Assembly (NCBI GenBank): GCA_947380605.1
Contig: CANCRO010000012.1
Location: 1-46,302 of the forward strand
Source of the DNA: Chitinophagaceae bacterium
GTDB taxonomy: Bacteria > Bacteroidota > Bacteroidia > Chitinophagales > Chitinophagaceae
Length of the DNA stretch: 46,302 bases
Direction of reading: 5' to 3'
The notes under the pieces are model-generated. The model was given only the letters and a program-made list of their open reading frames with translations. It was not told where the DNA came from and made no database searches. This document shows positions 1 to 46,302 of this stretch, piece after piece. A program made the position numbers and the translations under genes. Position 1 is the first letter of the stretch. Each line of letters opens with the position of its first letter.

Positions 1-203
1 TTGGTAATTATTTTCGAGATCTCATTCACCGAATTGAAATCGCCAGGCGAAGAAATGGGAAAACCCGCTTCAATAATATCAACGCCCAACTCCTCTAGCC
101 TTAAAGCTAGTTCTATCTTTTCGGTGGTATTGAGCTTACAACCTGGAACCTGCTCTCCATCACGAAGGGTAGTATCAAAAATGTGTATCTTGTTAGCTGA
201 CAT
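1..203 (-). CDS. leuA: 2-isopropylmalate synthase, N-terminal part (cut by window edge)
   Basis: Reading leftward from an ATG at 203-201, the first 67 codons are visible. Residues 9-18 spell [10 protein letters not shown], the signature of the DRE-TIM metallolyase family; it supplies the metal-binding Asp and catalytic Arg. It is followed by a GFP-[IV]SSPGD segment typical of 2-isopropylmalate synthases, which condense acetyl-CoA with 2-oxoisovalerate in the first committed step of leucine synthesis. Homocitrate and citramalate synthases share the first motif, so the exact substrate is inferred from overall resemblance. The rest of the gene lies outside the window. It is divergent from the unknown gene at 401, and I see no clear promoter or leader peptide in the 197 nt between them. 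Confidence 0.85.
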
Positions 204-400
204 AGAAATCGTATTTTTATTAAAACAGGTTAATTTATTTGATTTAGCTGACCTATTTTTACATAAATGGTCTTAATTTACGAAAATAGTGCATATAAGT
301 GTTTAGACACCATAAATTGTGCGTCATTTTACGCTATATAAAGCACCCTTTTTGACCTGTAACTCATAACCAGTAAGGAATTTAAAGAAATAAAATTACG

Positions 401-1984
401 ATGCCCAACCGGAGTACAGACCCCCTATTTCAGCTCATCAAATCACTTGAAAAAAGCGAAAAAAGGAATTTTAAGCTCTATGCCACTCGGAACTCCTCTT
501 CAGAGGAGCTGATCAGTATCCAATTATTTGACGCTTTGGACAAAATGGATACCTATGATGAAGGAGTGCTGCTTTCAAAAAACGATCGAATTAAAAAGCA
601 ACAGCTCAGCAATCTGAAAGCTCACTTATACAAACAAATCCTCAGTAGTCTCCGGTTAATCAATGACAACTTCATAGATATTTCATTGCATGAGCAAATG
701 GACTATGCAAGAATTTTATACAACAAAGGGCTTTATCACCAAAGCTTAAAAGTGCTAGATAAATTAAAAGAGCAAGCAAAAAACAATAACCAGCTTACCT
801 ATTTGCAGCAAGTTCTTTTCTTTGAAAAAAAAATCGAAGCATTGTATATTACTAGAAGTATTCAAGATAGAGCAGATGATCTTAGCAAGGAATCTGTTGA
901 AGTCAATGAAAGCTTATCACTGGTATCCAAATTTTCAAATTTATCATTACAATTATATAGCTGGTATATTAAAAATGGACATTGCAGAAATGAAGAGGAA
1001 AGTATTGCATTGCAAGATTTTTTCACCCGCGAACTAGGAGATAAAACACCCGTTGGCAATAGTTTTTATGAACGACTATATCTTTATCAATGTTATTGCT
1101 GGAATGCTTTTATCAGACAAGATTTTTTACAATACTATCGTTATACTCAAAAATGGGTTAATCTCTTTGAAGAAGAACCCTTCATGCTTCCAATAGAAAC
1201 AGCGCATTATATAAAAGGAATGCACAACCTAATGGGATCACATTTTGATTTGGCTAATCATAAAAAATTAGTTGAAACGCTTGCCCTATTTGATCAATTT
1301 TGTAAAACTGATCTGGTTCAAAACAATGTCAATAATAGAATTCAATGTTTTGTTTATAGTACTATTTCTTTAGTGAACAAACATTTCTTGGAAGGAAGCT
1401 TTACAAAAGGATTAGCCCTGATTCCTGCAATTGAAGAAAAATTAAAAGAATACGAAATATACTTAGATCGACATAGAGTATTAGTTTTTTATTATAAGAT
1501 TGCCTGCTTATATTTTGGTAGCGGTAATTATGAAAAGGCAATCGATTATTTAAATAAAATAATTAACTGGAAGGTAGATCTACGAAATGATCTACAATGC
1601 TACAGCCGTTTACTTCACTTGATAGCTCATTTTGAATTAGGTAATGAAGAGATTCTAGATCACCTTATAAAATCAGTCTATCGATTTATGGCGAAATTGC
1701 AAAACCTTAGTGTAGTAGAAGAAGAAATATTTAAATTCATTCGAACATCTTTTCATATTTCGGTCAAGAATATTAAACCAGAACTAGAAAAACTTTTGTT
1801 GAAATTAACCAATCACCAGAATGATCGTTATGAAACTCGCGCTTTCATTTACCTAGATATCATTTCCTGGTTAGAAAGTAAAATAGAAAATATACCTGTT
1901 CAAGAAATATTAAAACGGAAATTTGCTGGAAAAAGAAAAGCATTGGTGGTTGAACCGCCTTATAATACTCATTTTGCAGAATAA
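401..1984 (+). CDS. Unknown cytosolic helical-repeat (TPR-like) protein
   Basis: This is a 527-residue protein with no signal peptide and no membrane segment. It starts at an ATG. The sequence is almost entirely predicted alpha-helix, rich in Leu, Lys, Tyr and Asn. Parts resemble TPR or other helical-hairpin repeats, for example a segment near residues 107-125 (ILYNKGLYHQSLKVLDKL) and another near 365-386 (CLYFGSGNYEKAIDYLNKI), which match the pattern of small and aromatic positions in a TPR motif. The N-terminus (LFQLIKSLEKSEKRNFKLYA) is charged and amphipathic. I do not recognise a named family. It stands alone, divergent from leuA and convergent with the secreted unknown at 2021. A scaffold or protein-protein interaction role is the only reasonable inference. 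Confidence 0.75.
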   Translation: MPNRSTDPLFQLIKSLEKSEKRNFKLYATRNSSSEELISIQLFDALDKMDTYDEGVLLSKNDRIKKQQLSNLKAHLYKQILSSLRLINDNFIDISLHEQMDYARILYNKGLYHQSLKVLDKLKEQAKNNNQLTYLQQVLFFEKKIEALYITRSIQDRADDLSKESVEVNESLSLVSKFSNLSLQLYSWYIKNGHCRNEEESIALQDFFTRELGDKTPVGNSFYERLYLYQCYCWNAFIRQDFLQYYRYTQKWVNLFEEEPFMLPIETAHYIKGMHNLMGSHFDLANHKKLVETLALFDQFCKTDLVQNNVNNRIQCFVYSTISLVNKHFLEGSFTKGLALIPAIEEKLKEYEIYLDRHRVLVFYYKIACLYFGSGNYEKAIDYLNKIINWKVDLRNDLQCYSRLLHLIAHFELGNEEILDHLIKSVYRFMAKLQNLSVVEEEIFKFIRTSFHISVKNIKPELEKLLLKLTNHQNDRYETRAFIYLDIISWLESKIENIPVQEILKRKFAGKRKALVVEPPYNTHFAE

Positions 1985-2020
1985 TTCAGCAAAATATAAT
2001 AGTTAAAATTTCAAAGAAGT

Positions 2021-2953
2021 TTATTTAAAATCAAACAAGGTAGCAGTAAATACCCCTCTCTCCCGCTTCTTAAAAACAGCTTTCCAATTGCCATTGTACC
2101 GTATCATGGAAGGTACTAGCAGTTTTCCGACATGGGTTAATTGAACTTCCATCTGAACTTTAAAATCATATAATCCCGCTTCATAACTTAGCGAATATTT
2201 TCTAGCGACTACTTCAAATGTTTTATCATCAAACCAAGTAATCATCTCATCTACCACTACCTTATCTTCCATACCAGGCTTTACTTTTTGCTTTAATAAA
2301 TAACAACTGGTTTTATTGTAGTCATCCATATCTATTTCCATATCATAGGCGTCTGCCATTTCATCATCGTAAATAGCAGTTTTTCCAGACATAAATGGAA
2401 GCCCATTTATCTTTTTACCTGGATTAAAAAACAACATTTTCAATTGTTCCTTATGCTTTTCTATACCAGATTTACCCTCCAAATTAAATCCATTTCCAGC
2501 TACTACATTCGTTTCTCCACACACCTTTCCCTTAGTAAAAAAAAGAGAAGCATACATTTGAGCGGTGTAGTAATTATAGTTGCGTTCATCATCATAAAAA
2601 TCACCACTGACTTTTTCCTCCAAAACCTCCGTCCTCCTGCAATTAGCTTCAGCTATCTGCTTGGTTTTGCTTAAACAGGTAGCCAATGAATTACCTTCTT
2701 TACCTACTATTCGAATATCATTGATTGCTGTAAACCCTAGTACATGCAGATTGCGAAAAGCTTTGTAAAAACTGGTGTCATTTTTTATTCGACCAATAAA
2801 ACCAGGAACATTAAGTTTATTATTGACCACTACATCACTCAGCGTAATGATATTTTTCCCTACCGATACATTGATGTCGGTGGAGTCTTGTGCTAAAAGT
2901 TGTGAACAATGCAGAAGAAAAAAAACAAATAATAATAATAATTTATTGAGCAT
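2021..2953 (-). CDS. Secreted protein of unknown function
   Basis: This is a 310-residue protein with a clear signal peptide: a short basic start, a Leu/Phe-rich core and probable cleavage after LLAQ near residue 22. The mature part has four or more Cys (TCLSK, ANCRR, KVCGE, TSCYL) and a very acidic stretch (DDEMADAYDMEIDMDDY) around residues 196-212. The pattern of alternating charged and hydrophobic residues suggests beta-strands. No catalytic motif or sorting domain is evident. It resembles the many lineage-specific envelope proteins of Bacteroidota, but I cannot assign a family. A possible degenerate -7 box (TAACCTTG on the minus strand) lies about 25 nt upstream of the ATG. Confidence 0.7.
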   Translation of the reverse strand: MLNKLLLLFVFFLLHCSQLLAQDSTDINVSVGKNIITLSDVVVNNKLNVPGFIGRIKNDTSFYKAFRNLHVLGFTAINDIRIVGKEGNSLATCLSKTKQIAEANCRRTEVLEEKVSGDFYDDERNYNYYTAQMYASLFFTKGKVCGETNVVAGNGFNLEGKSGIEKHKEQLKMLFFNPGKKINGLPFMSGKTAIYDDEMADAYDMEIDMDDYNKTSCYLLKQKVKPGMEDKVVVDEMITWFDDKTFEVVARKYSLSYEAGLYDFKVQMEVQLTHVGKLLVPSMIRYNGNWKAVFKKRERGVFTATLFDFK

Positions 2954-3018
2954 TCCAACAATTGATTGCAGTATAATTAAACAAGGTTACTGAAGATGAA
3001 ATTCCTAAATAAAAAATC

Positions 3019-3597
3019 CTATTTTGGAAAAACCATTCGATAGTCTACACTAATTTTCCCCTTACTAATATCCATTAACTTCCCTTTTAATAAAGTGCGT
3101 TTTAAGGGCTTTATATAATCAATAAATAACTTTCCTTCTATATGGTCATATTCATGCAGGATTACCCTAGCAGTAATACCATTGAATGTTTTGGTATAGG
3201 GCTTAAAATTTTCATCTACATAATCGATCGTCACATTTTCGCCCCTCAATACATCTTCTCGAATTTTTGGAATGCTTAGACACCCCTCATTGTAAGACCA
3301 TTCCTTACCATCTATTTTTGAAACATAGGCGTTAATAAATACCCCTTTAAAACCTGGGCCATCTGGATAAAGCCCCTGCTCATCATCTTCTAGATTTTCA
3401 AAAATCTGCGTACTATCCATTACAAATAAACGCAAGTCTTTATTGATTTGGGGCGCTGCTAATCCCACTCCATTACTGTTGTACATCGTCTCCCACATAT
3501 CAGCAATTAATTTATCCAATTCAGGATGATCGGGTGAAATATCCTTACAAACTTTTCTTAAAATGGGTGACCCGTAAGCCACTATAGGTAAAATCAT
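3019..3597 (-). CDS. def: Peptide deformylase
   Basis: This enzyme removes the formyl group from the N-terminal Met of new proteins. All three family motifs are present. Motif 1 is GVGLAAPQ at residues 43-50, motif 2 is EGCLSIP at 104-110 with the metal ligand Cys106, and motif 3 is HEYDH at 148-152 with two His ligands and the catalytic Glu149. At 192 residues it is of normal length for a type I enzyme. A small insertion of acidic residues (about 68-80) lies before motif 2. The ATG at 3597 begins directly with the usual MILPIVAYG. It lies upstream of ruvX in the direction of transcription, with a 110-nt gap before its start on the other side. No fmt is nearby. Confidence 0.96.
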   Translation of the reverse strand: MILPIVAYGSPILRKVCKDISPDHPELDKLIADMWETMYNSNGVGLAAPQINKDLRLFVMDSTQIFENLEDDEQGLYPDGPGFKGVFINAYVSKIDGKEWSYNEGCLSIPKIREDVLRGENVTIDYVDENFKPYTKTFNGITARVILHEYDHIEGKLFIDYIKPLKRTLLKGKLMDISKGKISVDYRMVFPK

Positions 3598-3707
3598 ATG
3601 TACTATTTGAAAATTTTAGAATCGTTTTGTAATTAAACAAAGCACAAAACTCGCTATCATTTTTCCTTGCGATTGATAATGACTAACTGCACAAATTTAA
3701 CAATTTA

Positions 3708-4121
3708 TCATTGAATGCTTTGCAGATACTCTTGTAAAATAATAGTAGCTGCAATAATATCTACATTCCCCTTAATTTGACGATCCTTTTTCTTCATCCC
3801 CATCTGCAACATCGCCTCCTTAGCCATTTTTGAAGTATATCTTTCATCAACCGTTTTTAGCGGTATATGAGGAAATTCTTTTGTAATCTTATTAATCGCT
3901 GCTTTCACTAAAGGGGTTCCATGGGTGTCCGATTCATCCCAATTAACAGGAAGTCCAATAATAATTAATTCAACTTGTTCCGTTGTAAAATATTTTTTTA
4001 AAAAAGGAATTAATTCTTTTGAGTCAATTGTCGATAAACCCGTAGCAATAATTTGCATAGGATCTGTAACAGCAAGTCCTGTTCTTTTTCCGCCATAGTC
4101 GATCGCTAATATCCTAGCCAT
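3708..4121 (-). CDS. ruvX: RuvX/YqgF-family nuclease (putative pre-16S rRNA nuclease)
   Basis: This is a member of the RNase H-like YqgF family, implicated in 16S rRNA 5' processing and formerly annotated as a Holliday-junction resolvase. The first strand ILAIDYGGKRTGLA carries the first catalytic Asp. The family pieces IIIGLPVNWD, TVDERYTS and NVDIIAATIILQ follow in order, giving the three acidic active-site positions. It is 137 residues from the ATG at 4121. A TTG two codons upstream (4127) would also be open, but it lies inside a likely -7 promoter box, so I prefer the ATG. Its neighbours are a UbiA-type gene upstream and def downstream, all leftward. Confidence 0.93.
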   Translation of the reverse strand: MARILAIDYGGKRTGLAVTDPMQIIATGLSTIDSKELIPFLKKYFTTEQVELIIIGLPVNWDESDTHGTPLVKAAINKITKEFPHIPLKTVDERYTSKMAKEAMLQMGMKKKDRQIKGNVDIIAATIILQEYLQSIQ

Positions 4122-4124
4122 AGG

Positions 4125-4132
4125 CAAATGTA
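4125..4132 (-). promoter_or_regulatory. Candidate -7 promoter box (TACATTTG) of ruvX
   Basis: On the minus strand TACATTTG matches the Bacteroidota TAnnTTTG element exactly. It ends only 3 nt before the ATG at 4121, which would place the transcript start on or next to the start codon. No TTG is found at the expected -33 distance, so the match could be chance. Confidence 0.4.
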
Positions 4133-4198
4133 TGATTTATGGATGGAGTTGAAATTGAAAATCAAGAAAAATAGGAATGACTACTGAATGCTACATCA

Positions 4199-5092
4199 CT
4201 ACTTAGAACGTAAAAAAATATCCAACAAAACAAATACAGCAAATACTACCGAGGCTATTCCATTGGCAGTCATAAAAGCTATATTCACTTTACTCAAGTC
4301 GTTAGGCTTAACAATTGAATGTTGGTAAAGTAACATTCCAATAAACACCGCAACGCCGATCCAAAAAAACCATCCAAAATGACCATATATCCCGGCAAAT
4401 AATATACAGGCTGCGGAAAATAAGTGAAGGTATTCCGAAACGGTTAAAGCCTTTTTTTTACCCAATGCAGCAGGCATTGAATACAGTTGATTTTCTTTAT
4501 CAAACTGCTCATCTTGCAATGCATAAATAATATCAAAACCACTAACCCAAAATAAAACAGTGAAAGAAAACAACAGCGGCAATAGATCAAATTTTCCAGT
4601 AACAGCCAGGTAGGCACCAATAGGAGCAAGACTTAAACCAATCCCTAATACTAAGTGACACAATGCTGTAAAACGTTTGGTATAACTATAAAATAAAACC
4701 ACTAAAAGGGCTACCGGTGACAAATAAAAACAAATCGAATTGATAAAATAACTGGACGCAATAAAAAGAAGGCAGTTGAGTACCACAAAACGCAAAGCAC
4801 TCTGCTTTGAAATAATCCCTGCAGGGATTTCACGAATGGCAGTTCGAGGATTTTTAGCGTCAAAGCTACTATCTAGATAACGGTTGAAAGCCATGGCAGC
4901 ACTTCGTGCAAAGACCATACATAAAACTACCAGTGAAAATAATTTGGGAGAAAATGTACCCCTTTGCAAAGTGGTATCCGATGAAAAACTGGGGGCATAT
5001 AATCCGATAAAAAAACCAATAATAGCAAAAGGTAAAGCAAAAATAGTATGAGAAAATTTTACTAGGCTTGCATATTTTTTAACCAAATTCAT
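4199..5092 (-). CDS. ubiA: UbiA-family prenyltransferase (4-hydroxybenzoate-type; possibly MqnP)
   Basis: This is a 297-residue integral membrane protein with about eight hydrophobic segments. The two Asp-rich motifs that bind the magnesium-prenyl diphosphate are present: NRYLDSSFD near residues 71-79 and DEQFD near residues 192-196. The family attaches a polyprenyl chain to an aromatic ring. The same window encodes MqnB and MqnD of the futalosine pathway, so the likely job is prenylation of the naphthoate intermediate of menaquinone (the MqnP role). This is inferred from pathway content and not from a diagnostic residue. Heme A or ubiquinone-type relatives cannot be excluded by eye. Confidence 0.85.
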   Translation of the reverse strand: MNLVKKYASLVKFSHTIFALPFAIIGFFIGLYAPSFSSDTTLQRGTFSPKLFSLVVLCMVFARSAAMAFNRYLDSSFDAKNPRTAIREIPAGIISKQSALRFVVLNCLLFIASSYFINSICFYLSPVALLVVLFYSYTKRFTALCHLVLGIGLSLAPIGAYLAVTGKFDLLPLLFSFTVLFWVSGFDIIYALQDEQFDKENQLYSMPAALGKKKALTVSEYLHLFSAACILFAGIYGHFGWFFWIGVAVFIGMLLYQHSIVKPNDLSKVNIAFMTANGIASVVFAVFVLLDIFLRSK

Positions 5093-5131
5093 TCAGAATA
5101 TTTTTAAGAAAAATAAAATAATCAACTTTTA

Positions 5132-5677
5132 TTAAATGGAAGTATTGGAAAGTTTTCGATTTCTTACTAACTCCCACATGACTACCCCAGCCGCTGTTGA
5201 TACGTTCAAAGAATGCTTCATACCGAATTGAGGAATTTCTATACACCCTTCACTTTGTTGAATAGTCGTTTGCTCAACACCAGACACTTCGTTTCCAAAA
5301 ATGACAGCAATTTTATCCCTAACGTCAATATTTAAATCATTTAAAAGGATGCTTCCCGATGTCTGTTCAACCGAAAATACTTTATACCCCATCTCCTTTA
5401 ACGCTATAATAGCCTCACTAGTCGTATCAAAATGTTTCCAAGTCACGGTTTCCTCGGCCCCTAAAGCTGTTTTTTTGATTTCTTTATGAGGAGGGCAACA
5501 GGTATAGCCACATATATAAATTGCCTCCAGTAAAAATGCATCCGCTGTCCTGAAAACACTCCCCACATTATAAGCACTCCGGATGTTTTCCAGTACTACA
5601 ACAAAAGGCATTTTATCAGTTTGTTTAAACTCTTCTACCGAAAGCCTATTTAACTCATCCATGCTTAATTTTCTCAT
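5132..5677 (-). CDS. TrmH/SpoU-family RNA 2'-O-methyltransferase
   Basis: This is a 181-residue SPOUT methyltransferase lacking a long N-terminal substrate-binding extension. Motif 1 is around residues 25-45 (NIRSAYNVGSVFRTADAF) with the catalytic Arg. Motif 2 is IAVIFGNEVSGV and motif 3 is SLNVSTAAGVVMWEL; together they form the SAM-binding knot. Family members methylate ribose 2'-OH groups in tRNA or rRNA. Which nucleotide is modified cannot be read from the sequence. It lies 39 nt upstream of the UbiA-type gene on the same strand and may share its transcript. A TACTTTTG box lies 28 nt upstream of its ATG. Confidence 0.92.
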   Translation of the reverse strand: MRKLSMDELNRLSVEEFKQTDKMPFVVVLENIRSAYNVGSVFRTADAFLLEAIYICGYTCCPPHKEIKKTALGAEETVTWKHFDTTSEAIIALKEMGYKVFSVEQTSGSILLNDLNIDVRDKIAVIFGNEVSGVEQTTIQQSEGCIEIPQFGMKHSLNVSTAAGVVMWELVRNRKLSNTSI

Positions 5678-5704
5678 AATTGCTATAAGCTCTTTATTTT
5701 AAGG

Positions 5705-5712
5705 CAAAAGTA
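5705..5712 (-). promoter_or_regulatory. Candidate -7 box (TACTTTTG) of the TrmH-family gene
   Basis: This is an exact TAnnTTTG match on the minus strand, 28 nt ahead of the ATG at 5677. That is a usual distance for this lineage. A TTTG partner exists further upstream, but its spacing is only 14 nt, shorter than the normal 19-22. Confidence 0.5.
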
Positions 5713-5891
5713 ATTCACATCTTTCACAAACCCTTCTTTAAACCTAATAAAGGCCCTATTTTTGCTGCTATAGTTAAAGTAAGTATCAATAAAATTTAAA
5801 TATGAAAATTAAGCTTCAGCGCCATTTTCACAGAAAATAATCAGCGGATTCAAGATTTAACTTTCAAAATTTATATTTTCACAATAATACC

Positions 5892-8501
5892 ATGGCTAAA
5901 TCAAGCGGAGAAACCCCTCTAATGCAACAACACAATGCTATCAAGGCTAAATACCCTGATGCCATTTTGCTTTTCCGCGTAGGGGATTTTTACGAAACAT
6001 TTGGTCAAGATGCAGTCAATGCATCCGGCGTATTGGGAATTACTTTAACCAAAAGAAATAATGGAGATGCCAATTCATCCCAATTGGCTGGTTTTCCCCA
6101 TCACTCCTTAGATACTTATTTACACAAATTGGTTAAAGCAGGTTACCGTGTGGCTATTTGTGATCAATTAGAAGATCCAAAACAAGCAAAAGGTATTGTG
6201 AAAAGAGGGGTTACAGAATTAGTTACTCCAGGGGTAGCCACTAGTGATAAATTATTAGAACATAATAGCAATAACTTTTTAGCAGCCCTTCACTTTGATG
6301 AAACAAAAATAGGTATCGCATTTTTAGATATTAGTACAGGGGAATTTTTTATTGCAGAAGGAGACCGTGAGTATGCAGATAAATTACTACAAAGTCTAAA
6401 ACCTGCTGAAGTAATTTTTCAACGCAATCAACAGAAAAATTTTAAAGAATATTTTGGTAATAAATTTTTTACCTATGCCCTAGACGAATGGATTTTTACT
6501 GACGCTTATGCTACTGAAAGTTTGTTGAAACATTTTGGAACACATAGTTTAAAAGGGTTTGGAGTAGACAATCTAAAAGAAGGTACCATTGCTGCTGGCG
6601 CAATCCTTCATTATTTAAAAGATACCGAACACCCTAATCTAGGTCACATCACTTCCATTCAAAGAATAGATCGAGAGGAACATTTATGGATGGATCGTTT
6701 CACTATTCGAAATCTTGAATTATTCGGAGGAAGTGAAGATAGTAACACGCTATTGAAAGTACTAGATAATACTGTCTCTCCCATGGGAGCCCGTTTATTA
6801 AAACGCTGGATGGTACTTCCATTAAACGATAGTATCAAAATAAATGAAAGACTAGATACTGTTGAATATTTAATAAAAGAAACAGATATTAGAAATAAAA
6901 TTTCACATCATATTAAACAAGCGGGTGATGTAGAAAGATTGGTTAGTAAAGTGCCTTTAAAAAAAGTAAACCCACGTGAAGTACTTCAAATTGCGCGAGG
7001 CTTACTTCAAACCGAATCTATCAAAGAAATTTGTGCTGGCTCCAACAATAATTATTTAAAAAGATTGGGTGATTCACTGAATACCTGCAAATTAATTTTA
7101 GAAAAAATTATAAGAGAAATTAATGAAGCACCTCCAGCATTAGCCGCTAAGGGAGGTATTATTGCTAATGGAATAAATGACGAACTAGATGAATTAAGAA
7201 AAATTTCCAGCGGAGGAAAAGAATACCTAATTGAACTACAACAAAAGGAAGCTTTACTTACCGGTATTTCTTCATTAAAGATAAGTTTCAACAATGTTTT
7301 TGGTTACTATCTAGAAGTTACCAATCTTCATAAAAATAAAGTACCCGCAACTTGGATTCGTAAACAAACCCTTGCGAATGCTGAAAGATATATCACACCA
7401 GAATTAAAAGAATACGAAGAAAAAATTATCGGTGCAGAGGATAAAATTCTTTTAATTGAAATGCAACTATTTGAAAAAATATTGAATGAGTTGCAAGATT
7501 ATATTGCTCCAATGCAAGTCAACGGTCACGTAATGGCTGTATTAGATTGCCTTACCTGTTTTTCAAACAATGCACTTCAGTACCAATATAAAAAACCCGA
7601 AATTAATCATAGCAATATACTGGATATCAAAGATAGCCGCCATCCTGTAATAGAAAGATATTTGCCACCCGGAGAAAGCTATATCTCCAATTCAATTTAT
7701 TTGGATCCGTCTACTCAACAAATTATTATTTTAACAGGTCCTAATATGAGTGGTAAGAGTGCCATTCTTAGACAAACAGCACTCATCACTTTAATGGCCC
7801 ATATGGGAAGTTTTGTTCCCTCAAGTGATGCTAAAATACCTTTAACAGATAAAATTTTTACGAGAGTTGGAGCTAGTGATAATTTGAGTGGTGGAGAAAG
7901 TACTTTTATGGTAGAGATGAATGAAACGGCCAGTATCATCAATAATATTACCTCCAGAAGTTTAATTCTACTAGATGAAATTGGAAGGGGCACCTCTACT
8001 TACGACGGAATATCTATTGCCTGGAGTATTGTAGAATATTTACATCAGTCTGCCAATAGCCCTAAAACACTATTCGCCACCCACTACCACGAGTTAAACG
8101 AGTTAGAAAATAAATTACTGCGAGTAAAAAATTATCATGTTACTAATAAAGAAGTAGGAAATAAAATTATTTTTTTACGCAAACTAGCACCAGGTGGAAG
8201 TGTGCACAGTTTTGGTATCCATGTAGCCCGAATGGCAGGCATGCCGCCAAGTTTGATAGAACGTGCCAATGAAGTTTTATTACAACTTGAGCAAAGCAGA
8301 AATAATGGAGAAAATAAAGCAGCTCATTTAAATGAGAAACTTCAGCAACTCAATATACCAAAAATGCAACTCAGTATTTTTGATGCACACTCGGCCACAT
8401 TTGAAGAAATTAGAACCTTACTGAATGCGGTTGACATTAATCGATTAACACCCGTTGAAGCCTTATTAAAACTTCAGGAAGTAAAAGGGAAAGTAAATTA
8501 A
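5892..8501 (+). CDS. mutS: DNA mismatch repair protein MutS
   Basis: This is an 869-residue mismatch sensor of full normal length. The N-terminal mismatch-binding domain carries the Phe-x-Glu wedge in VGDFYETF (about residues 31-38), which inserts at mispaired bases. Connector, lever and clamp domains follow. The C-terminal ABC-type ATPase has a Walker A GPNMSGKS starting at residue 616, a Walker B LILLDEIGRGTS and the composite ATPase His in FATHYHEL. The C-terminus ends in a helix-turn-helix dimerisation segment and a short tail. It is therefore MutS1 and not MutS2. It is a single-gene unit on the plus strand, divergent from the TrmH-family gene. Confidence 0.98.
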   Translation: MAKSSGETPLMQQHNAIKAKYPDAILLFRVGDFYETFGQDAVNASGVLGITLTKRNNGDANSSQLAGFPHHSLDTYLHKLVKAGYRVAICDQLEDPKQAKGIVKRGVTELVTPGVATSDKLLEHNSNNFLAALHFDETKIGIAFLDISTGEFFIAEGDREYADKLLQSLKPAEVIFQRNQQKNFKEYFGNKFFTYALDEWIFTDAYATESLLKHFGTHSLKGFGVDNLKEGTIAAGAILHYLKDTEHPNLGHITSIQRIDREEHLWMDRFTIRNLELFGGSEDSNTLLKVLDNTVSPMGARLLKRWMVLPLNDSIKINERLDTVEYLIKETDIRNKISHHIKQAGDVERLVSKVPLKKVNPREVLQIARGLLQTESIKEICAGSNNNYLKRLGDSLNTCKLILEKIIREINEAPPALAAKGGIIANGINDELDELRKISSGGKEYLIELQQKEALLTGISSLKISFNNVFGYYLEVTNLHKNKVPATWIRKQTLANAERYITPELKEYEEKIIGAEDKILLIEMQLFEKILNELQDYIAPMQVNGHVMAVLDCLTCFSNNALQYQYKKPEINHSNILDIKDSRHPVIERYLPPGESYISNSIYLDPSTQQIIILTGPNMSGKSAILRQTALITLMAHMGSFVPSSDAKIPLTDKIFTRVGASDNLSGGESTFMVEMNETASIINNITSRSLILLDEIGRGTSTYDGISIAWSIVEYLHQSANSPKTLFATHYHELNELENKLLRVKNYHVTNKEVGNKIIFLRKLAPGGSVHSFGIHVARMAGMPPSLIERANEVLLQLEQSRNNGENKAAHLNEKLQQLNIPKMQLSIFDAHSATFEEIRTLLNAVDINRLTPVEALLKLQEVKGKVN

Positions 8502-8624
8502 TTAATTTTTTTGCAAAAGAATTTTAGTAGGTGTACTAATCAATAAGTTATTTTTTTAAAGTCAGCAATAACCAGCCAATTTTAAAACTGATTACGAATT
8601 TAAATTTATCTTTACAATCACTCC

Positions 8625-10652
8625 ATGATCAGTAATAAAAAAATATTTTTCTACCTTTTGATGCTTTTCTTTTCCGGAAATAGCTATGCACAAACGGTAT
8701 GTACTGGCCTAGGACAAAATCCACAAACCGCCTTTCCTGTTTGTGGAACTGACACTTTTAAAATGGCATCCGTTCCTATCTGTGGAGATCGATTAGTGCC
8801 TGGTCCTTGCACTGCATCAATGGTAACTGATAAAAATCCTTATTGGTATAAATTCACTTGCTTTACTGCTGGTACGCTAGGTTTTTTAATTAAGCCCAAT
8901 ACTTTTTCAGATGACTACGATTGGCAACTATTCGATGTCACCAATCGCAACCCAGCAGACGTTTACACTGATGCCAGTCTATTTGTATCCTGCAACTGGT
9001 CTGGTGAACCTGGAAATACAGGGGCATCATCAGCAGGTACTTTAAATGTTGTTTGTGGATCAACCGGTATCGGCCCACCCTTACCTCTATTCAGCAAAAT
9101 GCCCACATTAATTCAAGGACATAATTACTTATTATTAATTAGTCACTTCAGCGATTCACAAAGCGGCTACTCCTTGTCGTTTGGTGGAGGAACCGCCAAT
9201 ATTACCGATCCTGTAATACCTAATTTACTCAAAGCAAGAGCTGCCTGCGACGGTAGCAGTGTATCGGTAAAATTGAATAAAAAAATGAAGTGTAGTAGTC
9301 TAGCTTCCAACGGATCTGACTTCAGTATTTCTCCTGCTATTGCTCCAATCACTAGCGCCGTTGGAATTGGATGCAGCACTGGATTTGACATGGACTCTGT
9401 AGTACTTACGCTGGCTGGAAGAGTACCTCCAGGTAATTACACTATCTATGTTCAAACAGGTACAGATGGAAATAATTTATTAGATAATTGTGATCGTGGA
9501 TTCGTGAATGGTCAATCACTACCTGTAACGGTATACCCTTTAACGCCCACTCCCATGGACAGTATTTCAAGAATAGGATGTGCACCAAAATTTTTGGAGT
9601 TGGTTTTTAAAGATCCTATGCTTTGTAATTCTATCGCAGCAGATGGTAGCGACTTTATTATCACCGGCACCTATCCAATTTCCATTGCAGGAGCCTCAGG
9701 TATTTGTAATTCAAATGGTCTCACTCAGATAATTAGAGTAAACTTATCAGCTCCCATTCAAAAAGCAGGTACTTTCCAAATTAAACTTAAAAGTGGTACT
9801 GACGGAAATACCCTTATCAATGAATGTGGTGCGGCTACAATAGCTGGAGCAACGCTTCAATTCACTTCAATAGATACCGTTTCTGCAGACTTCAAAACTC
9901 AAATTAGATATGGTTGTTTGGTTGATACCATTGATTATGCTCATGATGGAAATAACGGAGTAAATAGTTGGAGCTGGACTTTTGATAATAACCTTTCTAG
10001 TTCGCTTAAAACCACCTCGTTGATTTGGTCAACCATCGGAAATAAGCAGGCAACCCTAATCGTTACCAATGGAACTTGTTCCGACACCTCCTCATCAATA
10101 ACTACTTTGATAAAAAATAAAGTGACAGCAGCCTTTGAATCTACCTCAGTTGTATGCCCTAGTGATCCTGCTCAATTTATTGATAAAAGTACTGGACCTG
10201 TAGTGAGCTGGGAATGGGACTTTGGCAATGGTAATACTAGCTTACTGAATACTCCGCCTACCCAATTTTATCCTCCTTCTAATTCAATAAAAAATATTCC
10301 TGTACAACTTATTGTAAAAAATATTGCTGGATGTCCAGATACTTTAATAAAAACAATACAGGTAATTGGTAATTGTTATATCGCAATACCTAAAGCTTTT
10401 TCCCCTAACAATGATGGACTGAATGATTACTTATATCCTACCAATGCCTATAAGGCAAAGGATTTAGTATTTAGAGTATATAACCGATTTGGTCAAATGG
10501 TTTTTGAGACTCAAAATTGGAAAAATAAATGGGATGGAAGCTACAATGGAAAACCCCAGGATCCAGGAACTTTTGTTTGGTACCTTCAATACACCAATAT
10601 TGACACAGGTAATAAAATTGAATTAAAAGGAAGTAGTGTCTTAATTCGCTAA
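8625..10652 (+). CDS. Secreted T9SS (gliding-motility C-terminal domain) protein with duplicated Cys-containing domains and PKD domains
   Basis: This 675-residue protein has a signal peptide cleaved after about Ala22. A first, beta-rich Cys-containing domain spans about 25-195. Two related repeats follow (about 203-303 and 314-415). They share a K/D-x-M-x-C-x-S opening, GSDF, and a GTDGN-x-L-x-x-x-C closing segment. Two PKD-like domains follow, with WSWTFDN near 442 and WEWDFGNG near 522. The end (about 588-675) is the gliding-motility-associated sorting domain: AFSPNNDGLND, VYNRFGQMVFE, WDGSYNGKPQDPGTFVWYL. That domain sends cargo through the type IX secretion system to the cell surface, so the protein is expected outside the cell. 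The role of the duplicated domains is unknown; adhesion is a guess. It ends 3 nt from the convergent cysteine desulfurase gene. Confidence 0.92.
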   Translation: MISNKKIFFYLLMLFFSGNSYAQTVCTGLGQNPQTAFPVCGTDTFKMASVPICGDRLVPGPCTASMVTDKNPYWYKFTCFTAGTLGFLIKPNTFSDDYDWQLFDVTNRNPADVYTDASLFVSCNWSGEPGNTGASSAGTLNVVCGSTGIGPPLPLFSKMPTLIQGHNYLLLISHFSDSQSGYSLSFGGGTANITDPVIPNLLKARAACDGSSVSVKLNKKMKCSSLASNGSDFSISPAIAPITSAVGIGCSTGFDMDSVVLTLAGRVPPGNYTIYVQTGTDGNNLLDNCDRGFVNGQSLPVTVYPLTPTPMDSISRIGCAPKFLELVFKDPMLCNSIAADGSDFIITGTYPISIAGASGICNSNGLTQIIRVNLSAPIQKAGTFQIKLKSGTDGNTLINECGAATIAGATLQFTSIDTVSADFKTQIRYGCLVDTIDYAHDGNNGVNSWSWTFDNNLSSSLKTTSLIWSTIGNKQATLIVTNGTCSDTSSSITTLIKNKVTAAFESTSVVCPSDPAQFIDKSTGPVVSWEWDFGNGNTSLLNTPPTQFYPPSNSIKNIPVQLIVKNIAGCPDTLIKTIQVIGNCYIAIPKAFSPNNDGLNDYLYPTNAYKAKDLVFRVYNRFGQMVFETQNWKNKWDGSYNGKPQDPGTFVWYLQYTNIDTGNKIELKGSSVLIR

Positions 10653-10655
10653 AGA

Positions 10656-11783
10656 TTAAATCGCTTCTTTCAACTTCTCTACTACCCAATCAATTTCTTC
10701 AAAGGTATTGTGTTTACTAAAACTAAATCGAACAGCTACTTGATTAGCATTATTATGAATAGCTCTAATTACATGGCTACCTTGATCAGCACCCGATGTA
10801 CAAGCGCTTCCACCACTTGCACAGATATGATTAATATCAAGATTAAATAGCAACATTTCCGATTTTTCTGAAACGGGGAAACTCACATTCAATATAGTGT
10901 ACAAACTATTTCCTAGCACATCTCCATTATAACTTATACCAGGAATACTTTTATTCAAAGCCTCATACATATATAATTTCAAAGAAAGTATATATGCCTT
11001 GTCAACTTCAAAATTAGCAGTTGCTATTTCCAATGCTTTTGAGAGTCCTACAATTCCATAGATATTTTCAGTTCCAGCCCGCATATTTCTTTCTTGTCCA
11101 CCACCATGTATCAATGATTGAATGCTTATATTTTCATTGATATATAAAAGCCCTGTTCCTTTTGGCCCATGAAACTTATGTGCTGAACCAGTTATAAAAT
11201 GTATTGGGGTATTTCTTAAATCAAAAGGAAAATGGGCGACCGATTGAACCGTATCGCTATGAAAAATAGCCTTATAAGAATTACATAAAGTTCCTACAGC
11301 ATGTAGATCGAGCATATTACCAATCTCGTTATTGGCATGCATTAGCGTTACCAATGTTTTAACTGAAGAGGAGGATAATAATTTTTCAAGATCTTCTAAA
11401 TCAATATGTCCATCGGGCATCAATTTTACAAAACTAACAGACACCTCTCCCGCTTTTTTTAAATAGTCAACTGTATGAGATACGGCATGGTGTTCTATTT
11501 CAGAAGTTATGATATGCTTGCAACCTAAATTTCTTACAGAAGAAATTATAGCCGTATTACTACTTTCGGTACCTCCACTAGTAAAAAAAATTTCTGCTGG
11601 ATGAGCATTTAATATTTTAGCCACAGATTTTCGTGCTTGCTCAATGGCCATTCTTGTTTCACGGCCATAGGAATAAATAGAAGAGGGATTGCCAAATTTT
11701 TCTGTTAAAAAAGGCATCATTGCTTCCAGTACTAATGGATCAATAGCAGTTGTAGCAGCATTATCTAAGTAAATTCTATTCAT
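10656..11783 (-). CDS. Cysteine desulfurase (NifS/IscS class V aminotransferase)
   Basis: This PLP enzyme removes sulfur from cysteine for Fe-S cluster or thio-nucleoside assembly. Its 375 residues contain the PLP lysine in the GSAHKFHGPKG segment (Lys203). They also contain the catalytic cysteine in the loop SGGSACTSG (Cys328), the pattern of group I NifS/IscS enzymes. The N-terminal IYLDNAATT and the GGTESSN glycine loop (residues 70-76) are also typical. No iscU, iscA or mnmA gene is adjacent, so the sulfur acceptor cannot be inferred from context. The ATG at 11783 begins exactly at the family's usual start. It is convergent with the T9SS protein gene with almost no gap. Confidence 0.94.
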   Translation of the reverse strand: MNRIYLDNAATTAIDPLVLEAMMPFLTEKFGNPSSIYSYGRETRMAIEQARKSVAKILNAHPAEIFFTSGGTESSNTAIISSVRNLGCKHIITSEIEHHAVSHTVDYLKKAGEVSVSFVKLMPDGHIDLEDLEKLLSSSSVKTLVTLMHANNEIGNMLDLHAVGTLCNSYKAIFHSDTVQSVAHFPFDLRNTPIHFITGSAHKFHGPKGTGLLYINENISIQSLIHGGGQERNMRAGTENIYGIVGLSKALEIATANFEVDKAYILSLKLYMYEALNKSIPGISYNGDVLGNSLYTILNVSFPVSEKSEMLLFNLDINHICASGGSACTSGADQGSHVIRAIHNNANQVAVRFSFSKHNTFEEIDWVVEKLKEAI

Positions 11784-11909
11784 AATTTCCCTAACTAGGA
11801 GAATTGGTCTAATTAAAAACTTATTGACGCTAAAAGTTATTAAAAAATTAATACGTCAGTCAATAAATCTTTTTGATCTAGTAAGCAGAAATCAACTCTT
11901 ATCTTCAAC

Positions 11910-13289
11910 TTACATTAATTCACTAATATCTTTCATTAATTTACTTGCAATATTATCAGCGGTTGTTGAAAAATTACTTTCAGCATAGATTCGAATAATT
12001 GGCTCCGTATTACTGGTACGTAAATGAACCCAATCCTTATCAAACTCAATTTTCAAACCATCTTCAACATTAATGGGACAGTTTTTATATTTATCCTTAA
12101 TTTTTTCAAATATACTTTTCACATCTACCCCATTTTCTAACTGAATCTTATTTTTACTAATGAAATAATCGGGATATGAATTGCGTAGTTGCTTAACTGT
12201 TTTTTTTGTATTCGCTAAATGAGTTAAAAATAAAGCGATTCCAATTAAAGCATCTCTGCCATAATGTAAATCTGGTACAATAATTCCACCATTTCCCTCA
12301 CCACCAATTACCGCATTTACTGCTTTCATTTTATTAACCACATTTACTTCACCCACTGCACTTGAAAAATATTCACCCCCTTGCTTTTCTGTTATATCTC
12401 TCAATGCACGAGTAGATGACATATTGGAAACGGTATTTCCTTTACGACGACTCAGCACATAATCTGCAACTGCCACTAAAGTATACTCTTCTCCAAACAT
12501 AGTCCCATCCTCACACACAAAACAAAGTCGATCCACATCAGGATCTACTGCAATACCAATACTCGCCTTTTGTTTCATTACCTCATTACTTAGGCCTGTT
12601 AAATGCTCTGGTAAGGGTTCAGGATTATGAGCGAATTTACCATTCACTTCTCCGTTTAAAATCTCTATTTCTTTTACTCCTAAAGCCTTTAACAAGGCTG
12701 GTACCGCAATAGCTCCAGTACTATTCACCGCATCTACGACAATTTTAAATTTAGCCTTTTTGATAGCGGCAACATCTACCAGTTCATAATTTACTACGGC
12801 TTCAATATGCTTATTTAAAAATGAATCGTCTAAACTAATCGTTCGTAATTTATCCACTGTTGCAAAATCAAAATCTTCTCTCTCGGCAATATCCAATACT
12901 TTTTGTCCTTCAGCACTATTGATAAATTCACCTCGACTATTTAACAATTTTAAAGCATTCCATTCCTTTGGATTATGGCTAGCAGTAAGAATGATTCCTC
13001 CACCTGCATTTTCAAAAACAACAGCCATTTCAACTGTAGGGGTAGTACTGAAGTCTAAATCAATTACCTGTAAGCCTAGTGCTTGTAAGGTGCTAATCAC
13101 TAAATTTTTTACCATTTCACCACTGATCCTTCCATCTCTTCCAACAATTATTTTTTTATTAGCTCCCTCTTTAATTAATAAGGTGCCAAATGCTGCAGTA
13201 AATTTTACAATATCAACGGGGGTAAGATTATCACCAGTTTTCCCTCCAATCGTTCCTCTTATACCAGAAATACTTTTAATCAATGCCAT
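11910..13289 (-). CDS. glmM: Phosphoglucosamine mutase-type phosphohexomutase
   Basis: This is an alpha-D-phosphohexomutase that moves phosphate between the C6 and C1 positions of a sugar. All four functional loops are visible: the phosphoserine loop TASHNP with Ser104, the metal loop DPDVDR, the sugar-specificity loop GGEGNGG, and the phosphate-binding RTSNTEP near the C-terminus. From the ATG at 13289 it has 459 residues. A TTG four codons upstream is open but less likely. The GEGNGG loop fits Bacteroidota GlmM-type enzymes that make glucosamine-1-phosphate for peptidoglycan. Phosphomannomutase activity cannot be excluded. It is monocistronic. Confidence 0.9.
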   Translation of the reverse strand: MALIKSISGIRGTIGGKTGDNLTPVDIVKFTAAFGTLLIKEGANKKIIVGRDGRISGEMVKNLVISTLQALGLQVIDLDFSTTPTVEMAVVFENAGGGIILTASHNPKEWNALKLLNSRGEFINSAEGQKVLDIAEREDFDFATVDKLRTISLDDSFLNKHIEAVVNYELVDVAAIKKAKFKIVVDAVNSTGAIAVPALLKALGVKEIEILNGEVNGKFAHNPEPLPEHLTGLSNEVMKQKASIGIAVDPDVDRLCFVCEDGTMFGEEYTLVAVADYVLSRRKGNTVSNMSSTRALRDITEKQGGEYFSSAVGEVNVVNKMKAVNAVIGGEGNGGIIVPDLHYGRDALIGIALFLTHLANTKKTVKQLRNSYPDYFISKNKIQLENGVDVKSIFEKIKDKYKNCPINVEDGLKIEFDKDWVHLRTSNTEPIIRIYAESNFSTTADNIASKLMKDISELM

Positions 13290-13315
13290 TCGTATAGTCA
13301 ATTAATAATGAGCTG

Positions 13316-13323
13316 CAAAGATA
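13316..13323 (-). promoter_or_regulatory. Candidate -7 box (TATCTTTG) of glmM
   Basis: This is an exact TAnnTTTG match on the minus strand, 26 nt upstream of the preferred ATG at 13289. No clear TTG lies at the -33 spacing. Confidence 0.55.
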
Positions 13324-13450
13324 ACAAATTGAATAGGGTTAAAAAATTGGATTTAGCAATATTTTAAATAATAAAAAGATTACAACCTATAAAAGTGAAG
13401 ATCATATTGATGCTATTGATATAGTACGATATAGTATAGGATAGCTATAA

Positions 13451-13485
13451 AAAAGCCGTCGAGAAAAATTCCTTCGACGGCTTTT
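13451..13485 (-). terminator. Rho-independent terminator after accC
   Basis: A 12-bp perfect stem has arms at 13451-13462 and 13474-13485 and an 11-nt loop. The arms begin with A4 and end with T4. On the minus strand it follows the accC stop (13517) by about 30 nt and is followed by a run of T. It could also act on the other strand. Confidence 0.85.
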
Positions 13486-13516
13486 GTTAAAAATTTTAAA
13501 AAATAAATTATTTCAA

Positions 13517-14857
13517 TTAGACCATTTTAAAAGATTCCAAAAACTTAGTAGTAAAATTTCCACTTCTGAAATCTTCATTCTTCATTAATTGTAAATGAAA
13601 AGGAATGGTAGTTTTAATTCCTTCAATAACGTACTCACTTAATGCACGATGCATGGTGTCAATTGCTTCCTCTCTTGTTTGCGCAACTGTGATTAGTTTA
13701 CCAATCATACTGTCATAATAAGGTGGAATAACATAACCTGCGTATACATGACTATCTACCCGAACTCCGTGACCTCCAGGGGTATGCAATACAGTGATTT
13801 TGCCTGGACTTGGTCTGAAGTCATTGTAAGGATCTTCTGCATTAATTCTACATTCAATCGCATGCATTTGAGGATAATAATTTTTACCACTCACTTTATG
13901 TCCTGCAGCAATTTTAATTTGTTCTTTTATCAAATCGTAACTCACTACCTCTTCAGTAACACAATGTTCTACTTGAATACGCGTATTCATTTCCATAAAG
14001 TAGAAGTTGCGGTTTTTATCTACTAAAAATTCAATGGTACCAACACTTTCATAATTAATAGCACTGGCCGCTTTGATAGCCGCTTGCCCCATTTTTTCTC
14101 TTAACTCTGGAGTCATAAATGGAGAAGGTGATTCTTCTACTAACTTTTGATGACGACGTTGAATAGAACAGTCTCTTTCACTCAAATGACAAACATTTCC
14201 AAATTGATCACCTGCGATTTGTATTTCGATATGTCGAGGCTCTTCTACAAATTTCTCCATGTAAATACCATCGTTTTTAAACGACGCGGCGGCTTCTGTT
14301 TTAGCATTTTCGTATGCCTTTTCAAGTTCACTTTCTTCCCATACCACCCGCATACCTTTACCACCTCCTCCTGCTGTTGCCTTTAATATAACTGGGTAAC
14401 CTACTACTTTTGCAGCAAGCTCTTTTGCCTGCTCCACACTTTCTAATAACCCTCCACTCCCGGGCACCACCGGTACCCCAGCCTTAATCATTGTTTCTTT
14501 CGCGGTAATTTTATCACCCATCGCATTAATCATATCAGGTGTAGGTCCAATAAACTTTACACCATGATCAGCACAAATCTGAGCAAACTTTGCATTTTCT
14601 GCAAGAAATCCATATCCAGGATGAATAGCATCTGCATTAGTAATCTCCGCAGCAGCCATAATGTGCAATATGTTAAGGTAAGAATCCACACTACTTGGTC
14701 TGCCAATACATACCGCCTCATCAGCAAACTTTACATGTAAACTATCTTTATCTGCAGTAGAATAAACAGCGACCGTTTTAATGCCCATCTCTTTACAAGT
14801 ACGAATAATACGTAGTGCAATTTCTCCTCGATTGGCAATCAATATTTTTTTGAACAT
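13517..14857 (-). CDS. accC: Biotin carboxylase subunit of acetyl-CoA carboxylase
   Basis: This is the ATP-grasp enzyme that carboxylates biotin on AccB, the first half-reaction of malonyl-CoA synthesis. Its 446 residues match the standalone subunit. The N-terminal domain begins [16 protein letters not shown]. The ATP-binding glycine-rich loop [13 protein letters not shown] lies near residues 157-169. The catalytic segment [11 protein letters not shown] lies near 288-298. Downstream it ends with the usual C-terminal lid and no carrier domain, so it is not a pyruvate carboxylase fusion. It follows accB by 160 nt on the same strand, which fits an efp-accB-accC block. A strong hairpin terminator lies just after it. 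Confidence 0.97.
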
Positions 14858-15017
14858 AATGACAAATTTGAAAATTTTAAAAAGGCTCCATCAATTAATA
14901 CAATCGTATTAAAAATTTAGCCAAATCAAAAAATAAGGAATCTGATAAAACTAATTGTTGATTTCAAATTTTAGAATCAATATTAGTTACCATTCAAGCC
15001 ATAGACTAAAAGTCAAA

Positions 15018-15497
15018 TTAGCTAGGATCTACCAAAAATAATGGTTGATCAAACTCAACTGGACTGGCATCTTCCACTAAAATCTTAACTATTTTACCTT
15101 TTACCTCACTTTCAATCTCATTAAAAAGCTTCATCGCCTCAATAATACAAACGATTGAACCAGGAGATACTTCATCACCTTCACTAGCAAATATGGGCTT
15201 TCCAGGACCAGACTGGCGATAGAATGTACCAATCATTGGACTTTTAATAGTAAGGTAGTTATCGGTTTTGGGGGCTGCAGCAACTGCAGGCGCAGGAGTA
15301 ACAGGAGCAGGAGCAGCTGGACTAGGTGCAGCTGGGGCCGAAAACATTGGAGCTTGCTGTCCACCTGCAATAATGTGCTGAACAGGATCTTTCTTTTGCT
15401 TTACGGTTATTTTAACCCCTTCTTCTTCAATGGTAATTTCTCCGATATTCGTCTTATTAATGAGCTTTACCAGCTCTTGAATTTGTTTGATATCCAT
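15018..15497 (-). CDS. accB: Biotin carboxyl carrier protein of acetyl-CoA carboxylase
   Basis: This is the 159-residue carrier protein that shuttles the carboxyl group between biotin carboxylase and carboxyltransferase. The C-terminal barrel contains the biotinylation motif EAMKL with Lys123. An Ala/Pro-rich flexible linker (about 49-77) separates it from an N-terminal helix-and-strand segment (MDIKQIQELVKLI). This is the standard AccB architecture. It is upstream of accC. Its own upstream region is unusual: a predicted promoter (15538-15569), a G-rich run in the leader and a phased A-tract array further out. Confidence 0.97.
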   Translation of the reverse strand: MDIKQIQELVKLINKTNIGEITIEEEGVKITVKQKKDPVQHIIAGGQQAPMFSAPAAPSPAAPAPVTPAPAVAAAPKTDNYLTIKSPMIGTFYRQSGPGKPIFASEGDEVSPGSIVCIIEAMKLFNEIESEVKGKIVKILVEDASPVEFDQPLFLVDPS

Positions 15498-15537
15498 AAT
15501 AATTCATTAAATGGTTTAGTTGATTACAAACGGGGGG

Positions 15538-15569
15538 CTAAGGTAGGTAATGATTTGTTAATAATGCAA
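15538..15569 (-). promoter_or_regulatory. Predicted accBC promoter
   Basis: On the minus strand a TTG (15569-15567) lies 21 nt before TACCTTAG (15545-15538), a near match to TAnnTTTG with one difference. The spacing fits the Bacteroidota -33/-7 layout. It predicts a leader of roughly 35 nt that contains a run of six C. The phased A-tracts begin 24 nt upstream of the -33 element. Confidence 0.5.
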
Positions 15570-15592
15570 GTTTTTAAAAAGAAAGAATTTAT

Positions 15593-15669
15593 AAAAATTG
15601 TCAAAAAAGCGCCAAAAATGGCTAAAAATCAGTAAAAAATGGCAATAATTGGCCAAAAAATAGCTAAAA
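15593..15669. promoter_or_regulatory. Array of eight helically phased A-tracts (predicted curved DNA)
   Basis: A-runs start at 15593, 15603, 15614, 15624, 15634, 15644 (split AATAA), 15655 and 15666. The spacings are 10, 11, 10, 10, 10, 11 and 11 bp, an average close to one helical turn. The units resemble a degenerate GGCYAAAAAT. Such phasing is known to bend DNA. It sits between the efp terminator and the predicted accB promoter. Together with the terminator and promoter it accounts for most of the 325-nt gene-free stretch 15498-15822. Confidence 0.7.
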
Positions 15670-15670
15670 T

Positions 15671-15706
15671 AAAAAAAGGGAAAAATTTAAATTTTTCCCT
15701 TTTTTT
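15671..15706 (-). terminator. Perfect 36-bp palindrome, probable efp terminator
   Basis: Two 18-nt arms meet with no spacer: A7-GGG-A5-TTT and its exact complement. On the minus strand it lies about 117 nt after the efp stop codon and ends in T7, so it can work as a terminator in either direction. The stem is held mainly by three G-C pairs plus A-T pairs. Confidence 0.7.
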
Positions 15707-15822
15707 GATATTTTTTGATGTTTTGGAGATATCATTAGCCATAAATTATCCGAAAAATAAGCCCTAAAAATTACTGGTAATAAATTGACTCTAAAGCGTC
15801 AACCCCTTCCTCCAGCTTACAC

Positions 15823-16389
15823 TTATTCTTTCACTCTTTCTACATACTCCCCTGTTTTAGCATTTACCCTTATCAATTCCCCTTCATTTACAAATAAAGG
15901 TACATTGACAGTAGCCCCAGTTTCAACGGTAGCAGGTTTCAAGGTTTTGGTAGCCGTATCGCCTTTCATCCCTGGTTCGCTATAAGTAACGAGTAAAACA
16001 ATTTTATCAGGCAATTCAACACCCATTGGCATATCGGTTTCTCCATTGATCAAGACTGATACTTCCTGACCATCCTTTAAAAATTTAGGCGCATCTACCA
16101 TCGCTTCAGGAACGGTGATTTGTTCAAAAGTTTCAATATCCATAAAACTATACCCCGTATCGTCTTTATATAAATATTGATAAGCCTTCTTCTCCACTCT
16201 AACTGGAAAGATAGTTTCCCCACTATTCCAAGTAAGTTCAATAGTACGGGTATTGTCTACCCCCTTTAATTTTGCCCATACTTTTGCAGCGGCACGAGCT
16301 GTCTTGTTTTGCCCAAATTCTATTACAGAGTATAAACTTCCATCTACTTTGATGATTAGTCCTGAACGCATGTCTGCTGTAGTTGCCAT
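15823..16389 (-). CDS. efp: Elongation factor P with Arg at the domain I tip
   Basis: This is a 188-residue factor that enters the ribosomal E site and rescues stalls at polyproline. The C-terminal OB domain shows the family signature: EPGMKGDTAT, KPATVETGATVNVPLFV and the ending TGEYVERVKE. Domain I is atypical. Counting from Met1, the tip residue that is Lys34 in E. coli falls on Arg32, inside NKTARAAAK, where a PGKG-type loop is usual. This resembles the Pseudomonas-type NKSGRNAA loop, whose Arg32 is rhamnosylated. Whether a modification occurs here is unknown, and no modifying enzyme gene is seen in the window. It is upstream of accB-accC with its own terminator between. Confidence 0.96.
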   Translation of the reverse strand: MATTADMRSGLIIKVDGSLYSVIEFGQNKTARAAAKVWAKLKGVDNTRTIELTWNSGETIFPVRVEKKAYQYLYKDDTGYSFMDIETFEQITVPEAMVDAPKFLKDGQEVSVLINGETDMPMGVELPDKIVLLVTYSEPGMKGDTATKTLKPATVETGATVNVPLFVNEGELIRVNAKTGEYVERVKE

Positions 16390-16489
16390 GTTTATTTTAT
16401 TATTTAGTGATAACTATTGGTTATTCGTTTTTTAGAAAAATCTTTTCCTAATCCATACCGACCCTGCTGAGTCTATATTTACTGTGCTG

Positions 16490-16497
16490 CAAAAGTA
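16490..16497 (-). promoter_or_regulatory. Candidate -7 box (TACTTTTG) of efp
   Basis: This is an exact TAnnTTTG match on the minus strand about 100 nt upstream of the efp ATG. It predicts a long leader of about 95 nt. No TTG is seen at the -33 spacing. Confidence 0.45.
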
Positions 16498-16614
16498 GGC
16501 ATACTAATGCTAAATAGGAAATTTGGCTTCTAAAATATAGTTTTTCAATGATATAAGTAAAAGGTTACTGTTCACAATAGTCCAACTTCACCTGTCAACT
16601 TTTGAGTATAACTA

Positions 16615-16645
16615 TTGATAGACTCCATATAAAAATTTAACTTTG
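16615..16645 (+). promoter_or_regulatory. Promoter of the thioredoxin-like gene
   Basis: TTG at 16615-16617 is followed after 20 nt by TAACTTTG at 16638-16645, a full match to the Bacteroidota -33/-7 pattern. The 13-mer TTAACTTTGCCAA here (16637-16649) recurs upstream of mdh at 17248-17260. The box overlaps the furthest-upstream open start codon (TTG 16643), which argues against that start. Confidence 0.65.
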
Positions 16646-16660
16646 CCAAAATTATTCAAA

Positions 16661-17152
16661 TTGAAAAATTATACCATTTTATTAATCCTTTCTCTATTTA
16701 CGACTGGTTTATTTGCTCAAAATCAAAATGATTATGTAAATAAATTTGTTTCACTACCCAACATCTCTGTCCATATCCTTCCTGACAGCTCCATTTTTAG
16801 CAGTAAAAATTTACCTAAAAACACCCCTTTTTTACTGATGTTCTTTAGTCCAGATTGTGACCATTGTCATAAACAAACCAATGAATTACTTGCCTACAAA
16901 AAAGAACTAAAGGGGGTTAAAATTTTGCTATTATCGGTAGCTCCTTATCAGGAAATCAAGAAATTTTACAAGGAATTTGGCTTAGCCTCCATGCCAAATG
17001 TTAAGGTTGGACAAGATATAAATTTTAAATTAGGCCTTACTTATAAAGTAACAACTTATCCATCCATTTTTTTATATGATCGAAGAGCGATTCTTGCAAA
17101 AGCTTTTGTTGGAAATATTGGTGTTCCGGCTATTTTAGATGCTTTAAAATAA
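16661..17152 (+). CDS. Exported thioredoxin-like (TlpA/redoxin-type) protein
   Basis: This is a thioredoxin-fold protein of about 163 residues. A signal peptide (hydrophobic core ILLILSLFTTGLFA) directs it out of the cytoplasm. The active site is a CDHC pair (Cys66 and Cys69 from this start) in FFSPDCDHCHKQ. The cis-Pro appears in VTTYPSIFLYD, and a third strand reads GVKILLLSVA. Together these suggest a periplasmic thiol reductant or disulfide-exchange protein of the TlpA/ResA type. No partner gene such as ccdA is adjacent. No in-frame ATG precedes the fold. I choose the TTG at 16661 because the TTG at 16643 lies within the predicted -7 box. The start is therefore uncertain. Confidence 0.82.
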   Translation: MKNYTILLILSLFTTGLFAQNQNDYVNKFVSLPNISVHILPDSSIFSSKNLPKNTPFLLMFFSPDCDHCHKQTNELLAYKKELKGVKILLLSVAPYQEIKKFYKEFGLASMPNVKVGQDINFKLGLTYKVTTYPSIFLYDRRAILAKAFVGNIGVPAILDALK

Positions 17153-17248
17153 TTTATAAAGAATAAAAGTCTAATTTAAACTGTTAAATAATTGTCTAAT
17201 TTTAGCTACTGAATTGTTGCATTTTTCATTTTATAGGCTGAATGCACT

Positions 17249-17256
17249 TAACTTTG
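17249..17256 (+). promoter_or_regulatory. Candidate -7 box (TAACTTTG) of mdh
   Basis: This is an exact TAnnTTTG match, within the same TTAACTTTGCCAA 13-mer found before the thioredoxin-like gene. It lies 40 nt upstream of the mdh ATG. The -33 partner is weak (only T-rich sequence at the right distance). Confidence 0.55.
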
Positions 17257-17296
17257 CCAATCAAATTAATTCCTTAATACAACTTAAATTTTTATT

Positions 17297-18232
17297 ATGA
17301 AAATTACTGTAGTAGGTGCTGGTGCTGTAGGAGCTACCTGTGCCGATAATATTGCTCGAAAAGAATTGTGTGATGAACTCGTGTTGTTAGATATCAAAGA
17401 AGGAATTGCAGAAGGCAAGGCCATAGATATGATGCAGACAGCAGCGCTTTTAGGCTATGATACAAAAATAGTTGGTAGTACCAATGACTATACAAAAACT
17501 ACTGGTACTGATGTAGCAGTAATTACTTCAGGAATTCCTCGTAAACCAGGAATGACTAGAGAGGAGCTCATTGGTATCAATGCAGGAATTGTTAAAGGAG
17601 TAACTCAAAATATTCTTAAACACTCTCCTAATGCAATTATCATTATCATTAGTAACCCAATGGATACGATGACTTATTTAGCATTACAATCTAGCGGATT
17701 ACCTAAAAACAGAATTATAGGAATGGGTGGTATTTTGGATAGCAGCCGTTTCAAATATTATTTATCAACCGCTATTGGCTGCACTTCTACTGATTTACAG
17801 GGTGTAGTAGTTGGCGGACATGGTGATACTACTATGATTCCTTTAACCAGATTAGCCACTTACCAAGGATCTCCAGTAAGCAATTACCTAGATGCAGAAA
17901 CACTTAAAAAAGTAGCTGCTGATACAATGGTTGGAGGAGCTACGCTTACTGGCCTATTGGGTACTTCTGCTTGGTATGCGCCAGGTGCTGCAACTGCAGC
18001 ATTAGTAGAAAGCATCGTTAGAGATGAGAAAAAATTATTTACTTGTTGCGTTAGCTTGGAAGGAGAATACGGACAAACTGGTATCTGCTTAGGTGTACCG
18101 GTAATTATTGGAAGAAATGGATGGGAAAAAATTATCGACTACAAATTAAATGAAGAAGAGCAAGCCGCATTTAATAAAAGTGCTGAGGCTGTAAGAAATA
18201 TGAATAGTGTACTAAGCACTTTAAGTATTTAA
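17297..18232 (+). CDS. mdh: Malate dehydrogenase
   Basis: This is an NAD-dependent malate/oxaloacetate oxidoreductase of the TCA cycle. Its 311 residues are of the LDH-like MDH type. The Rossmann dinucleotide loop is GAGAVG (residues 7-12) and the NAD-specific Asp is in LLDIKEG. The substrate-binding arginines are Arg82 and Arg88 in PRKPGMTREE, and Arg82 marks malate and not lactate specificity. Asp148 and Arg151 are in ILDSSRF. The catalytic His175 is in GGHGDTTM. It is a monocistronic plus-strand gene with a strong bidirectional hairpin shared with fabD after the stop. Confidence 0.97.
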   Translation: MKITVVGAGAVGATCADNIARKELCDELVLLDIKEGIAEGKAIDMMQTAALLGYDTKIVGSTNDYTKTTGTDVAVITSGIPRKPGMTREELIGINAGIVKGVTQNILKHSPNAIIIIISNPMDTMTYLALQSSGLPKNRIIGMGGILDSSRFKYYLSTAIGCTSTDLQGVVVGGHGDTTMIPLTRLATYQGSPVSNYLDAETLKKVAADTMVGGATLTGLLGTSAWYAPGAATAALVESIVRDEKKLFTCCVSLEGEYGQTGICLGVPVIIGRNGWEKIIDYKLNEEEQAAFNKSAEAVRNMNSVLSTLSI

Positions 18233-18250
18233 TACTAAGAAGATAAAAAT

Positions 18251-18295
18251 TCAATAAAAAACTCCAGACTAAAAGCCTGGAGTTTTTTTATTGAA
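18251..18295. terminator. Bidirectional terminator between mdh and fabD
   Basis: This is a long inverted repeat. The left arm (18251-18267) and right arm (18277-18295) pair through CTCCAG/CTGGAG, an A6/T7 run and TCAAT/ATTGA outer ends, around a 9-nt loop. Each strand ends in a T run, fitting termination of both convergent genes. Confidence 0.88.
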
Positions 18296-18315
18296 TTGAT
18301 TTGGATCCCTTTTAA

Positions 18316-19206
18316 TTAACTGACTCCATTTACCACCATTTCCTTATTAATCTTTTGTACTAATCCTTGTAAAACTTTACCTGGTCCCACTTCTGTAAAT
18401 TGAGTGGCGCCATCAGTTGCCATTGCTTGAACACTTTGAGTCCATCTTACAGCACCCGTTAGCTGATCAATCAGATTTTTTTTAATATCTTCTGCATCGG
18501 TTACCGCTTTAGCTACTACATTTTGATACACTGGACAAGAGGATTGGTAAAAAGTAGTCGCCTCAATTGCTGCTGCTAACTCTTCTTTAGCTGGAGTCAT
18601 CAAGGGTGAATGAAATGCTCCACCCACTGGTAAAACAAGCGCTCTTTTAGCTCCAGCAGCCTTCATTCTTTCACAGGCAATTTCAATCCCTTTTACTGAA
18701 CCACTGATCACTAACTGACCTGGACAATTATAATTAGCTGGCACTACTACTTCACCTGTTTCAGCCAACACTTCAGCACATATTTGCTCTACCTTTTCGT
18801 CTGCTAAAGCCAATACGGCTGCCATAGTTGATGGAGCCAATTCACAAGCTTTTTGCATGGCATTCGCTCGAATAGAAACCAGCTTCAACGCATCCTCAAA
18901 ACTCAATACACGATTAGCCACTAAAGCAGAAAACTCTCCTAATGAATGCCCTGCTACCATATCCGGCTTAACATCCTGCAAGGTTTTAAATGCTGCTACT
19001 GAATGTAAAAATACAGCTGGTTGAGTAACGTTGGTTTGTTTTAAATCATCATCACTGCCAGTAAACATGATGTCGGATATACGAAAGCCTAAGATTTCAT
19101 TTGCTTGCTCAAATAAGTTTTTTACAAAAGGATTCGATTCGTACAAATTTTTAGCCATTCCACTAAACTGCGAACCTTGACCTGGAAAAACAAATGCATT
19201 TGCCAT
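18316..19206 (-). CDS. fabD: Malonyl-CoA:ACP transacylase
   Basis: This enzyme moves malonyl groups from CoA to acyl carrier protein to feed fatty-acid elongation. Its 296 residues contain the N-terminal FPGQGSQ (residues 7-13), the nucleophile elbow GHSLGE with Ser88, and the catalytic His in GGAFHSPLM near residue 198. The GQGSQ loop and the Arg117-equivalent region (ANAMQKA, with Arg two residues before) are in the expected order. It is not linked to fabH or fabG here. A TATTTTTG box lies 19 nt upstream of the ATG. Confidence 0.96.
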   Translation of the reverse strand: MANAFVFPGQGSQFSGMAKNLYESNPFVKNLFEQANEILGFRISDIMFTGSDDDLKQTNVTQPAVFLHSVAAFKTLQDVKPDMVAGHSLGEFSALVANRVLSFEDALKLVSIRANAMQKACELAPSTMAAVLALADEKVEQICAEVLAETGEVVVPANYNCPGQLVISGSVKGIEIACERMKAAGAKRALVLPVGGAFHSPLMTPAKEELAAAIEATTFYQSSCPVYQNVVAKAVTDAEDIKKNLIDQLTGAVRWTQSVQAMATDGATQFTEVGPGKVLQGLVQKINKEMVVNGVS

Positions 19207-19225
19207 ACTTCTTGTAAATTTTAAT

Positions 19226-19233
19226 CAAAAATA
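19226..19233 (-). promoter_or_regulatory. Candidate -7 box (TATTTTTG) of fabD
   Basis: This is an exact TAnnTTTG match on the minus strand, 19 nt upstream of the fabD ATG. It lies in A/T-rich sequence, so a chance match is possible, and no TTG is seen at the right -33 spacing. Confidence 0.45.
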
Positions 19234-19361
19234 AAATTTTAATCCGACAAGAATAAGATTAAAATTATTATGATACAAATAAAGGGCTTGTTATACTATT
19301 TATGCTAAAAATATAACCACTACTAGATAAATTTTGGAAGAAACAATTCAATCAGAATGAT

Positions 19362-19958
19362 TTAATGAAGTTTTGCACTAATCAATTTTAAAAACTCACT
19401 TCTTGTTTCATTTTGTTCAAATTCACCCCAAAAGGCTGAGGTGGTAGTTACAGAATTTTGTTTCTGAACCCCTCTCATCATCATACAAAGATGGGAAGCT
19501 TCAATAACCACTGCTACGCCAATTGGATTAAGCGTTTCTTTTATAGAATTTAATATTTGATGGGTAAGTCTTTCTTGAACTTGAAGACGCCTACTATAAA
19601 CATCAACCACTCTTGCAATTTTACTCAGCCCTGTAATCCAACCATTAGGAATATAAGCAACATGCGCCTTACCATAAAAAGGGAGCATATGATGCTCGCA
19701 CATACTATATAATTCTATATCCTTAACAATAATCATCTCGCTTACCTCTTCATGAAATTTTGCAGAATTTAAAATTGCATTAGCATCTTGATGATATCCC
19801 TGAGTAAGAAATTGCATAGCTTTTGCAACCCTTTCAGGTGTTTTTTGAAGCCCCTCCCTTGTTGGATCCTCACCCAATAATCCCAATGCGTCGGTATAAC
19901 TTTTGATTAACCCTTCTGTAACAGGTTGGTCGTATTGCTCAATTTTTTTATAAGCCAT
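19362..19958 (-). CDS. folE: GTP cyclohydrolase I
   Basis: This enzyme converts GTP to 7,8-dihydroneopterin triphosphate, the entry step to folate, biopterin and, through QueD, queuosine. It has 198 residues. The zinc ligands are Cys87 and His90 in [11 protein letters not shown] and Cys158 in HLCMMMRG. The substrate loop EDPTREGL and the [11 protein letters not shown] segment are canonical for the FolE1 (zinc) type. It starts 11 nt after the stop of the first PTPS/QueD paralogue on the same strand, so the two are almost certainly co-transcribed and act in sequence. Confidence 0.97.
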
Positions 19959-19969
19959 TCGTGTTGTTT

Positions 19970-20395
19970 TTAATTAACTGGATATTCAACAAAATTTCGG
20001 GGTGTTTCATATAACCGAATTTGTAAATCAAATTTATTGTCTATTTTATCTCTCAAAATATTATAGATCACTATAGCAATATTTTCAGCACTCGGATTTA
20101 AATTTTTAAACTCGACGGTATCTTCATTTAAATTTTTATGATCAAATTTTTCTAAAACATATTTTTTTATCAGATCACTTAACAATTTTAAATCATATAC
20201 ATAACCAGTAGTCAAATCAGGAATACCAGAAACCTTTACAACCAATTCATAATTATGCCCATGGTAATTCGGATTATTGCATTTACCAAATACCCGCTCA
20301 TTAGTTACCTCATCCCATGCCGGATTATTAAGCCTATGGGCAGCGTTAAAGTGTTCAACTCGAAAGACTGATACCTTATTATTCATACTATTCAT
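19970..20395 (-). CDS. 6-pyruvoyl-tetrahydropterin synthase/QueD family protein, copy 1
   Basis: This enzyme acts on dihydroneopterin triphosphate, the FolE product. Its 141 residues keep the zinc ligands His20 (in FNAAHRL), His45 and His47 (HGH), and the catalytic Cys39 five residues before HGH. They also keep the Asp-His pair in KFDHKNLN and the pterin-binding Glu in [11 protein letters not shown]. The C-x5-HGH spacing fits the PTPS-I/II classes and not the Glu-type PTPS-III. The product could be 6-pyruvoyl-tetrahydropterin or 6-carboxy-tetrahydropterin, and motifs alone do not settle which. An alternative ATG three codons in is possible. It directly precedes folE. Confidence 0.92.
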
Positions 20396-20535
20396 TACTT
20401 ATAATTAAAAATTGAAATGGTTAAAACAGTAACAAAAACATTTAAACTTATAAAAGGAAAATAGTTTAGAACGTTTAATACTGAAGGTTATAACAGAAGT
20501 TTGCTGTTCAAACCCATCAACTCTCGAAATAACTA

Positions 20536-20556
20536 ACAATTGAAATTACCAATTGT
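20536..20556. repeat. Inverted repeat between the two PTPS/QueD genes
   Basis: ACAATTG and CAATTGT are separated by 7 nt, 37 nt after the stop of copy 2 on the minus strand. There is no strong T run, so a weak terminator, an operator or chance are all possible. Confidence 0.3.
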
Positions 20557-20592
20557 TTGCTGTACTCAAATAAAAAGCGACCTATCTAACAA

Positions 20593-21003
20593 TTAATCTC
20601 CGTAATATTCAACAAAAATTCGGGGAGTTTCATATAATTTCAGACAATGTAAATGCACATCCTTGGGCAAATGGGGTACTAGCTCCCCCCAAATACCGAT
20701 TACTAAATTTTCAATGGAACATAATTTGCCAGCCATAAAGTCAACATCTAAGTTGAGATTTTTGTGATCTAATTTATCAATCACGTGCTGCTGAACAATC
20801 AAACTCAATTTTTTTACATCGAAAACAAATCCAGTATCAATATCAGGTTCCCCTTTTAGCGTAACATATAATTCGAAGTTATGTCCATGCCAATTCTCAT
20901 TAGCACATTTACCAAATACTTCCTCATTTTTCTCCTTAGTCCAAGTTGGATTAAAAAGGCGGTGAGCTGCGTTAAAATGTTCTATTCGGGTAATGTAAAC
21001 CAT
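20593..21003 (-). CDS. 6-pyruvoyl-tetrahydropterin synthase/QueD family protein, copy 2
   Basis: This is a 136-residue paralogue of the neighbouring gene. It has the same catalytic set: His14 (FNAAHRL), Cys33, His39 and His41 (HGH), the Asp-His pair in KLDHKNLN and the Glu in LYETPRIFVEY. The copies are clearly related but diverged: [14 protein letters not shown] against FGKCANENWHGHNF, and quite different middles. One may serve queuosine (6-carboxy product) and the other a biopterin-like or other pterin; this is inference. It is separated from copy 1 by 197 nt and has its own TACCTTTG promoter box. Confidence 0.92.
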   Translation of the reverse strand: MVYITRIEHFNAAHRLFNPTWTKEKNEEVFGKCANENWHGHNFELYVTLKGEPDIDTGFVFDVKKLSLIVQQHVIDKLDHKNLNLDVDFMAGKLCSIENLVIGIWGELVPHLPKDVHLHCLKLYETPRIFVEYYGD

Positions 21004-21024
21004 CGTATATCCTCAAAATTTCAG

Positions 21025-21032
21025 CAAAGGTA
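21025..21032 (-). promoter_or_regulatory. Candidate -7 box (TACCTTTG) of PTPS/QueD copy 2
   Basis: This is an exact TAnnTTTG match on the minus strand, 21 nt upstream of the ATG at 21003. That is a typical position. Confidence 0.55.
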
Positions 21033-21077
21033 GTCCCAAAATACCAAAATATGAAGACTATAGCCGAAATTTGTACT

Positions 21078-21725
21078 ATGCGAATTTTATTAACAGCAGC
21101 CACCCAACAAGAAATTGAACCCTATTTATCTTCCAATAAAAACATTGATGTTCTTATTACCGGGGTGGGTGTTCCTTCGACTTTATTCTATCTTCAAAAA
21201 GCAATACTTTCCTTACAACCAGACATTATTATTCAGGCAGGAATTGCAGGTTCATTTTCGAATACCCTTTCATTGGGTGAAGTAGTCATCGTAAAACAAG
21301 ATACTTTTGGCGATATCGGTATGGAAGAAAAAAATGAATTTACCCCTATTTTCAAATCAAATTTTGCTAACGGAAATGAATTTCCTTTTACCGATGGCTG
21401 GCTAATTAATTCAAGTAAACTCATTTCTATTTCGAAATTAAAAGCCGTAAAAGCGATTACAGTTAATAAAGTAAGTGATAGTGAAGTTCAAAAGAATCAG
21501 TCTATTATTCATTTTTCACCTGAAACAGAAAGTATGGAAGGAGCCGCTTTACATTTTATAGGATTACATCAAAAAATTCCTTTCATACAGTTAAGAAGTA
21601 TTTCCAACAAAGTAGGTGAGCGAGACAAAACTAAATGGAAAATAAAAGAGGCCATTAGTAATTTAAATGAGGAGCTAAAAACTTTCATTGATCTGATTAA
21701 AAATGAACTACCCCCCAGAAAGTAA
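21078..21725 (+). CDS. mqnB: Futalosine hydrolase
   Basis: This is a nucleosidase of the MTAN/PNP superfamily that releases hypoxanthine from futalosine in the alternative menaquinone pathway. It has 215 residues from the ATG at 21078, where the typical MRILLTAATQQEIEPYL begins; an ATG nine codons earlier is open but less likely. The phosphorylase-like core shows QAGIAGSF, the EVVIVKQD strand, and the ribose-binding ESMEGAAL segment. The function call is strengthened by mqnD starting 5 nt after its stop. Without that neighbour it could be mistaken for a 5'-methylthioadenosine nucleosidase. Confidence 0.92.
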   Translation: MRILLTAATQQEIEPYLSSNKNIDVLITGVGVPSTLFYLQKAILSLQPDIIIQAGIAGSFSNTLSLGEVVIVKQDTFGDIGMEEKNEFTPIFKSNFANGNEFPFTDGWLINSSKLISISKLKAVKAITVNKVSDSEVQKNQSIIHFSPETESMEGAALHFIGLHQKIPFIQLRSISNKVGERDKTKWKIKEAISNLNEELKTFIDLIKNELPPRK

Positions 21726-21730
21726 TTGAT

Positions 21731-22564
21731 ATGAAACTAACCCTTGGCTTTTCTCCCTGCCCTAATGATACTTTTATTTTTGATGCACTTGTCAATCAAA
21801 AGATTGATACCAATGGTTTTCAATTTGACGTACTACTCGAAGATGTTCAAACGCTCAATCAATGGGCTCAAGAGGGAAAGTTAGCAATTACAAAACTTAG
21901 TTATGGAGTACTCCCGTTGGTTTTAGATAAATATAAGGTATTGAATAGCGGCAGTGCCCTAGGAAAAGGGGTAGGACCCCTATTAATTTCTTCAACTGCT
22001 GATCCTAAACAATCCATTGAAGATTCGCTCATTGCTATTCCGGGTGAAAATACCACTGCTCACCTCCTTTTTTCAATGGCCTATCCCCAAGCAAAAAACA
22101 AAATATTTATTCGCTATGATGAAATTGAAGATTTTGTTTTAGCAAAGAAAGGTTTAGGTGTAATCATTCATGAAAACCGATTCACCTATGAAGGAAAGGG
22201 GTTAAAGAAAATAACGGACTTAGGTGATTATTGGGAGAAAAAAACAAGCAATGCTATTCCACTGGGAGGTATTGTAATCAAAAAAGAATTGGATATTTCT
22301 ATACAACAAAACATCGATGCACTAATTAAAAAAAGTATAGCCTTTGCCTTTTCAAAATACCCCGCACTTACTGATTATATAAGATGCCATGCTCAAGAAA
22401 TGAGCGAACAAGTAATGCGCCAACATATTGATTTATACGTAAATGAGTATTCACTCGAATTAGGTGTGAAAGGAAAAAATGCAATTTTGAGGTTACTCGA
22501 AAATCACCCTATCCAATTTAAAGGAGACTTCAAAAACAGAAAAGATATTTTCGTAGCACTTTAA
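21731..22564 (+). CDS. mqnD: 1,4-dihydroxy-6-naphthoate synthase
   Basis: This is the enzyme after MqnC in the futalosine pathway, converting cyclic dehypoxanthinyl futalosine to 1,4-dihydroxy-6-naphthoate. Its 277 residues have a periplasmic-binding-protein-like fold. The N-terminus LGFSPCPNDTFIFDAL, the AITKLSYGVLP segment and the GVGPLL loop are characteristic, and His and Asp residues for catalysis lie in the VIIHENRFTY and N-terminal segments. It is tightly coupled to mqnB (5-nt gap), so co-translation is likely. mqnA, mqnC and mqnE are not in the window. Confidence 0.95.
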   Translation: MKLTLGFSPCPNDTFIFDALVNQKIDTNGFQFDVLLEDVQTLNQWAQEGKLAITKLSYGVLPLVLDKYKVLNSGSALGKGVGPLLISSTADPKQSIEDSLIAIPGENTTAHLLFSMAYPQAKNKIFIRYDEIEDFVLAKKGLGVIIHENRFTYEGKGLKKITDLGDYWEKKTSNAIPLGGIVIKKELDISIQQNIDALIKKSIAFAFSKYPALTDYIRCHAQEMSEQVMRQHIDLYVNEYSLELGVKGKNAILRLLENHPIQFKGDFKNRKDIFVAL

Positions 22565-22585
22565 AAATTCAGTAAAGAAAAACAA

Positions 22586-22873
22586 ATGAATACAGCAAAA
22601 AATAAGCACACTAACTTAAGTAAGATTATATTTTTTCTGAGTATTGAAGTAAGTTTATTTTGGATTTTAGCTGGATTAATCAATGTCTACTATTTCACCA
22701 TTGTAGGAGTCATCTATGAAATAGTTTGGCTTCCCAATCTGATCCTGCTATTCTCTTTACCACTTGTTTCATTATTTTTTTTAAGCAAAGTAAACAATAA
22801 GCTTACCTCACTTTATTTTTATTCAATGCTAATTTTAACCATCGCTATTTTAAAAATGCTTTTAACTCAATAA
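22586..22873 (+). CDS. Small membrane protein of unknown function
   Basis: This is a 95-residue protein with three hydrophobic segments (about 13-34, 36-66 and 73-92) separated by short loops. It has a basic, Asn-rich N-terminus and no recognised motif. It begins 21 nt after mqnD on the same strand, so it probably belongs to the same transcript. It ends 5 nt before the convergent photolyase stop. A link to menaquinone synthesis is possible from position only. Its hydrophobicity, ATG start and clean reading frame support a real gene. Confidence 0.6.
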   Translation: MNTAKNKHTNLSKIIFFLSIEVSLFWILAGLINVYYFTIVGVIYEIVWLPNLILLFSLPLVSLFFLSKVNNKLTSLYFYSMLILTIAILKMLLTQ

Positions 22874-22878
22874 AAGAA

Positions 22879-24183
22879 TTATTTTTTCAAAGCCTTTCCA
22901 TATACTTCTAGGCATCTCTTTCTAGCCTCTTCATGCACTACAATAGGAGCTGGATAAGTAAATTCCTGGAATTCGGGCACCCACTTTTTAATATACTCCA
23001 ACTTTGGATCAAATTTTTGTGTTTGAAGATAGGGGTTAAATATTCTGAAATAGGGTGCCGCGTCGCATCCACTTCCTGCAGCCCATTGCCATCCACCATT
23101 ATTGGCAGCCAAATCAAAATCCAACAGCTTTTGAGCAAAATAGGCTTCTCCCCATCTCCAATCAATTAATAAGTGTTTGGTAAGAAAAGAAGCAACGATC
23201 ATGCGTACTCTATTATGCATAAAACCAGTTGCGTTTAACTCGCGCATACCTGCATCCACAATAGGATATCCTGTTACCCCATTGCACCATTTTTTAAAAT
23301 CATCTTCATCTTTACGCCATTCAATCATATCATAGGCTTGCTTAAAAGCTTTATAATGACCAACCTGCGGAAAATGAAACAATATCATATGATAAAAATC
23401 TCTCCAAATCAATTCATTTAAATAAGTTTCAGAGAGCCCGCTACTTTTTCTGGCTAGTGCTCGAATACTGATCGTACCAAAACGCAAATGAACACCCAAT
23501 TTTGAAGTACCCTCAATAGCTGGAAAATTTCTTTGAACTGCATATTTTTTTACTATCTCTTCATCCAAAGATTTTGATGGAAAAGATTTTTCAACCTCAA
23601 TAAAGCCCATGGATTGCAAACTTGGAATTGCGAAAGCATCCTGCTGAAAAAAATGATTAAAATACTTTTGAGTATCAAATGGTTTTAAATGATCTTCCAA
23701 CAAGGTAGCCTTCCATTTTCTACTATAAGGTGTAAATATGGTATACGGAGTGCCATCGTCTTTAATCACTTCGTTTTTTTCAAATATCACCTGATCTTTA
23801 AAAGTAACTAATCGAGCTTGATGATTTTCCAACAATTGAGTAATCAGTTTTTCTCTCTCCAACGCATAAGGTTCATAATCATGATTGGTGAACACTTGCT
23901 GTACTCGATATTTATTTAATAAGCTTTTGAATATTTCTAGCGGAGTGCCATAGTAAACTTCTAATGAAGCACCTAATTTGATTAATTTCTGCTGCATTTC
24001 ATTCAATGCGGAATGAATGAATGCTACTCTCCTATCTGTCTTATCTTCTAGCTGATCTAAAATATTTTTATCAAAAATAAATATCGGTAATACCGGTACA
24101 TCAGATCGAAGTGCATGATAAAGTGCAGCATTGTCATCTAGCCGAAGATCCCGGCGAAACCATATAATATTTACTTTTTTCAT
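22879..24183 (-). CDS. phr: Cryptochrome/photolyase family protein (CPD photolyase-like)
   Basis: This is a 434-residue flavoprotein that repairs UV-induced pyrimidine dimers with light. The N-terminal alpha/beta domain opens with NIIWFRRDLRLDDNAAL. The C-terminal FAD domain contains the HLRFGTIS and LIWRDFYHMIL segments. It also contains the FAD/lesion-binding block NNGGWQWAAGSGCDAAPYFR near residues 374-393, followed by FNPYLQTQKFDP. The Trp residues of the electron-transfer chain appear conserved, including DWRWGEAYFAQKL. It is a class I photolyase by resemblance; DASH-type cryptochrome features are not evident. It lies downstream of the aminotransferase gene (23-nt gap). Confidence 0.94.
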   Translation of the reverse strand: MKKVNIIWFRRDLRLDDNAALYHALRSDVPVLPIFIFDKNILDQLEDKTDRRVAFIHSALNEMQQKLIKLGASLEVYYGTPLEIFKSLLNKYRVQQVFTNHDYEPYALEREKLITQLLENHQARLVTFKDQVIFEKNEVIKDDGTPYTIFTPYSRKWKATLLEDHLKPFDTQKYFNHFFQQDAFAIPSLQSMGFIEVEKSFPSKSLDEEIVKKYAVQRNFPAIEGTSKLGVHLRFGTISIRALARKSSGLSETYLNELIWRDFYHMILFHFPQVGHYKAFKQAYDMIEWRKDEDDFKKWCNGVTGYPIVDAGMRELNATGFMHNRVRMIVASFLTKHLLIDWRWGEAYFAQKLLDFDLAANNGGWQWAAGSGCDAAPYFRIFNPYLQTQKFDPKLEYIKKWVPEFQEFTYPAPIVVHEEARKRCLEVYGKALKK

Positions 24184-24206
24184 TTACTCTATATAAAACA
24201 TATATT

Positions 24207-25046
24207 TTATAAAATAGTTGACTGTAAAGACGAAAAAATTGTATAGGTCAAACTATTTTTGAACGTAATGTCTCCAATACCTTGCACCCATCTAATATTA
24301 TAAATACTATTCGTTAAAAAAACTTCGTCAGCAGCCAATAACTCGGAAATACTAATTTCCTTTTCTATCAAATCGATACCTGATTTTAATACCTGTTGAA
24401 TAACCACTCTTCTCATCACCCCTGCTACACAACCTTCTTGCAGAGAAGGAGTATACACAACCCCATCTTTGACAATAAAAATATTGGCAATAGTAGTGTC
24501 ACATATCCTTCCATTCGTATTTAATACAATAGCGTCATTCCATTTTTGAGTTTTAGCTGTTAGCGCAGCAAGTACATAAGGAAGGTAATTATTGTGTTTG
24601 AGGTTACTTAGTAAATCGCAGCTTTTTTTTGCAGCTTCATAAATCCCTAACACTAAGCCATTGCTATTCCATTCTCCATTACTTGGTGCTAAAGGCCAGC
24701 TTTGTATGATATAATTAGGTAAATGATTTTTTGCATCGTAGAGTCCTCCATCCCCTCTTACAATATTCAATCGAATTCTTGCTGCGTTCGCATGACCATT
24801 CTTTTGCGCCAATGCTGTCATCTCTTTTTGCAAAAAATCTACAGTCAAATTTTTGGGGATTTCAAATTCTAAAACTTTCAATCCCTTCCAAAGTCGGGCG
24901 AAATGGTCATCTTCAAATAGCAGTTTCCCATTGATCATTTTGATAGTTTCAAATAAACCATCTCCATATCTGAGCCCCCGATTATCAACTCCAATCACTG
25001 GGCTTCCCTCAGGATGTATTTTGCCGTTATAATTAAAATAAACCAT
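24207..25046 (-). CDS. Class IV aminotransferase (aminodeoxychorismate lyase-like)
   Basis: This is a 279-residue fold-type IV PLP enzyme. The N-terminal GVDNRGLRYGDGLFETIKM and the PLP lysine Lys150 in NLKHNNYLPYVLA fit the PabC, D-amino-acid and branched-chain aminotransferase group. The final phosphate-binding segment is LTNSIYNIRWV. The pattern is nearest to 4-amino-4-deoxychorismate lyase (p-aminobenzoate synthesis), but substrate cannot be decided by eye. One oddity stands out: the family Glu that contacts the PLP ring nitrogen, in a G-x-[IV]-x-E-x3-[SA]-N pattern, is read here as Asp183 (GRICDTTIAN). It is 23 nt from the photolyase gene, so the two may be co-transcribed. Confidence 0.85.
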   Translation of the reverse strand: MVYFNYNGKIHPEGSPVIGVDNRGLRYGDGLFETIKMINGKLLFEDDHFARLWKGLKVLEFEIPKNLTVDFLQKEMTALAQKNGHANAARIRLNIVRGDGGLYDAKNHLPNYIIQSWPLAPSNGEWNSNGLVLGIYEAAKKSCDLLSNLKHNNYLPYVLAALTAKTQKWNDAIVLNTNGRICDTTIANIFIVKDGVVYTPSLQEGCVAGVMRRVVIQQVLKSGIDLIEKEISISELLAADEVFLTNSIYNIRWVQGIGDITFKNSLTYTIFSSLQSTIL

Positions 25047-25207
25047 CTATAAAATTAAAAGGTGATCCTATGAATCAATAGTAATTGAATAATTATTTAG
25101 AAGAAATAATCATTCATCTAATAGAAAAGATTTATAATCAATAGCCGGGAGGCTACTCTAAAGAGAAAAAAGAATTACACTCACCATCCAACTTCGAAAT
25201 CACGCTA

Positions 25208-25843
25208 TTAAAACAAACCAAATAAAGTAGAGTCAATTTTTGTAATAATTTGTCCTAAATGCTCTTCATTTTCAGCAAACTTATTACTATCCGCATCAAT
25301 GATTAAAAGTGGTCCTTCTTTGTAAGTATCAATAAAGTTATTGTAATAATCATTTAATTTTTTCAAGTAATCCAGACGGATATTTTCTTCATACTCCCTA
25401 CCTCTTTTCTGTATTTGAGCCACCAATGTAGGTACAGAAGCTTTCAGATAAATCAATAAATCGGGAGGCTTTACCATTTTTTTCAAGGTCTCAAAAAACT
25501 GAAAATAATTATCAAAGTCCCTTTTTCCCATCAATCCCATATCATGTAAATTAGGAGCAAAAATATTAGCATCCTCATAAATAGTCCTATCCTGAATAAC
25601 CGTTTCCGTACCACGATCTATTTCAAGTAATTGGTTTAAACGACTGTTAAGGAAAAATATTTGAAGGTTAAAACTCCATCGAGGCATGTCCTCATAAAAA
25701 TCATTGAGATACGGATTATGATCAACATCTTCGAATTGCGGAATCCATTTATAATGCTTACTCAACAATTCTGTTAAAGTTGTCTTACCAGCACCGATGT
25801 TACCGGCTACTGCAATATGCTTCGGTTTTTTGATTTTTGCCAT
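25208..25843 (-). CDS. Deoxynucleoside kinase (dNK/dGK-dCK family)
   Basis: This is a 211-residue P-loop kinase that phosphorylates deoxynucleosides in nucleotide salvage. The P-loop GNIGAGKT spans residues 14-21. The DR pair (Asp85-Arg86 in VIQDRTIYEDA) supplies the catalytic and substrate-binding Arg. The Arg-rich lid KRGREYEENI follows, and PDLLIYLKAS is the conserved strand before it. Substrate preference (deoxyadenosine, deoxyguanosine or other) is not readable. It is downstream of trpS on the same strand with a 200-nt gap, so it is probably separately transcribed. Confidence 0.93.
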   Translation of the reverse strand: MAKIKKPKHIAVAGNIGAGKTTLTELLSKHYKWIPQFEDVDHNPYLNDFYEDMPRWSFNLQIFFLNSRLNQLLEIDRGTETVIQDRTIYEDANIFAPNLHDMGLMGKRDFDNYFQFFETLKKMVKPPDLLIYLKASVPTLVAQIQKRGREYEENIRLDYLKKLNDYYNNFIDTYKEGPLLIIDADSNKFAENEEHLGQIITKIDSTLFGLF

Positions 25844-26051
25844 ACCTATCTTTTATAGGATAATATTTATAATGATATCGAAAAGTAATTTATTGAATGA
25901 AAGTAAGCAAACATAATTATATTCCGGATATAAAATTTCTTTCCTTTCCTGTTAATCATGATTACCTTGTTTTTCAAGGGTTTAGGCGAAGTTTTCTTTC
26001 CTCTAAAATAGTTGAAATACTAACGCTTTACCTAAAACATTCAAGCAATAA

Positions 26052-27053
26052 TTAATAATTTAAACCCATTGCCTCTCTTACCAACTGCATAGTGGCCTGA
26101 GCACTTTTTCTTGCTTTTTCCGCTCCTTTCTGCATCACTTCCTTCAAATAAGCTTCGTCACTAAGTATATGATTTACTTTATTTCTTTTTGGAGATATAA
26201 AAGAAACCATATCTTCTGCCAACTGCTTTTTCATATCTCCATATCGAATATTGCAATGATTATAATCGTGTTCAAATTTTGTAATCACTTCCTCACTACT
26301 GACCAATCGCATTAATCCAAAAATGTTTTCTATATAATCTGGCTTGACAGAATTATTTTCGGTAGGACCACTATCCGTCTTTGCCTTCATTACTTTTTTT
26401 CTTATCAAATCATCCTCATCAGCCAAAAATAAAGTGGCTAACTGGTTTTCACTTTTACTCATTTTTCCAGTTCCGTCTAAACTGGGAACCTTCACCAACA
26501 CTTGATTGTAGTTAAAAGCCTGCGGTTCAGGGAATATTTCACCATAACGGAAATTAAATCGATGAGCAAAATTTCTAGCCATCTCTAAATGTTGCTCCTG
26601 ATCTTTTCCTACCGGCACATAACTAGCTCGGTGCAGAATAATATCGGCTGTTTGTAAAACAGGATAAGTTAAAAGTCCTGCATTGATATTTTCTGGATGC
26701 TGGCGAACCTTGTCCTTAAAAGTAACTGTCTTTTCTAGTTCGCCAATATAGGCCAACATATTCAGGTATAAATATAATTCAGCAGTTTCGTATACATGAC
26801 TTTGACAATAAAGTGCTACTTTTTCTGGATCCAAACCGCAAGCAATATTTTCGGCTAAAACTCTGTAAACATTATTTTTCAGTTCGCTAGTATCTGGATG
26901 AGTAGTAAGTGAATGCAGATCGGCCACCATGAAATAACACTCAAATTCATCCTGCATTTTGACATAATTTTGGATAGCCCCAAAATAATTACCCAAATGT
27001 AAAAATCCGGTAGGGCGAATGCCACTCATTACTATTTTCTTTTTTCCAGTCAT
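26052..27053 (-). CDS. trpS: Tryptophanyl-tRNA synthetase
   Basis: This is a class I aminoacyl-tRNA synthetase charging tRNA-Trp, with 333 residues from the ATG at 27053. The HIGH-like motif is in SGIRPTGFLHLGNYFGA, the KMSKS motif is in GTGKMSKSEN, and the tryptophan pocket includes PVGKDQEQHLE. A longer open frame exists up to 27113, but its 20 extra residues precede the usual MTGKKKIVMSG start, and a predicted promoter box lies within it. The C-terminal anticodon-binding part (EKARKSAQATM) is intact. Confidence 0.96.
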   Translation of the reverse strand: MTGKKKIVMSGIRPTGFLHLGNYFGAIQNYVKMQDEFECYFMVADLHSLTTHPDTSELKNNVYRVLAENIACGLDPEKVALYCQSHVYETAELYLYLNMLAYIGELEKTVTFKDKVRQHPENINAGLLTYPVLQTADIILHRASYVPVGKDQEQHLEMARNFAHRFNFRYGEIFPEPQAFNYNQVLVKVPSLDGTGKMSKSENQLATLFLADEDDLIRKKVMKAKTDSGPTENNSVKPDYIENIFGLMRLVSSEEVITKFEHDYNHCNIRYGDMKKQLAEDMVSFISPKRNKVNHILSDEAYLKEVMQKGAEKARKSAQATMQLVREAMGLNY

Positions 27054-27061
27054 AAGGAAGG

Positions 27062-27094
27062 CGAAGATAACAAAACTCGATTGTGATTGGTCAA
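27062..27094 (-). promoter_or_regulatory. Predicted trpS promoter
   Basis: On the minus strand a TTG (27094-27092) and TATCTTCG (27069-27062), one mismatch from TAnnTTTG, are separated by 22 nt. The box ends 8 nt before the preferred ATG, giving a very short leader. Confidence 0.45.
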
Positions 27095-27327
27095 GTGAAA
27101 TGAAAAATTTCAATGTCTTTTTCCAATTTTTTAATTAGCCTATACTGAGGCTATAACTGCAATAGATAGCCTTGGAGAATAGGTTTGCCATAAAAGGGCT
27201 TTGGAAAGAGATGAAGGGCTATTTTTCAGAAAAAGGTACCCAGGATGAAAATGCCGCTTCTATCAAATAATGATATAGAGGAGGTTTTACACCCTTGAAA
27301 TATAAACTACGACCACTTATCCAATTA
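27095..27327. other. Gene-free stretch between trpS and gatC promoters
   Basis: Together with the two flanking promoters this fills the 311 nt between the divergent trpS and gatC starts. I see no open frame of substance, no RNA-like fold and no strong repeat. One isolated TAGGTTTG (27180-27187) has no partner at the right spacing. Confidence 0.5.
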
Positions 27328-27360
27328 TTGGGTACATATAATAGGAATACTTTATTTTTG
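27328..27360 (+). promoter_or_regulatory. Predicted gatC promoter abutting the start codon
   Basis: TTG (27328-27330) lies 22 nt before TATTTTTG (27353-27360), an exact TAnnTTTG match. The ATG is at 27365, only 4 nt after the box, so transcription would begin at or beside the start codon. Confidence 0.5.
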
Positions 27361-27364
27361 TTCA

Positions 27365-27655
27365 ATGGAAGTAAATGACGCATTAGTAGATAAATTGGCT
27401 AACCTTGCAAGGCTCCAATTTGATGATACAGAAAAGTCAGGCATAAAAAATGATCTTCAAAGGATGATTCAGTTTGTAGAAAAATTAAATGAGCTGGATA
27501 CCACTGGAGTATCCCCATTATTGCATATGAGTGACAATGTTAATGCGTTAAGGGAAGATGAGATAAAAGGCAGCATTACAAGAGAAGAAGGACTAAAAAA
27601 TGCGGTAATGAAGGATAACCAGTTTTTTAAAGTGCCGAAGGTTATTAAAAAATAA
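27365..27655 (+). CDS. gatC: Asp/Glu-tRNA amidotransferase subunit C
   Basis: This is the 96-residue small subunit that stabilises the GatCAB complex, which converts Glu-tRNA-Gln (and Asp-tRNA-Asn) to the amidated forms. The family pattern is clear: LANLARLQFDD near the N-terminus, a helix ending in MIQFVEKLNELDT, then a GV-x-PL segment (TTGVSPLLHM), an LREDE block and the C-terminal FKVPKVI. gatA and gatB are not adjacent, so the complex is encoded at scattered loci. It is followed by the ABC ATPase gene 106 nt downstream on the same strand. Confidence 0.94.
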   Translation: MEVNDALVDKLANLARLQFDDTEKSGIKNDLQRMIQFVEKLNELDTTGVSPLLHMSDNVNALREDEIKGSITREEGLKNAVMKDNQFFKVPKVIKK

Positions 27656-27761
27656 TTAGATAGTTCATTTTAAATAAAAGCCTTTATATCCCTAGTATTT
27701 AAGGCTAGCAAGGGGAAGTAATTAAAAACTAAATAAAACAATCCACTAACAATACATCATT

Positions 27762-28475
27762 ATGCAAGGAATCATTCATTTAGAGAATATCGTAAAAAGT
27801 TATTACCTCGGAAAACAGGAGTTGCAAGTGCTAAAGGGGCTCAACATGGATATTTTTAAAAATGAATATGTAGCATTAATGGGTCCCAGCGGTTCAGGTA
27901 AATCAACCCTAATGAATATTTTAGGTTGCCTCGATACTCCTTCTGGAGGAAAATATATCCTTAATGGAAAAGACGTGAGCAGTATGCCAGATGATGATTT
28001 GGCTGAAGTTCGTAACAAAGAAATTGGTTTTGTATTTCAGCAATTTAATTTATTACCTAGGCTTACTGCCCTGGAAAATGTTGCATTACCGTTAATTTAT
28101 AGTGGAATTGGAAAGGCGGAAAGAATGGATAGAGCCCTAGAAGTAATGAGAAAAGTAAAATTAGATGACAGGAGTAGCCATAAACCGAATGAACTAAGTG
28201 GTGGACAATGTCAGCGGGTTGCTATTGCTAGAGCATTAATCAATAATCCATCCATCATTCTAGCGGATGAACCTACAGGAAATCTCGACTCTAAAACATC
28301 TCATGAGATTATGGATATTTTAGGTAAAATTCATAATGACGGAAATACCGTAATATTAGTTACCCATGAGGAAGATATTGCTGGTTTTGCTCATAGAGTC
28401 ATTAGATTAAGAGATGGAGTTATTGAAAGCGATAAATTAAATAACCACCCTACTTTAATCACACAAACAGCCTAG
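27762..28475 (+). CDS. ABC transporter ATP-binding protein (MacB/LolD type)
   Basis: This is a 237-residue ATPase subunit. The Walker A is GPSGSGKST, the Q-loop is [18 protein letters not shown], the signature is [15 protein letters not shown], the Walker B is [13 protein letters not shown], and the H-loop is VTHEEDIA. The [15 protein letters not shown] segment and TGNLDSKTS are typical of the MacB/LolD/FtsE branch, which drives FtsX-like permeases for lipoprotein release, efflux or envelope work. No permease gene is adjacent, so its partner is encoded elsewhere. The signature has Cys where the second Gln-like position is usual (GGQCQRV), a small oddity. Confidence 0.93.
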
Positions 28476-28530
28476 TATATTTTTAATTTTTACTCGATTT
28501 TTTCGTTGCCTCTAAATATTTTAAAAAAAA

Positions 28531-29094
28531 ATGGCTTTAAAAATTTACACAAAAAGCGGTGATCTTGGTACTACCAGTTTAATTGGAGGTACAAGGGTTC
28601 CTAAAAGTCATTTACGCATTGAGACCTATGGCACCATTGATGAATTAAATTCTTACATCGGACTAATTATTGATTTAGTTTCGGATGAGTCAAGTAAGTT
28701 GATGCTAAAAGAAATACAAGACCGATTATTTACAGTAGGATCTTCTCTTGCATGCGATCCTGAAAAAGTTCCTTCGATGAAAATTCCTGACTTAAAAGAG
28801 GGAGATATTGAAATTTTGGAAAAGGAGATTGATAAAATGAATGAGGTACTTTCTGAAATGAAGTTCTTTATATTACCTGGAGGACATCCTGCTATCTCTA
28901 CAACTCATATAGCGCGCTGCGTTTGTAGACGAGCAGAAAGATTGTGTGTTAATATGCAGGAACATCATCTTTTTGTAGACCCTCTGGTGATTAAATATAT
29001 CAATCGGTTAAGTGATTATCTTTTTATTTTAAGTAGGTATATCTCACACCAACTAGGAGTGGCAGAGGTAGCTTGGAAACCTCGGGTGAATTAG
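28531..29094 (+). CDS. PduO-type cob(I)alamin adenosyltransferase
   Basis: This is a 187-residue enzyme that transfers adenosyl from ATP to cob(I)alamin to make coenzyme B12. PduO-family features are present: the N-terminal ATP loop [17 protein letters not shown], the [13 protein letters not shown] segment with the conserved Asp and Asn, FILPGGHPA, and the C-terminal [10 protein letters not shown] with the ATP-binding Arg. The [11 protein letters not shown] ending is also typical. Its stop overlaps the stop of the convergent LolD-like gene by 4 nt. No B12-dependent enzyme gene is in view. Confidence 0.95.
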
Positions 29095-29744
29095 TTAATT
29101 ATCTTTCCATCCTTCATTTGCAAAATCCGATCACTCATTTGTGCGAGTTCTTCATTGTGCGTAACAATCAAAAAAGTTTGATTAAACTGATTTCTTAAAT
29201 CTATAAATAGCTGATGTAATTCTTTAGCATTGGCACTATCCAAATTGCCAGTAGGTTCGTCCGCCATGATGATGGAGGGGTTATTAATCAATGCCCTTGC
29301 TACAGCCACCCTTTGCTGTTCTCCCCCCGAAAGTTGCTGCGGTTTGTTCTCCAAACGACTTCCCAGCCCTAAAGTTGTTAACAATTGAGTCGCCCTTGTA
29401 ATTACTTCCTTTTTCTTTGTTCCAGCTATCCATGCAGGAATACATACATTTTCTAGTGCAGTAAATTCAGGTAAAAGGTGATGAAATTGAAAAACAAAGC
29501 CAATATTTTTATTCCTAAAGGCAGCCAATTTTCTGCCCGTTAAGTGCTCAATTCTTTGCCCCTCCAATATAATTGACCCCTCATCTGCCCCATCCAAAGT
29601 ACCCAAAATGTGCAGCAGTGTGCTTTTGCCAGCTCCCGAAGAACCTACTATACTGACAATTTCACCCTTGTTAATCTGAATATCAACCCCCTTCAAAACA
29701 GGCAAAAGTCCGTAATTTTTAACAATATTAGTGGCAGTTAACAT
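29091..29744 (-). CDS. lolD: LolD-like ABC transporter ATP-binding protein
   Basis: This is a 217-residue ATPase. The Walker A is GSSGAGKST, the Q-loop is [18 protein letters not shown], the signature is [16 protein letters not shown], the Walker B is [13 protein letters not shown], and the H-loop is VTHNEELA. The [16 protein letters not shown] segment is characteristic of LolD, the motor of the LolCDE machine that extracts lipoproteins from the inner membrane. The LolC/E permease is not adjacent. A TACTTTAG near-match to the -7 box lies a few nt upstream of the ATG. It converges on the PduO-type gene with a 4-nt overlap. Confidence 0.92.
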
Positions 29745-29835
29745 CTAGCTAAAGTAACTAATTATTAAGAATTAACAAGCCGTCCCTGTCATTATTTGGA
29801 AGTTATTAACCACTCCAGATTTTTTGGGTAAAAAA

Positions 29836-29880
29836 TACATTTGTTTAATGAGTTCAAACTTTTACATTTGCAAAAATTAA
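29836..29880 (+). promoter_or_regulatory. Two TACATTTG boxes upstream of the DUF2795-like gene
   Basis: Exact TAnnTTTG matches with identical sequence occur at 29836-29843 and 29873-29880. The second lies 13 nt before the ATG. No TTG sits at the ideal spacing from either, so which box is used, or whether both are, is unclear. Confidence 0.5.
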
Positions 29881-29893
29881 ATCTATATAGAAG

Positions 29894-30115
29894 ATGTTTT
29901 GGACCCTAGAATTAGCCTCCCATTTAGAAGATGCCCCTTGGCCTGCATCAAAAGATGAACTAATAGATTATGCCATCAGAAGTGGTGCACCTATTGAAGT
30001 AATTGAAAACTTGCAAGAGCTAGAGGATGAAGGTGAATTATATGAGGGACTCGAAGATATCTGGCCTGACTATCCAAGCCAAGATGATTTCTTTTTCAAC
30101 GAGGACGAATATTAA
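29894..30115 (+). CDS. Small acidic DUF2795-like protein
   Basis: This is a 73-residue, strongly acidic protein. The pattern PWPASKDELIDYAIRSGAP followed by EVIENLQEL resembles the DUF2795 family, in which a 'yPatkdeLi..A...gA...vl..L..L' helix-rich module recurs. The C-terminus is almost all Asp, Glu and aromatic residues (SQDDFFFNEDEY). Function is unknown. It has promoter boxes in front and a strong hairpin terminator behind, so it is a compact, independently transcribed gene, probably well expressed. Confidence 0.8.
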   Translation: MFWTLELASHLEDAPWPASKDELIDYAIRSGAPIEVIENLQELEDEGELYEGLEDIWPDYPSQDDFFFNEDEY

Positions 30116-30172
30116 CCTGCAAGCATAAAGTGTAAAAACTGGATGCTCTCTAAATGATGAAAAATAAAATTA

Positions 30173-30202
30173 AAAGCCACCAATCTCAAAATTGGTGGCT
30201 TT
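30173..30202 (+). terminator. Terminator after the DUF2795-like gene
   Basis: A 12-bp perfect stem (arms 30173-30184 and 30191-30202, AAAGCCACCAAT with its complement) has a 6-nt loop. It lies 57 nt after the stop codon at 30115. The T run is short (TTT), so termination may be moderate. Confidence 0.75.
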
Positions 30203-30305
30203 CGTAGTAATTATAGACGAATATATTCCTTCAATAAAAATTGATCCAGTTTTCCTTAATTAAAATTTCTTAGGTCTTATTAATTAATTTCAAAAAGTTG
30301 ATTGC

Positions 30306-30566
30306 CTACTTTTTGGTATACCTATATTTAAAATAAATTAACAGTAGGGATAAGAAACAAATAATTCCATTACAGATAATTACGGGAAGTAACGACTTTC
30401 CTATTCCATATACCAACCAGATGATTGTACTGATAAAAACAATCAGCATCATAAATAAATTAAGGTCACCCACACTTTTTGTTTTCCAAGTTTGATAAAC
30501 CTGAGGCATAAAAGTAATGCTACTTAAAATCGAGCCGGTAAGGCCAACTATTTCGATTAAATCCAC
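30306..30566 (-). CDS. SemiSWEET-type PQ-loop transporter
   Basis: This is an 86-residue protein with three transmembrane helices. The PQ motif (Pro21-Gln22 in FMPQVYQTWKTKS) and the order of helices match bacterial SemiSWEETs, which dimerise to pass sugars such as sucrose or glucose down a gradient. Asn/Trp residues in helix 3 and the YGIGKSLLPVIICNG segment also fit. The cargo is not readable. It is a single-gene unit between a terminator and fabI. The start ATG at 30566 gives the usual family N-terminus. Confidence 0.88.
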   Translation of the reverse strand: MDLIEIVGLTGSILSSITFMPQVYQTWKTKSVGDLNLFMMLIVFISTIIWLVYGIGKSLLPVIICNGIICFLSLLLIYFKYRYTKK

Positions 30567-30627
30567 AATATTTTTTTATTAGAAATGAAAAAAATCTACC
30601 CCTCATTAAGAGCACTATCCCTGCAAC

Positions 30628-31440
30628 TTATTTTTCCATGATATCCATTACAGAGTGTGTAACTCCAGTAAAAGAGAACCCTCCATCATGAAAAAGATTT
30701 TGCATCGTCACCATTCTAGTCAAATCACTAAACATAGTAACACAATAATTTGCACAATCTTCTGAGCTAGCATTACCCAAAGGACTCATCTTTTCAGCGA
30801 AGTTAATAAAGCCATCAAAACCTTTTACCCCGCTACCAGCAGTAGTTCTAGTAGGTGATTGAGAAATAGTATTGACTCTTACATGCTTTTTCTGAGCATA
30901 GTGATATCCAAAACTACGCGCTACGCTTTCTAGCAAAGCTTTAGCATCTGCCATTTCATTATAATCAGGGAAAACACGTTGAGCAGCAATATAAGTAAGT
31001 GCCACTACACTACCCCATTCATTAATCGCATCTAACTTCATTGCAGTAGCTAATACACGATGCAAACTCATCGATGAAATATCTAATGTTTTCTGATTAA
31101 AGCCATAATCAATATCTGTATAATGCTTACCCTTACGAACGTTAAGGCTCATTCCTATTGAATGCAAAATAAAATCTACTCCTCCACCAAAATGCTCTTT
31201 AGCTTTTGTTATGAGGTTTAATACATCCTCATTGCTACTAACATCGCAAGGGATAACAGGAGCGTTGATCAGCTCAGCTAGTTTATTAATTTCTCCCATT
31301 CGCATAGCAACTGGAGCATTAGTAAGTAAAATTTCAGCTCCCTCTTCATGACAACGCAAGGCAGTTTTCCAAGCGATTGATTTTTCATCTAGTGCCCCAA
31401 AAATGATTCCTTTCTTTCCTTTTAGTAAATTATATGACAT
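30628..31440 (-). CDS. fabI: Enoyl-[acyl-carrier-protein] reductase (NADH), FabI
   Basis: This is the last reductase of the fatty-acid elongation cycle. Its 270 residues form an SDR fold. The catalytic Tyr and Lys have the FabI spacing of six residues (YNEMADAK), different from the Y-x3-K of classical SDRs. The N-terminal KKGIIFGALDEKSIAWKTA replaces the Gly-rich Rossmann loop, as usual for FabI. SQSPTRTTAGSGVKGF is the substrate-flanking segment. FabI is the target of triclosan-type inhibitors. Its 141-nt distance from recN suggests an independent transcript. Confidence 0.96.
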   Translation of the reverse strand: MSYNLLKGKKGIIFGALDEKSIAWKTALRCHEEGAEILLTNAPVAMRMGEINKLAELINAPVIPCDVSSNEDVLNLITKAKEHFGGGVDFILHSIGMSLNVRKGKHYTDIDYGFNQKTLDISSMSLHRVLATAMKLDAINEWGSVVALTYIAAQRVFPDYNEMADAKALLESVARSFGYHYAQKKHVRVNTISQSPTRTTAGSGVKGFDGFINFAEKMSPLGNASSEDCANYCVTMFSDLTRMVTMQNLFHDGGFSFTGVTHSVMDIMEK

Positions 31441-31581
31441 GTTGATTTAATTTGAGCAGTAAAAATAGCATTCTTATTTTTTAAAAGAAAATTGTTAAGA
31501 AAATAAATGAAAAATGAAGGTGAATATAAATTGAAAGAAACCACCCTATAGCAGCCATCGCAACTAAAAATCAATAGCCAA

Positions 31582-33240
31582 CTAGTTTCCCTTACACATT
31601 TCACGAGCATTTTCCAACGCAGCAGCGGTCGGTTTTTCACCACTTAACATCTGCGCAATTACGTTTATTCTTTCCAGTTCGTCTAACAACCTGATAGAAG
31701 TCGTTATTTTATTACCCTGCACAGCCTTATACACAAAGTAGTGCGACGCAGCTTTTGCTGCAATCTGGGGTTGGTGAGTAATAGATAATAACTGATGGGA
31801 ATCAGAAAGGTCTTTCATAATAAGTCCTACTTGTTTTGCAGCTTCCCCACTTATACCCGTGTCAATTTCGTCAAATATCAAGGTAGGTAACTGAAGCTTA
31901 CGGGCAACCAATGATTTAATACAAAGCATAATTCGGCTAAGCTCTCCACCGCTGGCTACTTTGTTCAAGGTTTCAAAACGACCGCTTTTGTTAGCATCCA
32001 ATAAAAAGTCAATGGTATCTATGCCATTACTATGTAAAGCAGTCTCCACTACGGTCAATTTGATCTGAGCATTAGGCATACCAATTTGAGCTAATAGGCT
32101 ATTTATTTTTTGAGCAAGGGGTTTAGTTGTTTTGTGTCTATTAATTGAAATTTCGCTTGCTAAAAGGCTGCAGCGATGCAATAATTTTGTAACCTCCTGC
32201 TCCTTTTCCTCAATCGCCCCACTGATATTTACGATTGCGGTCAACTTCTCTTCTAATGAAGCTTTAATGGACAATAAATCGGCGGTAGTGGTTACGGAGT
32301 GTTTTTTTAACAATTTGTAACCGGCAGACAATTTATCGTTTACCAACTGGATTCTTTCAGGGCTATACTGTACCCCTTCGTCTATGCGTTCCAGTTCATC
32401 GCCGATATCCTGAAGTTCTAACTGAGCACTGCGCAGTCTACTATTGAGCGTCGGTATATCCGAATGATATTGCTCTAGATATTGTAATTTATTACTGAGC
32501 GATTTGATTTGCTGAACAATAGGTGTTTCACAAGAAGATAAGGGAACATAAATACTACTCAACTGCTGTTTGATACTTTCGGCATTAGCCAACAATTTAA
32601 TTTCAGCATCTAATTGTTCTAACTCATTTTCTTGCAAGCCCGCTTCTTCGAGTTCATCAAATAAAAACTGATTATAATCAAGGGTGGCTTGTGCATTTTG
32701 CTGCTCCAATCTAAGGGCAGCTAGCTCTTTATTAGCTTTGGTAAAGGCAGAAAATAAAGTATGAAACTCAGCTATGTTTTCAGTATTTCCAGCTAAAGCG
32801 TCTACTACTGCCCGTTGGAAATCATTCTCACCTAATTCCAATGTATCAAATTGCTGATGAAGATCTACCAGCAATAACCCTAACTCCTTTAGCTGACCCA
32901 AATTAACGGGAGTATCATTGATAAAAGTCCTTGATTTTCCAATCACTGAAATCTCCCTTCTTAACAATAAGTCATCTTCAATATCCAGTTCATTTGATTT
33001 TAAAAATGCCCTTACCTGCTGATTATTCTTCACTTTAAAACTTCCTTCGATCACACATTTTTTTTCCTTGTTCAACACCGTATTACCTCCAGAACGTTCT
33101 CCTAATATCAAACTAAGCGCTCCCATTAAAATACTTTTTCCGGCACCCGTTTCACCAGTAATGATATTGAGGCCCGATGAGAAATCAATCGAGATCTCAT
33201 CAATGATAGCATAATTCTGTATATGAAGTCTTTGAAGCAT
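31582..33240 (-). CDS. recN: DNA repair protein RecN
   Basis: This is a 552-residue SMC-like ATPase that acts at DNA double-strand breaks. The N-terminal Walker A is GETGAGKS near residues 33-40, after LHIQNYAIIDEISIDFSSGLN. A long coiled coil occupies the middle (about 160-370). The C-terminal half has the ABC signature VASGGELSR, the Walker B PTLIFDEIDTGISG, and the SITHQPQIA H-loop. Length and order match RecN; RecF and SbcC are excluded by size. It lies downstream of the zinc-ribbon gene, separated by a strong hairpin terminator. Confidence 0.96.
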   Translation of the reverse strand: MLQRLHIQNYAIIDEISIDFSSGLNIITGETGAGKSILMGALSLILGERSGGNTVLNKEKKCVIEGSFKVKNNQQVRAFLKSNELDIEDDLLLRREISVIGKSRTFINDTPVNLGQLKELGLLLVDLHQQFDTLELGENDFQRAVVDALAGNTENIAEFHTLFSAFTKANKELAALRLEQQNAQATLDYNQFLFDELEEAGLQENELEQLDAEIKLLANAESIKQQLSSIYVPLSSCETPIVQQIKSLSNKLQYLEQYHSDIPTLNSRLRSAQLELQDIGDELERIDEGVQYSPERIQLVNDKLSAGYKLLKKHSVTTTADLLSIKASLEEKLTAIVNISGAIEEKEQEVTKLLHRCSLLASEISINRHKTTKPLAQKINSLLAQIGMPNAQIKLTVVETALHSNGIDTIDFLLDANKSGRFETLNKVASGGELSRIMLCIKSLVARKLQLPTLIFDEIDTGISGEAAKQVGLIMKDLSDSHQLLSITHQPQIAAKAASHYFVYKAVQGNKITTSIRLLDELERINVIAQMLSGEKPTAAALENAREMCKGN

Positions 33241-33316
33241 ACGAGTAGCAAATTAGTAATTTTTAAGGCTGATTAATCAGACTTTAGCAGATATTTTTTA
33301 AATCAACCAGGGATAC

Positions 33317-33350
33317 GAAAAAAGCACTTCAAAATTGAAGTGCTTTTTTC
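33317..33350 (-). terminator. Terminator between the zinc-ribbon gene and recN
   Basis: Arms at 33317-33332 and 33335-33350 are perfect complements over 16 bp, with an A6/T6 base and an effective loop of a few A/T. On the minus strand it follows the zinc-ribbon gene stop by about 24 nt and ends in T6. Confidence 0.88.
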
Positions 33351-33373
33351 ATTTTATAGCTTATAAATTGAAA

Positions 33374-34129
33374 TTATTTGATCTCAACGCTGTCATTCAA
33401 ATCAGTATCCACTAAAATACGACCACAGTTTTCACAAACAATTACTTTTTTACGCAACTTAATTTCACTTTGTTTTTGAGGAGGAATGGCATGAAAACAA
33501 CCGCCGCAGCTATCTCTTTCTACCGGAACTACCGCTAAACCATTGCGATAATTTTTTCTGATACGATCATAACTCAATATCAATCGCTCATCTACATGAC
33601 CTCTAGCATCAGCAGCCAATTTATTGTATTGCTTTTCCTCTTTTTCTGTTTCCTTAATGATTTTTTCTAACTCACCTTTTTTGCCAGATAAATTGTTCTC
33701 TTTAACCGCCACAGCTTTTTTAGCAGATTCTAGTTGTCTAGCTTTATCTCCAATCTCTTCCGTTGCATCTTTAATGTGTTTTTCACAAAGTTTAACCTCC
33801 AGCGTTTGCATTTCAATTTCTTTATTGATTGCTTCAAACTCACGATTATTTTTTACGTTATCACTTTGCTTTTCATATTTTTTTACCAATGCATCCGCCT
33901 CTTTAATCGCTTCCTTTTTTTGATTGATAAATTCCTGTATACCGTTGATCTCCTCTTCTACACGTGTTTGACGAGCATGTAAACCTTCAATTTCGTCTTC
34001 TAGATCTTTTACTTCAATAGGTAACTCTCCCTTCAAAATTTGAATTTCATCCAGCTTGCAATCAATTTTTTGCAAATTCACAAGAGCTGTTAATTTTTCT
34101 TCTACTGAGAAATCTTTTACTGAGGCCAT
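33374..34129 (-). CDS. Coiled-coil protein with C-terminal C4 zinc ribbon
   Basis: This is a 251-residue protein. A long coiled coil (about residues 35-185) is followed by a zinc-ribbon: CGGC and CENC pairs in RDSCGGCFHAIPPQ and KVIVCENCGRILV. This architecture is the CT398/DUF164-like family found widely in bacteria, often beside a NIF3-like gene, as here (59 nt from it). The biochemical role is not established; nucleic-acid or protein-complex binding is inferred from the ribbon. Co-transcription with the NIF3-like gene is likely, with the hairpin downstream ending the unit. Confidence 0.9.
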   Translation of the reverse strand: MASVKDFSVEEKLTALVNLQKIDCKLDEIQILKGELPIEVKDLEDEIEGLHARQTRVEEEINGIQEFINQKKEAIKEADALVKKYEKQSDNVKNNREFEAINKEIEMQTLEVKLCEKHIKDATEEIGDKARQLESAKKAVAVKENNLSGKKGELEKIIKETEKEEKQYNKLAADARGHVDERLILSYDRIRKNYRNGLAVVPVERDSCGGCFHAIPPQKQSEIKLRKKVIVCENCGRILVDTDLNDSVEIK

Positions 34130-34188
34130 ATTTTAGTATTGTTTGAAATTTATAGTTATTGTTATTAAATTTATTTTAAACTTCCCTT

Positions 34189-35310
34189 TTAAGCTCCATT
34201 CGGAGATTCGGCTGCCACAAAATAGTTAACAGGATTGGTTATAACAACAGATTTTTGGACCGCGAAGGTAGGGAATTTTTCACTTAAAATATCAAATAAC
34301 AGTTCAATAGTGTACTGTTCGCTCTCATAATGACCAATATCAGCAATCACCAACTGTTCATTTGCATCAAAAAACTCATGGTATTTCACATCTCCTGTAA
34401 TATAAAAATCTGCACCCACTTGAAGGGCTTTATCAATCAAAAAACTACCCGCCCCACCACAAAGTGCAATTTTCTTAACCAGCTTATTCCTTAATGGAGT
34501 ATGTCTTATCACTTTGATATTGAATACTTTATGAAGTTTATTTAAAAATTCAGTTTCGGATATAGCAACCGCTAATTCACCAATTAACCCACTACCAATT
34601 TGTTTATTGACATTGTTACTATTGATTACCTGATAGGCTACTTCTTCATAGGGATGAGCCTCTAGTAAAGCCTTCACAATAGCCTCCTCCATCCAGACAG
34701 GGAAAATGACCTCTATTTTACTTTCAGCCTCAATATGAAGCTTACCAGGTATTCCAACAAAGGGATGGGTGCCCTCTGCTCCTTTGAAAGTACCCTCTCC
34801 AGAACTGGTAAAACTACAATCACTATAATTACCTACATGACCGCCCCCAGCCTCAAAAATTGCCTCTCTTACTTTTTGTAAATGAGCAATGGGTACATAG
34901 GTCTCCAACTTCTTTAAGGTATTTTGCCTAGGAAGTAAAATTTCGCAGTTGATTAATCCAAGTTTATCAGCAATCTTTCCATTTACTCCTTCCAGTACAT
35001 TATCCAAATTAGTATGGATGGCATAAATGGCTATGTCATTTTTAATTGCAGCAATAACTGCTTTCTCAACATAATTTTTACCATTTATTTTTTTTAAGCC
35101 ACCGAAAATGATAGGATGATGCGCCACAATCAGATTACATTTATTTTTAACCGCTTCCAGCACTACCGCTTCTGTTGCATCTAAAGTAGTTAGGATTCCA
35201 GTACAATCCCACCCCGAACTGCCCGTTAGTAATCCGACATTATCATAATTTTCTTGCAGACCTTTTGGAGCAATCGTTTCTAAAAAATTGGTTATATCTT
35301 GTATTTTCAT
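34189..35310 (-). CDS. NIF3/YqfO-like dinuclear metal-binding protein
   Basis: This is a 373-residue protein of the NIF3 (DUF34) family. Metal ligands are visible in VAHHPIIFGG, in IHTNLDNVLEGVN and in the C-terminal DIGHYESEQYTIELL. The middle (about 130-240) is the PII-like insert found in the long bacterial form (YqfO-like): LETYVPIAHLQKVREAIFEAG and AHPYEEVAYQV. The molecular reaction of the family is still uncertain; a GTP cyclohydrolase-like or metal-chaperone role has been proposed. It pairs with the zinc-ribbon gene. Its start overlaps a possible upstream extension of the M32 gene but not that gene's preferred ATG. Confidence 0.93.
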   Translation of the reverse strand: MKIQDITNFLETIAPKGLQENYDNVGLLTGSSGWDCTGILTTLDATEAVVLEAVKNKCNLIVAHHPIIFGGLKKINGKNYVEKAVIAAIKNDIAIYAIHTNLDNVLEGVNGKIADKLGLINCEILLPRQNTLKKLETYVPIAHLQKVREAIFEAGGGHVGNYSDCSFTSSGEGTFKGAEGTHPFVGIPGKLHIEAESKIEVIFPVWMEEAIVKALLEAHPYEEVAYQVINSNNVNKQIGSGLIGELAVAISETEFLNKLHKVFNIKVIRHTPLRNKLVKKIALCGGAGSFLIDKALQVGADFYITGDVKYHEFFDANEQLVIADIGHYESEQYTIELLFDILSEKFPTFAVQKSVVITNPVNYFVAAESPNGA

Positions 35311-35328
35311 TTTGTAAAGATTAATTCA

Positions 35329-36825
35329 ATGAATACTGCCAAATTATATTCGGGCTATAAAACAAAGATGCAAAAAATAGCTGATGTAAAATACGCTTCT
35401 GCCGTTTTACAATGGGACCAAGAAACCTACCTCCCTCCTAAAGGTAATGATTTTAGAGGCCAGCAAATAGCTACCCTAAGTGAAATTGCCCACCAGCAAT
35501 TTACTGATAAAAAAATGGGAGAACTATTAGAGGAGATGAGCAGTCGGGAAGATTTAACAGCAACCGAAAAAAGAAATATAGCATTAAGCAATGAAGATTA
35601 TAAACGAAATGTAAAATTAAGTGCTGCCTTTGTCAGGCAGCTGAGTGAAACGGTCAATCAATCCTATCATGCTTGGGCAAAAGCTAGAAAAGAAAATTCA
35701 TTTGACTACTTTCAGCAACCCCTGAATGAACTGATTCAACTAAAAAGACAGGAAGCCGATTTGCTGGGATATGAACAACACCCCTACAATGCTTTAATGA
35801 ATGATTATGATAAAGGATTAACTGTTTCAAAAGTGGACAGTCTATTCAATCAATTAAAACCTCAATTATTGAATTTGCTTGATTTGCTAAAAAATAAAAC
35901 ACCAGTTGACCATTCCTTTCTTTCACAAGAATTTAATAAAGATGAGCAATGGAAATTTGGATTAGAATTATTAAAGAGAATCGGTTTTGATTTTGAAGCT
36001 GGCAGACAAGATATCAGCCTTCATCCATTTACAACAAATTTTAGCAGCAAGGACGTAAGAGTAACCACACGAATTGATGAACATGATTTTGGTAATATGA
36101 CCTGGAGTTGTCTTCATGAAGGAGGTCACGCATTATATGAACAAGGTTTACCTGCCGATCAATACGGCCTTCCTTTAGGCGAGTACTGCAGTTTGAGTAT
36201 CCATGAAAGTCAAAGTCGTCTTTGGGAAAACTGCATTGGAAGAGGGCTTCCTTTTTGGCAACATAATTTTAAACTACTCACCAACTCATTTCCGAATCAA
36301 TTTAAAAATATAAATATCGAAAAATTTTACAAAGGAATTAATAGGGTTTCTCCCTCTTTGATCAGAACGGAGGCAGACGAATTAACCTACCATTTTCATG
36401 TGATGATTCGATACGAAATTGAAAAGATGTTAATAGAAGGATCAATACAAACTAAAGATATTCCAGCTTGCTGGAATGAACAGTATCAAAAATATTTGGG
36501 AATAAAAGTGCCGGATGATAATCGTGGTTGCTTGCAGGACATTCATTGGAGTCATGGTAGCTTTGGTTATTTTGCTACCTATAGCCTTGGAAGCCTTTAT
36601 GCTGCTCAGTTGTATTCAACTATTGAAAATCAGCAGCCTAATTTATCAGAAGATTTAGTCAACGGAAAAATAAATACTATTCAAGGGTGGTTACAGAAAG
36701 AGATCTATTGCAATGGCAGATATTATTCATCAGAGGAGCTCTGCAAAAAAGCAACTGGAGATACTTTACAATCCAGCTATTTTATTGATTATGCCACTAA
36801 AAAGTTTAATGAAATTTATGGCTAA
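35329..36825 (+). CDS. M32 family carboxypeptidase (Taq-type)
   Basis: This is a zinc metallocarboxypeptidase that removes C-terminal amino acids. It has 498 residues from the ATG at 35329. The HExxH-type site is HEGGHALYEQG, and the downstream zinc-ligand Glu region is SIHESQSRLWEN, as in Taq carboxypeptidase. ASAVLQWDQETYLPP is the family's N-terminal signature. No signal peptide is seen, so it is cytosolic. A longer frame opening at 35299 would overlap the divergent NIF3-like gene start, so I reject it. It ends 3 nt from the convergent aroQ stop. Confidence 0.94.
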   Translation: MNTAKLYSGYKTKMQKIADVKYASAVLQWDQETYLPPKGNDFRGQQIATLSEIAHQQFTDKKMGELLEEMSSREDLTATEKRNIALSNEDYKRNVKLSAAFVRQLSETVNQSYHAWAKARKENSFDYFQQPLNELIQLKRQEADLLGYEQHPYNALMNDYDKGLTVSKVDSLFNQLKPQLLNLLDLLKNKTPVDHSFLSQEFNKDEQWKFGLELLKRIGFDFEAGRQDISLHPFTTNFSSKDVRVTTRIDEHDFGNMTWSCLHEGGHALYEQGLPADQYGLPLGEYCSLSIHESQSRLWENCIGRGLPFWQHNFKLLTNSFPNQFKNINIEKFYKGINRVSPSLIRTEADELTYHFHVMIRYEIEKMLIEGSIQTKDIPACWNEQYQKYLGIKVPDDNRGCLQDIHWSHGSFGYFATYSLGSLYAAQLYSTIENQQPNLSEDLVNGKINTIQGWLQKEIYCNGRYYSSEELCKKATGDTLQSSYFIDYATKKFNEIYG

Positions 36826-36828
36826 AGA

Positions 36829-37245
36829 TTATTTAACAAAATATCCAACCGCAAGCTCATATCCCTTCATTCCTAAACCACTGATAACGCCCACACTTTT
36901 TGCAGATACGTGAGATATTTTCCTAAAATCCTCTCTACCAAATACATTTGAAATATGAACTTCTATCACAGGAGTTTTGATAGAAGCTATGGCATCTCCT
37001 ATAGCAACAGAAGTATGCGTATATCCACCTGGATTAATAATGATACCATCAAATGAAAATCCTAAACGTTGAATTTCATTGATCAACTCACCCTCTACAT
37101 TACTTTGGAAATAAACAAATTCAATGGAGGGAAATTTAGAAACTAGCTTTTCGAAAAAAACTTCGAAAGACTCCGTTCCATAAATGCCGGGTTCTCTAAC
37201 ACCTAAAAGGTTTAAATTGGGTCCGTTGATAATTGCTATTTTCAT
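36829..37245 (-). CDS. aroQ: Type II 3-dehydroquinate dehydratase
   Basis: This is the third enzyme of the shikimate pathway, with 138 residues. The type II signatures are all here: NGPNLNLLGVREPGIYG with the catalytic Arg and Tyr, NPGGYTHTSVAI with the substrate-binding Asn and the His, and EVHISNVFGREDFR with the His and Arg. These enzymes form dodecamers. It is downstream of carA by about 96 nt on the same strand. No other shikimate genes lie close by. It is convergent with the M32 peptidase gene at only 3 nt, with no terminator between. Confidence 0.97.
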   Translation of the reverse strand: MKIAIINGPNLNLLGVREPGIYGTESFEVFFEKLVSKFPSIEFVYFQSNVEGELINEIQRLGFSFDGIIINPGGYTHTSVAIGDAIASIKTPVIEVHISNVFGREDFRKISHVSAKSVGVISGLGMKGYELAVGYFVK

Positions 37246-37341
37246 ATGCCTAACCCCAAGGGGTATTTAAATTAAAATAAGAATCTTTCTACACAATACT
37301 AATTCTCACTTTCCTCTTTTATTGATTTTAGAAGAAGGGAA

Positions 37342-38445
37342 TTATTTTTTTAATAAAGAGATAAACTCATCAAATAAATATCTACTGTCATGCGGACCAG
37401 GAGTAGCTTCTGGATGATACTGAACAGAAAAAGCTGGTTTATTCTTCACCCTAATCCCTTCAATAGAATTGTCATTAAGATTAATATGAGTGATTTCAAC
37501 CTTATCTGAAGCCTTTACTGCCTCAGGATCTACACCAAATCCATGATTTTGGGTAGTAATCTCACTTTTTCCACTCAACATATTTTTAACAGGGTGATTT
37601 AATCCCCGATGACCATGATGCATTTTAAAGGTAGGAATATCATTAGCCAAAGCAAGTAATTGATGTCCCAAACAGATTCCAAAAATTGGCATATTGGCGG
37701 CTAGTATTTGCTTAACCGTTTTTATTACAAAGTCAAGTGGTGCTGGATCACCAGGTCCGTTACTGATAAAATAACCAGTAGGGTTAAACGCTTTTAATTC
37801 ATCGAAGGTTGTTGCAACATTGTGCACTTTAACATAGGCTCCTCTTTCAACAAGACAAGTTAAAATATTTTTTTTAACACCACAATCTAATACGGCCACC
37901 CTAATTGTACTATTAGGATCTCCCAAAAAATAAGGCTCTTTAGTGGACACAACAGAAGCAAGCTCCAAGCCATCCATTGAAGGAACCTTTGCTAGCTGTT
38001 CTTTTAATAGCTTAATATCTGAAATTTCTGATGAAATGATACAATTCATAGCCCCTTGAACACGAACATGAGCAACCAAAGCCCTAGTATCTACATTATC
38101 AATTGCCACCACTTGTTGCTTTTCAAAATAAGATTGTAATGAATCGTCTGCAAGAAATCTAGAATATTGTTCCTCTAAATTTCTTCCAATTACCCCCTTT
38201 ACCTTAACTCCAGCACTTTCTACATCCGATTCTTTTGTGCCATAATTACCAATATGCACATTGTTCATAATAAGAATCTGACCATAATAGCTAGGGTCAG
38301 TAAACACTTCCTGGTAACCTGTCATTCCTGTATTAAAACAAATTTCACCTGTAGTAGTTCCAATTTTCCCAAAGGAATTACCCTTAAAAACTGTTCCGTC
38401 CTGAAGTAATAAAATAGCTGGTATAGTGGGTGTAGTAACTGTCAT
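37342..38445 (-). CDS. carA: Carbamoyl-phosphate synthase small subunit
   Basis: This is the glutaminase subunit that supplies ammonia to CarB for arginine and pyrimidine synthesis. Its 367 residues contain the N-terminal CPSase domain (FNTGMTGYQEVFTDPSYYGQ). The class I GATase domain has the nucleophile in FGICLGHQLLA, and the His-Glu pair is in YHPEATPGPHD. The SNGPGDPA oxyanion segment is also present. Placement after rplQ and before aroQ is a plausible Bacteroidota arrangement. carB is not in the window. The ATG at 38445 is preceded by a TTTCTTTG that partly resembles a -7 box. Confidence 0.97.
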   Translation of the reverse strand: MTVTTPTIPAILLLQDGTVFKGNSFGKIGTTTGEICFNTGMTGYQEVFTDPSYYGQILIMNNVHIGNYGTKESDVESAGVKVKGVIGRNLEEQYSRFLADDSLQSYFEKQQVVAIDNVDTRALVAHVRVQGAMNCIISSEISDIKLLKEQLAKVPSMDGLELASVVSTKEPYFLGDPNSTIRVAVLDCGVKKNILTCLVERGAYVKVHNVATTFDELKAFNPTGYFISNGPGDPAPLDFVIKTVKQILAANMPIFGICLGHQLLALANDIPTFKMHHGHRGLNHPVKNMLSGKSEITTQNHGFGVDPEAVKASDKVEITHINLNDNSIEGIRVKNKPAFSVQYHPEATPGPHDSRYLFDEFISLLKK

Positions 38446-38604
38446 TATTATCTAATAGTTTTGCAAAGAAAACAATTCAATGGGTTATTTAATAATTTTT
38501 TTTTGCACAAATCGTGCAATTGATAAAAAGGGTATCAATAGCATTACAATGCAAATTAAGGGAAACACAGTCAAAGTTAGTCTTAACCATTGTATACAAA
38601 AAAA

Positions 38605-38626
38605 GCTCCGATATTAAAATCGGAGC
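38605..38626 (-). terminator. Terminator after rplQ
   Basis: An 8-bp stem (GCTCCGAT with its complement, arms 38605-38612 and 38619-38626) has a 6-nt loop. On the minus strand it lies 25 nt after the rplQ stop and is followed by a run of seven T. This closes the ribosomal gene block before carA. Confidence 0.85.
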
Positions 38627-38651
38627 CTTATATAAAATAGATCGTTTCAAT

Positions 38652-39191
38652 TTATGCTTCCGCTTTTGGCTCTGTATCAGTAGCTGTATCTTCAGCCTTA
38701 ACTTCAGTTGCTTCTTCAATAGATGAAGTATCAGCAGCCTTTTTCTTAACTGAGCTACGTCTAGTCTTTTTAGCTGGTTCAGCTACTGCTGTAGTACCAA
38801 CACCTTTACCGTAAATTTCATTAAAGTCAACTAGTTCAATCATGGCTACTTCAGCAGCATCACCAATCCTTTGACCCAATTTGATTACACGTGTATATCC
38901 ACCCGGACGACCAGCAACTTTGGGAGCTACTACTGTAAACAATTCTTTTACAGCATCCTTATCATTTAAATAACTAAATACAATTCTATGATTGTGCATA
39001 ATGGACTCCTTACTAGCAGTATCCTTAGTTTTAGTAATCAATGGCTCAATGTAAGTACGCAAAGCCTTTGCTTTTGCAAGGGTGGTAGTGATTCGCTTGT
39101 GCATAATCAACTGGCAACCCAAGTTCATTAAAAGTGCTTTTCTGTGAGAAGCCGTTCTACTTAAATTATTATTCTTATTTCCGTGACGCAT
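38652..39191 (-). CDS. rplQ: 50S ribosomal protein L17 with acidic C-terminal extension
   Basis: This is large-subunit protein L17. The core (about residues 1-115) has [20 protein letters not shown], the MLNLG-like [20 protein letters not shown] segment, and [25 protein letters not shown]. Its 179 residues exceed the roughly 120 of many L17 proteins. The surplus (about 125-179) is a low-complexity tail that begins [10 protein letters not shown] and continues as an Ala/Glu/Asp/Thr-rich stretch. Such tails are seen in some Bacteroidota; function unknown. It is last in the block, followed by a hairpin terminator. Confidence 0.96.
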
Positions 39192-39322
39192 GACCTGTTG
39201 TTTTTATTCACCTATACCGTGTCAGGATTTATAGGCTACTTAGTGTTAATAATTAATCAATTATACTGTGAAAATTCAAAAACAAATTACCGATAGGCAA
39301 CTGTTGCTAATTTTCAAATAGT

Positions 39323-40318
39323 TTACTCATCATCTAATTTCAACTTACTCAAATCCATTCCAAAACCAAGACCTCTTTCATTCAAAACTTGCTCAATTTC
39401 ACTTAATGATTTTTGACCAAAATTTCTGAATTTCATCAAATCTTCTTGCTCATACTGAACCAATTCACTTAATGAATTGATTTTAGCTGCTTTAAGGCAA
39501 TTAAAAGCACGAACGGATAGATCTAAGTCCTCTAATGGAGTTTTCAACACTTTACGTAATTGTAAAGTTTGTTCGTCCACTAAATCTTCTTTCTTATCTT
39601 CTTTTGTATCAAAAGTGATGTTTTCATCAGTGATGATCATCAAATGTTGAATCAAAATACGGCTAGCTTGTTTAACCGCTTCTTCTGGATGAATGGTACC
39701 ATCAGTGATTACTTCCATAATCAACTTTTCAAAATCGGTACGCTGTTCAACACGAGTATTTTCGATAGTATATCTTACATTTTTTATCGGAGTATAAATT
39801 GCATCTACAGCAATATAACCGAAATGTGAATTTTTCTCCTTGTTATCTTCTGCAGGAACGTAACCACGTCCTTTTCCGATGGTAATTTCGATATCCAGTT
39901 TTGCACTGCTATCCATTACACAAAGAATTAATTCAGGATTCATTACTTCAAATGTTGGAGAAGCTTCTCCGATCATCGCTGCAGTGAATTCAGTTTTATT
40001 TTTTAAAGAAAGAGTGATTTTTTCAGTTCCTACTTCATGTTCAACTTTCTTTTTAAAACGAACTTGCTTTAGGTTCAAGATAATTTCAGTAACATCTTCA
40101 GTAATACCTTTGATAGTAGCAAACTCGTGATCTGCACCAACAATATTAATACCGATGATTGCATACCCTTCTAAAGAGTTAAGCAATACACGACGTAATG
40201 CATTACCAATGGTAACACCATAACCTGGTTCAAGTGGACGAAATTCGAATTGAGCTTCAAAGTCATTTGCTTTCTGAAGTACAATTTTATCGGGCTTAAC
40301 AAAATTTAAAATGGCCAT
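39323..40318 (-). CDS. rpoA: DNA-directed RNA polymerase alpha subunit
   Basis: This is the 331-residue alpha subunit. The N-terminal assembly domain contains EPGYGVTIGNALRRVLL, and LEGYAIIGINI and ISHxx-like contact segments follow. The C-terminal DNA-binding domain (about 245-331) has TPLEDLDLSVRAFNCLKAA and the helix-hairpin-helix LMKFRNFGQKSLSEIEQVL. The alpha-CTD binds A/T-rich upstream elements, which makes it relevant to the phased A-tracts before accB. It lies between rpsD and rplQ as expected, with gaps of 145 and 131 nt. Confidence 0.98.
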   Translation of the reverse strand: MAILNFVKPDKIVLQKANDFEAQFEFRPLEPGYGVTIGNALRRVLLNSLEGYAIIGINIVGADHEFATIKGITEDVTEIILNLKQVRFKKKVEHEVGTEKITLSLKNKTEFTAAMIGEASPTFEVMNPELILCVMDSSAKLDIEITIGKGRGYVPAEDNKEKNSHFGYIAVDAIYTPIKNVRYTIENTRVEQRTDFEKLIMEVITDGTIHPEEAVKQASRILIQHLMIITDENITFDTKEDKKEDLVDEQTLQLRKVLKTPLEDLDLSVRAFNCLKAAKINSLSELVQYEQEDLMKFRNFGQKSLSEIEQVLNERGLGFGMDLSKLKLDDE

Positions 40319-40463
40319 TTGTATTTTGTTGTTTTTATTTTAAATAATAAATATGTTACCTTTTTTAGTAACACAGATAAAAATTAATGTGTCACTTTTT
40401 TTTCAAGTTTGACTTTTGAGTCTTCCCTTGAGAAATATCAATCTCAGAGAATTGAAGCTTTTA

Positions 40464-41069
40464 TTACTTGCTATACAATTCCACAATCAATTGTTCCTTG
40501 ATATTTTCAGGAACATTTTCTCTTTCAGGATAAGCTAAAAAAGTTCCTTTTAGCTCAGTCTCATTGAAATCAATCCAGCTAAATTTAGCATTTTTACCGC
40601 GAACATTTCCAGTGATAGCTGTATTCACTGCACTCTTATTTTTTAAACCAACGGTTTCCCCTGGCTTCATAGAATAAGAAGGAACGTTGACAACTTCACC
40701 ATTTACGGTAATATGTTTGTGACTCACTAATTGACGAGCAGCTTGACGGCTAGGAGCAATTCCCATACGAAAAACTGTATTATCCAAACGAGCTTCCAAT
40801 AATTTAATCAAATTTTCACCGGTAACACCTTTACGACGAGCAGCCTCATCAAACGTTTTGCGGAATTGTTTTTCCAACAAACCATAAGTGTACTTCGCCT
40901 TTTGCTTTTCACGTAACTGTAGGGCATATTCGCCTAAAGTTTTACGCTTACGGTTAGCACCGTGCATTCCCGGAGGGTTACTATTTTTAGTTAACCACTT
41001 TCCATTTCCAGTGATAGGTTCTCCGAAAATTCTGGAGATTTTTGTTTTGGGGCCTGTGTAACGAGCCAT
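40464..41069 (-). CDS. rpsD: 30S ribosomal protein S4
   Basis: This is a 201-residue small-subunit primary binding protein. It starts [18 protein letters not shown]. The S4 RNA-binding domain is present ([31 protein letters not shown]). The N-terminal zinc-binding cysteines of the C-plus form are absent, so it is the zinc-independent variant. The C-terminus ends in [11 protein letters not shown], the usual family ending. In E. coli S4 autoregulates its operon; whether it does so here cannot be told. Confidence 0.98.
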
Positions 41070-41195
41070 AATTTTAAGTTGATTTTTTAGTTTCAGTACA
41101 ACATCGTAAAAATCTAAAATTTGATGAGGTACCCAATAGTGATAAAATGTAATTATTATAATAAATCCTGCTCCCCTTTTGGGAATCAGAATAAC

Positions 41196-41621
41196 TTATA
41201 CTCTTCTTTTCTTGGGAGGACGACAACCATTATGTGGTAAAGGAGTAACGTCTTTAATCATATTGATTTCGATACCTGATTGTGATAGAGACCTGATAGC
41301 TCCTTCACGACCAGAACCTGGACCTTTCACAAAAACATCTACTCTTTTTAATCCAGCATCCATTGCAACTTTTGCTGCATCTGAAGCTGCCATTTGAGCT
41401 GCATAAGGCGTATTCTTTTTACTACCTCTGAAACCCATTTTACCAGCACTAGCCCAAGCAATTACTTGTCCTTGCTTGTTAGTTAAACTAATAATAATGT
41501 TGTTGAAACTTGCTGTTATATGAGCATCGCCATAAGCGTCTACTTTAACAACTCTTTTTTTTGCTGCTGCTTTTCCACCTGCTTTTCCGCCTGATGTTTT
41601 GCCGCCTTGTGCTTTTGCCAT
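41196..41621 (-). CDS. rpsK: 30S ribosomal protein S11
   Basis: This is a 141-residue small-subunit platform protein. The core [35 protein letters not shown] and the C-terminal [17 protein letters not shown] are canonical. It carries a Gly/Lys/Ala-rich N-terminal extension (about residues 4-24) longer than in E. coli. It is preceded by a 159-nt spacer containing a perfect 30-bp palindrome. This is unusual inside a ribosomal operon and may adjust its expression relative to rpsM. Confidence 0.98.
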
Positions 41622-41746
41622 AATTAATTAAATAGGTAATCTTAAAAAAATAAATCGTTTTGCCTAAGCTCAACGAAACTGAACAAACCCTCCTGCTGAC
41701 TTAAAAGCGATCCGGCGTTGGTTCATAAAATACAAGTCTATAAAAA

Positions 41747-41776
41747 ATGATTACTAGGTAATTACCTAGTAATCAT
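41747..41776. repeat. Perfect 30-bp palindrome between rpsM and rpsK
   Basis: The sequence reads the same on both strands: ATGATTACTAGGTAA followed by its exact complement. On the minus strand it begins 4 nt after the rpsM stop and is followed by TTTTTT, so it has the form of an intrinsic terminator with no spare loop. It could be an attenuator, an mRNA-stabilising 3' hairpin, or a binding site for a dimeric protein. Confidence 0.75.
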
Positions 41777-41780
41777 TCAA

Positions 41781-42161
41781 TTATTTCTTAGCTACTTTTT
41801 TCTTTCCAGCAACTGTCTTACGCTTACCCTTACGAGTTCGGCTGTTAGTACGAGTACGCTGTCCACGCAATGGTAAACCTTTACGATGACGTAAACCACG
41901 GTAACAAGCAATATCAAGCAAACGCTTAATGTTCATCTGAACTTCACTACGTAAAGCACCTTCTGTTTTGAACTCATTGTTAATTACATTACGAATAGCA
42001 GTCTGTTCGTCATCATTCCACTCATTCACTTTTTTATCAAAGCTAATTCCAGCTTTGCTTAAAATATACTGAGCAGTTGAGCGACCTATTCCAAATATGT
42101 AGGTAAGTCCTATTTCGCCTCTTTTATTTTTTGGTAAATCTATACCGGCAATACGAGCCAT
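41781..42161 (-). CDS. rpsM: 30S ribosomal protein S13
   Basis: This is a 126-residue small-subunit head protein. It has [20 protein letters not shown], the helix-hairpin-helix [29 protein letters not shown] near the C-terminus and a basic tail ([19 protein letters not shown]). It contacts the anticodon stems of tRNA and protein S19. It follows rpmJ by 72 nt. Its stop is 4 nt from a perfect palindrome. Confidence 0.98.
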
Positions 42162-42233
42162 AATTCTGATGATTTGTTAGTATGTTGAATAATGTAATAA
42201 CTTAGGTCATTGACAATTTAAAATTGACCGATT

Positions 42234-42350
42234 CTATCCTTGTCTTTGTTTAAAACGTGGATTTTTTTTATTGATTACAAACAAGACACCTTTTCTTCTT
42301 ACGATCTTGCAATCAACACTTCTTTTTTTAATTGAAGCTTTAACCTTCAT
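42234..42350 (-). CDS. rpmJ: 50S ribosomal protein L36 (zinc-ligand-poor form)
   Basis: This is a short gene of 38 codons plus stop: ATG at 42350-42348 and stop at 42236-42234. The translation starts [20 protein letters not shown] and ends [10 protein letters not shown], the standard L36 ends. Of the four zinc ligands of the C-plus form, only Cys14 is kept; the others read Ser, Asn and Phe. This is the C-minus type, usual in zinc-sparing paralogues and, as I recall, in Bacteroidota generally. It lies between infA and rpsM, the conventional location. Confidence 0.97.
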
Positions 42351-42408
42351 GTTATTTCTTTTTATTAATTAGTAATCAGTTTTAATAATGCTGTTTCAGG
42401 ACAAAGAT

Positions 42409-42627
42409 TTACTTATACCTGAAAATAATTCTTCCCCTAGTAAGATCGTATGGACTCATCTCCACGCCTACCTTATCACCAGGTAATATTCTAATGTAAT
42501 GCATTCTCATTTTTCCGGAAATAGTAGCTAAAATTTCATGCCCATTTTCAAGCTTAACCTTGAACATAGCATTACTAAGTGCTTCTAAAATTGTACCATC
42601 TTGTTTAATGAGTGCCTGCTTAGCCAT
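42409..42627 (-). CDS. infA: Translation initiation factor IF-1
   Basis: This is a 72-residue OB-fold factor that binds the ribosomal A site during initiation. It starts [17 protein letters not shown] and ends in the usual [16 protein letters not shown] frame extended upstream by five codons (to 42642) overlaps a TATCTTTG promoter box and is rejected. It is the first gene of the infA-rpmJ-rpsM-rpsK-rpsD-rpoA-rplQ block, 58 nt from rpmJ. secY and map are not upstream within the window. Confidence 0.97.
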
Positions 42628-42639
42628 ATTTTTGGAGCG

Positions 42640-42647
42640 CAAAGATA
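42640..42647 (-). promoter_or_regulatory. Candidate -7 box (TATCTTTG) of infA
   Basis: This is an exact TAnnTTTG match on the minus strand, 12 nt before the infA ATG. It would give a leader of under 10 nt for a key translation gene and the ribosomal block. No TTG sits at the -33 distance. Confidence 0.5.
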
Positions 42648-42929
42648 AGTGGATTAATTTAATTATTAATAAAAAAATCAGCTATTTACTGATTGGACCC
42701 AGTTTTTAGGCACAAAATGCTATATTTTAAGTGAAAACTAACTCAATTTGCCCCAATTTTTGACAAATTACTACTTGAGAATACCCGAAAAACAGGTTAG
42801 CGCATCAAAAAAAGGGTTTACATCACCTGCTCAATACTGTTAATTTATAAAAAAATCTTGCTAAACCCGATCGATCAATGTTCTACTTTACCATAAATAT
42901 TTAAATTTCTTACTAAAACTTACTAATTT
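42648..42929. other. Gene-free stretch left of the unknown gene at 42930
   Basis: This is about 280 nt of AT-rich sequence with no open frame, no strong hairpin and no repeat that I can support. It ends with the stop of the 42930 gene. It may hold the -33 region of infA and the 3' end of the 42930 transcript. Confidence 0.5.
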
Positions 42930-43337
42930 TCAACCATATGACGCTTCATTCAACCATACTTTAGTCATTTCATGAAAATGATTTTGTAATTCATGTACAC
43001 TTAATGAATGCTTAATATGTCTTCTCTCATCGCGGTACCAAATTTCCATTTTGGAGAAATTGTCTCTATCAACAAGAAATATCCTAAAAGCCCCTTTTAA
43101 ATATTTCACAGAACCATCTTTATTTTCCTCCTTAGTAAATTTTAAATTCATCAGTTCTTTATCATCCAAAGGAATGGGTGTTAATTGGCTAGTTTCGAAC
43201 CAAAATTCTTGGACACCAGTATCTAAACATACCTGCTTTTCATCTGTATTTAAGTTGGTAACCTCACCTCTGCAAGTATCCCCTTCATTATCTGCCAATA
43301 GAAAGTCCCCCAGTTTAATTTCCTGAAATTTAATCAT
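42930..43337 (-). CDS. Small cytosolic protein of unknown function
   Basis: This is a 135-residue protein from the ATG at 43337. An ATG 11 codons upstream is also open but would add an odd extension. The N-terminal half (IKLGDFLLADNEGDTCRGEV, VCLDTGVQEFWFE) looks like a short SH3-like beta barrel. The C-terminal half is acidic and helical. No motif for a named family is seen. It is probably transcribed alone, between the ribosomal block and the divergent FkbM gene. Codon use and frame are like its neighbours, so I think it is real. Confidence 0.7.
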   Translation of the reverse strand: MIKFQEIKLGDFLLADNEGDTCRGEVTNLNTDEKQVCLDTGVQEFWFETSQLTPIPLDDKELMNLKFTKEENKDGSVKYLKGAFRIFLVDRDNFSKMEIWYRDERRHIKHSLSVHELQNHFHEMTKVWLNEASYG

Positions 43338-43554
43338 ATAGCAAATTTTAGTGTTTCTAAATATAATCAATTTTTATGAAAATCCAATGTCTACTAAGAA
43401 TGATGATCAGGAAGATTTTTTAAAAGCTATTCATTATCAACAATTAAGATTTAAATTTACCCTTTGAAAATGCAGTCGTTTTTTATGGTAATCATTCACA
43501 CCTTTCTTTGATTATCCATAAAATATTAACCACTACCAATAGACATTTAGAATT

Positions 43555-44319
43555 ATGAAGAGTTTTTTACGCAGATATGCTCCAGGCTGGGTCAAGGTGA
43601 TTTTAAAAAAAGCCTTATTTAAAATATACCAACTGATCGAATCATTTTACCGTTTACCTGTCGACAAATATGATTTTCAAACAACGGAGTTAATTCGCAA
43701 ACAGTTAAAAAAAGATGCTAACTGTATCGATATTGGTGCCAATCTAGGACATATCCTAATGGAGATAGTTGATGCGGCTCCCAAAGGAAAACACTTTGCC
43801 TTTGAACCCATTCCTAATTTATACGAATCGCTAAAAAATAGATTTTCAAAAAATACAACCGTTTTTAATTGTGCGCTTTCTTCTGAAAAAGGAAGTACCA
43901 CCTTTAATTATTATCCTGGCAGGCCAGCAGTAAGTGGCTTTCGTGAAAGAAATAACCAAATTGGTCAGGAACCTATTCTTTTAAATGTTCAGGTCGAGAA
44001 ACTAGATGATCTGATACCTGAAGAGCTAAAAATTGATCTTATTAAAATTGATGTAGAGGGAGCAGAACTTGGAGTACTGCAGGGAGCAAAAAATATATTG
44101 AAAAAAAATAAGCCGCTTGTTTTATTTGAATTTGGATTAGGTGGTGCTGATGTCTATGGAACAAAACCCGAAGATATTTTTCAACTTTTTTCAGAATGTG
44201 GTTTAGGTATTTCAACCATTGAATATTTTAATGCAAAGAAAGCACCCTTTTCAAAAGAAGAATTTGATGGACAGTTTTACAAAAACTATAATTTCTTTTT
44301 TATTGCTTTCCCCCACTAA
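43555..44319 (+). CDS. FkbM-family methyltransferase
   Basis: This is a 254-residue SAM-dependent methyltransferase. Motif I is CIDIGANLGHILMEIV (about 57-72), motif II is FAFEPIPNLYESL, and the C-terminal DLIKIDVEGAELGVLQGA carries the FkbM signature. The family methylates hydroxyl groups on polysaccharides or secondary metabolites; the target here is unknown. A basic N-terminus (KSFLRRYAPGWVKVILKKA) may associate with membrane or cell-surface glycan enzymes. It begins the short unit fkbM-metallophosphoesterase (20-nt gap). Confidence 0.88.
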   Translation: MKSFLRRYAPGWVKVILKKALFKIYQLIESFYRLPVDKYDFQTTELIRKQLKKDANCIDIGANLGHILMEIVDAAPKGKHFAFEPIPNLYESLKNRFSKNTTVFNCALSSEKGSTTFNYYPGRPAVSGFRERNNQIGQEPILLNVQVEKLDDLIPEELKIDLIKIDVEGAELGVLQGAKNILKKNKPLVLFEFGLGGADVYGTKPEDIFQLFSECGLGISTIEYFNAKKAPFSKEEFDGQFYKNYNFFFIAFPH

Positions 44320-44339
44320 AAGTTTACTGACTAATTAAT

Positions 44340-44840
44340 TTGACCCGCATCGGACTCATATCAGATACCCACCATTTGCTTGATCCTAGTGTTTTTGAAC
44401 ATTTTAAAAACTGTGATCAGATATGGCACGCTGGAGATTTTGGAACAATTGCCATTGCAAATCAACTCAATTCCTTTCGTCCAATGAAAGGTGTATATGG
44501 AAATATTGATGGAAATGATATACGATCTGTTTATCCAGAACAAATTGTTTTTATGTGTGAACAGGTGAAAGTAATGATGCGACATATAGGAGGTTACCCA
44601 CCTAAATACAACCCCGAAACAAAAAAAGAAATTTTAATTCATCAGCCACAATTATTTATCAGTGGGCATTCTCATATTTTAAAAGTCATGTATGATGACA
44701 AGCTAAATTGCCTTCATATGAACCCTGGTGCTGCTGGAAAACAAGGTTGGCATAAAGTTAGGACATTGATCCGCTTCGCGATCGATGGAAAAGAAATGAA
44801 GGATTGCGAGGTCATAGAAATCGAAGGAAAATCCCGGTGA
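44340..44840 (+). CDS. YfcE/MJ0936-type metallophosphoesterase
   Basis: This is a 166-residue calcineurin-like phosphoesterase starting at TTG (44340). The metal-binding motifs are D-x-H in LISDTHH, GD in WHAGDFG, GN in YGNIDGND, and GHSH in FISGHSHIL, followed by HMNPGAAG. The usual GN-[CN]-D of YfcE reads GNIDGND here, and the ltHG motif reads RHIGG, both mild departures. It probably hydrolyses phosphodiesters; the physiological substrate is unknown. Its TGA stop lies inside a GC-rich hairpin. Confidence 0.9.
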   Translation: MTRIGLISDTHHLLDPSVFEHFKNCDQIWHAGDFGTIAIANQLNSFRPMKGVYGNIDGNDIRSVYPEQIVFMCEQVKVMMRHIGGYPPKYNPETKKEILIHQPQLFISGHSHILKVMYDDKLNCLHMNPGAAGKQGWHKVRTLIRFAIDGKEMKDCEVIEIEGKSR

Positions 44841-44862
44841 ATCACTGGGAGTGACTCACCGG
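44834..44862. terminator. GC-rich hairpin at the end of the metallophosphoesterase gene
   Basis: A 12-bp stem with one mismatch (arms 44834-44845 and 44851-44862, CCGGTGA and TCACCGG outer parts) and a 5-nt loop contains the stop codon. Neither strand has a strong T run. It could stop both convergent genes or protect a transcript end. Confidence 0.6.
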
Positions 44863-44870
44863 CTATGAAG

Positions 44871-45998
44871 CTAATTCTTCCAATCTGCTATAAATATATT
44901 GGTATCTCTTGTTCCTCCGTTATTTCTATTGCTACAAAAAACTATTTTTTTTCCATTGGGGGTAAACATTGGAAAAGCATCAAAACCTTTATCGCGACTT
45001 ATTTTTTCAATACCTTTTCCCTCTAAATCAGCCAAGTACATATTGAAAGGAAAGCCTCTCTTATACTCGTGATTGCTGCAAAAAATTATATGCTTACCAT
45101 CGGGAGTAAAGTTAGGCGCCCAATTGGCTTGTTCCAAAAACGTAATTTGATGTGCATTCGTTCCATCCGCATTAGCAATCCATACTTCCATATGAGTGGG
45201 TGCAACTAAATTTTCTGCCAACAGCTCTTTATATTCTTTTATTTCAGCATCCGTGGTTGGTCTACTTGCTCTCCATAATATTTTTGTTCCGTCTGGACTA
45301 AACCATGCGCCTCCATCGTATCCTAAAATATTAGTTATCCGTTTAACATTATTTCCATTCAAATCCATTGTGTATAAATCCAGATCTCCATCACGCATAG
45401 ACGTAAATAAAATTTTATCCCCTTTAGGTGAAATGGTTGCTTCTGCATCATATCCTTTTGTATGGGTTAATTGCTTTACAATTTTCCCATTCAAATCTGC
45501 CTTGAAAATATCGAAGCTTTCATAGATAGGCCAGATATATTTATTACCATACTTAGTCCTGTCAGGAACAGGTGGACATTCCTTACTACCCAAATGAGTG
45601 GAGCCGTACAAAATATGTTTGTTATCTGGAAAAAAATAAGCACAAGTAGTTCGACCCTCCCCTGTACTTACTAGCTTGGGTTCAAATTTATCTTCAGGTT
45701 TTTGAGGGATTTTCCCCATCCAAATTTGATCACATAAAATTCCTTCCTTTGGATTTGTTTTTTGAAAAACAAGCCACTTACCATCAAAACTAACATAGGC
45801 CTCGGCATTATCACCTCCAAAAGTCAGTTGACGAATGTTGGCAAAATGCGTTTCTCCAGGAAAAAGTATCGTATCCTTATTCACAGATAATTCGCCAAAA
45901 GCTAGCGGTTTTGATACGCTTAATTCCCCTTTCTCAAGGGCATTAGAAGTAGAACCTATCAATAAAACAATTAACAACAATAAGGAAGATCTAATCAT
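44871..45998 (-). CDS. Exported TolB-like beta-propeller protein
   Basis: This is a 375-residue protein with a signal peptide (hydrophobic core LLLLIVLLIG, cleavage near residue 20). It contains several PD40-type propeller blades with the pattern A-x-x-SP-x-G-x-K-I-x-x-x-S followed by D-x-x-G: ATISPKGDKILFTS, AWFSPDGTKILWRA, PNFTPDGKHIIFCS and PMFTPNGKKIVFCS. This resembles the propeller of TolB and of related periplasmic proteins. It lacks the TolB N-terminal domain, so it is not TolB itself. Cys residues in the blades are mostly in the IxFCS pattern. Partner and ligand are unknown. It is divergent from the lipoprotein gene. Confidence 0.85.
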   Translation of the reverse strand: MIRSSLLLLIVLLIGSTSNALEKGELSVSKPLAFGELSVNKDTILFPGETHFANIRQLTFGGDNAEAYVSFDGKWLVFQKTNPKEGILCDQIWMGKIPQKPEDKFEPKLVSTGEGRTTCAYFFPDNKHILYGSTHLGSKECPPVPDRTKYGNKYIWPIYESFDIFKADLNGKIVKQLTHTKGYDAEATISPKGDKILFTSMRDGDLDLYTMDLNGNNVKRITNILGYDGGAWFSPDGTKILWRASRPTTDAEIKEYKELLAENLVAPTHMEVWIANADGTNAHQITFLEQANWAPNFTPDGKHIIFCSNHEYKRGFPFNMYLADLEGKGIEKISRDKGFDAFPMFTPNGKKIVFCSNRNNGGTRDTNIFIADWKN

Positions 45999-46015
45999 AT
46001 TAAAAAATTAAGCCG

Positions 46016-46023
46016 CTAAGGTA
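46016..46023 (-). promoter_or_regulatory. Near-match -7 box (TACCTTAG) of the TolB-like gene
   Basis: This is the same octamer as in the predicted accB promoter, one base from TAnnTTTG, and it lies 17 nt before the ATG. No TTG is at the standard spacing. Confidence 0.35.
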
Positions 46024-46079
46024 AACCTAGCCAATAATAAATTTGTCAGACTTTTGTCAATAAAATCTTTGTAAGCACT

Positions 46080-46087
46080 TAATTTTG
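46080..46087 (+). promoter_or_regulatory. Candidate -7 box (TAATTTTG) of the lipoprotein gene
   Basis: This is an exact TAnnTTTG match 18 nt before the ATG, with a TTTTG at 46052-46056 spaced 23 nt upstream, slightly longer than ideal. Confidence 0.55.
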
Positions 46088-46105
46088 CATCCTATCTATA
46101 AAACT

Positions 46106-46302
46106 ATGACCAAGTTGACTTTTTACTGCATTTGCGCCATTGTTTTACTCATTAGTTCCTGTAGTCAATCTGCAGAAAAAACCGACCAAACTTTACCTAA
46201 AAAAGAAAAAGAGCTAAGAGATCAAGTAACTCAATTTCCAGACTCTACTTTAACCAGGGAAAATCTTATTCAATATTTCAGAGAAAATGGTAATTATGAC
46301 CA
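46106..46302 (+). CDS. Putative lipoprotein, N-terminal part (cut by window edge)
   Basis: An ATG at 46106 opens a frame that runs to the window end (65 full codons). The N-terminus (MTKLTFYCICAIVLLISSC) is a lipoprotein signal with the lipidated Cys at residue 19. After the cleavage site comes an acidic and basic, helix-rich segment (KKEKELRDQVTQF). No downstream domain is visible, so function cannot be assigned. It has its own promoter-like sequence and is divergent from the TolB-like gene. Confidence 0.7.
   Translation, partial: MTKLTFYCICAIVLLISSCSQSAEKTDQTLPKKEKELRDQVTQFPDSTLTRENLIQYFRENGNYD

Follow-up and report, generated by a model that had tools for sequence, protein, structure and literature searches.

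Does the shape of the DNA upstream of accB help to control this gene? In the window, that is, the whole stretch of 46,302 nucleotides analysed here, accB (15018–15497, minus strand) encodes the biotin carboxyl carrier protein of acetyl-CoA carboxylase, with a 39% match to E. coli K-12 AccB, and is followed downstream by accC, the biotin carboxylase gene (13517–14857, minus strand; named by eye from sequence). The upstream neighbour is efp, for elongation factor P (15823–16389, minus strand; named by eye), and efp was found upstream of accB in 28/30 same-genus loci (tblastn). Between the efp terminator and the predicted accB promoter lies an array of phased A/T-tracts (15593–15669, minus strand), composed of seven runs of 4–6 nt and one interrupted repeat. 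As set out below, a strong predicted bend of about 85 bp has been kept in related bacteria, together with its rotation, though most of its letters have changed, which suggests that shape itself helps to control the gene.

On the plus strand, A-runs of at least four nucleotides fall at 15593–15597, 15603–15608, 15614–15618, 15624–15628, 15634–15639, 15655–15660 and 15666–15669; read on the accB coding strand, these are T-tracts. The sequence-only reading of this DNA had counted eight A-tracts at 15593–15669. Re-listing the A-runs upheld the coordinates and seven real runs at helical spacing, but the repeat at 15644 reads AATAATT and is interrupted. Tandem Repeats Finder returned the same block, with a period of 10 and 66% matches. 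An extra A/T-tract (15576–15580, minus strand) lies between the array and the −33 element, and one more A-tract (15671–15677) falls within an arm of the terminator. This intrinsic-terminator-like palindrome (15670–15707), between efp and the array, is unusually long and A/T-rich, near-perfect over 17 pairs of which three are G-C, and it scores as a terminator on both strands though both neighbouring genes lie on the minus strand. No known RNA family reached its gathering score within 15000–16500.

The array begins 24 nt upstream of a candidate −33 element, TTG (15567–15569, minus strand), itself placed 21 nt upstream of a predicted −7 box, TACCTTAG (15538–15545, minus strand); both distances agree with those in the sequence-only reading. 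By the spacing rule given in passages of PMC6847099, transcription would start near 15533. A TTG near the −33 position recurs in many relatives, not all. The box is mostly TAYCTTAG in relatives; nearly every aligned locus has this form, with L015 and L023 as variants, and so do other Chitinophagaceae. It is conserved, yet it departs from the consensus TAHHTTTG by an A in place of T−6, which passages of PMC6847099 list among the nearly invariant positions of the −7 box, so the accB promoter, too, counts as a prediction. Some Pedobacter and Mucilaginibacter accB loci have TAACTTAG at about the same place. A wider regulon with the same box was rejected, as CCTAYCTTAGC was no commoner in the genome than its backward control (two v three occurrences).

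Predicted curvature of the array and its rank

Curvature was computed with two models, a wedge table and an AA-wedge-only model. The predicted bend of the array over 84 bp was 208 degrees with the wedge table and 202 degrees with the AA-wedge only. Dinucleotide shuffles of 15561–15680 averaged about 70 degrees, and 0/2000 matched the array in either model. The strong curvature that had been predicted from the letters is borne out by both models, at about 205 degrees. Counting chains of tracts gave much weaker evidence (at least five tracts of 4+ nt in 42/5000 shuffles); the longest-chain statistic is a blunt measure of phasing.

Within the window, the array had the highest 63-bp and 84-bp curvature in both models. 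At the 105-bp scale, the infA promoter region reached 204 degrees v 192 for the array in the first model, and the two tied in the second. The array was also the top 84-bp value in 446,302 bases of its own genome, the window included, where the runner-up, at 179 degrees, lay upstream of infA in the same window. This second most curved 84 bp (42685–42769) stands upstream of a predicted infA promoter, TATCTTTGC; infA is followed in the window by rpsM and rpsK (named by eye). Sampling 361,501 bases of another genus member, G018, gave a maximum of 131 degrees, and the accB upstream region of that genome gave 204 degrees.

Four phased T-tracts occurred at five distinct places in the whole own genome (2.88 Mb), two of them being the array and its terminator flank. 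The pattern is identical when reversed, which makes a backward control uninformative, so this count comes without a chance control. The other three places were the gap between rplU and rpmA (genes named by eye; 127 degrees) and two of no notable curvature.

Conservation of the bend and its phase within the genus

The accB gene was found in 33/36 genomes of the genus, the window's own included. Upstream DNA was readable in 32 genus genomes and bent in 31 of them (122–210 degrees). The median for the accB upstream region was 180 degrees (30/30 loci measured), and this region held the top 84-bp curvature of its locus in 29/30 same-genus loci. The one readable genome without a bend was G001 (locus L028), where the gap between efp and accB is 65 bp and lacks terminator, array and usual promoter; in L028, efp and accB may share a transcript.

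Alignment on the −7 box comprised 33 regions, from 29 same-genus loci and from L031, L032, L035 and L036, which were chosen as near relatives from accB identity and layout. Left out were L028, the incomplete L033, and L034 and L037 (apparent duplicates of L015 and L010); L290 and L291 served for curvature measurement only. Phasing in related genomes, whose absence would have told against the sequence-only reading, was found in the aligned regions: each of the 33 exceeded its own dinucleotide shuffles (31 with 0/500 as high, L023 with 1/500 and L027 with 2/500), and the AA-wedge-only model concurred (33/33 regions, at most 3/300 shuffles as high). Identity among the arrays was 40% ungapped and 49% gapped, with 34% for shuffled arrays; for the promoter stretch it was 57% v 28% shuffled.

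With the first base of the −7 box as zero point, the A4/T4 tracts line up as a comb whose pooled spectrum peaks at 10.3 bp. Between 75% and 87% of sequences have a tract at each of the eight peaks of the comb, which run from about −111 to −40; its valleys are occupied in 0–3%, except the last one (18%). With the −7 box as anchor, the phase resultant was 0.77–0.79 (33 loci); anchoring on the ATG gave 0.38 (33 loci), on the efp stop 0.41 (31 loci) and on the terminator 0.41 (30 loci). For the 30 loci that have every one of these anchors, the values were 0.77, 0.36, 0.41 and 0.41, respectively. The weaker anchors were nominally significant too (P about 0.005–0.009, with related sequences counted as independent, as in all phase P values given here), which is expected where all distances are roughly kept. 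After pruning, the resultant was 0.81 for 22 sequences below 60% identity and 0.86 for 15 below 55%. A-only and T-only tracts differed in phase by 1.1–1.4 bp. The array stands upstream of a promoter-like site of the Bacteroidota −33/−7 type, as the sequence-only reading had placed it, and its link to that site is borne out by a phase fixed to the −7 box.

An eight-place grid, drawn after the comb was known and so descriptive rather than a test, was filled at 6.7 of eight places per sequence on average, and at 2.2 after a 5-bp shift. Grid centres run from −39 to −110 relative to the −7 box, or about −51 to −122 from the predicted start. The majority base accounts for 72% in tract columns and 38% in spacer columns. 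G+C drops to 3–12% at the centres of the eight grid places and rises to as much as 75% half a turn away, between them. The phase kept on the −7 box, taken together with the low identity of the arrays, points to selection on shape and rotation, not letters; on our reading of the aligned sequences, selection probably keeps the shape of the bend and its rotation rather than its letters.

The arrays also have a strand bias. On the accB coding strand, the 33 arrays hold TTTT 223 times v 52 times for AAAA, an excess that pure bending does not explain; A-tracts are commonest at grid places −110, −59 and −39.

Curvature at other promoters and in other lineages

A general feature of acc genes was rejected, since upstream medians in the genus were 84 degrees for accA (measured in 16 of the 20 same-genus loci tried; one gave 162 and the runner-up 122) and 68 degrees for accD (17 measured of 19 same-genus loci; maximum 130), compared with 180 degrees for accB. 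A feature of all growth genes was likewise rejected on the ranges upstream of infA (80–179 degrees, 20 same-genus loci) and recA (86–131 degrees, 19 same-genus loci). Two of ten infA loci from other families reached 188 and 150 degrees; the 188-degree region, L173 (G040, another family of the order), is as strong as the accB bends. For 16S rRNA, matches were found in 3/35 genomes, giving two loci only and a maximum of 94 degrees, a result of little weight.

Ordinary predicted promoters were sampled from genes of at least 90 codons with consensus −7 boxes, which excludes shorter genes such as infA. Their maximum was 115 degrees in G000 (83 promoters) and 78 degrees in G018 (44 promoters). Phase at these promoters gave resultants of 0.12 (P about 0.33) in G000 and 0.13 (P about 0.53) in G018; pooled tract occupancy peaked at 10.6 and 11.5 bp, respectively, so a faint average signal at promoters is possible. 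Across accA, accD, infA, recA and ordinary promoters, these values make accB a consistent extreme in the genus, not its sole curved promoter.

A wider sample consisted of the best 80 of 544 accB relatives found, and 30 of these 80 loci had at least 120 degrees. The genus-titled loci at or above this threshold among the best 80 of 544 were from Ferruginibacter, Hydrotalea, Terrimonas, Sediminibacterium and a MAG called Chitinophaga pinensis (all Chitinophagaceae); titles from outside Chitinophagaceae were Algoriella (122 degrees) and a MAG titled Comamonas. Many titles of bent loci give only Chitinophagaceae, Bacteroidetes or similar. Loci below 120 degrees in the same best 80 of 544 were from Niastella, Paraflavitalea, Pinibacter, Segetibacter, four Chitinophaga isolates and one Terrimonas, and from Pedobacter, Mucilaginibacter, Flavobacterium and Aquimarina. 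In 22 genomes drawn from the order's other families, no accB upstream region was above about 100 degrees.

Outside the genus, 6/20 loci with a CTTAG-type box were bent, and the other 14 had at most 67 degrees. The six bent loci (Terrimonas twice, three Chitinophagaceae and one MAG titled Sphingobacteriales) had phase offsets of 2.1–5.1 bp, with a mean of 3.2 bp and a resultant of 0.81 (P about 0.02); they thus share the phase of the genus, whose offset is 2.9 bp.

A second accB upstream design was seen in 13 Hydrotalea- or Sediminibacterium-like loci (L044, L060, L061, L063, L068–L072, L077–L079 and L090; last 110 bp before accB), with an equally strong bend that reaches the ATG. All 13 beat their own shuffles (0/300 each). 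Several have a TAnnTTGY-like box near −60, and in many a conserved stretch like TTTACCCAAAATTGCCAAA precedes the ATG. In F. psychrophilum, a TAnnTTGY-like motif is assigned to a probable alternative sigma factor in passages of PMC9723704.

Proposed role and comparison with known systems

The tracts, their predicted bend, its conservation, its phase-lock to a promoter-like box and its rarity in the sampled DNA are computed results. We lean towards a reading in which the array acts in cis on the accBC promoter, as an upstream element whose intrinsic curvature probably wraps DNA on RNA polymerase. About eight A/T-tracts, one per helical turn and with G+C opposite, would curve the DNA from about −51 to −122, and the rotation of the bend relative to the −7 box would be fixed. 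Once RNA polymerase is bound, this curvature would return the upstream DNA onto the enzyme (its alpha subunits); HU or a similar architectural protein may assist, or may be the main partner. Wrapped upstream DNA would in turn raise accBC promoter activity. Promoter activation, direct contact with RNA polymerase and sensitivity, if any, to temperature or supercoiling are inferences.

In F. johnsoniae promoters, passages of PMC6847099 describe AT-rich motifs at −18 and −28 that are stronger than the −33 motif and lie on consecutive turns from the −7 box. The accB comb, extrapolated, falls at about −19.5 and −30, on the same face as these motifs within about 2 bp, and this shared face leads us to propose that the array is an upstream continuation of the face that Bacteroidota polymerase contacts. 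An effect of upstream phasing on promoters is reported in works cited in passages of PMC9825172. Binding of phased A-tracts by polymerase alpha at the plc promoter of C. perfringens is stated in the title of Katayama 2013, cited in PMC4132750.

The bend could instead serve to recruit an HU-like protein, gyrase or a dedicated regulator that modulates or represses accB, with RNA polymerase bypassing the bend; this is possible, if doubtful. Phased A-tracts with G+C half a turn off are the pattern of protein-wrapping DNA, and the alternation of tracts and G+C in the array fits it. About eight turns, moreover, exceed the length that alpha subunits need, and the T-over-A strand bias could signal a directional protein. 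Gyrase and plectoneme pinning are named as candidates in passages of PMC9825172. However, apart from the composition of tracts and spacers, no motif conserved across the aligned columns could be seen by eye, A- and T-tracts interchange between sequences, and a phase fixed to the −7 box is needless for a polymerase-independent protein unless it touches the polymerase.

A stronger proposal, which we regard as unlikely, is that in the genus and its relatives the accBC promoter is run by DNA shape without a dedicated regulator protein: selection would preserve an eight-turn bend through turnover of its sequence, the bend angle falling with temperature or shifting with supercoiling. If it is true, the DNA itself would sense these conditions and so decide how far the cell commits to making fatty acids (membrane).

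It is very unlikely that the array is a chromosome-packaging or supercoil-pinning site that adjoins accB by accident. A-tract clusters have been proposed as a packaging aid, in work cited in passages of PMC9825172, but the phase here is fixed to the accB −7 box, and the bend is the strongest in the sampled DNA of two genomes, not one among many.

More improbable still is termination or insulation of efp, in which curved T-rich DNA after a terminator blocks read-through and the periodicity is incidental. A terminator-like stem does lie upstream of the array in 30/31 aligned loci with an efp stop, and L028 lacks terminator, array and usual promoter together (by eye); bent DNA is also enriched in segments with putative promoters and terminators, according to work cited in passages of PMC4060949. 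Nevertheless, a terminator or insulator role was rejected because the position of the array is not fixed to the terminator (resultant 0.41 v 0.77 for the −7 box, across the 30 loci that have every anchor). A 10.3-bp period, moreover, has no use in termination that we know of.

That a T-rich intergenic stretch of an AT-rich genome came by phased runs through chance and descent is the least credible explanation, for although the aligned regions are 64–82% A+T and the related loci share ancestry, chance is excluded by dinucleotide shuffles, which 33/33 regions beat in both models, spacer columns have turned over (38% majority) whereas tract columns have not (72%), and ordinary predicted promoters stay at or below 115 and 78 degrees.

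How, then, does a curved accBC promoter element compare with what has been described? Muramatsu and Mizuno reportedly described, in 1989, bent DNA near E. coli fabE (= accB). In E. coli K-12, the accB upstream region gave 58 degrees within 350 bp, and the maximum of a 4-kb stretch, 102 degrees, lay in accC or just after it; with predicted K-12 curvature this low, a feature common with E. coli accB is unsupported. A UP element is an A/T-rich block at about −40 to −60 bound by alpha-CTD. Like it, the accB array is A/T-rich and just upstream of the promoter; unlike it, the array is much longer and strictly periodic. An element confined to about −40 to −60 was rejected on grid centres at about −51 to −122, and the UP-type A-tract DNA of the sequence-only reading does not hold in its classical form, since the array in relatives exceeds it at about eight turns.

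The −18 and −28 motifs of F. johnsoniae, as described in passages of PMC6847099, belong to the same phylum and share with accB the type of −7 box and AT elements on successive turns; they are two short motifs inside the core promoter, whereas the accB array covers some eight further turns upstream. In Synechocystis, passages of PMC9825172 describe helically phased A-tracts in phase with the −10 element and start site as a genome-wide average. The accB A-tracts are similarly fixed in phase to the core promoter, but in place of an average signal there is one extreme array at accB and little at ordinary promoters; a signal of the Synechocystis type, common to most promoters, was rejected on the 83 and 44 predicted promoters.

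Curved upstream DNA at single promoters is also close in kind. For a phage promoter in B. subtilis, rotation matters (McAllister and Achberger 1989, via passages of PMC9825172 or PMC4132750), and curved upstream DNA is also attributed to cyanobacterial psbA (Asayama 2002, cited in passages of the same two papers). With these and plc, as far as those passages describe them, the accB array has in common phased A-tracts upstream of a promoter, and it displays the tracts at 10–11 bp, predicted curvature above composition controls and fixed rotation of such DNA, the rotation being comparative and the promoter predicted. Unlike in those three cases, the evidence at accB is comparative, from 33 diverged regions in which shape and rotation are kept, and the array covers about eight turns on a Bacteroidota −33/−7 type promoter of a housekeeping gene.

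The locus seems to be a clear natural example of a single housekeeping promoter at which selection acts on the shape and rotation of DNA rather than on its sequence. Dozens of diverged arrays offer material for learning what upstream curvature does to the RNA polymerase of Bacteroidota, itself unusual, and the array is a possible control point for acetyl-CoA carboxylase. The open-licence literature searched, including passages of PMC3940949 and PMC4060949, holds no description of a shape-conserved accB array. Curvature upstream of promoters and A-tracts phased with the core promoter both belong to known kinds. As far as the open literature was searched, the novelty lies in an eight-turn array, conserved in shape and fixed to a promoter of Bacteroidota, and in its connection with acetyl-CoA carboxylase.
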